Source: Bartonella queenslandensis (lineage in GTDB: Bacteria > Pseudomonadota > Alphaproteobacteria > Rhizobiales > Rhizobiaceae). Taken from it: 64,000 nt of DNA. Numbering within the stretch: the first letter of the stretch is position 1; each line of letters opens with the position of its first letter. Location: positions 124,001 through 188,000 of the forward strand of contig NZ_NAAI01000003.1 in assembly GCF_018155095.1 (NCBI RefSeq), read 5' to 3'. The notes beneath the pieces were generated by a model. That model was not told where the DNA came from. It saw nothing but the letters and a program-made list of their open reading frames with translations, and ran no database searches. Below, in pieces: positions 1 through 64,000 of this stretch. A program made the position numbers and the translations under genes.

Positions 1-710
1 AGAACACCATCAACCATATGTTCAACGACCCGAGGACCAGCAATTTGTCCATCTTTTGTAACATGACCAACAAGAACAACAGCAGCGCCTGTTTTCTTGG
101 CAAAGCGTATCATAGCTTGAGCACCAATACGGACTTGTGTGACAGTACCTGGTGCTGAATCTGCTGTATCTGACCATAAGGTTTGAATTGAATCGATAAT
201 CACCATATCAAGGTTTTTATGCTCGCTTAAGGTTGCAAGAATATCTTCAACATTGGTTTCAGCAGCAAGTTTCACCTCTGTATTATGAGCTCCAAGTCTT
301 TGCGCACGCAAACAAATTTGCGCAATAGCCTCTTCACCTGAGACATAGATAACATTATGTCCTTTGCGCGATAAGGCCGCAGCTGTTTGTGTTAGTAAGG
401 TTGATTTTCCAATACCTGGGTCACCACCAACGAGGAGTGCTGATCCACGGACAAAGCCCCCACCGGTAACACGATCAAGTTCAGCAATACCAGAATGAAT
501 ACGTGGAGCATCTTGGATATCTCCAGAAAGAGATGTAAGGGCGACGATGCGTCCTTTACGCGTATTCTGCTTAGGAGCACTTCCTATGCCACCATTTATA
601 TTTTCTTCAACAAGAGAATTCCACTCTCCACAGGCACTACACTTCCCTGCCCAACGAGAATGGGCGGTTCCGCAAGTTTGACAGATAAATTGAACACGGT
701 TCCGTACCAT
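1..710 (-). CDS. radA: DNA repair protein RadA (3' end outside window)
   Basis: RadA is a RecA-like ATPase that helps branch migration and processing of recombination intermediates. I translated this stretch by hand. It opens with a four-cysteine zinc finger (CQTCG, then CSACGEW at about residues 10-29), followed by the Walker A motif GGDPGIGKST near residue 95 and a Walker B-like stretch DMVIIDSIQT. The ATG is at 710, and about 236 codons are visible before the window edge, so the C-terminal KNRFG motif and the Lon-like domain are not seen. It starts 6 bp after the dnaB stop and is probably co-transcribed with it. Identification is firm; completeness is unknown. Confidence 0.95.
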   Translation of the reverse strand, partial: MVRNRVQFICQTCGTAHSRWAGKCSACGEWNSLVEENINGGIGSAPKQNTRKGRIVALTSLSGDIQDAPRIHSGIAELDRVTGGGFVRGSALLVGGDPGIGKSTLLTQTAAALSRKGHNVIYVSGEEAIAQICLRAQRLGAHNTEVKLAAETNVEDILATLSEHKNLDMVIIDSIQTLWSDTADSAPGTVTQVRIGAQAMIRFAKKTGAAVVLVGHVTKDGQIAGPRVVEHMVDGV

Positions 711-716
711 AGTGAT

Positions 717-2207
717 TTAACCAATTTGTTCTGGAAGATAATTGCTATCTGCCAGATCACTAAAGCGTGTGAAGTCAGATTGAAAGGCAAGGGATACGAT
801 TCCTGTCGGTCCATGGCGTTGTTTTGCAACAATAACATCAGCTTTTCCCATAATTTTATCCATTTCATCTTGCCATTTCGTATGTTCTAAAGTGCCTAAC
901 TTGGGTTCTTCATTTTTGAAATAATATTCTTCACGATAGACAAAAAGAACAATATCGGCATCTTGCTCGATAGAGCCAGATTCACGTAGATCAGAAAGTT
1001 GTGGACGTTTATCTGTTCTGTTTTCGACTTGACGTGAAAGTTGTGACAAAGCAATAATAGGGATATTCAACTCTTTAGCTAAAGCTTTGAGTCCCGTCGT
1101 AATTTCTGTAATCTCTTGAACACGGTTTTCAGATGAACGCTTTGAGCCACTTGTCATGAGTTGAATATAATCGATAATTAAAATATCCAAACCATGTTGT
1201 CGCTTAAGACGTCGGGCACGGGCCGCCAGTTGCGTAATTGATATTCCCCCAGTTTGATCAATATAAAGGGGAGCCTTTTGAAGTTGATTCACCGCACGAA
1301 TAATTTTTGAAAATTGTTCATCTGAAATATTACCACGTCGAATATCAGAAGAAGAGACTTCTGTTTGTTCGGAAATAATACGTGTTGCAAGCTGTTCTGA
1401 AGACATTTCAAGTGAGAAGAATCCCACAATACCACCTTCATTTTCTTCGGTATTACCATTACGATTATAAGCATTGGCAATATTAAAGGCAATGTTGGTC
1501 GCTAGTGAAGTTTTCCCCATACCAGGGCGTCCCGCAAGGATAATTAAGTCGGATGCTTGTAATCCTCCCATTTTTTCATCAAGTGTTTTAATATGGGTGG
1601 CTATCCCTGATAATTGTGAAGAACGCTTTTTCGCAGCACTTGCCATATCGAGTGCTTTTTTGACAGCTTCATTAAAATTTTCAAATCCACCTCCATATTT
1701 CCCTTTTTCTGCAAGCTCAAATAACTGATTTTCAACAGTTTCAATTTGTTGGGCAGGCGTAAGCTCTACAGGAGCATCAAAGGCTGTATTGACAACTTGA
1801 GTTCCAAGGTTGATCAAAGACCGACGGATAAAAAGATCATAAATAACGCGTCCATAATCTTCAGCGTTAATAATGGTGACAGCCTCTTTGGCTAAACGAA
1901 TAACATATTGATATACAGTAATATCTCCAATTTTTTCTTCCATTTGGATATAGGGCTTGATCGTAACCGGATCTACAAGTTTTCCTGTTTTAATAAGATG
2001 AGATAAAACAGCATAAATCTTTTGATGTAATGGTTCAAAAAAATGTTCTGGTTTTAAAAAATCCGAAACACGATCAAGAGAATCATTATTGATAAAGATG
2101 GCGCCAAGTAATGCCTGTTCAGCTTCAATATTATGCGGAAGTTGTCGAAAAGATGGAGAATCTTCTTTTTTCGAAGAGCTGACATTAACAACGCTAGTTT
2201 CTTCCAT
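717..2207 (-). CDS. dnaB: Replicative DNA helicase DnaB
   Basis: This is the hexameric 5'-3' helicase that unwinds DNA ahead of the replisome. At 496 aa it has the usual length. The N-terminal all-alpha domain covers about residues 20-125 (LPHNIEAEQALLGAIF is typical). The RecA-like C-terminal domain has Walker A GRPGMGKTS at 226-234 and Walker B ILIIDYIQLM near 340. A C-terminal stretch with DLRESGSIEQDAD is characteristic of the family. The gene lies downstream of rplI across a 570-bp spacer and directly upstream of radA. No intein or insertion is visible. Confidence 0.97.
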   Translation of the reverse strand: MEETSVVNVSSSKKEDSPSFRQLPHNIEAEQALLGAIFINNDSLDRVSDFLKPEHFFEPLHQKIYAVLSHLIKTGKLVDPVTIKPYIQMEEKIGDITVYQYVIRLAKEAVTIINAEDYGRVIYDLFIRRSLINLGTQVVNTAFDAPVELTPAQQIETVENQLFELAEKGKYGGGFENFNEAVKKALDMASAAKKRSSQLSGIATHIKTLDEKMGGLQASDLIILAGRPGMGKTSLATNIAFNIANAYNRNGNTEENEGGIVGFFSLEMSSEQLATRIISEQTEVSSSDIRRGNISDEQFSKIIRAVNQLQKAPLYIDQTGGISITQLAARARRLKRQHGLDILIIDYIQLMTSGSKRSSENRVQEITEITTGLKALAKELNIPIIALSQLSRQVENRTDKRPQLSDLRESGSIEQDADIVLFVYREEYYFKNEEPKLGTLEHTKWQDEMDKIMGKADVIVAKQRHGPTGIVSLAFQSDFTRFSDLADSNYLPEQIG

Positions 2208-2777
2208 AATATTTTCCCATTAAAATTCTAAACCTAGCTACTTGAGACGATAAATTGAAGGATGTACATCGAAAGAATAGGGCTATAAAGCTTCATTTTA
2301 AGTTAAAATCATACAATTTTTAAGAACTCTCTTTTCGTTGCTCATTTATCATTCGTGTATTATTTATATAATATCTATTTCGTATGTTTTGTTTTTATAA
2401 TATGTGATTTTTTAAAGAGGTCGTTTCGGTAATCTAAATTTAAGTATTTTAAAATCCAGTATCGGTGTAGGTAGAATTACTTTTCTCTATTTAAAATGAT
2501 GAAGATATGATCAACTCTTCGCTCATACAAACTTTTATCCTCAAGAGTAGAACTTTAAATTATTTTTATTTTTATGGTGGATAATAAAAAACATTTCTTC
2601 TTAGCGATATTATCATTTTGAGCATGCAATATCTTTAGATAATATATCTCTAATTCTTCATAAAAATTAGATTCTTTATGCATGATAGTCATAAAATACT
2701 CAATTTTAAGAAGTGAGTATTTTATGACCAATATTAAATGGAATAAAACATATAAAAAAGAAATTAAAACATAGCAA
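2208..2777. other. AT-rich spacer between dnaB and rplI
   Basis: No convincing coding sequence is seen on either strand. The only clear structure is the perfect inverted repeat listed separately at 2688-2728. The dnaB promoter presumably lies here, but I could not pick one box pair over others in such AT-rich DNA. Confidence 0.6.
2688..2728 (-). terminator. 14-bp perfect hairpin downstream of rplI
   Basis: GTCATAAAATACTC at 2688-2701 and GAGTATTTTATGAC at 2715-2728 form a perfect 14-bp inverted repeat with a 13-nt loop. It starts 50 bp after the rplI stop, where a terminator for the ribosomal operon is expected. No clear T-run follows on the minus strand, so it may be a 3'-end stabilising hairpin or a protein site rather than a classic intrinsic terminator. 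Confidence 0.55.
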
Positions 2778-3374
2778 TTAAGCTTCCTGATGAGGACTAT
2801 CTATATCGCTTTCATTAATTTCTTCTGTCAACAATTCTTCCTGATTTTCTTCTAATATTTCTTCTTTAATATTATATATTTCTTCAACAGAAGTAAGAGT
2901 TTCACCTTCTGCTTGGCGTTGTGCTTCACTCGTGGAACGCGCCACGTTAATAACCACAGAAATTTGAACTTCAGGATGGAGGTTAAGGGTAATCGTATGA
3001 AGACCGATCATTTTTATTGGATGATTAAGTTCAATTTGATTTCGTCCAATAGAGAATCCTTCATTTGTTATGATTTCAGCAATATCACGTGTTGACACAG
3101 ATCCATAAAGTTGTCCTGTTTCACCAGCAGAACGCACAGCAATAAATGATTGACCATCAAGTTTTTCAGCAATTTTTTGCGCTTCGCCTTTGCGTTCAAG
3201 GTTACGTGCTTCAAGTTGTGCGCGTTGTATCTCAAAATGTTTTTTATTAGCTTCATTTGCACGTAAAGCTTTACCTTGAGGTAAGAGAAAATTACGTGCA
3301 TAACCATCTTTCACTGAGACAATATCACCCATCTGACCAAGACGAGGAATGCGCTCAAGTAGAATAATATCCAT
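2778..3374 (-). CDS. rplI: 50S ribosomal protein L9
   Basis: L9 binds 23S rRNA at the base of the L1 stalk. The first 50 residues carry the L9 signature ([16 protein letters not shown] with the following helix), then the connecting helix and a C-terminal domain to about residue 150. The protein is 198 aa, longer than the roughly 150 aa of enteric L9, because of an acidic Glu-rich tail (about residues 160-198, with [15 protein letters not shown]). Such tails are usual in Rhizobiales L9. It follows the DUF2232 gene by 25 bp in the rpsF-rpsR-DUF2232-rplI operon. Confidence 0.97.
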
Positions 3375-3399
3375 AGTCTTTCCTTTCGAACAAATAAAT

Positions 3400-4410
3400 T
3401 TAGTGAAGTTTTTTACGTGATTGAATGTTGTATTGAATAGCAGCCCAAATACCCATCAAAAACATCATGAAAGAGATAGGTGGGGAAAAAACGATAGTTA
3501 AAATAGCAATATAAACAAGGGAAAGTATAATAATCCGACCGTTTACCCCTTTTGTAATATTGTGAAGATACGCTAGACCGCTAATTGATATAGTAACAAT
3601 ATAGGCAGAGCTAAAGACACATGTCCCCAAATTAAGGGAAGTGCTGAATTCAACCATTGACGCGATGGAAACAACAATGAAAATGACAATTCCAGAAATC
3701 GGAAGGCGAAGCGTTTTGCTCCAATCATCGCGCGGTCTTTTTAGCCACTTCATATATTGGGCTATTATCATTGAAAAATAAAGATTACCAATGAGAAAAA
3801 TCAAACTATAAACTGTCAGAGCGATAGCTGCCAATGTTGCAGCATGTACCATTAAAAAATCACTAACAGCAAGGATATTAGCTTCTTTTAATGACTGCGA
3901 TTGTTGTAGGGTTTGTACGATATTTTCAGTGATTTTTTTTGCAATGAGAGGAGTGTCTGGATGGGCTTTTACGTAGAGTCCAATGAAGGTTACTATCAGA
4001 GCAATAAAGTTTGTTAAATGAAAAATAACGGATGATAATGGATACCATATCAGTGAGTTTTCTTTTTGCGCTGGTCGTGCAAGTCCAAGAAGCCAAGAGG
4101 CATAAACAGCAGGAAGAAAAGATAACAACATAAGACCAAGAGCAATATAGATATCAGTGGTTACGACAAGAACAAGAGTAGCACTTACTAAGGCAATAAA
4201 GCTGGCAAATGTTCCTTGGCCGAAAGCAACAATAAAAATTGGTAATGAAAGAAAGCAGCCAAGAAGAAGAGAAAAAGAAGGCGCTATATTGGCAACACTG
4301 ATGATTGCCATGTCTATCACAACAGCAAATAATCCTGCAACAACACCGGTTAATATCTCATAAGTACGATTTTTTTTCATTGCTGTCCTGCTTTCTGCAG
4401 TTAGAGGCAT
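3400..4410 (-). CDS. DUF2232-family multi-pass membrane protein
   Basis: This 336-aa protein is very hydrophobic, with about eight predicted membrane segments (examples near residues 20-40, 45-65, 68-100, 170-200, 220-245 and 290-325). Genes of this DUF2232/YybS-like type sit between rpsR and rplI in Rhizobiales, as here. The function is unknown. I chose the ATG at 4410 because a GAGG-type ribosome site lies about 10 nt upstream; an internal ATG at 4380 is the alternative. It lies 118 bp after rpsR and probably belongs to the same transcript. Confidence 0.85.
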
Positions 4411-4528
4411 ATCAATCCCTCAACTTTTATATTTAAGTGCTTAACATAGGATACAATAAGCTATTTCTCTAAACCATATAAGAAAAGCAACTGGAGAGAT
4501 TCCCCAGTTGCAAGAGTGTATTGATCAT

Positions 4529-4780
4529 TTACTTTATCACATATGGAAGTAAGCCTAAAAAGCGAGCGCGTTTTATAGCGTTAGCTAATTCACGCTGTTT
4601 TTTCTGACTAACAGCTGTAATTCGTGAGGGAACAATTTTTCCACGTTCCGAAATATAACGTTGTAATAATTTTATATCTTTATAATCAATTCTAGGAGCA
4701 TTAGCTCCTGAAAAAGGACATGTTTTGCGACGACGATGAAAAGGGCGACGTGCAGAGTTTTGATTCGTATCAGTCATCAT
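4529..4780 (-). CDS. rpsR: 30S ribosomal protein S18
   Basis: S18 pairs with S6 on the platform of the 30S subunit. The 83-aa product has the family core: a Cys-containing N-terminus (KTCPFSG), [19 protein letters not shown] and the C-terminal [20 protein letters not shown]. The start overlaps the rpsF stop by 4 bp, indicating translational coupling with its partner S6. The length is normal for alphaproteobacteria. Confidence 0.98.
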
Positions 4781-5184
4781 TCTACCCCTTCTATAGCATT
4801 TTCACGTTGACGACGTGAGGAACGAGAGCGCTCTTCATCCTGACCAATATGTGTATTGCGATCAAGGTGTGAAAGCATTGCAGATTTTTCTTTTTCGTGT
4901 TTTTCTACACGAATGGTCATATAGCGCAAAATATCTTCATTGATTCGCATTTGACGTTCCATTTCAGCAATTGCTGCAGCTGGTGCATCAATATTGACCA
5001 ATACATAATAAGCCTTACGGTTTTTACGAATACGATAAGCAAGAGGACGAAGTCCCCAATTTTCTATACGCCCAACCTTTCCACCGTGCGTTTCAATGAC
5101 ACCTTTGTAAAGGCTTAAAAGTTCATCAACCTGCTGCGGTGCAACGTCTTGTCGGGCAAGGAACATATGTTCATAAAGAGCCAT
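4777..5184 (-). CDS. rpsF: 30S ribosomal protein S6
   Basis: This is the S6 ribosomal protein, 135 aa from the ATG at 5184. The N-terminus [19 protein letters not shown] and the core [21 protein letters not shown] are diagnostic. A longer reading from an upstream TTG at 5202 would add six residues over the ribosome-binding site (AAAGG about 9 nt before the ATG), so I rejected it. The charged C-terminal tail (about 100-135) is typical of Rhizobiales. This is the first gene of the minus-strand operon; see the leader at 5185-5400. Confidence 0.97.
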
Positions 5185-5400
5185 TGTTTTGCCTTTCTTC
5201 AATTAAATTTTACCGGTTTTAGCGCAAAGCCTCTGCGACTTGTCTTTTTTGGAAATCCAAAGAAGAAAGGACGCGTTTACGATTTGAGACATCTCAGAGC
5301 GGAGACACGGGAGGCCGGAAACATTATATCTCCTACTGATTTTACAGCCCTCCGTTCAACCTCCAGCTAAAGTGCCGGCAACGAACATTTCACATTTACA
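5185..5400 (-). promoter_or_regulatory. Structured rpsF leader, candidate S6:S18 autoregulatory RNA
   Basis: This roughly 215-nt leader contains a GC-rich block unlike the AT-rich DNA around it. On the minus strand, CGGAGGG (5348-5354) can pair with CCTCCCG (5308-5314), leaving a bulged C, and an outer GGAG can pair with CTCC across an internal loop. Leaders of rpsF operons are known in many bacteria to bind the S6:S18 complex through a bulged helix; placing this one in that class is inference. The region also lies upstream of the divergent PAP2 gene, so part of it may be shared promoter DNA. Confidence 0.4.
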
Positions 5401-5527
5401 GGTTATCTTTTAAAATAGCAAGTTTACGCACATAAAAAAATGGATTTATTAAATCTTGATATATTTTCGATATATTTCTTTCTTCTACAAAGATATAGGA
5501 CTGTAACATACAGATAAGGAGAGAAAA

Positions 5528-6115
5528 ATGGATTTTTTAAACCAGATTGATGTTACGCTCTTTGAGATTCTTGTCGGAAATCATCAGTCTTGGTCAATTT
5601 TAGTTTTGTTTAGTATTTTTTGTGCAAAGTTTTTAATTTACGTTATCCCTCTTCATTTTTGTGTGTTGTGGTTTTGTGGTGGAGAAAGGGAGCGATGTGT
5701 CGTGCTAAGCATTTGCATGAGCATTTGTATTGCTCTTTTTATAGGTTATCTCATTTCTCTTTTTTATTTTCATCCACGTCCATTCGTTGTAGGGTTGACA
5801 ACACCACTGATAAAACATCGTGCAACATCTTCTTTTCCAAGTAATCATGCCTTGACCATTGCATCTTATACAGCGAGCTTTTATTTTTATCGATACAAAG
5901 TGACTTTTAGATTTGCTGTGGTGTTTTTATGCTTAATCTGTTGGGCGCGCATCTTTGTGGGTGTACATTACCCTTTTGATATTTTAGCAGGTATAATTTT
6001 AGGAAGTTTCATAAGTTTGAGTGTTGTTCAGTTTATAGCCCCATATTTTCCTAAGTTTTTATATCAAATTCCGCCCTTAAAATATAATTTTAAGAGGGAT
6101 ATTCGTTCTAAATAA
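5528..6115 (+). CDS. PAP2-family membrane phosphatase (undecaprenyl-diphosphatase or lipid phosphatase type)
   Basis: This 195-aa protein has five or six membrane segments and the PAP2 active-site motifs: HPRP (R84-P85), PSNH (104-107, His107 the expected general acid) and ARIFVGVHYPFD (R141, H147, D151). Proteins of this shape hydrolyse undecaprenyl diphosphate or phosphatidate/lipid A phosphates at the inner membrane. The motif-1 lysine expected seven residues before R84 is Ser77, and the usual SR of motif 3 reads AR. A strong ribosome site (AAGGAG) precedes the ATG. The exact substrate cannot be told from sequence. Confidence 0.85.
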   Translation: MDFLNQIDVTLFEILVGNHQSWSILVLFSIFCAKFLIYVIPLHFCVLWFCGGERERCVVLSICMSICIALFIGYLISLFYFHPRPFVVGLTTPLIKHRATSSFPSNHALTIASYTASFYFYRYKVTFRFAVVFLCLICWARIFVGVHYPFDILAGIILGSFISLSVVQFIAPYFPKFLYQIPPLKYNFKRDIRSK

Positions 6116-6191
6116 AAGACTTTGTCTTGATTTGTGCGGATGAATAAGGTCAAAAGAAACTAATTTAATGGCATAATTTAGGAGTTGATTA

Positions 6192-7136
6192 ATGGGTGCA
6201 GCTTTTATTTTTCCAGGGCAGGGGAGTCAAATTGTTGGTATGGGGAAGGCGCTCACAGAGAAATTTGTTGCGGCGCGGATGGTTTTTGAGGAAGTTGATG
6301 ATGCGTTGGGTGAGAAATTATCAGAGATCATTTTTGAAGGACCAGCAGATGTTTTAACGTTAACAACTAATGCACAACCAGCATTAATGGCTGTATCCAT
6401 GGCTGTCATTCGTGTGATGGAACAATTAGGGCTTCATATAGAAAAAAAAGTAAAGTTTGTTGCGGGCCATTCTTTAGGCGAATATTCGGCTCTTTGTGCG
6501 GCTGGTAGCTTTAGTCTCACAGATACGGCAAGGCTTTTGCGTATTCGTGGCAATGCCATGCAAGCTGCTGTCGCGGTTGATGAAGGTTCTATGGCGGCAC
6601 TTATCGGTTTGGAAGAGCACGTTGTGGAAGAAATTTGCCAAACTGTTTCTGAAGAAGGACTATGCCAGATTGCCAATGATAATGGTGGTGGGCAAATTGT
6701 TATTTCAGGTGAAGCAAAAGCCATTGAGGTAGCGGTAAAGATTGCATCAACAAAAGGTGCAAAACGTGCGCTTTTGCTTCCGGTTTCTGCACCTTTTCAT
6801 TCGTCTTTAATGCAGCCTGCTGCCGATGCCATGAAGAAAGCACTTTTGGCTGTTAACAAAATAGCACCTATTGTTCCTTTGATTGCCAATGTTTCTGTTG
6901 CACCAGAAAGTGATCCTGAGCGTATTGCTACTCTTCTTGTCCAACAAGTGACTGGGAGGGTGCGGTGGCGCGAAACAATAGAATGGATTGGCGCTAATGG
7001 AGTTGATACGCTTTTTGAAATTGGTTCTGGAAAAGTATTAACAGGTTTAACGCGTCGTATTAACAAGGATATAAAGGGAATAACAGTTGGAACAGTTGAT
7101 GAAATAGAATCAGCGCTAGGGACGCTTGGTGTTTAA
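6192..7136 (+). CDS. fabD: Malonyl-CoA:ACP S-malonyltransferase FabD
   Basis: FabD moves malonyl from CoA to acyl carrier protein, supplying the extender unit for fatty-acid synthesis. At 314 aa it has the normal length. Visible motifs are FPGQGSQ near the N-terminus, the nucleophile elbow GHSLGEYSA at 92-100 (Ser94) and the catalytic histidine region SAPFHSSLM near 200. AGGAG lies 8 nt before the ATG. fabG follows after 20 bp and acpP and fabF are further downstream, so this is the standard fab cluster. Confidence 0.97.
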   Translation: MGAAFIFPGQGSQIVGMGKALTEKFVAARMVFEEVDDALGEKLSEIIFEGPADVLTLTTNAQPALMAVSMAVIRVMEQLGLHIEKKVKFVAGHSLGEYSALCAAGSFSLTDTARLLRIRGNAMQAAVAVDEGSMAALIGLEEHVVEEICQTVSEEGLCQIANDNGGGQIVISGEAKAIEVAVKIASTKGAKRALLLPVSAPFHSSLMQPAADAMKKALLAVNKIAPIVPLIANVSVAPESDPERIATLLVQQVTGRVRWRETIEWIGANGVDTLFEIGSGKVLTGLTRRINKDIKGITVGTVDEIESALGTLGV

Positions 7137-7156
7137 TCAGTAAGGAGTTAAAAAAA

Positions 7157-7894
7157 ATGTTTAAATTAACAGGACGTAAAGCTCTTGTAACGGGGGCATC
7201 AGGAGGAATTGGTGAGGCTATTGCACGTTGTTTTCATGCACAAGGAGCCATTGTTGGACTTCATGGAACACGTGAAGATAAACTTAGAGAAATGGCAGCG
7301 GAATTAGAACAGAATGTTTTTGTCTTTCCCGCTAATCTTTCCGAACGCCAATCGATTAAACAATTGGCTGAAGTTGCAGAAAAAGAAATGGATGGTGTTG
7401 ATATTTTGGTCAACAATGCGGGAATCACCAAGGATGGTCTTTTTGTGCGGATGCAAGATAAACACTGGGATGAAGTTTTAGAAGTTAACCTAACGGCTGC
7501 TTCCCTTTTGACGCGTGAATTAACACATTCTATGATGCGTCGTCGTTATGGAAGAATTATTAATATTACATCTGTTGTTGGTGTTGTAGGAAATCCTGGA
7601 CAAACGAATTATTGTGCTGCAAAAGCAGGTTTGATCGGTTTTTCTAAAGCATTGGCACAAGAAATTGCTTCACGAAATATTACTGTCAATTGTATTGCTC
7701 CAGGATTTATTAAATCTGCCATGACAGATAAGCTTAATGAAAAACAAAAAGAATCCATTATGGCAGCAATTCCAATGAAGCGTATGGGGAGTGGGCAAGA
7801 AATAGCCACTGCTGCTGTATATTTAGCGAGCGATGAAGCGGCCTATATGACAGGACAAACACTCCATATTAACGGTGGAATGGCAATGATTTAA
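7157..7894 (+). CDS. fabG: 3-oxoacyl-[ACP] reductase FabG
   Basis: This NADPH-dependent short-chain dehydrogenase reduces 3-ketoacyl-ACP. The 245-aa protein has the Rossmann motif GASGGIGEA at 14-22, NNAG near 87, a catalytic Ser (INITSVVG) near 137 and YCAAK near 152. The C-terminus GQTLHINGGMAMI is typical of true FabG. It sits 20 bp after fabD with AAGGAG upstream. The neighbours leave little doubt that it is the housekeeping enzyme rather than another SDR. Confidence 0.97.
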   Translation: MFKLTGRKALVTGASGGIGEAIARCFHAQGAIVGLHGTREDKLREMAAELEQNVFVFPANLSERQSIKQLAEVAEKEMDGVDILVNNAGITKDGLFVRMQDKHWDEVLEVNLTAASLLTRELTHSMMRRRYGRIINITSVVGVVGNPGQTNYCAAKAGLIGFSKALAQEIASRNITVNCIAPGFIKSAMTDKLNEKQKESIMAAIPMKRMGSGQEIATAAVYLASDEAAYMTGQTLHINGGMAMI

Positions 7895-8155
7895 GTATTT
7901 TCTTGCATTCCACATTGATTTATAAGCGGGATTATTTTAGATAGTAACGATTGATATGAAAAGATACACTATTTCTTTAACATGGTCGTTGATCAATTGA
8001 TATCGGAATGTCAAATTGGTTCATTTTGCAGGGGATATCCACAGGGTGCTTTAAATCATTGCTAAAATCTTTTAAATGAATGCATCTATTGCTTGATTAG
8101 ATGAGCTGATATAGTTAACCAAATTATAGGAAAATATAAATTCGAGGATTTCAAC

Positions 8156-8392
8156 ATGAGTGATACAGTAGAGCGCGTTAAGAAAATTATTGTGGAACAT
8201 CTGGGGGTTAATGCTGATAAAGTCGTAGAAAATGCCAGCTTTATCGATGATCTAGGGGCTGATAGTCTTGATACGGTTGAACTCGTTATGGCTTTTGAGG
8301 AAGAATTTGGTATAGAAATTCCAGATGAAGCTGCTGAAACGATTTTCACAGTTGGTGATGCAGTCAAGTTCATTGATAAAGCTTCTGCATGA
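8156..8392 (+). CDS. acpP: Acyl carrier protein AcpP
   Basis: This 78-aa acidic four-helix carrier has the phosphopantetheine attachment motif [10 protein letters not shown] with Ser37. It is the central carrier for fatty-acid synthesis and supplies acyl chains for lipid A. The 261-bp gap after fabG suggests its own promoter, as is usual for this abundant protein. A 102-bp spacer with two hairpins separates it from fabF, which would let acpP be expressed above its neighbours. Confidence 0.98.
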
Positions 8393-8402
8393 TTACTGAA
8401 AG

Positions 8403-8458
8403 GGCAAAGGCATTGATTGCTTTTGCCTGTATTCTTCGGAGCTCTTTTGAAAAAAGAG
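8403..8458 (+). terminator. Two tandem hairpins in the acpP-fabF spacer (attenuator candidate)
   Basis: GGCAAAGGCA (8403-8412) and TGCTTTTGCC (8418-8427) form a 10-bp stem with one G-T pair and a 5-nt loop. A second stem, CTCTTTT (8442-8448) with AAAAGAG (8452-8458), follows at once. The position just after acpP fits a partial terminator that lowers fabF relative to acpP. No long T-run follows either stem, so strength is uncertain. Confidence 0.45.
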
Positions 8459-8494
8459 TTGTGAAAGCTGAGGTCTAGTTCAAGGTTAGAAGTT

Positions 8495-9757
8495 ATGAGA
8501 CGTGTTGTTGTTACTGGTTTAGGATTGGTATCTCCATTGGCTGGTAATATCGAATATAGTTGGAAACGACTTCTTGAAGGAAGGAGTGGTGTTCGGCGAA
8601 TTACTGAATTTGATGTGTCCGATTTACCATGCCAGATTGCAGCACGTATCCCTTTAGGTGATGGAACAGAGGGGACCTATAATGCTGATTTGTATATGGA
8701 ACCTAAAGAGCAACGTAAGGTTGATTCATTTATTGTTTATGCAATGGCTGCTGCTAACCAAGCGCTTGCAGATGCTGAATGGTTTCCTAAGAGTGATGAA
8801 GATCAGATTTGTACAGGGGTGTTAATTGGTTCGGGAATTGGAGGGATTGAGGGCATTGTTGAAGCTGGTTATACGCTTCGGGATAAAGGTCCGCGCCGTG
8901 TTTCTCCTTTTTTTATTCCAGGCCGTTTGATTAATCTTGCTTCTGGTTATGTGTCTATTCAATATGGTTTACGGGGGCCTAATCATTCGGTTGTGACAGC
9001 TTGTTCGACAGGGGCTCATGCGATCGGTGATGCGGCACGTTTGATTATGTTCGGTGATGCAGATGTTATGGTGGCAGGAGGAGCCGAATCTCCGATAAAT
9101 CGGATATCTCTTGCGGGATTTTCTGCTTGTAGAGCTCTTTCTACTTGTCGCAATGATGATCCTGAACGGGCCTCACGTCCTTATGATGCTGATCGTGATG
9201 GTTTTGTGATGGGGGAGGGAGCGGCAGTTGTTGTTTTAGAGGAGCTAGAACATGCCAAAAGGCGGGGAGCGCGTATTTATGCTGAAGTTATTGGTTACGG
9301 TTTATCGGGTGATGCTTACCACATTACAGCACCTTCAGAAAGTGGTGAAGGAGCTCAGCGTAGTATGATGGCCGCTCTTAAGCGTGCACAAGTGAATGTG
9401 AGTGAACTTGATTATATTAATGCTCATGGGACATCAACGATGGCTGATTCCATAGAGTTAGAGGCTGTTGAACGTGTTTTAGGAAATTATGCGCCACAAG
9501 TTTCTATGTCATCAACGAAGTCCTCTATTGGGCATTTACTTGGTGCAGCAGGTGCTGCTGAGGCTATTTTTTGTGTTTTAGCTATACGGGATAATATAGC
9601 GCCAGCGACACTTAATCTTGATAATCCATCGATTGAAACGAAAATCGATCTTGTCCCGCATAAACCACGTGAACGAAAGATTGATACGATACTTTCCAAT
9701 TCTTTCGGATTTGGTGGGACAAATGCATCGTTGGTGATGAGACGTTTTAGGGGATAA
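8495..9757 (+). CDS. fabF: 3-oxoacyl-[ACP] synthase II FabF
   Basis: FabF is the condensing enzyme that elongates acyl-ACP with malonyl-ACP. At 420 aa it has the normal length. The Cys-His-His triad is visible: TACSTGAHAIGDA (Cys near 169), NAHGTST (first His, near 310) and KSSIGHLLGAAGA (second His, near 345). The Gly-rich C-terminus NSFGFGGTNAS is typical. It lies between acpP and mltG, the usual alphaproteobacterial order. Confidence 0.97.
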   Translation: MRRVVVTGLGLVSPLAGNIEYSWKRLLEGRSGVRRITEFDVSDLPCQIAARIPLGDGTEGTYNADLYMEPKEQRKVDSFIVYAMAAANQALADAEWFPKSDEDQICTGVLIGSGIGGIEGIVEAGYTLRDKGPRRVSPFFIPGRLINLASGYVSIQYGLRGPNHSVVTACSTGAHAIGDAARLIMFGDADVMVAGGAESPINRISLAGFSACRALSTCRNDDPERASRPYDADRDGFVMGEGAAVVVLEELEHAKRRGARIYAEVIGYGLSGDAYHITAPSESGEGAQRSMMAALKRAQVNVSELDYINAHGTSTMADSIELEAVERVLGNYAPQVSMSSTKSSIGHLLGAAGAAEAIFCVLAIRDNIAPATLNLDNPSIETKIDLVPHKPRERKIDTILSNSFGFGGTNASLVMRRFRG

Positions 9758-9930
9758 TAAGTATTTTTATTTAATTTCTGCTTTTGAATTTTCACCTTTA
9801 TTATAAGGTAAATAAGAAATCGTAATATTGTCCTTAATTGCTATTGAGGGGTTGTGTCTGATGTGGAAAAGGAAAAATCATTAAAGGGCATAAGTGATTC
9901 CTCTTCGAATCATTAAGCGGATAGTTAGGC

Positions 9931-10962
9931 ATGTTAACACATAAAAAACAAAAGAAATCATCCATTGTCCGTAATCCTTTGGTTATTCTTGGTCATTTTT
10001 TTCTCATGCTGATAGTGATTATTCTTTTCGGCATAAGTATTCCTCTTTATATTGGAAAAAGTATTTTTGAAGAAAAGGAAAAAATTGAGGAAGCACAAGT
10101 TGTTCTTATCCATCCCGGGACAGGAATTCGCGAAATTGCTTCATTGCTAGAAAAACGTGGTTTAATTCGATCATCAGATATTTTTGTTTATGGGGTTGGT
10201 TATTACAAAAACACCAGTCACCTGAAGGCTGGTGAATATTTAATTCCAGCCCATGCTTCAATGCAGGATATTATGGATATTCTTGTGAAAGGAAAATCCA
10301 TTGAGTATACCTTTACAGTACCGGAAGGTTTAACGGTTCAGCAAGTTTTCGATCGATTAGCGGCCAATGAAATTTTGATTGGGGATCTTCCAAAAACGTT
10401 GCCTCCAGAGGGCTATTTGATGACGGATACTGTTCGCTTCATTCGAGGAACAACGCGTAAAGAAATTATAAATAGATTGTATGAGGGACAGAAAAAATTA
10501 ATTCATGCGATATGGGCTACGCGTTCACCTGATTTACCCATTAAATCAATTGATGAATTTGTCATATTGGCCTCAATTGTTGAGAAAGAAACAGGCGTTG
10601 CAGCAGAAAGACCAATGGTTGCTGCGGTATTTTATAACCGCCTTGCAAAGCATATGCGTCTTCAATCAGATCCAACGGTAATTTATGGTCTCTTTGGAGG
10701 AAAAGGGAAGCCATCAGGTCGTGCAATTTACCGTTCAGATCTTGAGAAGGAAACACCCTATAATACTTATAAAATTAATGGTTTACCCCCAACAGCTATT
10801 GCAAATCCAGGTCGTGATTCTTTGAAAGCAGTAGCACATCCACCAAGCAGTGATGCGCTTTATTTTGTTGCGGACGGTTCAGGAGGACATGTTTTCTCTC
10901 AAACCTTAGAAGAACATAATATGAATGTTCGCAAGTGGCGAGAATTAAAGGCAAAACATTAA
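9931..10962 (+). CDS. mltG: Endolytic peptidoglycan transglycosylase MltG (YceG-like)
   Basis: MltG cleaves nascent glycan strands next to the inner membrane and so helps set glycan chain length. The 343-aa protein has a basic N-terminus, one membrane anchor (about residues 17-42), a LysM-like region, and the YceG core with ASIVEKETGVAAERPMVAA (the conserved Glu) and LQSDPTVIYG. The C-terminal part contains YNTY and GLPPTAIANPG, both family hallmarks. It follows fabF by 173 bp, an order shared widely in alphaproteobacteria. Confidence 0.95.
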   Translation: MLTHKKQKKSSIVRNPLVILGHFFLMLIVIILFGISIPLYIGKSIFEEKEKIEEAQVVLIHPGTGIREIASLLEKRGLIRSSDIFVYGVGYYKNTSHLKAGEYLIPAHASMQDIMDILVKGKSIEYTFTVPEGLTVQQVFDRLAANEILIGDLPKTLPPEGYLMTDTVRFIRGTTRKEIINRLYEGQKKLIHAIWATRSPDLPIKSIDEFVILASIVEKETGVAAERPMVAAVFYNRLAKHMRLQSDPTVIYGLFGGKGKPSGRAIYRSDLEKETPYNTYKINGLPPTAIANPGRDSLKAVAHPPSSDALYFVADGSGGHVFSQTLEEHNMNVRKWRELKAKH

Positions 10963-10986
10963 TTTATGATGATACAAAATTTTCTG

Positions 10987-11170
10987 GCATCATCAATGAG
11001 AGTCCCAAATATAGTAAGATTTTACTACTTAATCTTTTGATGAGAATGATAAAAAATTATTTTCTTGTATGTTACAAATGAGATGAGCGTATAGATACAA
11101 AATATTTAAGAAAGAAATGAAAATATTTCTGATAAATTATCTCAATGAAAGTGCAGAATAGCATGGAGAA
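10987..11170 (+). repeat. Dispersed repeat copy C (upstream part of a decayed integrase locus)
   Basis: This part of the 297-bp mltG-gmk spacer resembles the first half of the repeat at 31255-31606. Shared blocks by eye are GAGAGTCC.AAATAT at the left end, TTTTCTTGTAT.TTACAA in the middle and AAGAAAGAA..AAAATAT.TCT on the right. The integrase-coding part is not recognisable here. It is listed as a repeat because four copies in this window share the same block order. Confidence 0.5.
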
Positions 11171-11259
11171 CTGCTGACAAAATAATTGATTAGGGAAAAG
11201 GTTGAAATAATGTATCGTTCAAATTTTGAAGAAAAATTTATACAAAGTAGAGTGGTGTA

Positions 11260-11925
11260 ATGACAGTCATTGAAAGTGAATTGAATACTCTAAAAACAAA
11301 TCAACGACGCGGTTTTTTATTTATTCTCTCTTCACCTTCAGGTGCTGGTAAATCAACAATTTCGAGGTTACTTTTAAAAGATGGACAATTAGAGCTTTCT
11401 GTCAGTGCAACCACAAGGGAAAAGCGTCCCAGTGAAGTCAATGGACTCCACTATCACTTTATTTCGAAGGAAGAGTTTGAACATAAACGTGATAGAGATG
11501 AATTTATTGAATGGGCAGAAGTACACGGGAATTATTATGGAACGTTACGTGAAACCGTTGAAAATGCATTGAGTGCTGGTCGTGATATGTTATTTGATAT
11601 CGACTATCAAGGTACCAAGCAGATGCAAAAAAAGATGCCAAGAGACACCGTCTCTGTTTTTATTCTTCCACCATCAATGAAAGAGCTTGTTGCGCGTTTA
11701 TATCGTCGAGCAGAAGATAGCCAAGATATCATTAATTTACGATTGGAAAATGCACGAACGGAGCTAAAACATTGGCGTTCTTATGATTATATTGTGATCA
11801 ATGAAGATTTAGATCAGTCTTTGTCTTTTATTCGGTCCATTTATTTAGCTGAAACCGCAAAACGCGAGAGAAGTGCTTTTCTTGAAACTTTTATTAAGGA
11901 ACTTATTTCTGAAAAGATTAATTAA
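11260..11925 (+). CDS. gmk: Guanylate kinase
   Basis: Guanylate kinase phosphorylates GMP to GDP. The 221-aa protein has the P-loop SSPSGAGKS (24-32) and the GMP-binding pattern [29 protein letters not shown] and the C-terminal lid region are also present. The N-terminus has about 17 residues before the kinase core, usual for rhizobial homologues. It is followed by a short spacer and the convergent ksgA. Confidence 0.97.
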
Positions 11926-11956
11926 TATTTTTATTGTTTTAAAAAAGTTATACTTT

Positions 11957-12787
11957 TTAGGTTATCAAATTCGCTAAAGTCACAAATTCAGAAATTGAAA
12001 GTGTTTCAGCACGGCGTGTTCCATCAATTCCTGCTTTTTCTAAAAGTACTTCACCTCCAAGTGTTTTGAGATTTTGACGAAGCATTTTTCGTCTTTGTCC
12101 AAAAGCGGTTTTTGTAACAAAGCTTAGTTTTTGTGCAGAGCAGACAAGAGGTTGAGTTCGTGGAATAATATGAACAACAGAAGAAGTTACTTTAGGCGCT
12201 GGTACGAAGGCTTGAGGCGGCACATCAAAAGCAATTTTAGCCGTGGCACGCCAACCAGTTAAGACACTAAGACGTCCATAATGAGAAGATTGAGGCTTGG
12301 CCGTAATTCGTTTAGCAACTTCATGTTGGAACATCAATGTCATTGATTCATAAAAAGGAGGCCATGGTTCCACTAACAGCCAATTTAATAAGAGTTGCGT
12401 ACCAATATTATAAGGAAGATTGGCAATAATGCGTGGTTTTTCTGAGTTTGTTTCAAAAAGTTTTGAAAAATCTTGTTTCAATGCATCATTACAAATAAGT
12501 TTTAATTTGTTCGGATAGTGCTTTTCTATTTCTAAGAGAGCTGGTATGCAGCGCTCATCACGCTCTATTGCTGTTACAATCGCGCCCTTTGCTAGCAAGG
12601 CGCGCGTGAGCCCTCCAGGACCAGGACCAATTTCAAGAACAGGTTTTCCTTTTATATTGCCTGCTTGATGAGCGATTTTAGAGGTTAAATTCAGATCAAA
12701 AAGGAAATTTTGTCCCAACGATTTATGCGCTTGTAACCCATATGTATCAATGACTTCACGCAGAGGAGGGAGATTATCTATTGGCAT
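11957..12787 (-). CDS. rsmA: 16S rRNA (adenine1518/1519-N6)-dimethyltransferase KsgA/RsmA
   Basis: This enzyme dimethylates two adenines near the 3' end of 16S rRNA in late 30S assembly. The 276-aa protein has SLGQNFLFD, the SAM motif [10 protein letters not shown] near 51 and the catalytic NLPYNIG near 123. [13 protein letters not shown] in the C-terminal domain is typical. The start overlaps the end of pdxA by 10 bp, so it is the last gene of the lptFGD-surA-pdxA-ksgA operon. Confidence 0.97.
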
Positions 12788-13791
12788 GATATCGAATTAT
12801 TTTTTGCAAGTTGATTTGCAAGCTTAAGAGCCGCAATAAAGCTTTCAGGAGAAGCTATACCTTTATCAGCAATATTAAAAGCAGTTCCGTGATCTGGAGA
12901 CGTACGAATGAAGGGGAGACCTAACGTAACATTAACGGTGGTATCAAAATCTAATGTTTTCACAGGGATAAGAGCTTGATCATGATACATGCAAAGAGCC
13001 ACATCATATATTTTTCTTGCGCATTCATGGAACATTGTATCGGCAGGAAGTGGACCAGTAATATTGATTCCTTTCTTTTTAAGATATTCAATAGCAGGTG
13101 TGATAACTTCAATATCTTCTTTTCCCATTGCACCTCTTTCTCCAGCGTGAGGATTAAGACCAGCTACAGCCAGTCGAGGTGACGTTATTTTAAACCGTTT
13201 TTTTAAGTCGCATTCAGTAATGAAGGCCGTTTGAATGATTAAACGATCGGTCAGCTGTGAAGGAACATCTTTGAATGGAATATGAACAGTTATTGGTACC
13301 GTTTTTAATCGAGGCCCTGCTAACATCATAACTGGATGATAAGATTTATGAAAAGCTTTATGGGCTAAATCAGCCAAAAATTCTGTATGACCTGGAAATT
13401 CAAATCCGGCATCATAAAGATTCTTTTTGGCAATAGGACAAGTAACCAATGCAGAAGCCTGTCTACTTTGAATCAATTGAACACCGCGCTCAATAGATTC
13501 AATGATTCCAGCAGCATTGTTTGGAGAGGAAACCCCCAATTGATCACTTTGTTTGTTTTTTAATGGTATGATAGGGAGAGCGTTTTGAAAGTTTTCGACA
13601 GGATTGGTGGTTAAAACAGATTCCACTTCAACATCAATCTGTAAAAAACGAGCGCGCGAACGAATAACATCTGGATCAGCAACAAGTACAAAAGCCGGAA
13701 CTTGACGAGTAACACGCAAGCTCCATGCTTTTAGAGCTATTTCAGGACCAATTCCGGCTGGATCACCACCACTAACAACAAGAGCAGTCAT
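12778..13791 (-). CDS. pdxA: 4-hydroxythreonine-4-phosphate dehydrogenase PdxA
   Basis: PdxA oxidises 4-phosphohydroxy-threonine in pyridoxal-5'-phosphate synthesis. At 337 aa it has the usual length. [12 protein letters not shown] opens the protein, and the metal-binding histidines lie in [19 protein letters not shown] and [11 protein letters not shown]. The ATG overlaps the stop of the SurA-like gene by one base (TAATG) and the 3' end overlaps ksgA, so translation is coupled on both sides. Confidence 0.96.
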
Positions 13792-14759
13792 TATTGAATA
13801 CGAGCGACACGCCGCAGTTCTTCTAAATATTTTTCGCTTAATTCTTCAAGTTGTTTCGGACTTCTTTTTTTATTATCTTGAAGAGAAAATATCAGCCGAG
13901 CAACATAATCATCAGAAACCCTTTTTATTTTGCAAACAGCAATTGCTTCAATTCCATCAGATGTTTCTTGTAATTTTGTCATTTTTCCAGCAGGTGTTGC
14001 AAGAATAGCTTGCTCCCATGCACTGGGAAGTTGAGGCTCCAGATACTTTCCTAAGTGGCGGATCGTAACGTCTAAAATACCTCTTGCTTGATTGTGGGCA
14101 TTTGCACATCCACGAAAATGGGTGCGGAAATTATTTGCTTCTTTCTGACGTCTTTCAAAGATTTCTGAACGACGATGGGCAGGAATAACAAAAACAATGC
14201 GCTGTAATGTATACTCGTTGGTTGAAGGTTTAACACCACCATTTTTTAATATTCTGCGCACAGCTTCTTGTTCGCTAACCATACCAATTTGAGCTTGATA
14301 GCGTGCGTTAACAAGACGCCCCCATCCTATTTGTCCACGGATGTAGTCTTTAAAATGTTGCACAGTAATATCACTTTCGATTAGAATGTGGTTGAGCTGA
14401 TCAAGAGTCATATTATTTTGCGCTGCAAAGTTTTCAAAAGCTTTATCAACTTCATCATTGGTTACTTCAATATTACGGCGTTTTATTTCAATATTTTTTA
14501 GCTCTTCATCGATAAGCTCTTTTTTAGCTTGTGCCACCAAATTACCTTGCTTTTGTTGCAATCTGAGAAATGCAACACGCCTTTGTATATCATAATTTGT
14601 GATAGGATTGCCATTCACTGTAACAACAATAGCAGTCTGCGCGAAGGCCGACGGAATCAAAAATCCCTTTATTAGAAGGCTGCTTACGCTTAAAGACGTA
14701 ATATAAAATAAAGCAAGAATACGCTTTTTCAATTTATTCATGTAAATAGGCTTTCGCAT
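13791..14759 (-). CDS. SurA-like periplasmic chaperone (SurA_N domain)
   Basis: This 322-aa exported protein has a basic start and a hydrophobic signal segment (about residues 10-40, ending SAFAQ). An N-terminal SurA-type chaperone region follows: VTVNGNPITNYDIQRR is the family opening. The C-terminal half should be a parvulin-like domain but shows only weak resemblance. SurA proteins escort beta-barrel proteins to the Bam machinery, and the position between lptD and pdxA is the standard surA place. LptD is a known SurA client, which fits the operon. ATG starts at 14759 and 14741 are both possible. Confidence 0.85.
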   Translation of the reverse strand: MRKPIYMNKLKKRILALFYITSLSVSSLLIKGFLIPSAFAQTAIVVTVNGNPITNYDIQRRVAFLRLQQKQGNLVAQAKKELIDEELKNIEIKRRNIEVTNDEVDKAFENFAAQNNMTLDQLNHILIESDITVQHFKDYIRGQIGWGRLVNARYQAQIGMVSEQEAVRRILKNGGVKPSTNEYTLQRIVFVIPAHRRSEIFERRQKEANNFRTHFRGCANAHNQARGILDVTIRHLGKYLEPQLPSAWEQAILATPAGKMTKLQETSDGIEAIAVCKIKRVSDDYVARLIFSLQDNKKRSPKQLEELSEKYLEELRRVARIQ

Positions 14760-14844
14760 TGTTTATTAATTCTCATCAACAACTTAAACTATACGCTTTT
14801 TTTCATAAAAACAATAATAAGTTTAATTACTTATACATTACTCT

Positions 14845-17214
14845 TTACAAATTTGAATCTATCTTTTTTCCGATATCTGCGATTGTACGCAATGAAAGAG
14901 AGAAACTAAAGTTCTGCAAGGGTGTTTTTCTTATTGGATTCATTATCTGTTGATAACCAAATGTGAGCCCAAAACATTCATCTGAATAATTTAAGCTAAT
15001 TCCTCGTTTTATAAATCTCCCCGATACAAGATCATAACCGGCATTACTATTAACGAACCAATAGTCTGCCAGTTTTAAGCCCGTTTGAAAAGAAATTTCT
15101 TGGCGCTCTTGTGGATATTCGTAATTTGGTTGGCTTGCGATATAAGCATATTGTACAGAGGCCCAAAAAGATTTCCATTTTTGTGATGCTTCAATTTCAC
15201 TACGGCGGATTTTTCCTGTTTTTTTGTCAAAGCGTCCACGAGTTTCTAAGGAAAAGCCGCTTTTATGGGTCGCACCAAACATTGCAACATAGTCTGAACG
15301 TTTTGCCTCTAAGCTAGAATGAATACCGACATTAACAAAGTCTTTTTCTGCAAAAGAATTCTTTCCTGCCAGATGAAAGGATTGTCCAATGAGACCATAA
15401 AGAGACCAAGTGTCATTAAAGCTTCCGGAATATCTTAGACCTATATTGGCTCTTGTGCCCCCTTCTACACGATCATAACCAGAAAATTTATCCCGTTGAA
15501 AGAGAGTGGTTGCATCAAAGATAAAGCTTTGGGCATCTTCATTAGGAAGTTGTCCAATATATTGTTCGTTATTGCGTATAAAAATTTGTGCGGTTGGTTC
15601 TATAATATGTGTAGAATGACCTGCTGTAACAAGGAAAGGATAGCGTGCTTCCAGCCCTGCTGTTGCCATACCACGAATTGTTGAGCTACGAATTACGGAT
15701 AAGGCATTGTTTTCTACAGAAACAGCACGATTTTCGTGTACATTGGTTGTAATGATATCGGCCCGTAGAGAAAGAAGGGGAGTTAAGATGAGGCCATTGT
15801 ACGTGTTAAAACGTTTTTTCCACTGCAGCTCATTTGTCAAACGCAAACTATTTCCAGCCAGACCAGAAAGTCTTCCCGTGTTGAGAGAATTTTCATTCCA
15901 GTTGGGTGAAATGAAATCGGCATGACGACGGTAAATCGATTGTATATTGCTATGGAAGGTAAGCTCTCCATTATAAATGAGCTCATCTGGTGTGAAAGAA
16001 TAATCGATACGTGGTAGAACCCATGCTTGCCGAGAGTGACGTTCATAATAAGGATCATTCAATACGGAGTCTTGAATTTTAAAATGATAAAAACGCATGT
16101 CAAAATAGTTTTTTCCTGCAAGACCATTCAGATAAATCTGAGAAAGTTTTGTAGGATTGCTATAGTTTTCCAGCTTGTACGCACGACTAAAATGTCGATC
16201 GGATTGAGTAAAAATATCCCATCCATAAGTCCAGTGTGAATTAATACGAAAGTCCCCTTTTGTTGCTAGCATATAACGGTTTTTATGCTGTGCATCAATC
16301 GTATCATTGTCAAATCTATGTGGTTTCATTTGATATATATGAGCAAAGCGAATGTTATACCTGCCCATTTTTAAACGCTGACGCCATTCTCCTTCGGTTA
16401 AAAGCCCTTGTTGAGTATAAACGGTAGCAGAAAGCGTAAAATCGTAATGGGGGGCAAGATTCCAGAAATAAGAATTCTTTATTCCCATACCAAGATAATC
16501 AGTATAAAAAAAATGAGGTGTAAGCAGACCGCTAGCACGTCTGACAGTTGGATCATAGAGCTCAAAATTTGGAAATTTTATAATCGGCACACCAAAAACT
16601 TCAAAACTGCTATTTTCAAACCGAATCTTTTTAACACGATTATTCCATATGATCTTTCTAGCTTTAATTTTCCACAGGACCTCTTTATCTGGTTTATAAG
16701 AGCAAGGTTCACAGGCTGTATAGGTTGCATTTTCAAAAATTGTTATCTGATTGTTTTTTCGTGCTGCATTTTGAGCGGTAAAGTGCACATTGTTAGCTGT
16801 ATCAATACGTAAGGCGTTTACAAAACCCTCGCCAAGATCTTTGGTCATATCAATTTGATTAGAATAAATCTTATTACCATCTTTTTGAGTAATTTCAACT
16901 TTTCCTTGTGCTATAAGTCGTCCTGTTTTTTGATTATAAATAATTTTTTGAGCGACCACTTTATTGCCATCATATTCAACTTGGACATTACCTTGTGCAG
17001 AAACAGTGTTTTCATCACGATTGTAGATGAGTTCATCCGCAGAGAGCAAAAGAGGACGTTCTGGATTTTGAATGCGACTTTGAGGAGGAGACATAAGGCT
17101 TTGAGCTTGTGCGCAATAAGGCAAAGCTCCCCCTAAGACAACCACTATAACACTTCTAAAAGTGAGAGCACTTAATCTTGTTAAAATGATTTTTTTACGT
17201 ATTAATGCTTTCAC
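14845..17214 (-). CDS. lptD: LPS-assembly outer membrane protein LptD
   Basis: LptD is the outer-membrane barrel that inserts lipopolysaccharide into the outer leaflet. The 789-aa precursor starts with GTG at 17214, directly after the lptG stop (TAAGTG). A signal peptide covers about residues 1-38 (ending CAQAQ). The OstA/LptA-like periplasmic domain follows (ADELIYNRDENTVSAQGNV), then the C-terminal barrel with aromatic-rich strands. Cysteines occur in a CEPC motif near residue 180 and one near the C-terminus, candidates for disulfides. It is part of the lptF-lptG-lptD run. Confidence 0.94.
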   Translation of the reverse strand: MKALIRKKIILTRLSALTFRSVIVVVLGGALPYCAQAQSLMSPPQSRIQNPERPLLLSADELIYNRDENTVSAQGNVQVEYDGNKVVAQKIIYNQKTGRLIAQGKVEITQKDGNKIYSNQIDMTKDLGEGFVNALRIDTANNVHFTAQNAARKNNQITIFENATYTACEPCSYKPDKEVLWKIKARKIIWNNRVKKIRFENSSFEVFGVPIIKFPNFELYDPTVRRASGLLTPHFFYTDYLGMGIKNSYFWNLAPHYDFTLSATVYTQQGLLTEGEWRQRLKMGRYNIRFAHIYQMKPHRFDNDTIDAQHKNRYMLATKGDFRINSHWTYGWDIFTQSDRHFSRAYKLENYSNPTKLSQIYLNGLAGKNYFDMRFYHFKIQDSVLNDPYYERHSRQAWVLPRIDYSFTPDELIYNGELTFHSNIQSIYRRHADFISPNWNENSLNTGRLSGLAGNSLRLTNELQWKKRFNTYNGLILTPLLSLRADIITTNVHENRAVSVENNALSVIRSSTIRGMATAGLEARYPFLVTAGHSTHIIEPTAQIFIRNNEQYIGQLPNEDAQSFIFDATTLFQRDKFSGYDRVEGGTRANIGLRYSGSFNDTWSLYGLIGQSFHLAGKNSFAEKDFVNVGIHSSLEAKRSDYVAMFGATHKSGFSLETRGRFDKKTGKIRRSEIEASQKWKSFWASVQYAYIASQPNYEYPQERQEISFQTGLKLADYWFVNSNAGYDLVSGRFIKRGISLNYSDECFGLTFGYQQIMNPIRKTPLQNFSFSLSLRTIADIGKKIDSNL

Positions 17215-18306
17215 TTAGCCATCCTCTTTATGAAGTAAAAAAGAGATTCCCAAGAATAATGCAATAACAACAGGTGTCCAAGCGGCAATAATTGGTGGGA
17301 TATATCCAGCATTACCAAAAGCCTGAACAAGTACGGAAATAACATACAGCATAAATCCAGCTATTACGCCACCAAGAATCAACGTTCTAGATTGTCCAAA
17401 ACGCGTAAAATTTAAAGATACAGTTGCTGCAATGAGAGTCATTGCCACAAGCAATGCCGGTAAGGCAATCAAAGATTGTAAATACATATCAAAATTATTA
17501 GCAGAATAACCAAATGAACGTGCGATCATAATTTTTTGGGGCAATTGGTAAAATGGAATAGTTGCTGGGTTCACTAGACGTTCCGTTAAAAATTCAGGTT
17601 TTAAATTGGTTTTTATTTTCAACACGGTAAATTTTTCAGGAGGGCGCCCTATTTTATAAATTGTTCCATTTGTTAATAGCCAAGCACCATTGGTCAAAGT
17701 TGCTTTTGGAGCATTAATCCAATTTTTGACGGTTGCATCGTCTTTATATTGTATAAAGGTTGCATCGAGAAGAGAAAGTCCTTGGTCGGTGATAAATTTA
17801 GCACCAATGGTTGTTCTTCCTAAATCTGTACGCTGTGTTAACCAGTGGATACGCGGATTATGAAGCGATGTTAGTACATTATTATTACGCCATTCAGTCA
17901 TCATTTTCTCTGCTTGAGAAAAACCCCATGCAGCAAGTGGATTAATGAGAAGAATTGAAAATAATCCCAAAAGAAAAGCTCCCAAACAAGCAGGCATAAG
18001 AAATTGCCATGCAGAAACACCGATTGAGCGCGTCACGACAAGTTCAAGTTTTTTGTTAAGCGAGATAAGCGTTGCCATGGAAGAAAAGAGTGCAATGAAA
18101 GGTATAAGTTGTTGCATAATAAAAGGGATGCGTAAAACAGAGAGGAGAAATGCATCCTTTGCTGTATAATGCGGAAGGGAAGGGAGCCTTCCAGAATTTT
18201 CTGTAAAATCGATTAAAAGAGCAAGAACAAAAATCCCCCCCAAAAAATAACAAGTTATTCTAAGATAACGTATAAAGAAATAGCGTCCAAGTGTCCACCC
18301 AATCAT
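17215..18306 (-). CDS. lptG: LPS export ABC transporter permease LptG
   Basis: This YjgP/YjgQ-family permease forms the LptB2FG complex with LptF and pulls LPS from the inner membrane. The 363-aa protein has three N-terminal membrane segments, a periplasmic jellyroll region (about 130-260) and three C-terminal segments, the normal layout. The motif NKKLELVVTRSIGVSAWQF is the conserved coupling helix. Its ATG overlaps the lptF stop by 4 bp. Assignment as LptG rather than LptF rests on order and on similarity by eye. Confidence 0.93.
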   Translation of the reverse strand: MIGWTLGRYFFIRYLRITCYFLGGIFVLALLIDFTENSGRLPSLPHYTAKDAFLLSVLRIPFIMQQLIPFIALFSSMATLISLNKKLELVVTRSIGVSAWQFLMPACLGAFLLGLFSILLINPLAAWGFSQAEKMMTEWRNNNVLTSLHNPRIHWLTQRTDLGRTTIGAKFITDQGLSLLDATFIQYKDDATVKNWINAPKATLTNGAWLLTNGTIYKIGRPPEKFTVLKIKTNLKPEFLTERLVNPATIPFYQLPQKIMIARSFGYSANNFDMYLQSLIALPALLVAMTLIAATVSLNFTRFGQSRTLILGGVIAGFMLYVISVLVQAFGNAGYIPPIIAAWTPVVIALFLGISFLLHKEDG

Positions 18307-19493
18307 GATATTTTATCCAGAGAATCTTGAGATTTTCGATGTTCAAATTTGTTCACTACTTTTTGAAAAATGATTTGAAGTATCTCATGAAGTTTTGCGG
18401 GGAGGCCAATTTTATGATTCGTTAAAAGCATAAAAAAGACAAATATACTTGTTCCTATGGGTGTAATATAAAGAAGAGGAACATATGCAAGATCATTCTT
18501 TGCTTTTTCGGCGAAAAAATATCCGATCCAATAGACTAGAAAAGAAAGGGCCATTGCCGAAAAATTTGCGGAGTGGCGTGCTTGTCGATGGGAGCCTACA
18601 TTTCCTGCCGCTGCTAATGCAATAAGTGAAAAAACGATTGGATAGAGCCACTGTGTTAGTCGGCGGTGAAACTCGGCTTTATATTGGAGTGGTTTTCGTT
18701 GATAGTAGGGATCTTTTGGGTCAGGGTTTTGTAAATAAGAAAGAGATCGATCTTTTGGATAAAGAGTAGGAATTTTATCACTGGGAATAAATTCCCCTAG
18801 GCTAAAGGTATATGCGCTAAATTGAACGATTGAAACGCTATTATTTTCATGATTGACTCTTTCTATTTCACCATTATTGAGGATTAAAAAATGGCCATTT
18901 TTATTGCTTACAATGGAGGCTTTTGTTGCATAATAAAAAAGATCAGTTTTAGGATCACGCTGGTCGGCAATGAAAAGACGTTCAAGTGTTCCGTTTGGAT
19001 TCCGTTCGCCGATTTCTATGTAAAGGTTATTGGCAAGCTTTTGAAAGCTTCCTTCACTAATGAACAGATTAATAAGATCAAAATGAGCACTTGCGAGCAT
19101 TTGTCGCATATGAAGACGTGCTTGAGGAACAACAAAATTAGCTATAGAAAAGGAGATACATGATGCAACAATAGCAAGAAAAAGAATAGGTTTCCAAACG
19201 GTACTCTTAGGAAAACCAGAGGCATTAATAACAGCAAGTTCTGAGTCTTGATTCATTGCTGAAAGGGTGGTTGTGACCGCGATCACTAATGCAAATGGAA
19301 TGACAAGAAAAATAACAGAAGGAACCAATGAAAGTGAAAATTGCAAGACTGTGAGGAGTGTTTGTTTACTTGTTGTAAGAAAGTTTATTCGTGCAAGAAT
19401 TTGCACCGTCCAACTAACACCCACTGCTGCAATCATGACAGAACTAAACAAAACAAAGACACGTTTCAGGATGTAGAACTCAATAATACGCAT
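18303..19493 (-). CDS. lptF: LPS export ABC transporter permease LptF
   Basis: This is the second YjgP/YjgQ permease of the LPS exporter, 396 aa. It has N-terminal membrane segments, the coupling-helix motif MNQDSELAVINASGFPK, a periplasmic domain (about 130-290) and C-terminal segments. IEFYILKRVFVLF at the N-terminus is typical of LptF. It is the first gene of the minus-strand operon, so the promoter should lie in 19494-19905. The ATPase LptB is not in this window. Confidence 0.93.
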   Translation of the reverse strand: MRIIEFYILKRVFVLFSSVMIAAVGVSWTVQILARINFLTTSKQTLLTVLQFSLSLVPSVIFLVIPFALVIAVTTTLSAMNQDSELAVINASGFPKSTVWKPILFLAIVASCISFSIANFVVPQARLHMRQMLASAHFDLINLFISEGSFQKLANNLYIEIGERNPNGTLERLFIADQRDPKTDLFYYATKASIVSNKNGHFLILNNGEIERVNHENNSVSIVQFSAYTFSLGEFIPSDKIPTLYPKDRSLSYLQNPDPKDPYYQRKPLQYKAEFHRRLTQWLYPIVFSLIALAAAGNVGSHRQARHSANFSAMALSFLVYWIGYFFAEKAKNDLAYVPLLYITPIGTSIFVFFMLLTNHKIGLPAKLHEILQIIFQKVVNKFEHRKSQDSLDKIS

Positions 19494-19905
19494 AAATTGG
19501 GAAACACCCTCAGTCTTTAATTCGATAGCAAATATTCTTACTGCTTTCGGTTAAAATATAATAAAGTTAAAAAAACACCCTCCCCTGGATTGGACGTTTT
19601 CAGTAAATAAATAATATAAAATTACTCGCTAAATTCCCTTTAATTTTTTTTACACATTATATTTTTATTTTCAACGATAGTCTAGAAAGAAACTAGAAGA
19701 TAACTTAAAAAACTTTTTTATTAACATTGAAAACAAAAAATTTCTGTCTTCTAAGGAGTCTTTTAAAGACATATGTAAAAAGATAAGGCATCTCAATCGA
19801 AAAAGAGGTTTATATCTTGAACCGTTTCCTTTTATATGAGGAATATAAAAGTTTTTCTAAAAAAGATGTTAGCTTTTTTATAAAGAGTGATGAGGGCTTA
19901 AGAAG
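19494..19905. other. Divergent spacer between lptF and holC
   Basis: This 412-bp AT-rich spacer holds no recognisable gene. In many Rhizobiales a leucyl aminopeptidase gene (pepA) lies between lptF and holC; no trace of it could be read here. Two hairpins sit at the holC end and are listed separately. Promoters for lptF (minus) and holC (plus) are expected but were not resolved. Confidence 0.5.
19829..19880 (+). terminator. Two back-to-back hairpins just upstream of holC
   Basis: CTTTTATAT (19829-19837) and ATATAAAAG (19843-19851) make a perfect 9-bp stem followed by TTTTT, an intrinsic-terminator shape. TAAAAAAG (19858-19865) and CTTTTTTA (19873-19880) make a perfect 8-bp stem with a 7-nt loop. 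They could be the surviving terminator of a lost upstream gene or an attenuator in the holC leader. The second can act on either strand. Confidence 0.5.
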
Positions 19906-20352
19906 TTGGATATTTTATTCTATCATTTGACGCATTCAACGCTGAAAGATATTTTACCAACGCTTGTAGAGCGGGCGTTGGCTCGTTTTGGTAAGGTAAC
20001 AATACAATGTGTGAGTAAAGAGCAACGCGATTCTATAGATATGCATTTATGGGTTTATGCTGATGAATCATTTATTGGGCATGGAACGGAATGTGATCAA
20101 TATTCAAGCCTTCAGCCTGTATTTCTGACTACAGGACAAGAAAATCCGAATGATTCAAAAATCCGTTTTCTCACAGAGGGAGCTGTTTGTTCGAATATTG
20201 ATACTTATCAACGGCTTGTTGTGTTATTCGATGGTAGAAATGATGAGCAGTTGAATTTTGCTCGGGCACAGTGGAAAAAATATAAAATGGAAAATCATAA
20301 TTTAACCTACTGGCAACAGACTGAAGATCATTGTTGGGAAAAACAAGTTTAA
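19906..20352 (+). CDS. holC: DNA polymerase III chi subunit HolC
   Basis: HolC links the clamp-loader to single-strand binding protein. The 148-aa protein has the family's compact alpha/beta shape; FYHLTHSTLKDILPTLVERAL at the N-terminus and the later NLVVLFDG-type stretch (QRLVVLFDGRND) are typical. It starts with TTG at 19906, preceded by GAGGG about 10 nt upstream; no ATG lies in the right place. The stop overlaps the ATG of the next small gene (TAATG). Confidence 0.88.
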   Translation: MDILFYHLTHSTLKDILPTLVERALARFGKVTIQCVSKEQRDSIDMHLWVYADESFIGHGTECDQYSSLQPVFLTTGQENPNDSKIRFLTEGAVCSNIDTYQRLVVLFDGRNDEQLNFARAQWKKYKMENHNLTYWQQTEDHCWEKQV

Positions 20353-20531
20353 TGCGCCTCGTATCTTTTGTTATGGTTTTGATAGGGTTGGTAGGAATCG
20401 TAAATCCAGCACTTTTTATTGCGGAAGGATCAGGGGGAGGGCGTTGGGTCTTTATTATTATTTTTCTTTTAGGCATGCTAAAGATATGGCCTATAATTAA
20501 AAAAACGAAACGGCATGGTGATGATTATTGA
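20352..20531 (+). CDS. Small two-helix membrane protein, unknown function
   Basis: This 59-aa product starts at the ATG overlapping the holC stop by one base, a coupling pattern that supports real translation. It has two predicted membrane segments (about residues 4-22 and 32-50) joined by a Gly-rich turn (EGSGGGRW), and a basic, hydrophilic tail (KKTKRHGDD). I do not recognise the family. The next gene overlaps its 3' end by 17 bp. Confidence 0.6.
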   Translation: MRLVSFVMVLIGLVGIVNPALFIAEGSGGGRWVFIIIFLLGMLKIWPIIKKTKRHGDDY

Positions 20532-20784
20532 TCGAATTTTGCTTATTTTATGGGCTGTGATGTTCGCTTTTTTTTGCGTTTCGTGGTTGGGGACAACGCA
20601 TATCCTATCAGGGGTGTTTGCTATTTCTGATATGAGCAATATTGCGGATTTCTTATTTTTCTTTTTGAGTGCATTATTTGCGGGAATATTGTGGTGGACA
20701 ATACCGAACCCCATGTCTCTTAAAATGAGACTGGCAGCATTTTTTCTACCAGTCATCATTTTATTATTTGTTATTATATCTTAG
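20515..20784 (+). CDS. Small three-helix membrane protein, unknown function
   Basis: This 89-aa, very hydrophobic product has three predicted membrane segments (about 5-28, 40-62 and 70-88). It overlaps the preceding small gene by 17 bp, and its stop overlaps the end of the convergent MFS gene by 4 bp. ATG at 20515 or 20521 could be the start. I do not recognise a family. The chain of overlaps from holC suggests one transcript of three genes. Confidence 0.55.
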   Translation: MVMIIDRILLILWAVMFAFFCVSWLGTTHILSGVFAISDMSNIADFLFFFLSALFAGILWWTIPNPMSLKMRLAAFFLPVIILLFVIIS

Positions 20785-22070
20785 TTGGATATTTCATCAT
20801 CTGTAAATCCAACAAAGCAAATCAGTGAAACAAAAGAAGCAAAAAGCAAATAATAGCCAATATAAGACGTATCAAAATGTTGCACCAAATATTCTGCAAT
20901 ATAAGGTGCGAGAGAAGCTCCTACAATACCAGATAAGTTGAAAGTAATAGAAGAACCCGTGTATCGAATGGCTGTTGGGTATGGTGAAGCCAAAACAGCA
21001 CCAAGAGGGCTGTATATCATTCCCATGATAGACAAGCCAATGACAGACATTGCAAGGACTCCTATAACTCCAGAATTTAAGAAATAAGGAATTGCGAAAG
21101 AATAGATACCGGTGATGATTGTAATCCAAATCATCAAAGTTCTTCGTCTAATACGATCAGCGAGTCTTCCAGTAATGACGGTAAAAATTCCACAGAAAAT
21201 AGCACCAACAATTTCGACTTGAAGAGCTTGATAATATGACAGTTGCAAATGGTTTGTTGAATAGCTTAACAAATATGCTGTAACCAAGTAAAACAAGACG
21301 AATGTTGCCATACCAGAAAATACCCCAAGAAATAAGATTCGAGGACATTTTAAAAAGACATCAATGATAGGAACTTTGACACGTTCTTTACTTTCAAGAC
21401 TTTTTTTGAATTGAACAGTTTCATTGATTGAAAGACGAACCCATAATCCTATAATCATAAAAACAACTGAGGCAATAAAAGGGATGCGCCATCCCCAAGC
21501 GACAAGTGCATCATGATCAAGGAAGTATAACAGACCTAAATAAACAGCAATGGATAAAAACAAACCTATAGGAACGCCCAATTGGGGAAACATTGCGTAC
21601 CAGCCGCGCTTTTCTGGGGGTGCATTTTCTGTTGCGAGCAAAACAGCTCCTCCCCATTCACCTCCTAGTCCCATTCCTTGTCCGATACGGCACAAGGTTA
21701 AGAGGAAGGGGGCAAACCACCCAGCGGTCTCATATGTGGGAAGAAAACCAATAATGACTGTTGAAAGGCCCATTGTGAGAAGAGAGGCGATAAGTGTTGC
21801 TTTTCTTCCAATTTTATCTCCAAAATGTCCAAAGACAATTGACCCAAAAGGCCGAGCAAAAAAGGCCGCTCCAAAGATTAGAAAAGATTGTAAAATGGCA
21901 ATTTGATCATTTTGTGTGGGAAAAAACACATGAGGAAATATGAGAGCTGCGGCAGTGGCAAAGACATAGAAATCAAAGAATTCAATTGTTGGGCCAATAA
22001 GGCTTGCAAACAAAATGCGACGAGGGGAATTTCTGTTGCTTGTACCTTGCATTTCTAAGTTTATAGACAT
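20781..22070 (-). CDS. MFS transporter, metabolite:H+ symporter (MHS/ProP-YhjE-like)
   Basis: This 429-aa protein has twelve predicted membrane segments. The loop 2-3 motif GHFGDKIGRKATLIAS and the loop 8-9 copy GRLADRIRRRTL mark the major facilitator superfamily. The pattern RPFGSIVFGHFGD, GEWGGAVLLA and the N-terminus SLIGPTIEFFDFYVFATA place it in the metabolite:H+ symporter group, whose members carry dicarboxylates, betaine or similar compounds. The substrate cannot be read. I chose the ATG at 22070 because AAGGGA lies upstream; a TTG at 22100 would give ten more residues. Confidence 0.88.
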   Translation of the reverse strand: MSINLEMQGTSNRNSPRRILFASLIGPTIEFFDFYVFATAAALIFPHVFFPTQNDQIAILQSFLIFGAAFFARPFGSIVFGHFGDKIGRKATLIASLLTMGLSTVIIGFLPTYETAGWFAPFLLTLCRIGQGMGLGGEWGGAVLLATENAPPEKRGWYAMFPQLGVPIGLFLSIAVYLGLLYFLDHDALVAWGWRIPFIASVVFMIIGLWVRLSINETVQFKKSLESKERVKVPIIDVFLKCPRILFLGVFSGMATFVLFYLVTAYLLSYSTNHLQLSYYQALQVEIVGAIFCGIFTVITGRLADRIRRRTLMIWITIITGIYSFAIPYFLNSGVIGVLAMSVIGLSIMGMIYSPLGAVLASPYPTAIRYTGSSITFNLSGIVGASLAPYIAEYLVQHFDTSYIGYYLLFASFVSLICFVGFTDDEISN

Positions 22071-22643
22071 GAATAGAATGTCCCTTTCAGTATATAGCAA
22101 ATCAAATATGAATTAACCGATTATAATTATAAAAATTTCAAATCGGTGTCGAGTCGATATTATGATGTTTCTTAATATATTAGAACAATGATTATAGCTT
22201 AATGAACATGAATTAAGTGTTTTTTCGATTATTAAAATTTAATAAAATTAAAGAAACTATTTTAAATGCTGTAAAAGATGAAAATATTTGTCCATAAAGG
22301 CAGCTCTCATTCATAGGGCTGTTTCCTTTAAAGTTTAAGTTCAATTTTTATCTATCGAGAGATTAATCTTATTCGTAGATCAGTGTTTAGTGTCTCAAAA
22401 ATATTAAAATTTTTTTTAATGAATATAATCATAACACTTTTTAGTTGTATTTAATGAAAATTAAATCTTTTAATTGTGCATACATTTAAAAACACAAGGT
22501 GTATATTTGATCTGTCAGAGATTAATCATCGCATGCTTTATTATTAAAAAAAACATGACGTTAAGCCATTACAGAATGTTGTTTTGGTCTATGCACTTTT
22601 TTCTAAATGGGGGATTTAAATTTGGAATTATGGAGTGTGAATC
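22071..22643. other. Spacer upstream of the first autotransporter
   Basis: This AT-rich spacer of about 570 bp has no credible gene. The last 60 bp (TTTTTTCTAAAT, then GGAGTGTG before the ATG) resembles the leader of the third autotransporter at 31860-31901, suggesting a shared regulatory origin. Individual promoter boxes could not be assigned with confidence. Confidence 0.5.
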
Positions 22644-25600
22644 ATGCAACGCAAATTGAAATTAAGTTTTTATGCGTTAATGACCAGTAGTTTTTTTATC
22701 AAGATTGCAAGTGCAGATCGAGTCGTTACACCAAAAGAAAAACTATTAACACCGGTAGATATCAGTGAACATCTCAAAGAAACTCCAAAGTTGTTATCAA
22801 AAGTACAGGGATTAAAAGAAAAAAAAGGGGGATCAAAAAGGATAATGCATGAAAAGACAATAGAAGAAAGTAAGTCTTCAGAAGAGAAACAGAAGGGATT
22901 AGAAAACCTATTCTTTACAGTTCTCACAAATTCAATAATAAGCGATGGTGATATCATTTATATTACGAACCGTGACTCCGAAGGTTCTGAAATAAATAGC
23001 TTTAGCTATAAAGATGCTGCCTATTCCATCAATAATACAGTTCAAGAGGGGGGAAAACTCTACATTGATGCAGCAAGTGTGAGTAGGGATACGATCATTG
23101 AGCATGGTGGGATTGAGTTTGTCCAAAACTTGAGCACTTCAGAATATGCCGTTGTTAAAAAAGGGGGTAAACAAATTGTTGAAAGTGGCGCAAATGCTGA
23201 AGGAACTAAAATCAATGGTGGTGAGCAGATTATTTTTGGTAAGGGGGGCCTTGGAGATGGTTTGTCGCTTGAAGATAAGGAAAATCTTGAAGATAAGGCA
23301 AGTAGTGCTTATGGCACTGAGATTTATGCTGCAGATGGAATGCCAGGAATACAAAATGTCTATAGTGGGGGGATGGCTGTTGACACAAGGGTTATGAAAG
23401 GAGGAGTCCAGAATCTTGATGGTCAAGAGAATTTTAATAACGGCTTTTCAGAAGATGCTGATGCAGCCGATACAGAAGAGGAAGATTTTACAATCAATGA
23501 GGGGGCTTCTGCTCTGAGTACTGAACTTTTTAAAAATGGGATGCAGAATATCTTTGCAGGAGGGAATGCGAGCGAAGTTACTTTATACGATAGAGCTACG
23601 CAGAAGATATATGATTCTGGATATACGGATGATCTAACAATTAATCATCAAGCAAGCTCATGGGGTTTTGCGGGGGCAATATTAGATAAGGATACAAATA
23701 TTTATGACTTTGGCAGCCTCTATCTTTCTGCTGGAAATGATGGAGCAGTTACGGAAGTAGAAAATCTTAATTTAAATGGAGAAAATACCAAACTATACAT
23801 TATTGCGTCTGAAGATAACGGCAAAAAACCTCACGTTAATATCCAGAGTTTAAAAGGAAATGGTAGGGTTATTTTTACGTCTTCTGGGGCTAAAAAGCAT
23901 TACTCAGAGCTTAATATTGATAATCTTTCAGGTTCTTTACATTTCGATTTTAATGTCAATTTTGCCAAGCGCCTTAGAGATTATCTTGTCATTAAAGAAA
24001 GCAGCTCTGGTTCTCACACAATAAGTGTGGCTGATTCTGGGCGTGAAATGACAAATTCTTTTCACAAAAAGCTTAAATTAATTTCTGATCGCAGTGGAAA
24101 TGCTCATTTTACTCTGACAAATACTTTTGGTGAAAAAATCGAAACAATTGATGCTGGAACCTATAGATATCGTTTGAAACATAGAAATAATAAGGGGGCT
24201 GGTAAAATTTGGTATTTAGATGCGAATTATACTGTTGATGAGGCAAATACCTCTTTATTTTCTGATTTTAGCTTGCAGCCATCTGTTATGGCTCCATTAT
24301 CGAAAGATCTCACAGAGCTCACAATTAAAAAGGGAATGATTGTTACGATTGCGGATCCTAGCTTTGAGAGTAGCAGTGAGAAGGTTAATAGCAATGGAGA
24401 AACTTCAATTAATAATACAGTTAAAGATGGTGGAAAGCTTTCCGTTTATAGCGGTGGTTTTAGCTTGTATACGACAATTCAAAGAGGCGGCACAGAGCTT
24501 ATTAAAACACAGGGTCTTTCACAGGATAGTGAAGTTAAGAGAGGGGGAAAACAAAAGGTTGAAGATGGGGGAAAAGTTGAAGGGGCTAAAATTTACGGTG
24601 GTGAACAGTTTGTTTCGGGAAAGTCTGATATCAAGGGTAAGATGGTAAGGAGCCGCGCCTATGACACTGTTATTTCTGGTGAAAATGGAGTTCTAGGATA
24701 TCAAAATGTGTACGATGATGGAGAGGTTTCTGGTACAAAGATCATAGCAGGAGGGGTGCAAAATCTTTATGTAGAACAGGACCTAAACAATTATAGCAGT
24801 TTTGCATTTGATACGAAGGTCTTTTCTGGTGGAGAGCAACACGTTTTAGCGGGGGGAATGGCTCTTGGAGTTCTTTTACAGGGGAATGCTTTCCAAGCAA
24901 TAGATTTAGGAGGCTATGTAAAAGATTTAACGATTAAAGATCAAGCACAGTCATGGTTACATTCTGGTGCAACGTTAGAAGGAAATACCATGATTCATGA
25001 TTCTGGACGAATTTATCTTTATGCTGGTGCTGATCGATCTCGTACTGAAGTAGAAAAAATTGTTTTAAATGGCAAAGATACAAAATTGTACGCTATTGCT
25101 TCTGATACAGATGGCGAAAGTTCTTTGATTGAGAATCTGAGTGGTGATGGCAGCGTTATTTTTGCGTCTACCGTATTTAATCCACATTACTCTCAACTTG
25201 AGGTCGGTAATCTTTCAGGGAGTTTACATTTTAGACTGAACACCAATTTTTCAGAACAGCGCGGTGATTATCTCCTTATCGAAAAGGGGGAGGGACATCA
25301 CACAATAAGCGTGATTGATTCTGGTATTGAAATTGCCAATTCTTCTCTAGAAACACAAAATTTAGTCCTTAAGCTTGATTTAATTAATGAAAAAAGCGGA
25401 AAGGCTCATTTTGCTCTGACGGATTTTTCTGGTGAAGAGACCAGTACGATTGATGGTGGAGTCTACATATATGCGCTAAAGAAAAAAGATCATAACGGGG
25501 GAAAGATTTGGTATTTGGCGCCGTTGGAAACAACTTCTACTCCTGTGATCCCTGCACCTCATGCTGGGTCGCCTATAGATAAGCTTCCTGAAAAAGAAGA

Positions 25601-28166
25601 AAATATGATATCTTCAAAAGATTTTAGTATCTCGGATATCATTAATTTCAGTATTCATGAGGGAGGAGGCATTTTACAAAACTTTTTGCTTGGTGATGAC
25701 AGGGTAGTTTATATCTCTAATGATGGAGAGCAAAGTGTTCTTAAACAGTCTATTAACGCTACAGTTGAGGGATCAGGAAGACTGTATGTTGAGGCTGGTG
25801 GTTTCAGTAAAAATACAACAATTGAAAGGGGTGGTGCCGAGATTATCGGGGAACAGGGGATCTCAGAATCTACGATTATTTACGAGGGTGGAAAACAAAA
25901 AGTGGAGGGGGGAGGCTCTGCATTGAGAGCTGAAATTTATGGTGGGGAGCAGCTTGTTTTCGGAGATGGGTACGTGGACGGTGGGATTATTGGCAGCAGT
26001 GTTTATGATACGACAATTTATGGTCAAGGGGACACACCGGGGCAGCAGAATGTGTATGATGATGGAATGGCAGTGGAAACAAAAGTGATGCGTGGAGGAA
26101 TACAAACTCTTGCTAAATGGTTTCCTTATGACGATAACTTTGCAGAAAAAAACGGTGGTTTAGCTGTAAATACTGAAGTCTTTTCAGAGGGTATACAGCG
26201 TGTTTTAGCAGGAGGTGAAGCGAATACAGTCATTTTACGTACTGGTGGTGTTCAAGAAGTCTATGCGGGTGGAATTGTGAAGAATCTAACGATTGAAGGT
26301 AATGCCAATTCATGGGTTTCTAATGGTGCGATATTAGGAGGAGACATAAAAGTTCAGGATTTTGGAAGACTCTATCTTGATGCTGGAGATGATGGTCAAC
26401 AAACTATAGTAGAAAACATTGCATTAAATGGAGAAGACGCTCAATTATACTCCGTTTCTCGTGGGGTTGACGACAAAGGTACACACATTCAGCAGTTAAG
26501 CGGTGTAGGAAAAGTCATTTTTACATCTTCTGAAGATAATTTATATTACTCTCAACTTTATATTGCTAATCTAGCAGGGAGTCTACATTTTAACTTTAAT
26601 GTTAGTCTTGCAGAAGAAAAAGGTGATTACCTCTTTATTGAGAAAGGGAGTGGTTTTCACACAATAAGTGTTCTAGATTCTGGTATTGAAATTGTTGATC
26701 CTTCGTTAGCAGAACTTGATTTAATTTTGGATCACAGTGGAGGCGCATCTTTTACTCTACAAAGTTTTTCTGGTGCAAAAATTGGAATGGTTGATGGGGG
26801 AACTTACACGTATGGTTTAAAACAGAGAACTGATGAAGACGGAGGAGGAAAAGTTTGGTATTTATCCGCGGTCTTTATCGATAATTTTTCATTTCTTAAT
26901 AGTTTACCACAAATTAGAAGCAGATATGCGCGGCATTTAAGTCAAAAACAACCGATTTCTTCTCTTTCAACTCTTACAAATACAGAAGAGCATGCGATTA
27001 AGTTGCCACGTCAAAGAAAAAAGCGCTCCAACTTGACTCAAAAATCTTCAGTTTCTTCAATTGTTTCAACTCTGAAAAGTCAAATGATTAAAGGAGCACC
27101 TCCAACAGGTTCTCGCCCTCTTTCTGATGAGAAACAACAGATTGCTGTTTCAGGCTCTTCTCACTCTTTAGCCGATCAAATGATTTTGCGTCCAAGTTCT
27201 CAGGAACAACCTTCTCCACAATTAAGTGAGACACTTTCAGTTTCTGACTTTTTAACCACGCCTTCTACAGATGCAGTCTTGTCTATGTCTGTAGCGCCAG
27301 CAATGGTGTTTCATAATGAAATGCAAACTGTGCGTGTGGGAAGAGGAATTCTCGATAAAAGTAAAAAGAATAAGGCTTTGTGGACCTATGCAATTAAATC
27401 TAAAGAAAGCATTGCGACAGAGCATATAGATTTTAAGCTGGATCAGACCGGTATCGTTTTGGGGATCAATGGTTTAAGCGAGTGGGAAAATGGAGATTTT
27501 TATATAGGTGGTTTTGGCAGTTATGATCATGCCCGTGTTGCGCATACACGGGGGGGGACCAGTGGTATCAATAGTTATGGCATTGGCGCTTATCTCACGT
27601 ATTTGGATCATAGTGGATGGTATCTCGACAGTATTTTAAAATACAATCATTATCAAAATACGCTGAAGGCTGTTTCAACGAATGGTTTAGGGATTGAAGG
27701 AACATATGCGCAATGGGCGGTGGGAACCTCCTTTGAAGCTGGTTACCGACTTCAGGCGTCACAGAGCAGTTGGCTCCAGCCTTATGGACAATTTACATGG
27801 TTGCAAGTTGAGGGTAAGGAAATCAAGTTATCGAATGACATGACAGGTGATATGGGTCCCTTTACTTCATTACGCAGTGAGGTTGGCTTATCTTTAGGGT
27901 ATGAATTTGGTTCACACGATGCTTCTTCATCCCTTGCGTATATTACCGCAGCATGGTTGCGTGAGCATAAAGATGATAATCAAACGTTGATTAATCAACG
28001 CCATCCATTTACCACGGATGTATCAGGGAATGCAGGAAAATTAGGGATAGGTTTAAGCAGTTTAGTGAGTGATAAGTTGAAGTTATATGGAGAAGCCCAT
28101 TATGTTAAAGGGCGTAAAACGAAGCAGTCTCTTCAGGGCATTATAGGGATACGCTATAGTTTCTAA
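22644..28166 (+). CDS. Autotransporter with three tandem AIDA-type passenger modules
   Basis: This 1840-aa type Va autotransporter resembles the Bartonella Iba/Cfa family. A signal peptide covers about residues 1-24 (ending IASA). The passenger contains three copies of a module of about 370-400 aa, at roughly 130-525, 590-958 and 1039-1407. Each has strand-loop-strand repeats (GG-Q-V type turns such as GGEQ and GGKQ) and ends in GTYxYxLK...KxWYL. A Ser/basic linker (about 1408-1530) follows, with RQRKKRS at 1456-1462, then the C-terminal beta-barrel (about 1531-1840) ending in YSF. Passengers of this type form beta-helices on the cell surface and usually mediate adhesion. The role here is inferred. 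Confidence 0.92.
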   Translation: MQRKLKLSFYALMTSSFFIKIASADRVVTPKEKLLTPVDISEHLKETPKLLSKVQGLKEKKGGSKRIMHEKTIEESKSSEEKQKGLENLFFTVLTNSIISDGDIIYITNRDSEGSEINSFSYKDAAYSINNTVQEGGKLYIDAASVSRDTIIEHGGIEFVQNLSTSEYAVVKKGGKQIVESGANAEGTKINGGEQIIFGKGGLGDGLSLEDKENLEDKASSAYGTEIYAADGMPGIQNVYSGGMAVDTRVMKGGVQNLDGQENFNNGFSEDADAADTEEEDFTINEGASALSTELFKNGMQNIFAGGNASEVTLYDRATQKIYDSGYTDDLTINHQASSWGFAGAILDKDTNIYDFGSLYLSAGNDGAVTEVENLNLNGENTKLYIIASEDNGKKPHVNIQSLKGNGRVIFTSSGAKKHYSELNIDNLSGSLHFDFNVNFAKRLRDYLVIKESSSGSHTISVADSGREMTNSFHKKLKLISDRSGNAHFTLTNTFGEKIETIDAGTYRYRLKHRNNKGAGKIWYLDANYTVDEANTSLFSDFSLQPSVMAPLSKDLTELTIKKGMIVTIADPSFESSSEKVNSNGETSINNTVKDGGKLSVYSGGFSLYTTIQRGGTELIKTQGLSQDSEVKRGGKQKVEDGGKVEGAKIYGGEQFVSGKSDIKGKMVRSRAYDTVISGENGVLGYQNVYDDGEVSGTKIIAGGVQNLYVEQDLNNYSSFAFDTKVFSGGEQHVLAGGMALGVLLQGNAFQAIDLGGYVKDLTIKDQAQSWLHSGATLEGNTMIHDSGRIYLYAGADRSRTEVEKIVLNGKDTKLYAIASDTDGESSLIENLSGDGSVIFASTVFNPHYSQLEVGNLSGSLHFRLNTNFSEQRGDYLLIEKGEGHHTISVIDSGIEIANSSLETQNLVLKLDLINEKSGKAHFALTDFSGEETSTIDGGVYIYALKKKDHNGGKIWYLAPLETTSTPVIPAPHAGSPIDKLPEKEENMISSKDFSISDIINFSIHEGGGILQNFLLGDDRVVYISNDGEQSVLKQSINATVEGSGRLYVEAGGFSKNTTIERGGAEIIGEQGISESTIIYEGGKQKVEGGGSALRAEIYGGEQLVFGDGYVDGGIIGSSVYDTTIYGQGDTPGQQNVYDDGMAVETKVMRGGIQTLAKWFPYDDNFAEKNGGLAVNTEVFSEGIQRVLAGGEANTVILRTGGVQEVYAGGIVKNLTIEGNANSWVSNGAILGGDIKVQDFGRLYLDAGDDGQQTIVENIALNGEDAQLYSVSRGVDDKGTHIQQLSGVGKVIFTSSEDNLYYSQLYIANLAGSLHFNFNVSLAEEKGDYLFIEKGSGFHTISVLDSGIEIVDPSLAELDLILDHSGGASFTLQSFSGAKIGMVDGGTYTYGLKQRTDEDGGGKVWYLSAVFIDNFSFLNSLPQIRSRYARHLSQKQPISSLSTLTNTEEHAIKLPRQRKKRSNLTQKSSVSSIVSTLKSQMIKGAPPTGSRPLSDEKQQIAVSGSSHSLADQMILRPSSQEQPSPQLSETLSVSDFLTTPSTDAVLSMSVAPAMVFHNEMQTVRVGRGILDKSKKNKALWTYAIKSKESIATEHIDFKLDQTGIVLGINGLSEWENGDFYIGGFGSYDHARVAHTRGGTSGINSYGIGAYLTYLDHSGWYLDSILKYNHYQNTLKAVSTNGLGIEGTYAQWAVGTSFEAGYRLQASQSSWLQPYGQFTWLQVEGKEIKLSNDMTGDMGPFTSLRSEVGLSLGYEFGSHDASSSLAYITAAWLREHKDDNQTLINQRHPFTTDVSGNAGKLGIGLSSLVSDKLKLYGEAHYVKGRKTKQSLQGIIGIRYSF
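23031..26870 (+). repeat. Three tandem passenger-module repeats, period about 1.35 kb
   Basis: Comparable points recur at 23031, 24412 and 25758 (start of the NTV/ATV-x-GG block) and again at the KxWYL end blocks near 24208, 25502 and 26851. The units have diverged clearly at protein level, so the duplication is not recent. The single-module neighbours at 28517 and 31902 match each unit in block order. Confidence 0.85.
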
Positions 28167-28516
28167 TGATAGGGATGTTTTTCAGTTATATTCAAATGTA
28201 TAATTGCTTTTAACAGTCTTTAACGAAGCGTAAACAACTTCAGAGCATGCAGTTCGTTTTTTATGACAGAGTGTATGCTCTATTTTATATTATAGTTTAT
28301 TATGTGTTACTTTTTTCTTTGAAGAAAAAACTTTGAAGGAATGGAAGGATTCCCTTATATCTTCGATCAAAAATGCGTTGAAGAGATGGTAAAAAAACAG
28401 TTTTTGAATAAAGTGATGAGGCTACTTAGAAGAATTATTACAATCTAAGGTTGAAAATATATTTTGTAGAGCTAGTTACGTTTGGTGTCTATACAGACGT
28501 GAAGAGGGGGGAAGAT
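28167..28516. other. Spacer between first and second autotransporter genes
   Basis: This 350-bp spacer has no gene. An AT-only hairpin (TTTTTTCTT with AAGAAAAAA near 28314-28333) is the only structure seen. It presumably holds the promoter of the second autotransporter; a strong GGGGGG-AAG ribosome site lies just before its ATG. Confidence 0.5.
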
Positions 28517-31081
28517 ATGGCTACAAAATATAAATGGAAACGAAATTTTTGGGTACTCATGTTGAGCAGTTGTTTTGTACAGGCTGCTGCTGCAAGCGAG
28601 GGGGGAACATCGCTTTTTTGTCAATCTTCGAGTTATGAAAATAACAAAGTATTTCAAGATCAATACAATGAAGATATGAAAATGGGAAGATGCATCCTTG
28701 GAACATCGAATGATGGTATTGTAAGAACACGCAATGAATTAGGCTTTTTAAAAAAGCCTAGTGATTTTACTCTTGTTAGGGGCACGAGAGTACTCGCAAG
28801 TCAACAGGAGTTTGACAGCCGTCATCGTGACAATGTTGGGTATAATTTCCAAGAACAAAATACTACGTTTCTTAAAAAGCCTGAACTTATCTCTATTAAA
28901 GATGGGGCGCTGTTAGAAAATTATATCCTTGATAATGAAGGTAAAGCTTACATTTCAAATGATGGTGAGATTGATAGACCAGGACGATCCATCAATAATA
29001 CGGTAAGGAATGGTGCAGAGCTTTATGTGTATGCAGGAGGTCTTAGTGAGGATAGTAAAATTGAACATGGTGGAATTGAAAATGTTCAGGCTTTAAAGGG
29101 AAAACAAGGTTTTTCGAAAAATGCTGTCGTTAAAGAAGGCGGACAACAAAGTGTGGAAAATGGAGGAAAAGTAGAGGACACTAAAATTTATGGTGGTGAG
29201 CAGCTTGTTTTCGGTGAGGGAGATGTTGGAGGAGAGATTAAAGGAAGTAGTGCTTCTCATACTGTCATTTATGGTCAAGATGAAGCACTAGGCCAACAAA
29301 AAGTATATGATGGAGGGAAAGTTTGGGATACGAAGGTCATGCGAGGGGGCATACAAGAGATTGGAAAAAAATCTCAAAGTGCAAAAAATGGTGGTTTTGC
29401 GTTTGACACAAAGGTTTTTGGTGGTGGTAAACAGCGTATCTTAAATGGCGGACAGGCCATTGGAGTGATTTTAAATGAGAACGCTATTCAGGAAATAGAT
29501 ACTGACGGATCTGTAAAAAATCTAACAATGAATGATGAAACAAAATCATGGGTGCATGCTGGAGCGACATTAGAAGGAAAAACACAGGTAAATCATTCTG
29601 GGCAACTTCATCTTTATGCTGGTAATGATCAACATCGCACTACAGTAGAAAATATTATTTTGAATGGAAAAGATACAAAACTGTACTCTATTACTGATGA
29701 GTTTGATGGAAAAAACTCTTTGATACAAAAATTAAGTGGTGAGGGGAGTGTTATTTTTGCGTTTACGGGTTCTGATCCATATTATTCTCAGCTGCATGTG
29801 AATAATCTTTCAGGAAATTTACATTTCGCGTTCAATACCACGATTGCTCATAATCGTGGTGACTATCTCTTGGTTGAGAAAGGAGCTGGAAATCATACGA
29901 TAAGTGTTGCTGATTCTGGTGTTGAAATAACGGATCCTTTTTCAAATAAGCGTGATTTAATTACGGATAAAAGTGGCGGAGCGCATTTTACGCTGACAGA
30001 TCTTAAGGGTGAAAAAATTAACGCCATTGATGGTGGAACGTATATGTATGGACTGAAAGAAAGAAAGGATGAAAATGGAAAAGTCTGGTTTTTATCGGCA
30101 GACCGCCTCAGTGGACCAGAATCCTCTATTCCAGATCCTACAAATCCTTTTTTTCCTGGTGAAACATCAACGACTCCCTCTACAGATGCAGTGTTAACGT
30201 TGTCCGTAGTTCCTGGACTTATTTTTAACAATGAGTTGCAAATTGTACGGAATGGTAGAAAAATTTGGGACAGAAATAAGAAAGATATTGAATTATGGAC
30301 TTATGCGATTAAGAGCGGAGAACGCATTGCGACAGGCCATACACACTTTAAGCTTGGGCAAACAGGCTTAGTCTTTGGTGTTGATCAGTTGAATGAGTTA
30401 AGGCATGGAGAGTTGTATGTTGGTGGTTTCGGGAGTTATGATCAAGCACGTGTTTCTCATGCACGAGGGGGTGACAGTAGTGTGAGTTCTTACAGTATTG
30501 GAACTTACGCAACTTATTTTGATCATCGTGGATGGTATATGGATGGTGTTTTGAAATATAATTATTACCAAGATGATTTGAAAGCCATCTCAACGAATAA
30601 TTTAACGATTCAAAGTCATTACAATCAGTGGGCGTTAGGTGGGTCATTTGAGATTGGTTGTTATTTTGAACCTGCACAGAATACTTGGATGCAGCCTTAT
30701 ATCAAGCTAACAGGTTTACAGGTTGAAGGTAAAAAAATAAAACTTTCCAATGGAATGATCGGTGATTTAAAACCATTGACTTCATTCCGCAGTGAAGTTG
30801 GATTGACTGCAGGACATGAATTCTTTGTGAATTCAGAAACTTTATTAACAGCGTACATTATGGCAGCTTGGTTGCGTGAGAATATAAATAATAATTATGT
30901 GACAATTAATAACCAGCATAAATTTATCACAAACTTATCGGGTAGTGCGGGTAAATTGGGAATTGGTTTAAACAGTTCGGTTAATGATAAATTAACACTT
31001 TATGCGGAAGCACATTACCTAAAGGGACATAAAATTAAGAATGCTCTTCAAGGTATTTTAGGATTACGCTATAGTTTCTAA
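28517..31081 (+). CDS. Autotransporter with a single AIDA-type passenger module
   Basis: This 854-aa autotransporter starts at the ATG at 28517, which gives a normal signal peptide (MATKYKWKRNFWVLML...AAAAS). The frame is open upstream to 28451 but that would bury the signal. One passenger module (about residues 125-535, same block order as in the upstream gene, ending KVWFLSAD) is joined by a short linker to the beta-barrel (about 555-854, ending YSF). It lacks the long basic/Ser linker of its neighbours, and its barrel is much more diverged from theirs than they are from each other. Confidence 0.92.
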   Translation: MATKYKWKRNFWVLMLSSCFVQAAAASEGGTSLFCQSSSYENNKVFQDQYNEDMKMGRCILGTSNDGIVRTRNELGFLKKPSDFTLVRGTRVLASQQEFDSRHRDNVGYNFQEQNTTFLKKPELISIKDGALLENYILDNEGKAYISNDGEIDRPGRSINNTVRNGAELYVYAGGLSEDSKIEHGGIENVQALKGKQGFSKNAVVKEGGQQSVENGGKVEDTKIYGGEQLVFGEGDVGGEIKGSSASHTVIYGQDEALGQQKVYDGGKVWDTKVMRGGIQEIGKKSQSAKNGGFAFDTKVFGGGKQRILNGGQAIGVILNENAIQEIDTDGSVKNLTMNDETKSWVHAGATLEGKTQVNHSGQLHLYAGNDQHRTTVENIILNGKDTKLYSITDEFDGKNSLIQKLSGEGSVIFAFTGSDPYYSQLHVNNLSGNLHFAFNTTIAHNRGDYLLVEKGAGNHTISVADSGVEITDPFSNKRDLITDKSGGAHFTLTDLKGEKINAIDGGTYMYGLKERKDENGKVWFLSADRLSGPESSIPDPTNPFFPGETSTTPSTDAVLTLSVVPGLIFNNELQIVRNGRKIWDRNKKDIELWTYAIKSGERIATGHTHFKLGQTGLVFGVDQLNELRHGELYVGGFGSYDQARVSHARGGDSSVSSYSIGTYATYFDHRGWYMDGVLKYNYYQDDLKAISTNNLTIQSHYNQWALGGSFEIGCYFEPAQNTWMQPYIKLTGLQVEGKKIKLSNGMIGDLKPLTSFRSEVGLTAGHEFFVNSETLLTAYIMAAWLRENINNNYVTINNQHKFITNLSGSAGKLGIGLNSSVNDKLTLYAEAHYLKGHKIKNALQGILGLRYSF

Positions 31082-31254
31082 GTACACCTTTATACGGCTT
31101 ATTAACTTTACAAATGTCATTGTTTTACGAACTTAGATAACGCATCACTGTGAGTTATCGAGAGTATAGAGACTATCTCAAACAGTAGGAATGCCTTTAT
31201 ACTCTCCTTTAAGATAAGGGATTAATTTATAAAGAGTATTTATTGTTTTGCGTG

Positions 31255-31606
31255 TTGAATGAGAGTCCTAAATATCGTAGGATTCTCTTCTTCCAAACTG
31301 CTCCATGTTGAATTAATCAAAACCATTTTCTTGTATTTTACAAGCGGGAAAGCTTGCGTAGATAAAAATTGTACAAGAAAGAACTAAAAATATCTCTTAT
31401 AAACTTTCTTCAAGGATCAAAGGGTATCGCATCGCAACATGTTAGAGCTAGAAAAGTACGTGATGGTGCCGGCTTTCTTCGCCATAAGCGTAAAGATGGT
31501 AGCGCTCAATGGATTATATTCATTGTTGACATCAGGAAATGGGCTTGGACGTATTGAGAGATGTTTCTTTAAAAGAAGCGCGTGAATTGGAAGCCCAATG
31601 ATATTC
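31255..31606 (+). pseudogene. Frameshifted N-terminal remnant of a P4-type integrase (repeat copy A)
   Basis: Two reading frames together spell the N-terminal arm-binding domain (DUF4102 type) of a tyrosine recombinase. KVRDGAGFLRHKRKDGSAQW is read in one frame from about 31456, then GLG and LRDVSLKEARELEAQ in another, ending in a stop near 31606. The typical family order is DGxGLYL...G.K.W.F.Y...R..MGLG...DVSL.EAR. The catalytic domain is absent. The upstream part (31255-31430) is shared with other decayed copies in this window. Confidence 0.8.
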
Positions 31607-31901
31607 TGTCTTATATGAGGGGGCCCATTAAAGGGTATAAGAACTTTTTCTACCCATAATTTTAAATATGCAAATTATTCATTGAATTAAAATAAACAAT
31701 TTGAATTTTATCAGTTTTTTTATCCTTAAGTTAGAGTTTTTTAGTGGTTTACAAGTCAACAACTTATGATTGTTTAAATTAAAAAATACACTAAAAAATT
31801 GTATTTAGACATAAATAAAACACATTATGATACAATCTAAAATGAGCTACCTACGTAGCCGCGGGATATTTTTCTAAATAATTGAGAGTGGAGTGTGGAT
31901 A
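31607..31901 (+). promoter_or_regulatory. Upstream region of the third autotransporter
   Basis: This AT-rich stretch ends in an unusual GC-richer patch. GCTAC (31846-31850) and GTAGC (31855-31859) flank CTAC, with an overlapping CTACGTAG palindrome and then CCGCGG (31859-31864). TATGAT near 31826 could be a -10 box, with weak support for a -35. The symmetric patch about 40 bp before the ATG may be an operator. This is inference from sequence alone. Confidence 0.3.
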
Positions 31902-34487
31902 ATGCGGTATAAATACAAGTTAAGTTTTTCAGTATTGATGATCAGTAGTTGTCTTGCGCAATCTGCAAGTGCAGTTGAGAATAGGAATGGAGGGATAATA
32001 GGAGCGACCCATGTAGGAAATGAAGAAGAGGAACGAAAAAAATTAGAACTGATTGCTCGTTTTTTTAGAAAGAATATTATAATTAAATACGGTGATGTAG
32101 AACTTGTTGATAATGGAAAAACTTCCGTGGGTTCCACTATTAAAAAAGGAGGGATGCAAATAGTTACACGCGGAGGAATTACAATGGAATCCCAAGTTTT
32201 GGGAGGTCAGCAGTTTGTTCATGAAGAGCCAAATGTTGATTTTACACGCATGTTGAGACGAAGTAGTGCATATAATTCCACAGTTACGGGTGGAGAAGGG
32301 GCAATAGGGCAGCAGAATGTGTATGATGGGGGAGGGACTTGGTATACGAAAGTGGGAAATAATGGAGAACAAAATCTTTATGCGGGGCAGAGGAAGGAAG
32401 GGGGGAGAGCAACGGCTACAGAAGTTTTTGATAATGGTAGACAGCACGTCTTGGCACTAGGAGAATCTGTGAAAACTACTTTGAAGGATCATGCAACTCA
32501 GGTAGTATATCCTAGAGGGTTTGTAGATACTTTAACAATTACGGATTTTGCCAAATCGTGGCTACATGTTGGTGTAAAAAAAGTTGTTGGGGAAGTAAGG
32601 GTTAATAATCACGGGGAGCTTTATTTATTTGCGGGTGATTCAATAAATCATATCACCAAGAAAAGTATTCCTATAGAAAAAAGACCTGATGAACCAATAT
32701 TTGAGGTTGGTGAACGGAATGTAAGAGAAAAACCACAGATTGAAATTGAAGATTTAGGTGGGAATGGAGGGACTGTTATTTTTTCTTCTATTCCGTATGA
32801 TCCACGTCATATTTCACTTCATGTTGAGAACCTTTCAGGGAATTTACATTTTCGATTCAATGTTACTGCTACGTGGGATGCAAGTGATTACTTGTTGATT
32901 GATGAAGGGACAGGTAATCACAAAATAAGAGTTGCAGATTCTGGTCGTGAAATTACAGCTCCTCTTTCACAAAGGAATAGTTTTGTTACTGAGCTTCCTT
33001 TAATTACCGATAAAAGCCCAGATGGGGGAGCTAATTTTACTCTCACAGATCTTTTAGGGAAGGACATTACAGCTGTTGATGGTGGAACCTATCAGTATCA
33101 ATTAGTAAAGAGAGAAAGATGTGCGAGTTCTAGTGGTTATTCTACAATTTGGTATTTATCTAGAGCTTCTGAAGATAGGGGAAGTTCGAATACTGAGGGA
33201 CAGTGTGTGAATAAGAAAGCGAAGGTTCCTCTTGCATTGTCTATGAAGAGTGGTAAGCAGTCTGGTCAAGAGGCTTCTTCTGGAGGAAAAAATACTGATC
33301 GTCGTCCACCTAAAAAAGAGCACCCCAAGCCACGTCCTCCACGTCATTTAAGAGAAACACAGAATGTTCCTCGTGTTTCGGTTTCTTCTTCTAAAGACAA
33401 TCAGACTCGTGTAGAGTTACCTCCATCAGGTCAACATCCTCTTTCTGAAGTGAAACAACAGGCTGTTTCTTCAGAAATCTCTCATTCTTCAGCCGATCAG
33501 ATGGTGTTACGTCCAGTTCAGAAAGAACAATCTTCCCCACAAATGAGTGAGACGCTTTCAGTTTCTGACTTTTTAACCACGCCTTCTACAGATGCGGTAT
33601 TGTCTATGTCTGTAGCGCCAGCGATGGTATTTCACAATGAAATGCAAACTGTGCGTGCGGGAAGAGGTATTCTCGATAAAAGTAAAAAGAATACAGCTTT
33701 ATGGACCTATGCAATTAAATCTAAAGAGAGCATTGCGACAAAGCATATAGATTTTAAGTTGGATCAGACGGGTATAGTCCTAGGGATCAATGGCTTAAGC
33801 GAGTGGGAAAACGGAGATTTTTATATAGGTGGTTTTGGCAGTTATGATCGTGCCCGTGTTGCACATGCACGGGGTGGTACCAGTGGTATCAATACTTATG
33901 GCATTGGTGCTTATATCACTTATTGGGATCATAGTGGATGGTATCTCGACGGTATTTTAAAATACAATCATTATCAAAATACGCTGAAGGCTGTTTCAAC
34001 GAATGGTTTAGGGATTGAAGGAACATATGCGCAATGGGCGGTGGGAACCTCCTTTGAAGCTGGTTACCGACTTCAGACGTCACAGAGCAGTTGGCTCCAG
34101 CCTTATGGACAATTTACATGGTTACAAGTTGAAGGTAAAGAAATCAAGTTATCGAATGACATGACAGGTGATATGCGTCCATTTACTTCATTACGCAGTG
34201 AGGTTGGCTTATCGTTAGGGTATGAATTTGGTTCACACGATGCTTCTTCATCACTTGCATATATTACAGCAGCATGGTTACGTGAGAATAAAGATGATAA
34301 TCAAACGTTGATTAATCAACGTCATTCATTTACCACGGACTTATCAGGGAATGCAGGTAAATTAGGAATAGGTTTAAGCAGTTTAGTGAGTGATAAGTTG
34401 AAGTTATATGGAGAGGCCCATTATGTTAAAGGGCGTAAAACAAAACAGTCTCTTCAGGGTATTATAGGGGTACGCTATAGTTTCTAA
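31902..34487 (+). CDS. Autotransporter with shortened passenger and a barrel matching the first gene
   Basis: This 861-aa autotransporter starts at the ATG at 31902 (GGAGTGTG about 10 nt upstream; a GTG at 31893 is the alternative). The signal peptide ends SASA near residue 24. The single passenger module (about 50-430) is shorter than in the neighbours. A Pro/basic-rich linker (RRPPKKEHPKPRPPRHLR) follows, then the barrel (about 553-861). The barrel differs from that of the first gene at only about 15 of 310 residues by eye, while the passengers are clearly diverged. It is probably surface-exposed. Confidence 0.92.
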   Translation: MRYKYKLSFSVLMISSCLAQSASAVENRNGGIIGATHVGNEEEERKKLELIARFFRKNIIIKYGDVELVDNGKTSVGSTIKKGGMQIVTRGGITMESQVLGGQQFVHEEPNVDFTRMLRRSSAYNSTVTGGEGAIGQQNVYDGGGTWYTKVGNNGEQNLYAGQRKEGGRATATEVFDNGRQHVLALGESVKTTLKDHATQVVYPRGFVDTLTITDFAKSWLHVGVKKVVGEVRVNNHGELYLFAGDSINHITKKSIPIEKRPDEPIFEVGERNVREKPQIEIEDLGGNGGTVIFSSIPYDPRHISLHVENLSGNLHFRFNVTATWDASDYLLIDEGTGNHKIRVADSGREITAPLSQRNSFVTELPLITDKSPDGGANFTLTDLLGKDITAVDGGTYQYQLVKRERCASSSGYSTIWYLSRASEDRGSSNTEGQCVNKKAKVPLALSMKSGKQSGQEASSGGKNTDRRPPKKEHPKPRPPRHLRETQNVPRVSVSSSKDNQTRVELPPSGQHPLSEVKQQAVSSEISHSSADQMVLRPVQKEQSSPQMSETLSVSDFLTTPSTDAVLSMSVAPAMVFHNEMQTVRAGRGILDKSKKNTALWTYAIKSKESIATKHIDFKLDQTGIVLGINGLSEWENGDFYIGGFGSYDRARVAHARGGTSGINTYGIGAYITYWDHSGWYLDGILKYNHYQNTLKAVSTNGLGIEGTYAQWAVGTSFEAGYRLQTSQSSWLQPYGQFTWLQVEGKEIKLSNDMTGDMRPFTSLRSEVGLSLGYEFGSHDASSSLAYITAAWLRENKDDNQTLINQRHSFTTDLSGNAGKLGIGLSSLVSDKLKLYGEAHYVKGRKTKQSLQGIIGVRYSF

Positions 34488-34887
34488 TGATAGGGGTACG
34501 TTTTGATTGATTTCAGTGTGTGAGGGGATTTTCGAACCTAAATATGAAGTGTCTAGATCCATCTTCTTTAAAAGAAGAAGCCTTTTTTAAAAGGTATATA
34601 TATTTTGCGTATTGGTTTTTTCTTATAATTTTTTATTGCTTAAATGATAATTTTAATAGGAAGCATTTAGGAATATAAAAGAAAGTTCAACATTTACTGA
34701 GAGGCGAGGGCACTCTTATGATGGGAAGAACAATTGTAGGCATATCTATTTTTATTGAAGTCTTTTTTATCATTTATTCTATATTTTTGAGAATTTGTGT
34801 AGATTTTTCCAGAGTCACTTGGCAAAGAGCTGCTTGCTCGCTATAGAAACGGTCAGAGAATGTTATCAATAAAATGAAGGTGAATAA
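34488..34887. other. Spacer between the autotransporter cluster and ndk
   Basis: No firm feature is seen. Right after the autotransporter stop, near 34500-34515, is an inverted AAATCAATCAAAACG match to the dispersed integrase-associated repeat. A 42-codon frame at 34718-34846 with one hydrophobic segment is probably chance. The ndk promoter should be here. Confidence 0.4.
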
Positions 34888-35310
34888 ATGGCTTTAGAGC
34901 GTACTTTTTCAATGATTAAACCAGATGCAACACGTCGTAATTTAACGGGTGCAATTACGAAAATGCTTGAAGATGCAGGGTTGCGTGTTATTGCATCTAA
35001 ACGCGTATGGATGGGTAAGCGTGAGGCTGAAAATTTTTATGCTGTTCATAAAGAACGCCCTTTTTTCAGCGAATTGGTTGAATTTATGTCTTCTGGTCCA
35101 ACAGTTGTACAGGTTTTGGAAGGAGAAAATGCAATAGCTAGAAACCGTGAAGTGATGGGTGCTACAAATCCTAGTGATGCAGAAGAAGGAACAATTCGTA
35201 AAGTTCATGCTTTGTCGATTGGTGAAAATTCTGTCCATGGGTCCGATAGTGCTGAAACGGCAAAAACAGAAATCGCTTTTTGGTTTTCTGAGATAGAAAT
35301 TGTTGGTTAA
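34888..35310 (+). CDS. ndk: Nucleoside diphosphate kinase
   Basis: Ndk transfers the terminal phosphate from NTPs to NDPs through a phospho-histidine. The 140-aa protein has [15 protein letters not shown] at the N-terminus and the active-site NSVHGSDS near residue 117, followed by [12 protein letters not shown]. Length and motifs are standard. It is monocistronic: a strong terminator follows 20 bp after the stop. Confidence 0.98.
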
Positions 35311-35329
35311 TAAAAACGTAAATAAAAAG

Positions 35330-35362
35330 CAAAAACCCGAAATATTATGTTTCGGGTTTTTG
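35330..35362 (+). terminator. Rho-independent terminator of ndk
   Basis: CAAAAACCCGAAA (35330-35342) and TTTCGGGTTTTTG (35350-35362) form a perfect 13-bp stem with a 7-nt loop. The descending arm itself supplies the T-run. This is the clearest intrinsic terminator in the window. Confidence 0.9.
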
Positions 35363-35622
35363 TTTATAAGATTATAGATCTCTTTGATAAATATATCGTT
35401 TCACCATTTTTCCCACTTTTAATATTGCAACTGTTTTTGCAAGAGCCTACTTACCCTTTTCTTGAATGTCTTTTTATCTGTACGTTCACTTCGTTTGCGA
35501 TGAGAAAAAGAGGTATTTTAATTGTCTCATCACCAATAGATTGGAAGGATGTAGATTGACGGTATCTTTTTTCTTGTTTAAATTGCAGAAAGATAGTTAT
35601 GATTATAAATCAAGAGACGATT

Positions 35623-36204
35623 TCATGAGATGACGTGTTTTAAACCTGCGCGAAAATAATCCCAACCTGTCCACAATGTAAGGAGGGCAGCAATCCACAG
35701 CATAGTAATGCCAAATTCCACTGTGTAAGGGAAAATTTTGTTACCAGCTGGCCCTGCTAAAAGAAAGATAATAGCGATCATTTGTACAAAGGTTTTCCAT
35801 TTTGCAAGACGAGAGACCGGAACGCTCACTTTTAATTCAGCTAAATATTCACGTAATCCTGATACAAGAATTTCTCGGCAAAGAATGATAATAGCTGCCC
35901 ATAAAGTCCATCCAGCAATGGTCGTGTCTGCGGCAAGTAAGAGCAAGCAGGCAGAGACGAGAAGTTTATCGGCAATTGGATCTAACATGCGACCAATATT
36001 GGATGTTTGTTCCCAAATACGAGCAAGGTAACCATCAAGAAAGTCAGTAATGGATGCGACGACAAAAATGGAAACGGCAATCCAGCGTGCGATATCACTT
36101 GACTGTAGGCGTCCTTCTACAAAAAAGCACGCAACAACCATCGGGACTGCAACAATTCGTGCATAAGTTAAAAGATTCGGAAAAGAAAAAGTATGATTTT
36201 TCAT
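35623..36204 (-). CDS. pgsA: CDP-diacylglycerol--glycerol-3-phosphate 3-phosphatidyltransferase
   Basis: PgsA makes phosphatidylglycerol phosphate, the first step to phosphatidylglycerol and cardiolipin. The 193-aa membrane protein has the CDP-alcohol phosphotransferase motif DFLDGYLAR...GRMLDPIADK, with the DG, AR, G, D and D residues in the right spacing (about residues 57-83). Four or more membrane segments are seen. It lies 72 bp downstream of uvrC, as in many proteobacteria. The moaD-moaE pair often found after pgsA in Rhizobiales is absent; the 312-bp spacer to ndk holds nothing but the ndk terminator. Confidence 0.96.
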   Translation of the reverse strand: MKNHTFSFPNLLTYARIVAVPMVVACFFVEGRLQSSDIARWIAVSIFVVASITDFLDGYLARIWEQTSNIGRMLDPIADKLLVSACLLLLAADTTIAGWTLWAAIIILCREILVSGLREYLAELKVSVPVSRLAKWKTFVQMIAIIFLLAGPAGNKIFPYTVEFGITMLWIAALLTLWTGWDYFRAGLKHVIS

Positions 36205-36276
36205 AGAGCTATTTTAAATTCTTGTGAAAGAGAATATATCCCCTAAACGTAACAAGGCTAAGGTGATGAAACAAGC

Positions 36277-38262
36277 TTATTTTTCATGAAAATGGTTATG
36301 AATTTTTTGTGCAATTGTCGTAGAGATTCCTGTAACTTTTTTCAAATCTTCAAGTGAGGCACCAGCAACAGCCTTGGCACTTCCAAAATGGTGAAGCAGC
36401 GCACGTTTTCTTGTCGGACCGATATTTTCAATTTCATCAAGTGGATTTTTGAATGTTGCTTTTTTTCGTTTTATTCTATGTGTTCCAATGGCAAAACGAT
36501 GCGCTTCATCGCGCAGACGTTGCAAAAAATAGAGGATAGGATCACGGGGGGGAAGTGTAAAAGGAGGGGTCCCTTTTATAAAAAATCGCTCACGTCCCGC
36601 ATGACGGTCAACACCTTTGGCGATTCCAACAACTGTGATCAGGCTATTTAATTGTAATTCAGTAAGTATTGTATGGACACTGTTGATTTGTCCTTCACCA
36701 CCATCGATTAAGATAAGATCAGGCCAAATGGGAAAAATATCATTTTCTTGATCTGGTATATCATGATTTTTATTTGGCAAATCATGTTCTTTGATAAGAC
36801 GTGAAAATCTCCGTTTAATGACTTCTTTCATCATGCCAAAATCATCGCCAGGCGTAATATCTGTTGAGCGAATATTGAATTTGCGATATTGGTTTTTAAC
36901 AAATCCCATTTGACCAGCAACAATCATGACACCTACAGAATTTGTTCCCATAATATGAGAATTGTCATAGACTTCTATACGACGCGGAGGAAAAGGGAGT
37001 TGAAATCTTTCAGCAAGCCCCTGAAGCAATTTTGTATGGGTGGTTGTTTCAGCAAGCTTATGTTCAAGTGCTTCATGAGCATTGAGATAGGCGTGATTAA
37101 CAAGCGTTTTCCGTTCACCTTGCTTGGGTAAAGAGAGAGACACTTTGTGATTTGCTTTGAGACTTAATGCTTCTGTAAGAAGTGTCATTTCTTCAATTTC
37201 TTCAGATAAAAGGATGTTTTGGGGAAGGGGTTTATCATCGTAAAATTGGGCCAGAAAACTTGCTAAAATTTCAGTACGGGAAAAAGAGGGATCTGCTTTA
37301 GGAAAATAGGCGCGGTTTCCCCAATTTTGCCCCATGCGAAAAAAAAATACTTGAATGCAGGTCATTCCTTCTTTTTGCGCAATTGCAAAGACATCCGCTT
37401 CTTTTATTGTTTGAGGATTAATACCTTGATGGCTTTGTATGTGAGAAAGAGCTGATAAGCGGTCACGGTAGGAAGCAGCTTGTTCAAAATCAAGATTTTC
37501 TGCGGCTTTATTCATAGCTTGAACCATATCATTTTTAACAGATTGATCTTTTCCCGAAAGGAATGCTTTTGCTTCTCTCACCAGTTCTTTATAGTCACTG
37601 TCATTAATTTCATGGGTACAAGGGGCAGAACATCGCTTAATTTGATAAAGCAAACAAGGGCGTGTACGGTTTTCAAAAATTGCATCGGTACAGGTCCGTA
37701 ATAAAAAAGCGCGTTGTAAAACATGAATTGTTTGTGTTACCGCACCAGCAGAAGCAAAAGGTCCAAAATAATGAGCTGTTTGTGTTCGAGCACCACGATG
37801 TTTGTAAAGTGCAGGTGCTCGATGATCATTTGTAATCATGATATAAGGGAAGCTCTTATCATCACGCAGTAATACATTAAAATGTGGATGCAATCTTTTG
37901 ATGAGATTCGCTTCTAAAAGGAGTGCTTCCGTTTCTGTATGGGTAACAATAAATTCCATATGATATGTTGCACGAATCATGCGGGTAATACGATTATTAT
38001 GTCCTTGTTCACGTGTATAGTTTGAAACACGTTTTTTGAGATTACGGGCTTTGCCAACGTAGAGAATATCACCATTTTCACCAATCATCCGGTAAACTCC
38101 CGGCTTATGCGGAAGGTGTCTCACAAATTCTTGTATGAATTTAACACCTTGAAGTTTATTTGTCTCATTGCTTTGATTGGCATTGTTCCATGTAAGGTTA
38201 GAGGGAAAAGAAAGCTTTTCTCGTTTATTTTTCGGACAATTTGTATTATTTTTCAGGATCAT
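36277..38262 (-). CDS. uvrC: Excinuclease ABC subunit C
   Basis: UvrC makes both incisions in nucleotide excision repair. The 661-aa protein has the GIY-YIG domain ([20 protein letters not shown] near residues 50-70), the UVR helix pair (about 245-280), the RNase H-like endonuclease domain with [11 protein letters not shown] and [10 protein letters not shown], and the C-terminal helix-hairpin-helix ([18 protein letters not shown]). I placed the start at the ATG at 38262; a TTG at 38274 is also in frame and the first 40 residues are not conserved-looking. A 40-bp piece of this gene recurs exactly at 48740-48779. Confidence 0.96.
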
Positions 38263-38540
38263 TCCATTTATCAAGAAATGCTTTTTGTTTACTCTATTAG
38301 ATATTTTTTTATTAAATAATGATTATTTATGTCTTTAGTATTTTTTGTCCATCAATAACACATGATAGCATAAGAGTCTGATTTTAGGGTACCTATCTTT
38401 CATAAAAAAAATATGAAAGTTTTTATTTAAGACAGCTTTACGAATGCACCTAATTGATTCATTAAAAATGATTGGAATAAGAAATCCATGATGATAGGAG
38501 GATAGACTACCTCAGAAAAAATAATTACGAAATAAATACT

Positions 38541-38815
38541 GATTTATAAACTCCTAAATAGCGCAATATTCGCTCATTTCAAACCTATTCCATGTTAAAT
38601 CAATCAAAACGATGATGTCTCTTGCATGTTACAAGGGGGGAGAAGTACATGGAGTAAAACTTATACAAGAAAGGACTAAAAATTTCTCTTATGAGTTGCC
38701 CGAAGTGCCAACGACTATTGCAACATTGAGGGCTAGCAAAAGTATGACTGAGCTGATCTATCTCTTTTATGAGATATAAAGAGATGGTGGTGCTCAATAG
38801 CTTTAATATTCTATG
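38541..38815 (+). repeat. Dispersed repeat copy B with decayed integrase start
   Basis: This lies within the 680-bp uvrC-rlmJ spacer, which has no other feature. It aligns by eye to the repeat at 31255-31606 over its length: CCTAAATA at the left, CCATGTT.AAT.AATCAAAAC, TTACAAG, ACAAGAAAG.ACTAAAAAT.TCTCTTAT and finally GGGCTAGCAAAAGTA...GATGGTGGTGCTCAATAG, matching the integrase-coding part. Several stops and indels make it clearly non-functional. Confidence 0.6.
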
Positions 38816-38942
38816 TTTCACGTAATCGTTATAAGCTTATCATTCCTATATTATATATTGGTATTATCTAAAAAATAATAGAATTTCATCGCCTTTGTAT
38901 CTTACAAAAGGGTATTTTTAAGGAAAATATGAGGGGAAAAAT

Positions 38943-39806
38943 CTAACTTAATAGATGTTCTTTTTGAAGCCACTTATGCGTTATTTTTGCATTTTTATCT
39001 TGTCCAAGACGGCTGATAAGAAAGGGACTGAGTTTTTTCATTTCTTCTTCTAAAAGATAGGGAGGGTTGATAATAATCATCCCACTTCCATTCATTGTAG
39101 GTGGATTTGAATTTTTCCGGATACGCATTTCAAGCTGTAAAATTTTAGGAATTCCTGTTTGATAAAGCGCATGAAGAAAACTTTCAATTTCTCTGTCATA
39201 TTTAACAGGATACCATAAAGCGTAGATTCCTCCAGAAAAACGGCGGTAGGCTTTCATTAATCCTTCAATAAGGCGGGAAAATTCTCCATTTTTTTCAAAG
39301 GGGGGATCAACAAGGATAAATCCACGTTTTTCTTTTGGTGGTAAATGAGCATTTAAAGAAAGCCAACCATCCAAATGCAGAACTTTTGTTTGATAATCGC
39401 CGGCAAAATTTTTTGCTAAAATATAGTAATCTTCATTGTGCAATTCTATTGCGGTAAGGCGATCTTGTTTCCGTAATAATTGACGAATAAGAACAGGAGA
39501 TCCAGGATAAAATACAATTTCTTTTTTCCCTTTATTGAGGGCATCAATGATATCACACCATGGGTGAAGGAGTGCTCTTAAATCTTCTGGGATAGGCGTT
39601 GAAAAAATTTTTTGCACACCTTCGCGCCACTCTCCTGTTTTATGGGCTTCTAAAGAAGAGAGGTCATAAATACCAATACCAGCATGCGTATCGATAACGC
39701 GAAAAGCTTTTTCTTTGCGTTTGAGATATTCTACAATGCGGGTGACAATAATGTGTTTAAAAACATCAGCAAAATTGCCAGCATGATAAATATGCCGATA
39801 ATTCAT
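38943..39806 (-). CDS. rlmJ: 23S rRNA (adenine2030-N6)-methyltransferase RlmJ
   Basis: RlmJ methylates A2030 of 23S rRNA. The 287-aa protein has the family opening NYRHIYHAGNFADVFKH, a SAM-binding region (DTHAGIGIYDL near 40) and the catalytic DPPF motif (FILVDPPFEKNGEF near 165). Length is normal. It was formerly described as YhiR/ComJ-like. It stands alone, with decayed spacers on both sides. Confidence 0.94.
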   Translation of the reverse strand: MNYRHIYHAGNFADVFKHIIVTRIVEYLKRKEKAFRVIDTHAGIGIYDLSSLEAHKTGEWREGVQKIFSTPIPEDLRALLHPWCDIIDALNKGKKEIVFYPGSPVLIRQLLRKQDRLTAIELHNEDYYILAKNFAGDYQTKVLHLDGWLSLNAHLPPKEKRGFILVDPPFEKNGEFSRLIEGLMKAYRRFSGGIYALWYPVKYDREIESFLHALYQTGIPKILQLEMRIRKNSNPPTMNGSGMIIINPPYLLEEEMKKLSPFLISRLGQDKNAKITHKWLQKEHLLS

Positions 39807-40263
39807 GGAAGAAACTCTATCATATGGATAACGATATCAGATTATTAGCATAGAATAATAGAATTGATATCCATAAAAATTTTTCTTGTAGAAATCAAAT
39901 AAGGTTCTCATCAAAAAATTATACACATAAAATATGAATGTCATGGTGGCATTTATTTACGAGGATTTTAAATCTTTTATACGTTTAAATCTTTTATATG
40001 AAAGTTGGACAGTGAGAGGGTAAACATTTCAATGGAAGCTCTTTGACTTAATAAAGATGAAAGCTGGCATCGTCATATCCCTCATATTGTGACTTATTTG
40101 CTAACGCTCTTGACACTTGAGCTGGTCTATAAGAAATATTTTAATAGCTTTTATCTTTCTCTGCTAACTTTGTTTGTGAAGCGCAAGTGAATGATTTTTA
40201 TAAATGAATATATTTTATACGGTTAATAAAACATATTTCCAGATATGATTACGTGCACAAATG
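39807..40263. other. Decayed spacer upstream of the nagZ remnant
   Basis: No intact gene. A short plus-strand reading near 40050-40130 (KDESWHRHIPHIVTYLLTLL) looks protein-like but I cannot name it. The region is probably old coding DNA in decay. Confidence 0.4.
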
Positions 40264-40672
40264 TTGCCTCATATGCATTTTGAGCGAGTTCATATTGCGG
40301 TATCACACTTAATATTTAGAAAAGTATGATGTTGCACCTTTTAAAAATTTGACTGATTGATTGACAATGGTCATTGCTCATATTGCTTATGAAAAAATTG
40401 ATAACAGGATTCCTGCAACGCAAAGAATTATTGAAAATATTATTCGTAAGAGATGAGTGTTGAGGAAACTTTAATGTTCAATGATGTGTCAAAGAAAGCT
40501 CATCTAGGGAATATACTTTCGGAAAATTTTCAGATACATGTAAATTTTTTATAGAAGGTTATGATATTATTCTCATTGGTAAAGTTAATTGGGAAGAGAT
40601 ATTTACAATTTCACGTACGATACCGTTTTTAAAAGAAAAGACATTGGATACAGTATTTGCAGGAAGATAAGC
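40264..40672 (+). pseudogene. nagZ: Remnant of beta-N-acetylhexosaminidase nagZ
   Basis: Pieces in different frames line up in order with NagZ. PHMHFERVHIAVSHLIF resembles the KHxPGHGxxxxDSHxxLP region. YDVAPFKNLTD, a stop, then MVIAHIAYEKIDNRIPATQ matches the FxPFxxL....AMTAHVxFxxIDxxxPAT block. ETLMFNDVSKKA resembles LLMSDDLSMKA, and FIEGYDIILIG resembles the later AGCDxVLxCNG. Stops and at least two frameshifts break it. In Rhizobiales nagZ lies upstream of scpA-scpB-tatA; scpA and scpB are not visible between this remnant and tatA. The enzyme's normal role is in cell-wall recycling. Confidence 0.8.
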
Positions 40673-40813
40673 AGTCCAAGAGATTATATGAGGTTTCTTT
40701 AGAAAAGTTTTTAAGCCTTTTGAATTTTATAGGAAGTCGTTTATAATTTTTGAATGGTTTGTATTATAATATGCTAAACAAGGGATGAGAGGATAGAAGT
40801 TTGTTTATGCCAT

Positions 40814-40847
40814 TTACCTTAAAAGCGTGTGATTGCTTTTAAGGTAA
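40814..40847. promoter_or_regulatory. 13-bp perfect inverted repeat upstream of tatA
   Basis: TTACCTTAAAAGC (40814-40826) and GCTTTTAAGGTAA (40835-40847) form a perfect 13-bp dyad with an 8-bp centre, 99 bp before the tatA ATG. Neither strand has a T-run after it. It may be an operator, a processed 5' hairpin of the tat transcript, or the old terminator of the lost upstream genes. Confidence 0.5.
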
Positions 40848-40945
40848 GAGGAAAATATGTAAGTAAGATACGCTATTTGATACATTCTTCAGAGGAAGTA
40901 TGAATAAGTAAGATAAGATTTAAAAGCATAAAGTTAGAGAGAGTA

Positions 40946-41248
40946 ATGGGTAATATTTTTTCACCAACGCATTTAATTGTAATTTTATTGCTTATTTTTG
41001 TGCTTTTCGGGCGCGGTAAAATTTCTGAATTAATGGGCGATGTTGCTAAAGGAATTAAAGCCTTTAAAAAAACTATGAAGGAAGAAGAGGGGGGCGTTGA
41101 AGATAAAGTTGAAATAGCTGATACTTTTAAAATAATTGATGGAGAATCACAACCATTATCAGTAAAACGTACAGCAACACGCAGAAAGGCTTCCTCTGAC
41201 TCTAAAGGAGGCAAGGCATCTGTTGCTAAAAAACATCGTATCAAATAA
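40946..41248 (+). CDS. tatA: Twin-arginine translocase subunit TatA
   Basis: TatA polymerises to form the pore that exports folded proteins. The 100-aa protein has one N-terminal membrane helix ([20 protein letters not shown]), the FGRGKI hinge and an amphipathic helix, then a charged tail (KSI-type repeats absent; Lys/Ser-rich end). It is followed by tatB and tatC in the standard order. Length is slightly above the usual 70-90 aa because of the tail. Confidence 0.96.
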
Positions 41249-41303
41249 CAAAAACGTCATCATCATTGTGCATTATTTTTTATGAGGAAGTCGAGTATAA
41301 GCG

Positions 41304-41744
41304 ATGTTTGGGATTGATGGACCAGAGTTTGTCGTAATCTTACTTGTTCTCATCATTGTCATTGGACCGAAAGATTTACCTAAAATACTCAAGACAATAG
41401 CAAAGGTAAGGGCGTATGTGTATTCAACAGCAAATGAATTTCGGCACCAGTTTGATGATTTAATAAAACAAATTGAGCGCGATGATTTGCAAAAAACATG
41501 TTCGGATATTAACGATTCAAGCAAGAAATTGGCAGAGACTTTTGATTCCATTCAAAATACATTAGAGGATATTCACGATAATTTGGATGTTAAGGCAACA
41601 CACCATAAATCAAAAAAAGATAAAGAAATTTTGGAATGTGATCAAAAGGTAATCAAGAAAGATAGAACAGTCTCTATAGCTTCTCATCATTCTGAAAACA
41701 TTTCTGTTTCTCCTAAAGATAAAGAAAAAGAAGATGTGTCATGA
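41304..41744 (+). CDS. tatB: Twin-arginine translocase subunit TatB
   Basis: TatB forms the substrate receptor with TatC. The 146-aa protein has the TatB start MFGIDGPEFVVILLVLIIVIGPKDLPK, including the Glu and the GP hinge, followed by a long amphipathic helix (KIAKVRAYVYSTANEFRHQ) and a charged, poorly conserved tail. Its stop overlaps the tatC start by 4 bp, so the two are coupled. Confidence 0.96.
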   Translation: MFGIDGPEFVVILLVLIIVIGPKDLPKILKTIAKVRAYVYSTANEFRHQFDDLIKQIERDDLQKTCSDINDSSKKLAETFDSIQNTLEDIHDNLDVKATHHKSKKDKEILECDQKVIKKDRTVSIASHHSENISVSPKDKEKEDVS

Positions 41745-42523
41745 ATGTAAAAAAAGATGAATTTGATGCCGATATGGCACCACTTTTAGAACATTTAATT
41801 GAACTTCGTCAGCGAATTATTTCTGCTTTGGTTGCATTTATGATCGCTTTTATGATGTGTTTTCTTGTTAAAGATTATATTTTAAATTTTTTACTATGGC
41901 CGTATCAGTGGGCAATGAAAATAGCAGGAGGGTCCCCTGAGAGTATTCGTTTGCAATCAACACAAGTATGGGAAACTTTTTTAACGAAGATGAAGCTTTC
42001 TGCCTTTGGGGGAATTATTTTATCTTTTCCCTATACGGCTTTTCAATTTTATAGTTTTATTGCACCAGGGCTTTATAAAAATGAGCGCATGGCTTTTTTA
42101 CCATTTCTCATTGGTGGTCCTATTTTATTTTGTATTGGAGGAGCGTTTGTTTATGCTCTATTGGCACCCATAATACTATGGTTTAGTCTTTCTCAACAAT
42201 TTCTTCCAGATGCCCATTTAAAAATAGAGTTTATAGTGCGTATTTCTGATTATTTGGGCTTTATGACGTCGTTTATCGTAATTTTTGGTTTGATTTTCCA
42301 ATTGCCTCTTGTCATCAGTCTTTTAACAAAAGTTGGATTTTTAACGTCTCATGATTTGGTATCTAAGCGAAAATGGGCTACTCTGCTCTCCTTTATCATT
42401 GCGGCAATGATAACGCCGTCAGATTTTTTTACGATGTTTGCAGTAGCTTTACCAGCGATAGCGCTTTATGAGATCTCAATTTTAATTGCTTACGGTATAG
42501 AAAAGAGAAGAAAATCCACTTAA
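41741..42523 (+). CDS. tatC: Twin-arginine translocase subunit TatC
   Basis: TatC is the core membrane receptor for twin-arginine signal peptides. The 260-aa protein has six membrane segments and the family motifs PLLEHLIELRQRI at the N-terminus, SFPYTAFQFYSFIAPGLYKNER and the conserved FGLIFQLPLV. It is the third gene of the tatABC operon, with serS 78 bp downstream. Confidence 0.97.
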   Translation: MNVKKDEFDADMAPLLEHLIELRQRIISALVAFMIAFMMCFLVKDYILNFLLWPYQWAMKIAGGSPESIRLQSTQVWETFLTKMKLSAFGGIILSFPYTAFQFYSFIAPGLYKNERMAFLPFLIGGPILFCIGGAFVYALLAPIILWFSLSQQFLPDAHLKIEFIVRISDYLGFMTSFIVIFGLIFQLPLVISLLTKVGFLTSHDLVSKRKWATLLSFIIAAMITPSDFFTMFAVALPAIALYEISILIAYGIEKRRKST

Positions 42524-42600
42524 GAAAAGTGTATAATCATACGCGATGAAAAATGAGTAAAAACAATATAGAATAAAAATAATATAAATGAGGAATTTTA

Positions 42601-43878
42601 ATGCTTGATATTAAGTGGATTCGTGAAAATCCTGAGAAATTAGATAAAGCGCTCGTAAGTAGAGGCCTTGAGCCACAAGCTGAAAAGTTAATAGAACTTG
42701 ATTTTGCACGCCGGTCACATGTTGCTAAGGTGCAATTAGCGCAGGAACGTCGCAATGCAGTTTCAAAGGAAATAGGACAAGCTTTAGCTCTCTCTGATCA
42801 GAAAATGACTGAAAGTCTTAGAGCTGAAGTGGAAGAGATTAAAGTCTTTCTTTCTTCTGCAACAGCGGAAGAGAAACAGCTGACAGAGAGTCTTGAGAAA
42901 ATTCTTTCAGCACTTCCCAATATTCCATTGGATGATGTTCCAGAAGGTAAAGATGAAAGTGATAATGTCGTTATTCGACATTTTGGTACACCTCCAACAT
43001 TTAATTTTACACCAAAGGAGCATTTTGATCTTGGTCAAGATCTCAAGCAGATGAATTTTGAGCGCGCTAGTCGTTTGTCTGGAACGCGTTTTACAGTTCT
43101 TTCAGGGGCGTTAGCACGTCTAGAACGTGCATTAGGACAGTTTATGCTTGATGTGCATGTCAATGAGCATGGTTATACAGAAGTTTCTGTGCCTCTTCTT
43201 GTTCGTGATGAGATTGTTTACGGAGCAGCCCAATTGCCGAAGTTTGCTGAAGATCTTTTTCAGACAACAGATGGCCGATGGCTTATTTCTACAGCAGAAG
43301 TGCCATTAACCAACTTGGTCAACGATGAAATTCTTGAAGTATCAGATTTACCACTGCGATTTTCTTCTTTATCACCCTGTTTTCGTTCAGAGGCGGGAGC
43401 AGCCGGTCGTGATACGCGTGGTATGTTGCGTCAGCATCAATTTTGGAAGGTAGAAATGGTCTCGATTACCAGTGAAGAGCAGTCTTTAATGGAATTGGAA
43501 CGTATGACAGAATGTGCAGAAGATATATTAAAACGGCTTGGTTTGCCTTTTCGCACAGTGGTTCTTTCTACAGGGGATATGGGGTTTGCAGCACGTAAAA
43601 CTTATGACATCGAAGTTTGGCTTCCTGGTCAAGAATGTTATCGTGAAATTTCTAGCTGTTCAGTTTGTGGAGACTTTCAAGGTCGACGTATGAATGCTCG
43701 CTATCGTAAAGAAGGTGATAAAAAATTGCATTTTGTTCATAGCCTTAATGGTTCTGGTACAGCTGTTGGCCGTTGTCTTATTGCTGTGCTTGAAAATTAT
43801 CAGCAGGCTGATGGATCAATTATTGTTCCAGATGTTTTACAACCCTATATGGGAGGCATGCGTTGTATTTCTGCTTAA
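42601..43878 (+). CDS. serS: Seryl-tRNA synthetase
   Basis: This class II synthetase charges tRNA-Ser. The 425-aa protein has an N-terminal coiled-coil arm (about residues 30-105) and the catalytic core with motif 2 ([26 protein letters not shown] near 265-275) and motif 3 ([18 protein letters not shown]). Length is normal. A GAGGAATTTTA ribosome site precedes the ATG. The next normal neighbours in Rhizobiales are surE and pcm; here surE is reduced to a stub. Confidence 0.98.
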
Positions 43879-43899
43879 TTTTTTGAAAGGAGAAACAAT

Positions 43900-44007
43900 A
43901 TGCGTTTATTGCAAATAGGGAATGATATGCAAACGCAAAGTTTTGCCATTTTAAAAGAATCGATTTTTAGAGACGATAAAAGTACACCTCCATTAGAGAG
44001 TGAATGA
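43900..44007 (+). pseudogene. surE: Residual 5' end of surE
   Basis: A 35-codon frame with a strong AAAGGAG site starts MRLLQIGNDMQTQSFAILKE. This resembles the first 20 residues of SurE (MRILLTNDDGIxAxGxAxLE). After that it runs out within 15 codons, just before pcm. SurE (5'-nucleotidase) normally lies between serS and pcm in Rhizobiales, so this is most likely a large internal deletion that kept the ribosome site. Whether the peptide is still made is unknown. Confidence 0.6.
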
Positions 44008-44011
44008 TACG

Positions 44012-44671
44012 ATGGGACAAAAGGGTATTTTACAATTTCGTGAGGAGTTGGCTGCTCTTGTACTGAAAATGCGTAGCAAAGGCATTGATGACGTGCGATT
44101 TTTTTCGGCATTAGAGAAAATTCCGCGTCAACAATTTGTTTCTGCTCCGTGGTTTAATAGTGCTTATGATAATAAAGTTATTCCCCTTGAGTGTGGTGAA
44201 TATATGGAACGTTTGGAAGAACAACTCTTGATTCTTTCGGCACTATCATTGAAAAAAAAGCACCGTGTCTTAGAAATTGGTACAGGCTCTGGCTTTTGTA
44301 CGGCTCTTATGGCATGTCTGAGTGACCGTGTGACAACGGTTGATCGTTATAAAACGCTTGTTGATTTGGCACGCCAAAAATTTCAAACTTTGGGTATTGA
44401 AAATATTGTTATACGGCAGATTGATGGAAGTCATAGTGTGACAGGTTTGGGATCATTTGATCGCATTCTTGTTTGGCCATCACGTTCTGATGAACCCAAG
44501 GAATTTTTAGAACTTTTAGCTGAAAATGGAATTCTCATTCAGGCGATAGGACCTGATGAAGGGGTACAAACGGTGACGCGCTATACAAAAATTGGTAGTC
44601 GATTCGAGTGTTTAGAATTGTTTCAAGTCCGTTATCATCCCTTTATTAAAGGTATTGCGGAGATACTTTAA
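44012..44671 (+). CDS. pcm: Protein-L-isoaspartate O-methyltransferase
   Basis: Pcm repairs isoaspartyl residues in damaged proteins using SAM. The 219-aa protein has the substrate-loop region PRQQFVSAPW, the SAM motif VLEIGTGSGFCTALMA (near residue 87) and a DG-containing acidic loop (QIDGSHSVTGLGSFDRI). I prefer the ATG at 44012; a GTG at 44000 overlaps the surE stub. The family's usual C-terminal LVxxTR.....FxxxxL pattern is present as TVTRYTKIGSRFECLEL. Confidence 0.9.
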   Translation: MGQKGILQFREELAALVLKMRSKGIDDVRFFSALEKIPRQQFVSAPWFNSAYDNKVIPLECGEYMERLEEQLLILSALSLKKKHRVLEIGTGSGFCTALMACLSDRVTTVDRYKTLVDLARQKFQTLGIENIVIRQIDGSHSVTGLGSFDRILVWPSRSDEPKEFLELLAENGILIQAIGPDEGVQTVTRYTKIGSRFECLELFQVRYHPFIKGIAEIL

Positions 44672-44826
44672 TTTTTAAGATTTAAGAAATAGTGCAAATT
44701 ATTTCACTTTTTTATTTTCTTTAAATTCATTTTGATCTTAACTAAAGATATTTATAAATAAAACATCTCATTTTAACTCTTCGGTAATTTAAAAAAGCTT
44801 TAATGGAGTGAGTTGAGTATTGATGA

Positions 44827-46020
44827 GTGAGCAAAACGATGTGTTTAAAAGCTTTGGATAATATTTTCCGGCATAATTTTCAGAAAATGACTTTTTTAGC
44901 GGTAGCAACTATTGTTTCTGGTTGTAGTTCTGGGACACAACGTTTTTCCAATGTTTTCTCTCATCATACGGTATCATCTCAATCAGATATATCGAATTCT
45001 ATATCTACAGATCCGAGAATGCTATCGTACGGTGGGGATATGATACAAAGCAGTGAATTACCACCTGTGGAACCAAGTAATGATTCGTTGATCGATAACA
45101 ATTCTCCTTATAATTCTCCACAGCAAGGTAGGGTAGATTCTTCTGATGGTCGCATTATGGGGGGGCCTCCACGTAATCTTGGAACGCTTTCCCGTTCACA
45201 AATGGATAACTCTCCTATTTTTCGGCGGAATTCTTATATTGTCCAGAGTGGAGATACACTGCTCAGTATTGCACGACAAGTAGGGGTTAATGTTGAGGCA
45301 TTAAAATCAGCAAATGGTATAAACAGCAATTCCATTTATATCGGTCAGGTTCTTGTACTTCCAAGCAGGCGTACATTAGCAACTTCAAAAGTGCCCAGTC
45401 GTAACGATTGGGCAACGTCAACAGCAGAATCTTCATCTCAATCTCGAGTGAGGTCTTCTATAAAGCCGAAGAAGACTTCTCCTATATATAAAGCTCCTGT
45501 AACAACACCAACTTCTGCACAGATGAACAGGTCAAATTCTGAAAAAAGTTCTTCTCAACAGATGGTGCAATTGAACCATGAATCTGATTTATCAGGTACT
45601 GTTACGAATACAGATAATATTAAGACGCCGCAAGCCACAGGAATTTCTAAAATGCGTTGGCCAGTACGAGGGCGTTTATTAAGCCAGTTTGGTCAAAAAA
45701 AAGGAACAGTAATGAATCGAGGAATAGATATTGCTGTGCCTGAAGGATCATCGGTAAAGGCATCAGAAAATGGTGTCGTTATTTACGCGGGAGATGGATT
45801 AAAAGAGCTGGGTAATGTTGTCATGATTCGACATGAAAATAATATTATCACTATTTATGGATGTAATAGTAAGCTTACTGTTAACAAAGGACAAAGGATA
45901 AGACGGGGTGATGAGATTGCTAAGTCGGGTGTTTCAGGAAATGTTAAAACGCCACGTGTTTATTTTGAGATGCGTAAGAATTCATTACCAGTTGATCCTC
46001 TTAAATATTTAGAAAACTAA
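44827..46020 (+). CDS. nlpD: NlpD-like lipoprotein with LysM and degenerate M23 domain
   Basis: This protein is up to 397 aa. GTG at 44827 or ATG at 44839 are both possible; the ATG has GAGTGAG about 8 nt upstream. The N-terminus has a hydrophobic stretch ending in the lipobox-like VSGC. A LysM domain (YIVQSGDTLLSIARQVG..., about 137-180) binds peptidoglycan. The C-terminal LytM/M23 domain (about 275-395) has lost metal ligands: the usual HxGID reads NRGID, the VYGH position reads IYGC, and the LHFE motif reads VYFE. Such inactive LytM proteins activate amidases in division (NlpD, EnvC); that role is inferred. Confidence 0.88.
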   Translation: MSKTMCLKALDNIFRHNFQKMTFLAVATIVSGCSSGTQRFSNVFSHHTVSSQSDISNSISTDPRMLSYGGDMIQSSELPPVEPSNDSLIDNNSPYNSPQQGRVDSSDGRIMGGPPRNLGTLSRSQMDNSPIFRRNSYIVQSGDTLLSIARQVGVNVEALKSANGINSNSIYIGQVLVLPSRRTLATSKVPSRNDWATSTAESSSQSRVRSSIKPKKTSPIYKAPVTTPTSAQMNRSNSEKSSSQQMVQLNHESDLSGTVTNTDNIKTPQATGISKMRWPVRGRLLSQFGQKKGTVMNRGIDIAVPEGSSVKASENGVVIYAGDGLKELGNVVMIRHENNIITIYGCNSKLTVNKGQRIRRGDEIAKSGVSGNVKTPRVYFEMRKNSLPVDPLKYLEN

Positions 46021-46971
46021 TTTATTGATGACGTTAAGTTTGAATAATCTTATAGATTTATAGAAATCTTATGAAAAACAATTTGTTTTCTTAAACCAAT
46101 AGGCACGTATCAGAACGTTTTAATCTTCTGCTTTCGGAGTTAATTCTGCAATAACATGATCTTTCTGCTTGCTTTGCTCTTGTCGATGATTCAAAATACC
46201 AAGCAATGATTGAAGAGTCGAATAACTAATCTGTTGTGGTGCTACTTTTTTCAAAGCTGTTTACATTTGATAAAGTATTGATGTGCTTCATGTATTTTAT
46301 CATTATGCTCGATCGTTGAAAGGCGTTTGCCCATATCTAATCTGTTTGCCTATGTCTAATCTAATGTATCAGCAGGAAATCATTACTTGAAAAGAGAGTT
46401 CCTTGAGTTTATTCGATATGATCATCTTTGTGTTGATGAAGGTATAAGACGATAGTACCTATTATCATCTGTCAGCGCTCAATGTTCCGATTGCTTTTGC
46501 ATTTAAGAGGAGGCATGAAAAGAGATATTTGACTTCCTATCATAAATAATTTTTCTTTCCATGTTTATTTCACAGGTGTGATGTGCAAGAAAACCATTTG
46601 GATGAATTCAATGGAATTTAAACAAAAGAGTTTTACGATATTTAGCGCTATCATTTTAACATTAAAAATAATGAATTATCTCTATAAATTAGAGTTTTTC
46701 CATTACAAAAATTTTTTTGTATCAATTTATTAAGTGAGTGAGAAGGCTTCTCATTGTAGGATATATAATAGAGAGAAATAAATCTGTTTTTTAAAGATTT
46801 TTCTTATTGTATTCTGTCTCTTAAGGATTTATTGCATTTTTATCAAGCTGAGATTACATTATCTCGTCATCACTTTTTTATAATAAATTCTTTAGGAAAG
46901 TTTTTCTGAATCGGAATTTTATTTTAATAGAGTGGGAAATAATACCTGAAGTTTAACTATAGGAGATAAAA
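46021..46971. other. Long decayed spacer between nlpD and yajC
   Basis: This stretch of about 950 bp has no intact gene. In other Rhizobiales an ATPase gene (DUF815 type) often lies here; I could not match any part to it. A frameshifted minus-strand reading is listed separately. An imperfect 19-bp tandem duplication lies at 46325-46362 (17 of 19 identical). Confidence 0.5.
46120..46334 (-). pseudogene. Unidentified frameshifted coding remnant
   Basis: On the minus strand, MGKRLSTIEHNDKIHEAHQY reads from 46334 and continues as KKVAPQQISYSTLQSLLGIL after a +1 frameshift near 46260, ending in a stop at 46120. The composition (mixed polar and helical, few rare residues) looks protein-like, and the two halves would make about 70 residues. 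I do not recognise the family. It could be phage-derived or chance. Confidence 0.35.
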
Positions 46972-47433
46972 ATGTTTATTACGAACGCTTATGCTCAAAG
47001 TGCAGGCGATGTTTCCAGTGGAATTTCATTTGTTGGCTTTTTCCCGCTCATTTTAATTTTTGCAATTATGTATTTTTTTGTTATTCGTCCACAGCGTGCA
47101 CAAATGAAAAAGCGTCAGGAAATGCTTAACGCAGTACGGCGTGGTGATACAGTTATAACAGGTGGTGGTATTATCGGCAAGATTACGAAAGTTCACGATG
47201 AGAGTGGTGAATTAGAGGTTGAAATTGGTGAGGGTATAAATATTCGTGTTATTCGCTCAACATTAGCTGATGTGCGGGTTAAAGGTGAGCCGATTGCAGA
47301 AAAAAAATCAAAGTTTAATGTTAAAGAAAAAACTTCCCAAAAGTCTAATTCTAAAACGACAAAGAAAGAAAAAGTGAGTATTTCTAAAGAGAAAAAAGCT
47401 CTATCAAAGGAAAATAAAGAAAATGCATCTTAA
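46972..47433 (+). CDS. yajC: Preprotein translocase subunit YajC
   Basis: YajC is a small partner of the SecDF-YidC holo-translocon. The 153-aa protein has one membrane helix (FFPLILIFAIMYFFVIRPQ), the diagnostic RPQRAQMKKRQEML and the cytosolic core GDTVITGGGIIGKITKV. The C-terminal Lys/Ser-rich tail (about 105-153) is an extension beyond the usual 110 aa. TAGGAG lies before the ATG. secD and secF, which normally follow in Rhizobiales, are not found in the 457 bp downstream. Confidence 0.95.
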   Translation: MFITNAYAQSAGDVSSGISFVGFFPLILIFAIMYFFVIRPQRAQMKKRQEMLNAVRRGDTVITGGGIIGKITKVHDESGELEVEIGEGINIRVIRSTLADVRVKGEPIAEKKSKFNVKEKTSQKSNSKTTKKEKVSISKEKKALSKENKENAS

Positions 47434-47890
47434 AGTATGAATGCAATTTATACTGTTTTTAAAAGCATTTTTATAAAAAATATTAAAATACAAAGACAAT
47501 TTCATTAAGAGGAATGGTTTTATACAATCACTACAGAAAATGGTGTCTTTGTTTTCTGTAGATGATTTAAATAGTTGCTTTATTTATGGGGTATTACGGC
47601 AAATTTTTCTGTTCTTTAAACAAGATCCTTATTTCCATAAAGAGAATTTTTTCACTTTTAAACTAAGTTGAGGAAAGTTTTTAAAACGTAGATGAGTATA
47701 GCATTTAATCGCAGGTTCTTGCTAACTTTTCATGTGTTTTTGTATGATTCAATCAAGATTTTATAGTAGAAATTTCTACCTCAATATTCTGATAGGCTAT
47801 GGTTAACATATCGATGTTTGTATTACCCTTAACTTTTATAGTGAGAAGTAAAAGACAAGTGAATTTTCAAAAATAAAAGGTGCTTATTAT
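47434..47890. other. Spacer between yajC and the Mth938-like gene
   Basis: No gene is seen. A perfect 10-bp hairpin, CTACAGAAAA (47531-47540) with TTTTCTGTAG (47552-47561), lies 100 bp after yajC but has no T-run. secD and secF would be expected here from rhizobial gene order; no trace of them could be read. Confidence 0.5.
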
Positions 47891-48277
47891 ATGTCCGATG
47901 CAATTCAAATTCGTGAAGCACATTTTCCAAGTCGTGCGCCTATTGATGCTTATGGAAATGGTGGATTTCGTTTTGCTGATATGTCACATAGAGGTTCTAT
48001 TATTTGTGTCCCGTCAGGAATTTATGGCATTGATATGGCAGGACCTATTCCCACCCAAGGGGATCTATCTCGTGTTTTAGAAGAAGCAAATGAGATTGAA
48101 GTTTTATTAATAGGTACTGGAACTGAATTATTACGATTACCTGAAGAGTTACGGAGCCTTTTATGGGAAAAGCGTATTTCATCAGATACAATGGGTACGG
48201 GAGCTGCGGTACGTACATTTAATGTTTTATTGGCCGAAGATCGCGCTGTTGCAGCCTTATTATTTGCGGTAGAATAA
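47891..48277 (+). CDS. Mth938-like domain protein (DUF498)
   Basis: This 128-aa protein has the Mth938/NDUFAF3-like fold signature: IDAYGNGGFRFADMSHRGSI, then VLLIGTGTELLRLPEELRSLL and a TGAAVRTFNVLLAEDR end. Members of this family are linked by homology to respiratory complex I assembly in eukaryotes (NDUFAF3). In Rhizobiales it lies in the yajC-secDF-Mth938-phytoene synthase order; here the secDF part is missing but the two outer genes remain. The bacterial function is not established. Confidence 0.9.
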   Translation: MSDAIQIREAHFPSRAPIDAYGNGGFRFADMSHRGSIICVPSGIYGIDMAGPIPTQGDLSRVLEEANEIEVLLIGTGTELLRLPEELRSLLWEKRISSDTMGTGAAVRTFNVLLAEDRAVAALLFAVE

Positions 48278-48486
48278 AGTATTGTTTAATAAAATAAATA
48301 TTCTCGCCTAGCCATAAAAGACGCGTATTATTAATTTTATTGTGCCGCAAAATGACGTCGTTTAAGGCGGTCATATAAGGAGCATAAGTATATACAAATT
48401 AACATATTAAGTATATTTTTAATACAGCAGCAACGATTCAGAGTTGGGTTAGCTTGAAATGCTTAGTGTATTGCATAAGGTGATAA

Positions 48487-48530
48487 GCCTCTGGCGCGTG
48501 AGGCGACCATAAGAGGCATTTTTATTCCTT
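48487..48530 (+). terminator. Hairpin with T-rich tail, possible end of a small RNA
   Basis: GCCTCT (48487-48492) and AGAGGC (48512-48517) pair around a GC-rich loop, followed by ATTTTTATTCCTTTTTT. No gene ends nearby (the closest, Mth938-like, stops 210 bp upstream), so it may end a small RNA or be the relic of a lost gene. Confidence 0.35.
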
Positions 48531-48739
48531 TTTTAATAGTATTTACACACCCGCTCCGCATGTGACGTGGAAGGGGATAGATTTAAAATAAGAAAACCAT
48601 GTGATCTTAGTTTTTTTCATTCAACAGACAAAAGGAAAAATTATATTATATATTAATTTGTTACGAGCAGTAGGAGCATGTCAAGATCAATTGGATTTTT
48701 GACAGACTAGTGCGGAAAGGAAGTTTTGTCCTTTTTATG

Positions 48740-48779
48740 CATAGCTTGAACCATATCATTTTTAACAGATTGATCTTTT
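48740..48779 (+). repeat. Exact 40-bp copy of an internal uvrC segment
   Basis: These 40 bases are identical to 37513-37552 inside uvrC, in the same orientation relative to the plus strand. Similarity fades quickly on both sides. The match is too long for chance and points to a partial duplication or recombination event. Confidence 0.9.
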
Positions 48780-49176
48780 GAGGAGGCAGGAAGAGGTCAA
48801 TAATTTAATTAAGTCTTTGTGATCAATGAATTTTCTATAAGAGTACATTGTGATCTATTTGGTAAAAAAGTGTTTTTTGTTGTTCTAAGTTTCATCACGC
48901 ATGTTACGGTTCATTTTTAGCTGTTTTTTTACGACAAATAAAAGCTTAAATCCTATAAGCTAAATTTTATCAAAAAAATGATTTATTTAATTTAAAAGAA
49001 ATTTCTTTTTGAAAAGAAAAGGCACTAAAAAGAAATTTAAATTTATAATACAGTTAAGAAACACATTTAAAAATCTTATTCTATGAGCTGTATTTTCTTA
49101 TCTCTCATTTTTTAAGATGAATAAAAAGAGAATATTAATTTAATTGCTAAAAAAGCGACGTTAATAGGTTCATAGA

Positions 49177-50037
49177 ATGATAGGTTCTCTTCCTTATTGT
49201 CTTGATATTTTACGAAACATAGATCGTGATCGCTATATATCAGTTTTATTTGCACCTAAAAAAAAGCGCAAAGCATTGGCCGCTCTTTACGCATTTAATG
49301 CTGAGATTTCTCGTATTCGTGAAAGTGTCCATGATCCATTCATCGGAGAAATACGATTACGCTGGTGGTATGATTCTATCGCGCATGGTGAAATGCAAAT
49401 GAGTGGAAATAATCCGATTTTGAGTGATTTATTGGCAGCAATGACTCTTTTTAATTTACCAAAGACAGCTTTTTTACGTTATTTCGATGCGCAAATTTTA
49501 GATCTTTACCACAACCCAATAGAAACGCTTCATGATCTCGAGCATTATTGTGGTGAGACAGCAAGCATAATTTTACAGCTTTCTTGTCAGATATTAGATC
49601 CTGATGCCACACAAGATTTTACAGATATCTATGAACATGGAGGGATTGCTCAAGGATTCAGCGGTGTATTACGTCTTTTATCATTCATGCAATCACGATA
49701 TCACTATTATTTACCTACTGATATGCTGAAGGCTGTAGGGGTGAATAGGAAGGATTTAGACTCTCATCATCTCAGTGATCAACAAAAGGGCGATATTGTT
49801 GAAGCTATGGTAGCATTATCACGCGATCATTATAGCAAATTTTACGCGTATTCTTGTGCTTTACCTAGAGCTCTTAAGCCAGCATTTCTTCCATTGGTCA
49901 TTATACCGGCTTCTCTTCAAAAGGCTATGCAGCTGGGGGGTGAAATTTTTCAAGAAAGTGCAACTCTGTCATTGATACATCGCTATTGGTTGATAACAAG
50001 AGCAGCAATAAGCGGTCATTTTCCAAAAATATCGTAA
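49177..50037 (+). CDS. Squalene/phytoene synthase-family protein (NDUFAF6-like)
   Basis: This 286-aa protein has the family fold signatures DRYISVLFAPKKKRKALAALYAFNAEISRIRE and IRLRWWYDSI near the N-terminus, and YCGETASIILQL near 130. The aspartate-rich DxxxD motifs that bind prenyl diphosphate magnesium are not present at the usual places (the first reads NAEIS). That pattern is found in NDUFAF6-like members, linked to complex I assembly in mitochondria, rather than in carotenoid enzymes. It pairs with the Mth938-like gene upstream, another complex I assembly homologue. Confidence 0.88.
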   Translation: MIGSLPYCLDILRNIDRDRYISVLFAPKKKRKALAALYAFNAEISRIRESVHDPFIGEIRLRWWYDSIAHGEMQMSGNNPILSDLLAAMTLFNLPKTAFLRYFDAQILDLYHNPIETLHDLEHYCGETASIILQLSCQILDPDATQDFTDIYEHGGIAQGFSGVLRLLSFMQSRYHYYLPTDMLKAVGVNRKDLDSHHLSDQQKGDIVEAMVALSRDHYSKFYAYSCALPRALKPAFLPLVIIPASLQKAMQLGGEIFQESATLSLIHRYWLITRAAISGHFPKIS

Positions 50038-51157
50038 AGAATATGACTGCGTTAAAATTAGACTATTTTTTTCATGTTAAAAATAAAAGAGGATATTGTA
50101 ACTCCAAATGATTTCTTTGTTATCAAAAACATTGATATAGTTCTTTTCTATGAATGCAAAAGAGTAAAAAGTTTTAAGGCCTTGAAAGTATGGTGTACTG
50201 GATGGTTGAAGGGCAAGCCAGCACCATTGTTAGAGTCGATCAGCTTCCACTATTGCGAAAACCCTTGGCACTCTTCACAAAGAGGAATGCCCTTTCTTTA
50301 ATGTGTATCCAAACGTTAGTTCGGCTTATAACGTGCAAGCAGGAGGTTTTGATTGATTCAATCATAAACAGATTTAGAATAAAAGAAGCTTACGGTATTA
50401 AGGATTTTTATTCATATGGATAACACTATCTTATTTATAATAAATCAATGCATTAGCCAATAAAAGAAAACATAAGATAAAACTTAATAGATTGGTTCAT
50501 TTGATGAAGAATTTTGATATTGAGTGCTCTGAATATATTGGTCGCGTCTTATTTGCAAGTAAAATAAAATTTCCATTTTATTATGAAAGAAGCTATTTTG
50601 GCTTCCTATTAAGTCTATAAAAAAATGCTCATTTTTGAAAAATTAAAATGATGAAGCCACAATTGATGACTGTGATGATATATGAAAAATATTGATCTAT
50701 CATGAAGTTCGTTTTTTTTTCATATTGAATAAGAGCCTTGAAGTAAAAGAGATTTCCTCATTTTAGATCATGTTTAGAATGAATTTTTAAAATAGTTTTT
50801 TCCATATCATAAGTTGGGTGTGTCAATGCAAGTCATTTAAGGAAGAAGCAATAGGCTCCTTATGAACTAATATCAAGAGTAACAATATGACGATCTATAA
50901 ATGTATGATAATAGGGATGAGATTTATTGCTTAATTGGGATGGATAATATTGTTTATTGCGTTGAAAAAAACGGAATCCACATATCCATTGACTATTTTC
51001 TCGCAACTCAACACATATACTGATTTGCGAGAGAGCTAATTATAATGCTGATCTTAAGAGACTAAGCAAACAAGAGATCGATCTTACCTTTTCCACTATA
51101 GAAGAAGTGCTGATAAAAATTCTATCAGATAATCTTTTCAAATTATGTCTACCCTTT
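50038..51157. other. Decayed spacer of about 1.1 kb
   Basis: No intact gene is seen. It includes the inverted integrase-associated repeat copy (50225-50400). A plus-strand reading near 51043-51175 (LKRLSKQEIDLTFSTIEEVL) looks protein-like, perhaps the end of a small domain protein, but I cannot name it. Confidence 0.45.
50225..50400 (-). repeat. Dispersed repeat copy D, inverted, with decayed integrase start
   Basis: On the minus strand this reads GAATCAATCAAAACC, then CTTGCACGTTATAAGC and AAAGAAAG, the same order as copies A and B. It continues with CGCAATAGTGGAAGCTGA and AATGGTGCTGGCTTGCCC, which corresponds to the DGxG part of the integrase arm domain in copy A. Many changes make it non-coding. 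Confidence 0.5.
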
Positions 51158-53044
51158 TTATTGGAGAGTGTTAAAGATCTGATTGTAATTTTTGCTATTA
51201 ATTTCCAAAGGATGTTCTTTATTGGCAATTTGTAGCATTTCGAGTTTGAGATCTTCTCTTATCATCATATCTATATTAGCCCTAATCTCAGATGAAAGAG
51301 TATGAGGCGTGATGTCTTTAGGCATCATTACAGCATTTATTTGATAAATGATACGGTTTGTTGCAACCGGACCTTTTATGATGCCATAATGACCTTTGAG
51401 ACCAGAAAACAATACCTTAATCCCTTCAACACCAAGGATTTCAGAGGGATCTTGACGCCGGAGGAGAGGCGTTGTTTGTTTTGTAACACCAAGTGTCCGT
51501 GCAAGGCTAACAAGACTTTTTCCTTCCGTAAGCTGTTTGAGAGCATTTTGGGCTTTTTCATCAAGAAGGCGCTGAATTTCTTCACTTTTCCATTGAGAAA
51601 GAACATCTAGCTTAGCTTCTTCCAGTGTTTTATCGCGGGAAGGAATAATCTTATCGACTTTATACCAGAGATATCCACCATTTTGAAAAGAGAGAGGATC
51701 AAGATCAACTCCTTCATTTGATTGATAGATGACATTGAGCAAAGTATCTTTTTGAGGCAAATCTGTGAGGATTTCACCTTCAAGCGTTTTGCCTGTTTTA
51801 TCAAAGGTAATTGTGCGCAGAGATAATCTGTATTGCTCAGCAAGCTCTTTGAGAGAAGCGCCCTCAAAACGAGCATTTTCAATGGCGATATAATTGTTAC
51901 GGATATCCTCAGTCGCACGATTTTTGGCAAGTGTTTGGCGAATATTTTCTTCTACACTTTCAAAAGGAAGAGATCTTGAAGGTTCAATATGTGTGACGCG
52001 AATGAGAACAGGTCCCTGTAGGTCATTTATTACAGGACTGACTTGTCCTTGTTGGAGTTCAAAAATTTCAGATGCGAGATGATTAGGAAGTTCATTTTCT
52101 GCAAGAGGACCTTTTTTGATGTCATTAAGAGTCTTTTTTTCAGCTTTTATCAGTTCATCAAAACTCAATCCATTGGCTATTTTTTTTGCTGCATTATCGG
52201 CTTTTTCGCGTGTGGAGAATCTCAGTTCTTCGAATGTGCGCTTTTCAGGCGTTATAAAACGTGAAGCATTTTGGGTATAATAGGCTTTTGCCTCATCTAT
52301 TGAGATATCTTGAGGTTTTATGAAATCAGAAAGTTCCATAGATAACAAAGAGACAGTGCGGTATTCTGGAGCACGAAATTCATTTTGATGTGTTTCAAAC
52401 CATTTTTGCAGTGTTTCGTGATCAGGATCAGCGATTGTTTGCCCTTTTAGATCAATAATGAAATAATCAGCACTCCGCTTTTCTCCTTGATAAAGAGCAA
52501 GTGCCTTGTAAAAGAGATTGGGTGCTTTCATATCAGAAAGTAAAGCAGCAATAAGTTGGTTACGCTTTTCTTGTTTGGTATAATAATTAAGAAAAGCACT
52601 TTCACTGATACGTAAATGCTGAAGATAGTTATAAAATAAATTTTTATCAAATATACCATTTATCTGGAACATCTTATCAGAACCAATCGTATGAGCGATT
52701 GTATCTTTTGAAAGACTTATTTTCATTTTACGGGCTTGTTCATCAAGCAGCACATTTTGTTGCAATTGATTAAACACAAAAGCGGGAATTTGGTATTGCT
52801 GCATTTCATTTGGTGTAAACATTCGTCCAAGATGAGCTGCCTGTGCTAAACGTGCGCTTTGATCGGCAAGTGCGAGACGATAATCATCGATAGTGACTAT
52901 GGATCTTCCAGAAGTAATAAGATCTCTTTCACTTTTTGTGTGTAACTGTGGTATTCCCCATAAGAGAATGAAGCATAAGAGTAAAATAGCAAGGAAAATT
53001 CTGAAAATCCAAGAGTTTGCAGCACTTCTTATGACGTCAAGCAT
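51158..53044 (-). CDS. ppiD: Periplasmic folding factor PpiD (SurA_N domain, PPIase-like)
   Basis: This 628-aa inner-membrane-anchored chaperone has a single N-terminal membrane helix (about 12-33, WIFRIFLAILLLCFILLWG). A SurA-like chaperone region (about 35-190) and a parvulin-type domain follow near 265-360 (FEELRFSTREKADNAAKK ... LPNHLASEIFELQQGQVSPV). PpiD acts at the exit of the Sec translocon. It lies divergent from tpiA, its usual neighbour in Rhizobiales. The parvulin active site is not clearly complete, as is common in PpiD. Confidence 0.92.
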   Translation of the reverse strand: MLDVIRSAANSWIFRIFLAILLLCFILLWGIPQLHTKSERDLITSGRSIVTIDDYRLALADQSARLAQAAHLGRMFTPNEMQQYQIPAFVFNQLQQNVLLDEQARKMKISLSKDTIAHTIGSDKMFQINGIFDKNLFYNYLQHLRISESAFLNYYTKQEKRNQLIAALLSDMKAPNLFYKALALYQGEKRSADYFIIDLKGQTIADPDHETLQKWFETHQNEFRAPEYRTVSLLSMELSDFIKPQDISIDEAKAYYTQNASRFITPEKRTFEELRFSTREKADNAAKKIANGLSFDELIKAEKKTLNDIKKGPLAENELPNHLASEIFELQQGQVSPVINDLQGPVLIRVTHIEPSRSLPFESVEENIRQTLAKNRATEDIRNNYIAIENARFEGASLKELAEQYRLSLRTITFDKTGKTLEGEILTDLPQKDTLLNVIYQSNEGVDLDPLSFQNGGYLWYKVDKIIPSRDKTLEEAKLDVLSQWKSEEIQRLLDEKAQNALKQLTEGKSLVSLARTLGVTKQTTPLLRRQDPSEILGVEGIKVLFSGLKGHYGIIKGPVATNRIIYQINAVMMPKDITPHTLSSEIRANIDMMIREDLKLEMLQIANKEHPLEINSKNYNQIFNTLQ

Positions 53045-53198
53045 TGTTCAATTCCATTTTAAACATAAATTATTACCAAAGCAGGAGTGGAATTTGCAAT
53101 AAAGAGACGAAAGATGCAAGCTTTTAAAGACTTGCTTTCATTTTATAATTTGATACTACAGGTAAATCAAAATATCTAAGAGCTCTTGAGGTGAAAAT

Positions 53199-53963
53199 AT
53201 GTCTCCAAATATTCGGCCTTTTCTTGCTGGAAATTGGAAAATGAATGGAATGAGAGAATCGCTTGGAGAGTTACGAGCCATTGCTACAGGCGTTAGCTCT
53301 GATTTCGGTCATCTGTTTGAAGCGCTCATTTGTGTTCCTGCAACGCTTTTATCGCGTGCTTCTGATACATTGGATGGTGAAAATCTCCTTTTAGGAGGAC
53401 AAAATTGTCACTTTGATGATCATGGTCCTTATACGGGAGATATTTCAGCTTTTATGCTTAAAGAAGCGGGAGCAAGCCACGTTATTATTGGGCATTCGGA
53501 ACGTCGTACGGTGTATCAGGAAAATGATGCAATTGTCTGTGCTAAAGTGCAAGCAGCGTGGCGCGCAGGTCTTGTGGCTCTTGTGTGTATTGGTGAAACA
53601 TTGGAGGAGCGCGATAATAATAAAGTCATGGATGTTCTTGCGCAGCAGCTTGAAGGATCTTTACCAGATGATGCAACAGCAGAGAATATCATTATCGCTT
53701 ATGAACCTGTCTGGGCGATAGGTACTGGCAATACAGCAACTTCAGAAGATATTGCAAAAGTGCATCATTTCATTCGTGATAAGATGTGCTCTCGTTTTGG
53801 TGATGAAGGAAACAAGATACGTTTGCTTTATGGTGGATCTGTAAAGCCATCCAATGCCTTTGAGCTTTTAAGTATTCCTCATGTTAATGGGGCTTTGATC
53901 GGTGGATCCAGCTTAAAAGCGATTGATTTTTTAACTATTTGCGATGTTTGTCGTAAATTATAG
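53199..53963 (+). CDS. tpiA: Triosephosphate isomerase
   Basis: Triosephosphate isomerase interconverts DHAP and glyceraldehyde-3-phosphate. The 254-aa protein has the N-terminal AGNWKMNG with catalytic Lys, the catalytic His in IIGHSERR, and the active-site Glu in AYEPVWAIGTG, plus the phosphate-binding YGGSVKPSN. Length is normal. It is followed by secG after 83 bp. Confidence 0.98.
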   Translation: MSPNIRPFLAGNWKMNGMRESLGELRAIATGVSSDFGHLFEALICVPATLLSRASDTLDGENLLLGGQNCHFDDHGPYTGDISAFMLKEAGASHVIIGHSERRTVYQENDAIVCAKVQAAWRAGLVALVCIGETLEERDNNKVMDVLAQQLEGSLPDDATAENIIIAYEPVWAIGTGNTATSEDIAKVHHFIRDKMCSRFGDEGNKIRLLYGGSVKPSNAFELLSIPHVNGALIGGSSLKAIDFLTICDVCRKL

Positions 53964-54046
53964 CAGAGAAATTTGAGTTTTCCCCTTGGATTGTGTGTTA
54001 TTTATGTATAAATAACCGTGAAAGAGATATTTTAAGAGCAGGGTTT

Positions 54047-54499
54047 ATGCAAACAGTACTTATTGTTATTCATTTATTGATTGTGATTACTTTAGTTGGG
54101 GTTATCTTAATCCAACCCTCAGAAGGTGGTGGGCTTGGTGTGAGTAATAGCTCAGGGTTGATGAAAACCCGTGGGTCTCGAAACCCTTTAACACGTTTGA
54201 CAGCTATTTTAGCCTGTTGTTTTTATGTTGTTTCCATCGGACTTATTGTTGTGGGAAGTATATCAAATTCTGGTTCTGATATTTTAAAGCGCATACCGGT
54301 TAATTCAGAGCAGAATTCTACCAATAAAGGCTCAGAATCAGTCCCATCATCAAATGGTGAGTCTCAACCTTCTATTCTTGAGCAGCTAGGAGGTCCTTCA
54401 GATTCTCCACAGGGACAAAAACAGTCTACAAAGCCTGAAATGGAAAACCCAGTTCCACCGGTTCTTGAAAATCCAGTTCCGGATAGCAATACAAAATAG
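54047..54499 (+). CDS. secG: Preprotein translocase subunit SecG
   Basis: SecG completes the SecYEG channel. The start is the ATG at 54047, giving 150 aa; an upstream extension to 53993 is not SecG-like. It has two membrane helices (about 2-22 and 52-75) around the conserved loop PSEGGGLGVSNSSGLMKTRGSRNPLTR. The tail after residue 85 is Ser/Pro/Gln-rich and includes a short repeat (ENPVPPVLENPVP), typical of alphaproteobacterial SecG. Confidence 0.94.
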   Translation: MQTVLIVIHLLIVITLVGVILIQPSEGGGLGVSNSSGLMKTRGSRNPLTRLTAILACCFYVVSIGLIVVGSISNSGSDILKRIPVNSEQNSTNKGSESVPSSNGESQPSILEQLGGPSDSPQGQKQSTKPEMENPVPPVLENPVPDSNTK

Positions 54500-54524
54500 T
54501 TTTTTGAAGAAAATATAGACTTTT

Positions 54525-54555
54525 AAAAAGGTGATTTTTTCACCTTTTTTTATTT
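54525..54555 (+). terminator. Rho-independent terminator after secG
   Basis: AAAAAGGTGA (54525-54534) and TCACCTTTTT (54540-54549) form a perfect 10-bp stem with a 5-nt loop, followed by more T's. It separates tpiA-secG from pyrG. Confidence 0.85.
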
Positions 54556-54627
54556 TAGAGGAAAAATTGTTTCTTTTTGCATTTTTTTCTGGAAAAATCA
54601 TTATAAATTGCTTATCACCATAAGCCC

Positions 54628-56256
54628 ATGGCACGTTATGTTTTTATTACTGGTGGTGTGGTTTCTTCGCTTGGAAAAGGCATCGCAGCGGCGGCGTTAG
54701 CAGCGTTATTACAGGCTCGTGGCTATCGTGTACGTCTTCGCAAACTTGATCCTTATTTAAATGTTGATCCAGGGACGATGTCACCTTATCAACATGGTGA
54801 AGTATTTGTAACCGATGATGGTGCGGAAACAGATCTTGATCTTGGTCATTATGAGCGTTTTACTGGGCGTTCTGCAAATAGCCAAGACAATATTACAACA
54901 GGGCGTATTTATCGCAATATCATTGAACGAGAACGGCGGGGTGATTATTTGGGGGCAACAGTTCAAGTTATTCCTCATGTTACAGATGAAATTAAGCGAT
55001 TTATTACGACGGGAAATGAAGAATTTGATTTTGTTTTGTGTGAAATAGGTGGAACGGTTGGTGATATTGAGGCCATGCCTTTTCTAGAAGCGATTCGTCA
55101 ACTTGGTAATGAACTTTCTAGGCAAAATGTCGTTTATATCCATCTTACATTAATGCCTTATATTCCCTCGGCAGGTGAATTAAAAACGAAACCAACACAA
55201 CATTCTGTTAAAGAATTGCAATCAGTTGGTATTTCTCCTGATATTTTGCTTGTGCGAGCAGACCGGTCTATTCCAGAAACAGAACGGTATAAATTATCAC
55301 TTTTTTGCAATGTTCGCGCCAATGCTGTGATTCAGGCATTAGATATGCCAACAATTTATGATGTTCCTATGGCCTATCATAAAGAGGGTTTAGACTCTGA
55401 AGTTCTTTGCGCTTTTGGAATCAATACGGCTCCTCCTCCTCAGATGAATCTTTGGGAAGATATTACGCATCGCATTCACCATCCAGAAGGAGAAGTTGCG
55501 ATTGCTATTGTAGGAAAATATATTGGCTTAAAGGATGCTTATAAATCTCTTATCGAAGCGATTGCGCATGGTGGTTTAGCGAATAAAGTGAAAGTTAATA
55601 TTGAGTGGATTGATTCGCAACTTCTTGAAAAAGAAGATTCCGTTTTAGCTTTACAAAAAGCGCATGGAATTTTGGTTCCTGGGGCTTTTGGGGTTCGAGG
55701 GGCAGAAGGAAAAATTCGAGCAATTCAATTTGCGCGAGAGCGTAAAATTCCATTTTTAGGGATTTGTTTTGGAATGCAATTGGCTTGTATAGAAGCTGCA
55801 CGCAATATTGCACAGATTGAGAATGCTTCATCAAGTGAGTTTTGTGAAACAGAAAATCCAATTGTCGGTTTAATGACAGAATGGCTCAAAGGCGATGTTC
55901 TTGAAAAACGGACAAGAAATGGTGATCTTGGTGGATCCATGCGCCTTGGTGCTTTTGCTGCTGAATTAAAAGAACAAAGTCATATTGCTCAAATTTATGG
56001 AATGACAAAGATTGTTGAACGACATCGTCATCGTTATGAGGTCAATATTGATTATAAAGATAAGTTAGAACAGTGTGGTTTGATTTTTTCTGGCATGTCT
56101 CCCGATGGTATTTTGCCGGAAACGATAGAATATGCAGATCATCCATGGTTCATAGGTGTTCAATATCATCCAGAACTAAAATCACGTCCTTTTGATCCAC
56201 ATCCGCTTTTTGCTTCTTTTATTGAAGCTGCTGTAGAACAAAGCCGATTGGTTTAA
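54628..56256 (+). CDS. pyrG: CTP synthase
   Basis: CTP synthase converts UTP to CTP using glutamine. The 542-aa protein starts with [22 protein letters not shown] (P-loop-like synthetase domain), has the GTP/UTP region in the first 270 residues, and a class I glutamine amidotransferase domain with the Cys elbow [11 protein letters not shown] (near 380) and HPEL near 515. Length is standard. kdsA and eno follow on the same strand. Confidence 0.98.
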
Positions 56257-56292
56257 GATGTCAATTTGGTTACTTTGCTTTTGAGGGATAAA

Positions 56293-57129
56293 ATGACGAA
56301 ACCAAATGCTCGTGTAAAAGTTGGAAACATTATTTTTGCAAATGAAATGCCTCTTTCATTAATTGCAGGACCGTGTCAGATGGAAAGTCGCGATCATGCT
56401 TTTGAAATGGCTGGTCGTATTAAAACAATTACCGATCAGCTGGGTATCGGGTTTGTTTATAAATCAAGTTACGATAAAGCCAACCGAACCTCTTTGAGTG
56501 CGGCACGTGGCATTGGTCTTGAAAAAGCAATGGCCATTTTTTCTGATTTAAAAAAAGAGTTTAATTGTCCCATATTGACGGATATACATACCGAAGAACA
56601 ATGTACAATTGTTTCTTCTACGGTTGATATTTTACAAATACCTGCTTTTTTATGTCGTCAAACAGATCTTTTAGTAGCAGCCGCCAAAACAGGATGTGTT
56701 ATTAATATTAAAAAAGGTCAGTTTTTAGCTCCGTGGGATATGGAGAATGTTTTAAAAAAGGTTATTCACAGTGGTAATCCAAATGTTATGCTTTGTGAGC
56801 GAGGCACATCATTTGGTTATAACCGACTGATTTCGGATATGCGTTCGTTACCTATTTTACGTTCATTTGGGGCTCCTGTTATTTTTGATGCCACACACTC
56901 TGTTCAAGAACCTGGGGGGCAGGGAGCTTCATCTGGTGGACAGCGTCAATTTGTTGAAGTTTTAGCGCGTGCGGCTGTTTCTGTTGGGGTTGCCGGTATT
57001 TTTTTAGAAACCCATCAAGATCCAGATCATGCACCTTCTGATGGACCCAATATGGTTAAAATTGATGATTTACAAAGATTGCTTGAGACTTTAATGGAAT
57101 TTGATAATCTGTCAAAGAAGTTGAATTAA
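56293..57129 (+). CDS. kdsA: 3-deoxy-D-manno-octulosonate 8-phosphate synthase
   Basis: KdsA condenses phosphoenolpyruvate with arabinose-5-phosphate to make KDO-8-phosphate for the LPS inner core. I chose the ATG at 56293 (278 aa) because GAGGGA lies just before it; an upstream frame start at 56266 reads through that site. Motifs are LIAGPCQMESRDHA, YKSSYDKANRTS, NIKKGQFLAP and DATHSVQEPGG. The link with pyrG is common, since CTP is needed to activate KDO. Confidence 0.96.
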   Translation: MTKPNARVKVGNIIFANEMPLSLIAGPCQMESRDHAFEMAGRIKTITDQLGIGFVYKSSYDKANRTSLSAARGIGLEKAMAIFSDLKKEFNCPILTDIHTEEQCTIVSSTVDILQIPAFLCRQTDLLVAAAKTGCVINIKKGQFLAPWDMENVLKKVIHSGNPNVMLCERGTSFGYNRLISDMRSLPILRSFGAPVIFDATHSVQEPGGQGASSGGQRQFVEVLARAAVSVGVAGIFLETHQDPDHAPSDGPNMVKIDDLQRLLETLMEFDNLSKKLN

Positions 57130-57200
57130 GAAGAGAAAAAATATTTCATGAGTAGGATATTAGAAATGAATCGCGCCTTTGATTGGATAAGGAAACATAG

Positions 57201-58469
<1,269 letters not shown>

Positions 58470-58583
58470 TCATTGTGAGCACAAAATATGAAAGTATAAT
58501 ATCATTTAGACTATGAAATTAAGATTTCTTATCAAAGGCATATACGCAATAATTTTTAAGTGTTTAAATTTATAGGGATTAAG

Positions 58584-58991
58584 ATGAGAGGTGTAATTCT
58601 TACTCAAGATCAAGGAACGTATCTCGTTTCAGGTGATGATGGTAGGCGTTATCAGTTTGCGACTTGGGATTGGTTGGGAAAGAAACCACCAAGGATTGGT
58701 GATACTGTTGATTTTGTCTATGAAGGAGGAGTGGTCAGTTCTGTTTTTCCGTTGTTAAGACCAGGTACAGAAAACTCAAAGATCATGTTCGCACTTCTTT
58801 GTTGGTTTGCAGGTATCTTTGGTGTTCATCGTTTTATGGTTGGGAGAGTTCGCACTGGTGCTTTAATGCTCATTCTATCTTTATCGGTTGCTGGATTGGT
58901 GATTACCGGTATTTGGGCAATTGTTGATTTTATACTCATTGTTGCTGGAAAATTTACGGATAAAGATGGGAATCAGATTACAGACTTGTAA
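58584..58991 (+). CDS. TM2-domain protein, copy 1
   Basis: This 135-aa protein has two parts. An N-terminal domain of about 55 residues (GVILTQDQGTYLVSGDDGRR ... WDWLG...GDTVDFVYEG) has the look of a small OB/cold-shock-like beta barrel. A TM2 domain follows (WFAGIFGVHRFMVGRVRTGA, then a second helix and an acidic DKDGNQI end). I set the start at the ATG at 58584 by comparison with the two paralogues downstream. TM2 proteins are small membrane proteins of unknown role. It is the most diverged of the three copies and may be the ancestral one. Confidence 0.85.
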   Translation: MRGVILTQDQGTYLVSGDDGRRYQFATWDWLGKKPPRIGDTVDFVYEGGVVSSVFPLLRPGTENSKIMFALLCWFAGIFGVHRFMVGRVRTGALMLILSLSVAGLVITGIWAIVDFILIVAGKFTDKDGNQITDL

Positions 58992-59004
58992 AAATCTTAT
59001 AATA

Positions 59005-59037
59005 AAAAGAAGGTCATGTAGACCGCTTTTTATTTTT
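59005..59037 (+). terminator. Hairpin terminator after TM2 copy 1
   Basis: AAAAGAAGGTC (59005-59015) pairs with GACCGCTTTT (59021-59030) through a 2x2 internal mismatch and a 5-nt loop, followed by a T-rich run. It lies 15 bp after the stop of TM2 copy 1. Confidence 0.55.
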
Positions 59038-59150
59038 ATAGATATATTAAGTTCGTAACGCCGAATTATGGTACTATACGTTTTTAAGTAGAAATATTAA
59101 GAAAAATATGCACAGTTAAATAAAACTATTGAAAAAAACTGTGCTATTTT

Positions 59151-59338
59151 ATACGGGTAGAATAAAGACGTAAATCAATTACAGCTTACTTTAGTGTTTC
59201 TGTTTATAGCAGTGGAAAACACTAATTATTGGGGGGATTCAAACTATTTCAATTCCACATTTATCATGGTTTCTATGCGTTTTATTTACGCAGTGAGGTT
59301 AATCAGCATATTATCTAAATTAGGAAAATCTCTTTATG
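59151..59338 (+). pseudogene. ftsB: 5' fragment of ftsB, first decayed copy
   Basis: This spacer DNA aligns by eye with the first 60 or so codons of the intact ftsB at 60842: GTGCTATTTTAT before the start, AAACGT.AATCAAT, CTATTTCA, CATATTTATCATGG, TACGCAGTGA.GTTAATCAG.ATATTA and TTAG.AAA. The start codon reads ATA and stops are present. The homology ends just before the leader of TM2 copy 2. Confidence 0.8.
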
Positions 59339-59375
59339 AATAACACATGAGGAGCAGCTTTATAGGTGGTTGAAG

Positions 59376-59819
59376 ATGAAAGGTAAGATTATTGGTCAAG
59401 ATCAAGGAGATTATTTCGTTTCAGGGGCTGATGGTAAGCGCTATCAATTTGCGAGTTGGGATTGGTTAGGAAAAAAAACACCAAAGGTAGGGGATACCGT
59501 TGATTTTGTATATGAAGATAGCGTTGTTAAATCTGTTCTCCCTCTTTCGAGTGAATCGCAGTCAGAAAAATCAAGATTGGCGATAGCACTTGTTTGTTGG
59601 TTTTTTGGATATTTGGGAATTCATCGCTTTATGGCAGGTAAAGTTGGAACGGGCATTGCAATGCTTCTTATAAATATAATAAGTATAATAACTATACCAC
59701 TTTTTGTAGGGCTTATAGTAATTATTTTTATAATGACACCTTGGGTATTGATTGATTTTATAGTTATTTTATCCGGAAATTTTAGGGATGAAAATGGGGA
59801 TAAAATTATAAATTGGTAG
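59376..59819 (+). CDS. TM2-domain protein, copy 2
   Basis: This 147-aa paralogue of the neighbouring TM2 genes starts at the ATG at 59376 (MKGKIIGQDQG; GGTGG-type site upstream). It has the N-terminal beta domain (SGADGKRYQFASWDW, VGDTVDFVYED) and a TM2 domain (CWFFGYLGIHRFMAGKVGTG), then a longer hydrophobic second segment and an acidic end (DENGDKI). It is close to copy 3 and further from copy 1. Function unknown. Confidence 0.83.
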   Translation: MKGKIIGQDQGDYFVSGADGKRYQFASWDWLGKKTPKVGDTVDFVYEDSVVKSVLPLSSESQSEKSRLAIALVCWFFGYLGIHRFMAGKVGTGIAMLLINIISIITIPLFVGLIVIIFIMTPWVLIDFIVILSGNFRDENGDKIINW

Positions 59820-59841
59820 AAATTTTAGCATAATATAAAAT

Positions 59842-59875
59842 GTAAAGAGCTAGAAACTTTCTTTACTTTTTATGT
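59842..59875 (+). terminator. Hairpin terminator after TM2 copy 2
   Basis: GTAAAGA (59842-59848) and TCTTTAC (59860-59866) form a 7-bp stem followed by TTTTTAT, 22 bp after the TM2 copy 2 stop. Confidence 0.5.
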
Positions 59876-59990
59876 TGTCAATATATTAATTTAATAATGT
59901 AAATTATTTTAGTCTATATATTTAAATATGAAATACTAAAGAAAATTATGTATATTTAAATAAAACTATTGAAAAAGACTATAATATTTC

Positions 59991-60180
59991 ATATGAAAGA
60001 GGCAAAAGTGCAAATCGAACAGCGTGCTTTGTATTGCCACTTATAATTGCGGGAATTTTAAGTTGTTGGGGGATTTTAAGCTTTTTAAATTGTCATATAT
60101 CACGGTGAATACAGATTGTATTCATGCAGTGAGGATTATCCAATATATTATCATATTAGAAGAAAAACTTCTTTATGAAT
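59991..60180 (+). pseudogene. ftsB: 5' fragment of ftsB, second decayed copy
   Basis: This matches the start of the intact ftsB and the first fragment: AAAGTGC..., GTGCTTTGTA.T.CC, TTATCA, TTGTATTCA.GCAGTGA.G.TTA, CA.TATATTA. The reading frame is broken, and the homology stops at CTTCTTTATGAATAAC, as in the first fragment, just before TM2 copy 3. The shared end point shows that both fragments arose from the same duplication unit. Confidence 0.8.
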
Positions 60181-60202
60181 AACAATTTTATAGGTGGTGA
60201 AG

Positions 60203-60655
60203 ATGAAAGGTAAGATTATTGGTCATGATCAAGGAGATTATTTCATTTCAGGGGCTGATGGTAAGCGCTATCAATTTGCGAATTGGGATTGGTCAGGAAA
60301 AACGCCGCCGAAGGTTGGTGACGTCGTTGATTTTGTGTGTGAAGGGGATACCATTAAATCTATTTTCCCTATCTTAACTGAAGGTCAGTCACAGCAATCA
60401 AAAGTGACGTTAGCGGTCGTTTGTTTTTTTCTAGGTGGACTAGGAATTCATCGTTTTATGGTTGGTAAAGTTGGAACGGGCATTGCAATGCTTCTTATAA
60501 GTATAATAAGTATAATAAGTATAATAAGTGTAGCACTTTTTTTGGTAGGGGTTCTAGGGATTATTTTTATAATTATACCTTGGGTATTGATTGATTTTAT
60601 AGTCATTTTAACAGGAAATTTTAAGGACAAGAATGGGTGTAAGATCACAAGTTAG
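60203..60655 (+). CDS. TM2-domain protein, copy 3
   Basis: This 150-aa paralogue is closest to copy 2. It has the N-terminal beta domain (MKGKIIGHDQGDYFISGADG, then VGDVVDFVCEG) and TM2 domain (FFLGGLGIHRFMVGKVGTG). The second hydrophobic segment is lengthened by a 9-bp DNA repeat (60497-60532) that encodes Ile-Ser-Ile units. I set the start at the ATG at 60203. It lies directly upstream of the intact ftsB. Function unknown. Confidence 0.83.
   Translation: MKGKIIGHDQGDYFISGADGKRYQFANWDWSGKTPPKVGDVVDFVCEGDTIKSIFPILTEGQSQQSKVTLAVVCFFLGGLGIHRFMVGKVGTGIAMLLISIISIISIISVALFLVGVLGIIFIIIPWVLIDFIVILTGNFKDKNGCKITS
60497..60532 (+). repeat. In-frame 9-bp microsatellite in TM2 copy 3
   Basis: ATAAGTATA is repeated three times exactly (60497-60523), then once with one change (ATAAGTGTA, 60524-60532). 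Each unit adds three hydrophobic residues to the second membrane segment. Copy 2 has only about one comparable unit at the same point. Confidence 0.85.
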
Positions 60656-60841
60656 TAGGATATCCAATATTTGTTATATAACAAAGTGGGGTATTTAGCT
60701 TACTTTGATTGTTTTGAGGGGGGGTAAATTGGTGATAAAAAATTGTTTGCGTTTCTAGATTGAGTAATGAGGTGTTAATCAAAATCATGCATAGTTGGGC
60801 AGAATATTAAGAAACTTATGCTGTAAAGACTGTGCTATTTT

Positions 60842-61174
60842 ATGTGGACAAAACAGAAACGTCGATCAATCAAAGTGCGCTTTGTACTACCTTTTATGAC
60901 GGTGGGCGTTTTGAGCTATTTCAGTTACCATATTTATCATGGTGAGTATGGATTGTATTCACGCAGTGAAGTTAATCAGTATATTAGCGAATTAGAAAAG
61001 GAGCTTCATACAATAGAAGCTGAGCGACAATTCATTGAAAAGCGCATTTCTCTTTTACGCAATGGACATATTGAAAAGGACATGTTGGATGAGTATGTCC
61101 GAAAGAATTTGAACTTTTCTAAGCCAAATGAACTGACAATCTTAATACCTTTAAATGATACCAAAGGTAAATGA
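60842..61174 (+). CDS. ftsB: Septum formation initiator FtsB/DivIC-family protein
   Basis: This 110-aa bitopic protein has a basic N-terminus (KQKRRSIKVR), one membrane helix (about 12-32) and a periplasmic coiled coil (about 42-70, ISELEKELHTIEAERQFIEK). A conserved end follows (KDMLDEYVRKNLNFSKPNEL). FtsB links FtsL and FtsQ in the divisome. The position between eno and pdhA is standard for Rhizobiales. Two decayed copies of its first half lie upstream in the TM2 gene spacers. Confidence 0.88.
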   Translation: MWTKQKRRSIKVRFVLPFMTVGVLSYFSYHIYHGEYGLYSRSEVNQYISELEKELHTIEAERQFIEKRISLLRNGHIEKDMLDEYVRKNLNFSKPNELTILIPLNDTKGK

Positions 61175-61288
61175 GAAATCGCTTAATTAAAACGACAATC
61201 AGCAATGATATTGTTTAAGCCGATTGATAAGGCTTGTAACTTTTGTTCGTAAAGGTTATTCCTAAATAATCATAAAAGGGAGTTTAAT

Positions 61289-62329
61289 ATGGCAGAACGA
61301 CTTAAAAAAAATTCTGCGTCGATGGCGCACACTGCGTTATCAAGCATTACAAAGAAAGCACCAATAGCAGATTTCACAAAAGAGGAAGAAATTGATGCTT
61401 ATCGTGAAATGCTTTTAATTCGCCGTTTTGAAGAAAAAGCAGGACAACTTTATGGTATGGGGCTTATTGGGGGGTTTTGTCATCTTTATATTGGACAGGA
61501 AGCTGTTGTTATAGGAACTTTAAAGGCAGCAAAAGAAGGTGATCAGGTTATTACGTCTTACCGTGATCATGGCCATATGTTAGCAGTTGGGATGAGCCCG
61601 CGTGGTGTCATGGCAGAATTAACGGGACGTCAAGGGGGATTTTCCAAAGGTAAAGGTGGCTCGATGCATATGTTCTCTAAAGAGAAGAACTTTTATGGTG
61701 GACATGGTATTGTTGGCGCGCAGGTTCCCATAGGTTCAGGTTTGGCATTTTCGAATCAATATCTTGGTAAAGATAATGTGACATTGGTTTATTTTGGTGA
61801 TGGTGCTGCAAATCAGGGGCAGGTTTACGAAAGTTTTAATATGGCTTCACTTTGGAAGCTGCCCGTTGTTTATATTATTGAAAACAATCAGTATGCTATG
61901 GGAACATCCGTTTCACGCGCATCTGCAGAAACTGATTTTTCTCGTCGTGGTCTTTCTTTTGAAATTCCAGGTATTGTTGTTGATGGTATGGATGTTCGAT
62001 CCGTAAAAGGAGCTTCGGATGAAGCAGTTTCTTGGGCTCGTTCGGGTAAAGGGCCGATCATTCTTGATATGCAGACCTATCGTTATCGTGGTCATTCCAT
62101 GTCTGACCCAGCAAAATATCGTTCAAAGGAAGAAGTCCAAAAAATAAAAGAGGAACACGATCCGATTGATCAAGTAAAAAGTCGGATTCTTAAAAAAAAT
62201 TGGGCGAGTGAAGACGATTTAAAGTCTATTGAGAAAGAGGTCCGTGCAATTGTTGCTGATGCGGCAGATTTTGCACAAAGTGATCAAGAGCCAGATGTTT
62301 CTGAGCTCTATACTGATATTTTAGTTTGA
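61289..62329 (+). CDS. pdhA: Pyruvate dehydrogenase E1 component, alpha subunit
   Basis: This is the thiamine-diphosphate E1 alpha subunit of the pyruvate dehydrogenase complex. The 346-aa protein has [16 protein letters not shown] at the N-terminus, the conserved [21 protein letters not shown] and the TPP motif [17 protein letters not shown]...[13 protein letters not shown] is the conserved loop (the phosphorylation-loop region in eukaryotes). GGGAG precedes the ATG. pdhB follows after 16 bp. Confidence 0.97.
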
Positions 62330-62345
62330 TGCGAGGGAAGCAAGT

Positions 62346-63710
62346 ATGTCTATTGATATTTTGATGCCGGCGCTTTCACCAACTATGGAAGAAGGTAAAT
62401 TGTCTAAATGGCTCAAGAAAGAAGGAGATAAGGTTAGCGCTGGTGATGTTATTGCTGAAATTGAAACGGATAAGGCGACAATGGAAGTAGAGGCTGTTGA
62501 TGAAGGGACACTTGGTAAAGTTGTTGTTCCTGAAGGTTCTGAAGGGGTAAAGGTTAATAGTGTTATTGCGGTTTTGTTAGAAGAAGGTGAACGTGCTGAG
62601 GATATTTTGCAACCTACTAATACAGCACAAAAACCTCAAGTATCCTCCTCTTCTCTTCCTTCACCAGTTCCGCAGTCTGCACCTTTTTCTATACCTTCTG
62701 ATTTTGATATTCCAGCAGGAACACAGATGGTGACAATGACAGTCCGTGAAGCGCTTAATCAGGCTTTGGCTGAAGAAATGCGGCGTGATGAAAAAGTTTT
62801 TCTTATGGGGGAAGAAGTTGCGCAATATCAAGGGGCCTATAAGGTTAGCCAAGGCTTGTTGGAAGAATTCGGGGAACGGCGCGTTATTGATACCCCCATT
62901 ACAGAGCATGGCTTTGCTGGGTTGGCTGTTGGTGCTGCTTTTGGAGGGTTACGTCCTATTGTCGAGTTTATGACCTTTAATTTTGCCATGCAGGCAATGG
63001 ATCAAATTATTAACTCAGCAGCAAAAACACGTTATATGTCTGGTGGACAAATGACTGCTCCTATGGTTTTCCGTGGTCCTAATGGTGCTGCTGCTCGTGT
63101 TGGTGCTCAACATTCTCAATGCTATGCTGCATGGTATAGTCATATACCAGGTCTGAAAGTTGTTATGCCTTATAGTGCTGCAGATGCAAAAGGTTTGCTA
63201 AAAGCTGCTATTCGTGATGATAGTCCTGTTATTTTCCTTGAAAATGAGATTTTGTACGGGCATCAATTTGAGGTTCCTCAACTTGATGATTTTATTTTGC
63301 CTATTGGTCGAGCGCGTATTCATAAGTCTGGACAAGATGTGACGATTGTTGCATGTGGGATTGGAATGCATTACGCTGTCCAGGCGTTACCAGAAATTGA
63401 AAAACTTGGTATTGACGTTGAATTAATAGATTTACGGACCATTCGTCCGATGGATCTTCCAACGATCCTTTCTTCAGTTAAAAAAACGGGTCGTTTAGTA
63501 ACAATAGAAGAAGGTTTTCCTCAGTCGTCTGTAGGAACTGAAATAGCAACACGTGTTATGCAGCAGGTTTTTGACTATCTTGATGCACCAATTGCAACGA
63601 TTTCTGGTAAAGATGTTCCGATGCCTTATGCTGCTAATCTTGAGAAATTGGCTTTACCTGATACGGCTGAGGTTATTGAGGCCGTTAAGGCTGTGACGTA
63701 CAGAGCATAA
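62346..63710 (+). CDS. pdhB: Pyruvate dehydrogenase E1 component, beta subunit with N-terminal lipoyl domain
   Basis: This 454-aa E1 beta subunit carries an extra lipoyl domain (about 1-80, [12 protein letters not shown] with the lipoylated Lys near 43). A Pro/Ser-rich linker (about 95-120) and the transketolase-like beta core follow ([22 protein letters not shown], then [16 protein letters not shown]). The fused lipoyl domain is known in Rhizobiales PdhB. The closely similar lipoyl DNA of pdhC starts 15 bp downstream. Confidence 0.97.
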
Positions 63711-63724
63711 CGGAGGAAAGCACA

Positions 63725-64000
63725 ATGTCCATTAAAATTACAATGCCAGCGCTTTCCCCTACGATGGAAGAGGGAAATTTAACAAAATGGAATATTAAAG
63801 AGGGCGATAAAGTTTCCTCTGGAGATGTTATTGCTGAAATTGAGACAGATAAAGCGACGATGGAAGTTGAGGCCGTTGATGAAGGTACCGTTGCCAAAAT
63901 TGTTGTTCCTGCTGGAACACAAGGCGTTAAGGTAAATGCTTTGATTGTTATTTTAGCAGAAGAAGGTGAAGACTTAGCTGAAGCTGCAAAAGTTGCAGAA
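63725..64000 (+). CDS. pdhC: Dihydrolipoamide acetyltransferase E2 (5' part only)
   Basis: The first 92 codons are visible, running off the window. They encode a lipoyl domain ([18 protein letters not shown], then [18 protein letters not shown]) nearly identical to the one in pdhB. A strong GGAGGAAAG site precedes the ATG at 63725. The position after pdhB makes E2 of pyruvate dehydrogenase the clear choice. Confidence 0.93.
   Translation, partial: MSIKITMPALSPTMEEGNLTKWNIKEGDKVSSGDVIAEIETDKATMEVEAVDEGTVAKIVVPAGTQGVKVNALIVILAEEGEDLAEAAKVAE

Follow-up and report, generated by a model that had tools for sequence, protein, structure and literature searches.

The three TM2 genes found between eno and ftsB in this stretch of Bartonella DNA are best read as a birth-and-death tandem array whose extra copies have been kept and diversified in the clade to which the window belongs, the window being the whole stretch of 64,000 nucleotides that was analysed. 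We put the probability of this reading at roughly 80%. The locus behaves as a birth-and-death family with gene conversion, in that copy-number variation, pseudogenes and recombination both between copies and between species were all found among its relatives.

The order of features in the window is eno, TM2a, spacer 1, TM2b, spacer 2, TM2c, spacer 3, ftsB and pdhA, and those located below all lie on the forward strand. TM2a (58584..58991; 135 residues) is the ancestral-type copy, TM2b (59376..59819; 147 residues) has a lengthened second membrane segment, and TM2c (60203..60655; 150 residues) has the longest second segment of the three. Each is an open reading frame belonging to the TM2 family (PF05154), with profile scores of 52.8, 37.9 and 50.0 bits, respectively, all above the gathering cut-off of 27.9. 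Spacer 1 (58992..59375) consists of a decayed ftsB leader and approximately codons 1-53 of ftsB, followed by a TM2 leader of about 45 bp in which an RBS-like AGGTGG is present. Spacer 2 (59820..60202) holds a second decayed 5' part of ftsB and again a TM2 leader. The intact ftsB (60842..61174; 110 residues) is an open frame of the DivIC family and matches PF04977.

It had been proposed in a preliminary description that a unit of about 0.8 kb was duplicated twice, so that ftsB-like DNA follows each TM2 gene and the third copy runs into the intact ftsB. Open reading frames, Pfam matches and alignment agree with this arrangement. When the three units were aligned by MAFFT and by local alignment they proved to be 70-80% identical over 760-813 positions (first and second unit, 73% over 760 aligned positions; second and third, 80% over 813; first and third, 70% over 774), with a start-to-start spacing of about 0.79-0.84 kb. 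The similarity of the spacers to the ftsB region, on which the proposal depended, is clear, since local alignment gave scores of 86 for spacer 1 and 76 for spacer 2, and the maxima in 500 dinucleotide shuffles of each were 34 and 36. Both ftsB fragments are truncated as described, although the homology ends near 60997-60999, at about codon 53 and not at codon 60.

The ftsB remnants differ from FtsB/DivIC genes in that their start codons are lost (ATG has become ATA in both, in the MAFFT alignment) and they carry indels, with two stops in the spacer-1 match, so that no coding potential was found in them and they are not genes. Their description as dead ends is upheld for spacer 1 by its rate of change. 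Among nine genomes its ftsB remnant has a divergence of 0.199, which is like that of four-fold sites in TM2a (0.208) and TM2b (0.242) and no less than that in eno (0.173) and ftsB (0.145), and it thus behaves as dead DNA. Spacer 2 is less diverged over the same nine genomes (0.081). Four-fold sites of TM2c diverge by 0.107 (CI 0.064-0.154), and as these values are about half the 0.21-0.24 of TM2a and TM2b, the block made up of spacer 2 and TM2c is younger. Unusual functional conservation of spacer 2 was considered on account of its 8% divergence and rejected, because the interval for the core of the remnant (0.058, CI 0.036-0.083) overlaps that of the TM2c four-fold sites and a young block explains the value; spacer 2 may still be under some constraint.

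A related question is whether the duplicated end of ftsB could serve the TM2 copy downstream of it as a promoter or leader RNA, or could encode a small peptide. The TM2 leader inside the unit, judged by eye, is so short that TM2b and TM2c would need read-through from upstream or a start within the ftsB-remnant DNA, and the low divergence of spacer 2 might be taken to point the same way. We nevertheless consider a function of this kind unlikely. The spacer-1 remnant diverges at the neutral rate, the value for spacer 2 overlaps the four-fold rate of TM2c, and genome-specific indels would disrupt the reading frame of any peptide. A transplanted ftsB promoter was also tried as a candidate and rejected: in 19 genomes a conserved block precedes intact ftsB, and by eye it looks degraded in the six fragments compared, although part of it can still be made out in spacer 1. 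A promoter scan returned 20 promoter-like sites, not clearly above the 13.9 +/- 3.5 in shuffled sequence, and Rfam gave no match up to an E-value of 1.

Comparison of the locus across Bartonella indicated that the array is not peculiar to the genome of the window. A TM2b query had matches in 67 of 71 genomes of the genus, and ftsB was present in all 71. Loci were taken from 58 of these genomes, together with 12 named loci standing for the group of the other 13, each of which had at most one TM2 match (none in one). A tree was built from eno, ftsB and part of pdhA for 69 of the 70 rows, the B. queenslandensis row being omitted for its runs of N; apparent fusion proteins in that genome (open frames of 402 and 431 residues) were attributed to these assembly gaps, and it was dropped from trees and counts. 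Most rows outside the lineage of the window have one TM2 copy. Three rows of the bacilliformis group are without TM2, two genomes (G041 and G042) have a decayed copy, the MAG locus L075 gave no match, and one genome (G006) carries extra copies. Within the lineage, whose 41 genomes include B. doshiae, G023 and the vinsonii and tribocorum/elizabethae groups, 37 genomes have one or more extra units (two or more units in total), the four without one being B. doshiae, G032, B. washoeensis and B. koehlerae. Between TM2a and ftsB the single-copy locus of B. koehlerae still bears a scar left by the 3' part of TM2b, which indicates that the extra copy was lost there by deletion.

Of 151 genomes sampled from the family, 13 had a TM2a match, two of them Bartonella, and the only strong full-length matches beyond Bartonella were in two genomes of a single genus (55% and 48% identical), the others being weak. 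The 7 kb surrounding these two strong matches yielded neither eno nor ftsB.

The junctions and trees bear on when the copies arose. By eye, the same junction, from about codon 53 of ftsB to the TM2 leader some 45 bp before the start, is present in 47 of 50 aligned downstream-copy junctions, which is most simply explained by one duplication in an ancestor. Of the three exceptions one is in B. raoultii and two are in G006, whose copies were set aside as a separate TM2 duplication without an ftsB piece (81.5% over 893 bp). In a TM2 tree of 92 rows, in which 44 of 88 inner branches are not strongly supported, TM2a forms one group and TM2b and TM2c another, with TM2c nested inside the latter, which supports a later origin of the third copy, within the tribocorum/elizabethae clade. 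Placing the first duplication before the split of B. doshiae (AU test, p 0.43) or before that of B. doshiae, G032 and B. washoeensis (p 0.22) was decisive in neither case. The copy-number table, junctions and trees taken together do not bear out a recent or local origin, as the first duplication is common to most of a Bartonella lineage and the third copy to the tribocorum/elizabethae clade.

Recombination has since acted on the array. In eno and pdhA, B. taylorii is 91-93% identical to B. phoceensis and DB5-6 and 86-88% identical to Bartonella sp. AU16. Compared with AU16, its TM2b is 89-91%, spacer 2 97% and TM2c 98-99% identical, against 80% for TM2a and 80-89% for eno, TM2a, ftsB and pdhA as a whole. 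Spacer 3 is also AU16-like, being 88% identical to AU16 and 66-69% identical to the kin of B. taylorii, and the imported block is thus about 1.2-1.4 kb long. These identities show the TM2b-TM2c block of B. taylorii, which is of the type of the window's clade, to be an import by recombination. Exchange between copies is seen as well: in the second copy of AU18 a TM2b-type start is joined to a TM2c-type end (by eye), B. gabonensis has a frameshifted hybrid of TM2b and TM2c, and the first 76 residues of the second copy of CM31 are 99% identical to TM2c of the window. In the window itself, alignment shows that TM2b has a variable segment resembling the TM2c type and a C-terminal tail of the TM2b type. 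PMC2697382 describes a gene transfer agent of Bartonella by which the genome is packaged in pieces of 14 kb, and PMC3610622 argues that this agent contributes to the duplication and recombination of genes for secretion systems. The gene transfer agent was perhaps what moved the TM2b-TM2c block. The tandem arrays treated in PMC3610622 (badA, iba and others) likewise consist of tandem copies that vary in number; they are made up of adhesin and secretion genes, whereas the present array consists of genes for a small predicted membrane protein amid housekeeping genes.

What sets the copies apart most is the second membrane segment. The TM2 domain is defined by two transmembrane helices and a short conserved linker. 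Its linker motif, G-x-H-R-F, is invariant in the 32 aligned copies, in keeping with the TM2 family. In the window, TM2b exceeds TM2a by 12 residues and TM2c exceeds it by 15, most of the added length falling in the second hydrophobic segment, and the extension of TM2c contains 9-bp repeats (ATAAGTATA) coding for a stretch rich in isoleucine and serine. Among relatives, the short form of TM2b is kept in B. elizabethae, B. massiliensis and B. taylorii, and several different hydrophobic extensions occur in others. AF2 models of medium confidence (mean pLDDT 77; pTM 0.39 and 0.45) place the helices at residues 89-98 and 102-121 in TM2a and at the longer stretches 90-108 and 110-137 in TM2c, and it is conceivable that the extended segment of TM2b and TM2c could form a third membrane span. 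The models also have an N-terminal five-strand barrel (block pLDDT 81-92 over residues 1-50) similar to cold-shock OB folds such as PDB 1c9o and 2kcm, with a Foldseek probability of 1.00 and TM-scores of 0.63-0.68 (by target length), although the best E-value was only 0.01 and identity to these proteins was 17-27%. No cold-shock sequence profile was matched, Pfam at E-values up to 0.001 giving TM2 alone for the three proteins; a PDB sequence profile search gave no matches and NCBIfam nothing above its cut-off. The TM2 proteins are thus predicted, on the models, to join an OB-fold, cold-shock-like domain to a TM2 membrane hairpin.

The dN/dS ratio (omega) of this segment, which in TM2c lies at 60485..60589 (about residues 95-129), is far higher than that of the remainder of the gene in TM2c and TM2b and less markedly so in TM2a, the difference under a codon model corresponding to 2dlnL of 58 for TM2c, 61 for TM2b and 10 for TM2a. 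For TM2b the omega of the segment is below 1 (0.43-0.53, codon model). For TM2c it is 2.7 by counting (CI 1.4-8.4), 1.35 under the codon model with a shared synonymous scale (no different from 1; 2dlnL 2.5) and 2.29 with a synonymous scale of its own (2dlnL 4.9, p about 0.03). Positive selection on the TM2c segment is therefore suggestive only, and we do not regard it as established, because its significance depends on the synonymous scale and is confounded by repeat slippage, alignment and conversion. A bolder reading would make of TM2b and TM2c a variable membrane-helix cassette, rewritten under positive selection through slippage of the 9-bp repeats, gene conversion and import from other species. 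The OB-like and first-helix parts would be held fixed, and the cassette would respond to some partner such as a phage, a factor of a competitor or of the host, or a secretion complex; we hold this to be improbable.

The preliminary description saw in the three open TM2 genes the effect of selection, and the test of selection on the copies that it called for supports this for the window's clade but not in general. TM2a is open in all 41 genomes of the lineage. The extra copies, 52 in number, comprise 29 that are open and 23 that have decayed, and any benefit from them would therefore be limited to particular clades. These counts differ from those made by script (28 open and 24 not) in that TM2c of B. 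tribocorum L103 (142 residues from its ATG) was found open on inspection; it was counted as such and left outside the trees and omega sets. The scar in B. koehlerae was kept out of the count, and the third copy of B. raoultii, with a start out of frame and the remainder open, was scored as decayed. Omega was obtained by counting and with a purpose-written codon-model script, recombination making tree-based values approximate. By counting, with a bootstrap over codons, dN/dS was 0.20 for TM2a (CI 0.14-0.29; 18 rows), 0.30 for TM2b (CI 0.22-0.41; 13 rows including B. taylorii) and 0.52 for TM2c (CI 0.35-0.79; 10 rows including B. taylorii), so that the upper 95% limits are all below 1; the value for eno was 0.08. 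These ratios support purifying selection on TM2b and TM2c in the window's clade, the variable second membrane segment excepted, and the 0.52 of TM2c could in part reflect relaxed constraint.

The large share of decayed copies and the youth of the spacer 2-TM2c block would also be compatible with TM2b and TM2c being neutral passengers, functionless copies that either decay slowly or are renewed by horizontal transfer. Against this stand the bootstrap-supported ratios below 1 and the state of TM2c, which is open in 11 of the 13 genomes that have it (the window's clade and B. taylorii). Under neutrality some 16 nonsense changes would be expected on the tree of ten TM2c copies and some 63 on that of 13 TM2b copies, figures that are indicative only as the sets were chosen beforehand to be open. 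Neutral persistence is thus, in our view, quite improbable.

As to what might be selected, dose or diversity having both been suggested, retention for the benefit of a larger amount of one TM2 protein is very unlikely, for although three open copies occur in 10 genomes by script (11 with B. tribocorum L103), the proteins are only 54-70% identical, their second-helix segments differ and are longer in TM2b and TM2c in most of the clade, there is exchange between species, and omega differs between copies where dosage would favour homogenised ones. Diversity fits better, and is the better supported of the two as the reason for selection. We infer that TM2b and TM2c, as paralogues of distinct structure, have been retained for their functional diversity in some membrane-associated role.

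The birth-and-death reading can be set out as a series of events. In the ancestor of the koehlerae/vinsonii/taylorii/tribocorum lineage a tandem duplication would have extended from about 45 bp before a single TM2 gene to codon 53 or so of ftsB. TM2a would have remained on the upstream side, followed by a newly formed TM2b, with ftsB still intact at the downstream end, as the shared junction supports. A second round in the tribocorum/elizabethae clade, supported by the tree and the counts, would then have given rise to TM2c. TM2a has stayed conserved. TM2b and TM2c were lost or became pseudogenes in many species; in the window's clade both have been held by purifying selection, and there the second membrane segment has grown longer and more varied. 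Tracts have been reshuffled by recombination among copies and across species, as several cases show, perhaps with the gene transfer agent as vehicle.

A birth-and-death tandem array is of a known kind, and the new detail here is the locus, the dead ftsB remnants and the variable helix. Within a literature search whose coverage excluded most subscription journals, we found no paper joining Bartonella with the TM2 domain, and the papers mentioning Bartonella and ftsB appear from their listing to concern other subjects. Searches on TM2/cold-shock membrane proteins, bacterial TM2 duplications and gene conversion of Bartonella paralogues likewise gave nothing on this locus among the papers they listed. 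It offers a clean case in which a tandem duplication that caught half of a housekeeping gene was kept, edited and moved about in a genus known to have a gene transfer agent. The one locus allows relatives with a single copy, the dead ends of ftsB (spacer 1 being a built-in neutral yardstick) and the copies that survive to be set side by side. If the diversity of the second helix is adaptive, it would point to a membrane interaction of Bartonella that has yet to be described.

Upstream of the intact ftsB (60842-61174, + strand) the window contains a block at 60765-60803 that is conserved in 19 Bartonella genomes, GTAatgaGGTaTTAATcAAAAT.aTGcATAgTT, and this could possibly represent a promoter or regulatory site. 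A terminator-like hairpin lies at 60682-60707, a short distance 3' of TM2c (60203-60655, + strand), the third of the tandem TM2-domain genes; three terminator-like sites were found in the examined stretch versus 1.0 +/- 1.1 in shuffles.

In Bartonella taylorii (locus L050) a block of approximately 1.2-1.4 kb of the type found in the tribocorum clade, consisting of TM2b, spacer 2 and TM2c, occupies positions 4568-5811, perhaps to 6000, and is set in a genome whose background is that of the vinsonii group. The TM2 array of a B. queenslandensis assembly (L031, ~2960-5480) contains runs of N, and the long ORFs there are false, having been produced by these runs. In two MAG loci (L074 and L076) an additional ~3.1 kb separates TM2 from ftsB (2900-6000), and in L075 the interval from eno to ftsB is ~3.0 kb and has no TM2 match.

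In genome G006 (L090, 2311-4058) TM2 was duplicated in tandem independently; the repeated unit there is a different one that lacks ftsB DNA, and one extra copy is open and one decayed. No TM2 match was found between eno and ftsB in G002, G007 and B. bacilliformis Ver097 (L087, L091 and L092), or anywhere in the genomes of G002, G007 and G008, and in G041 and G042 (L124 and L125) the gene has decayed. Absence or decay of the gene in these genomes indicates that TM2, even as a single copy, is dispensable in some species.
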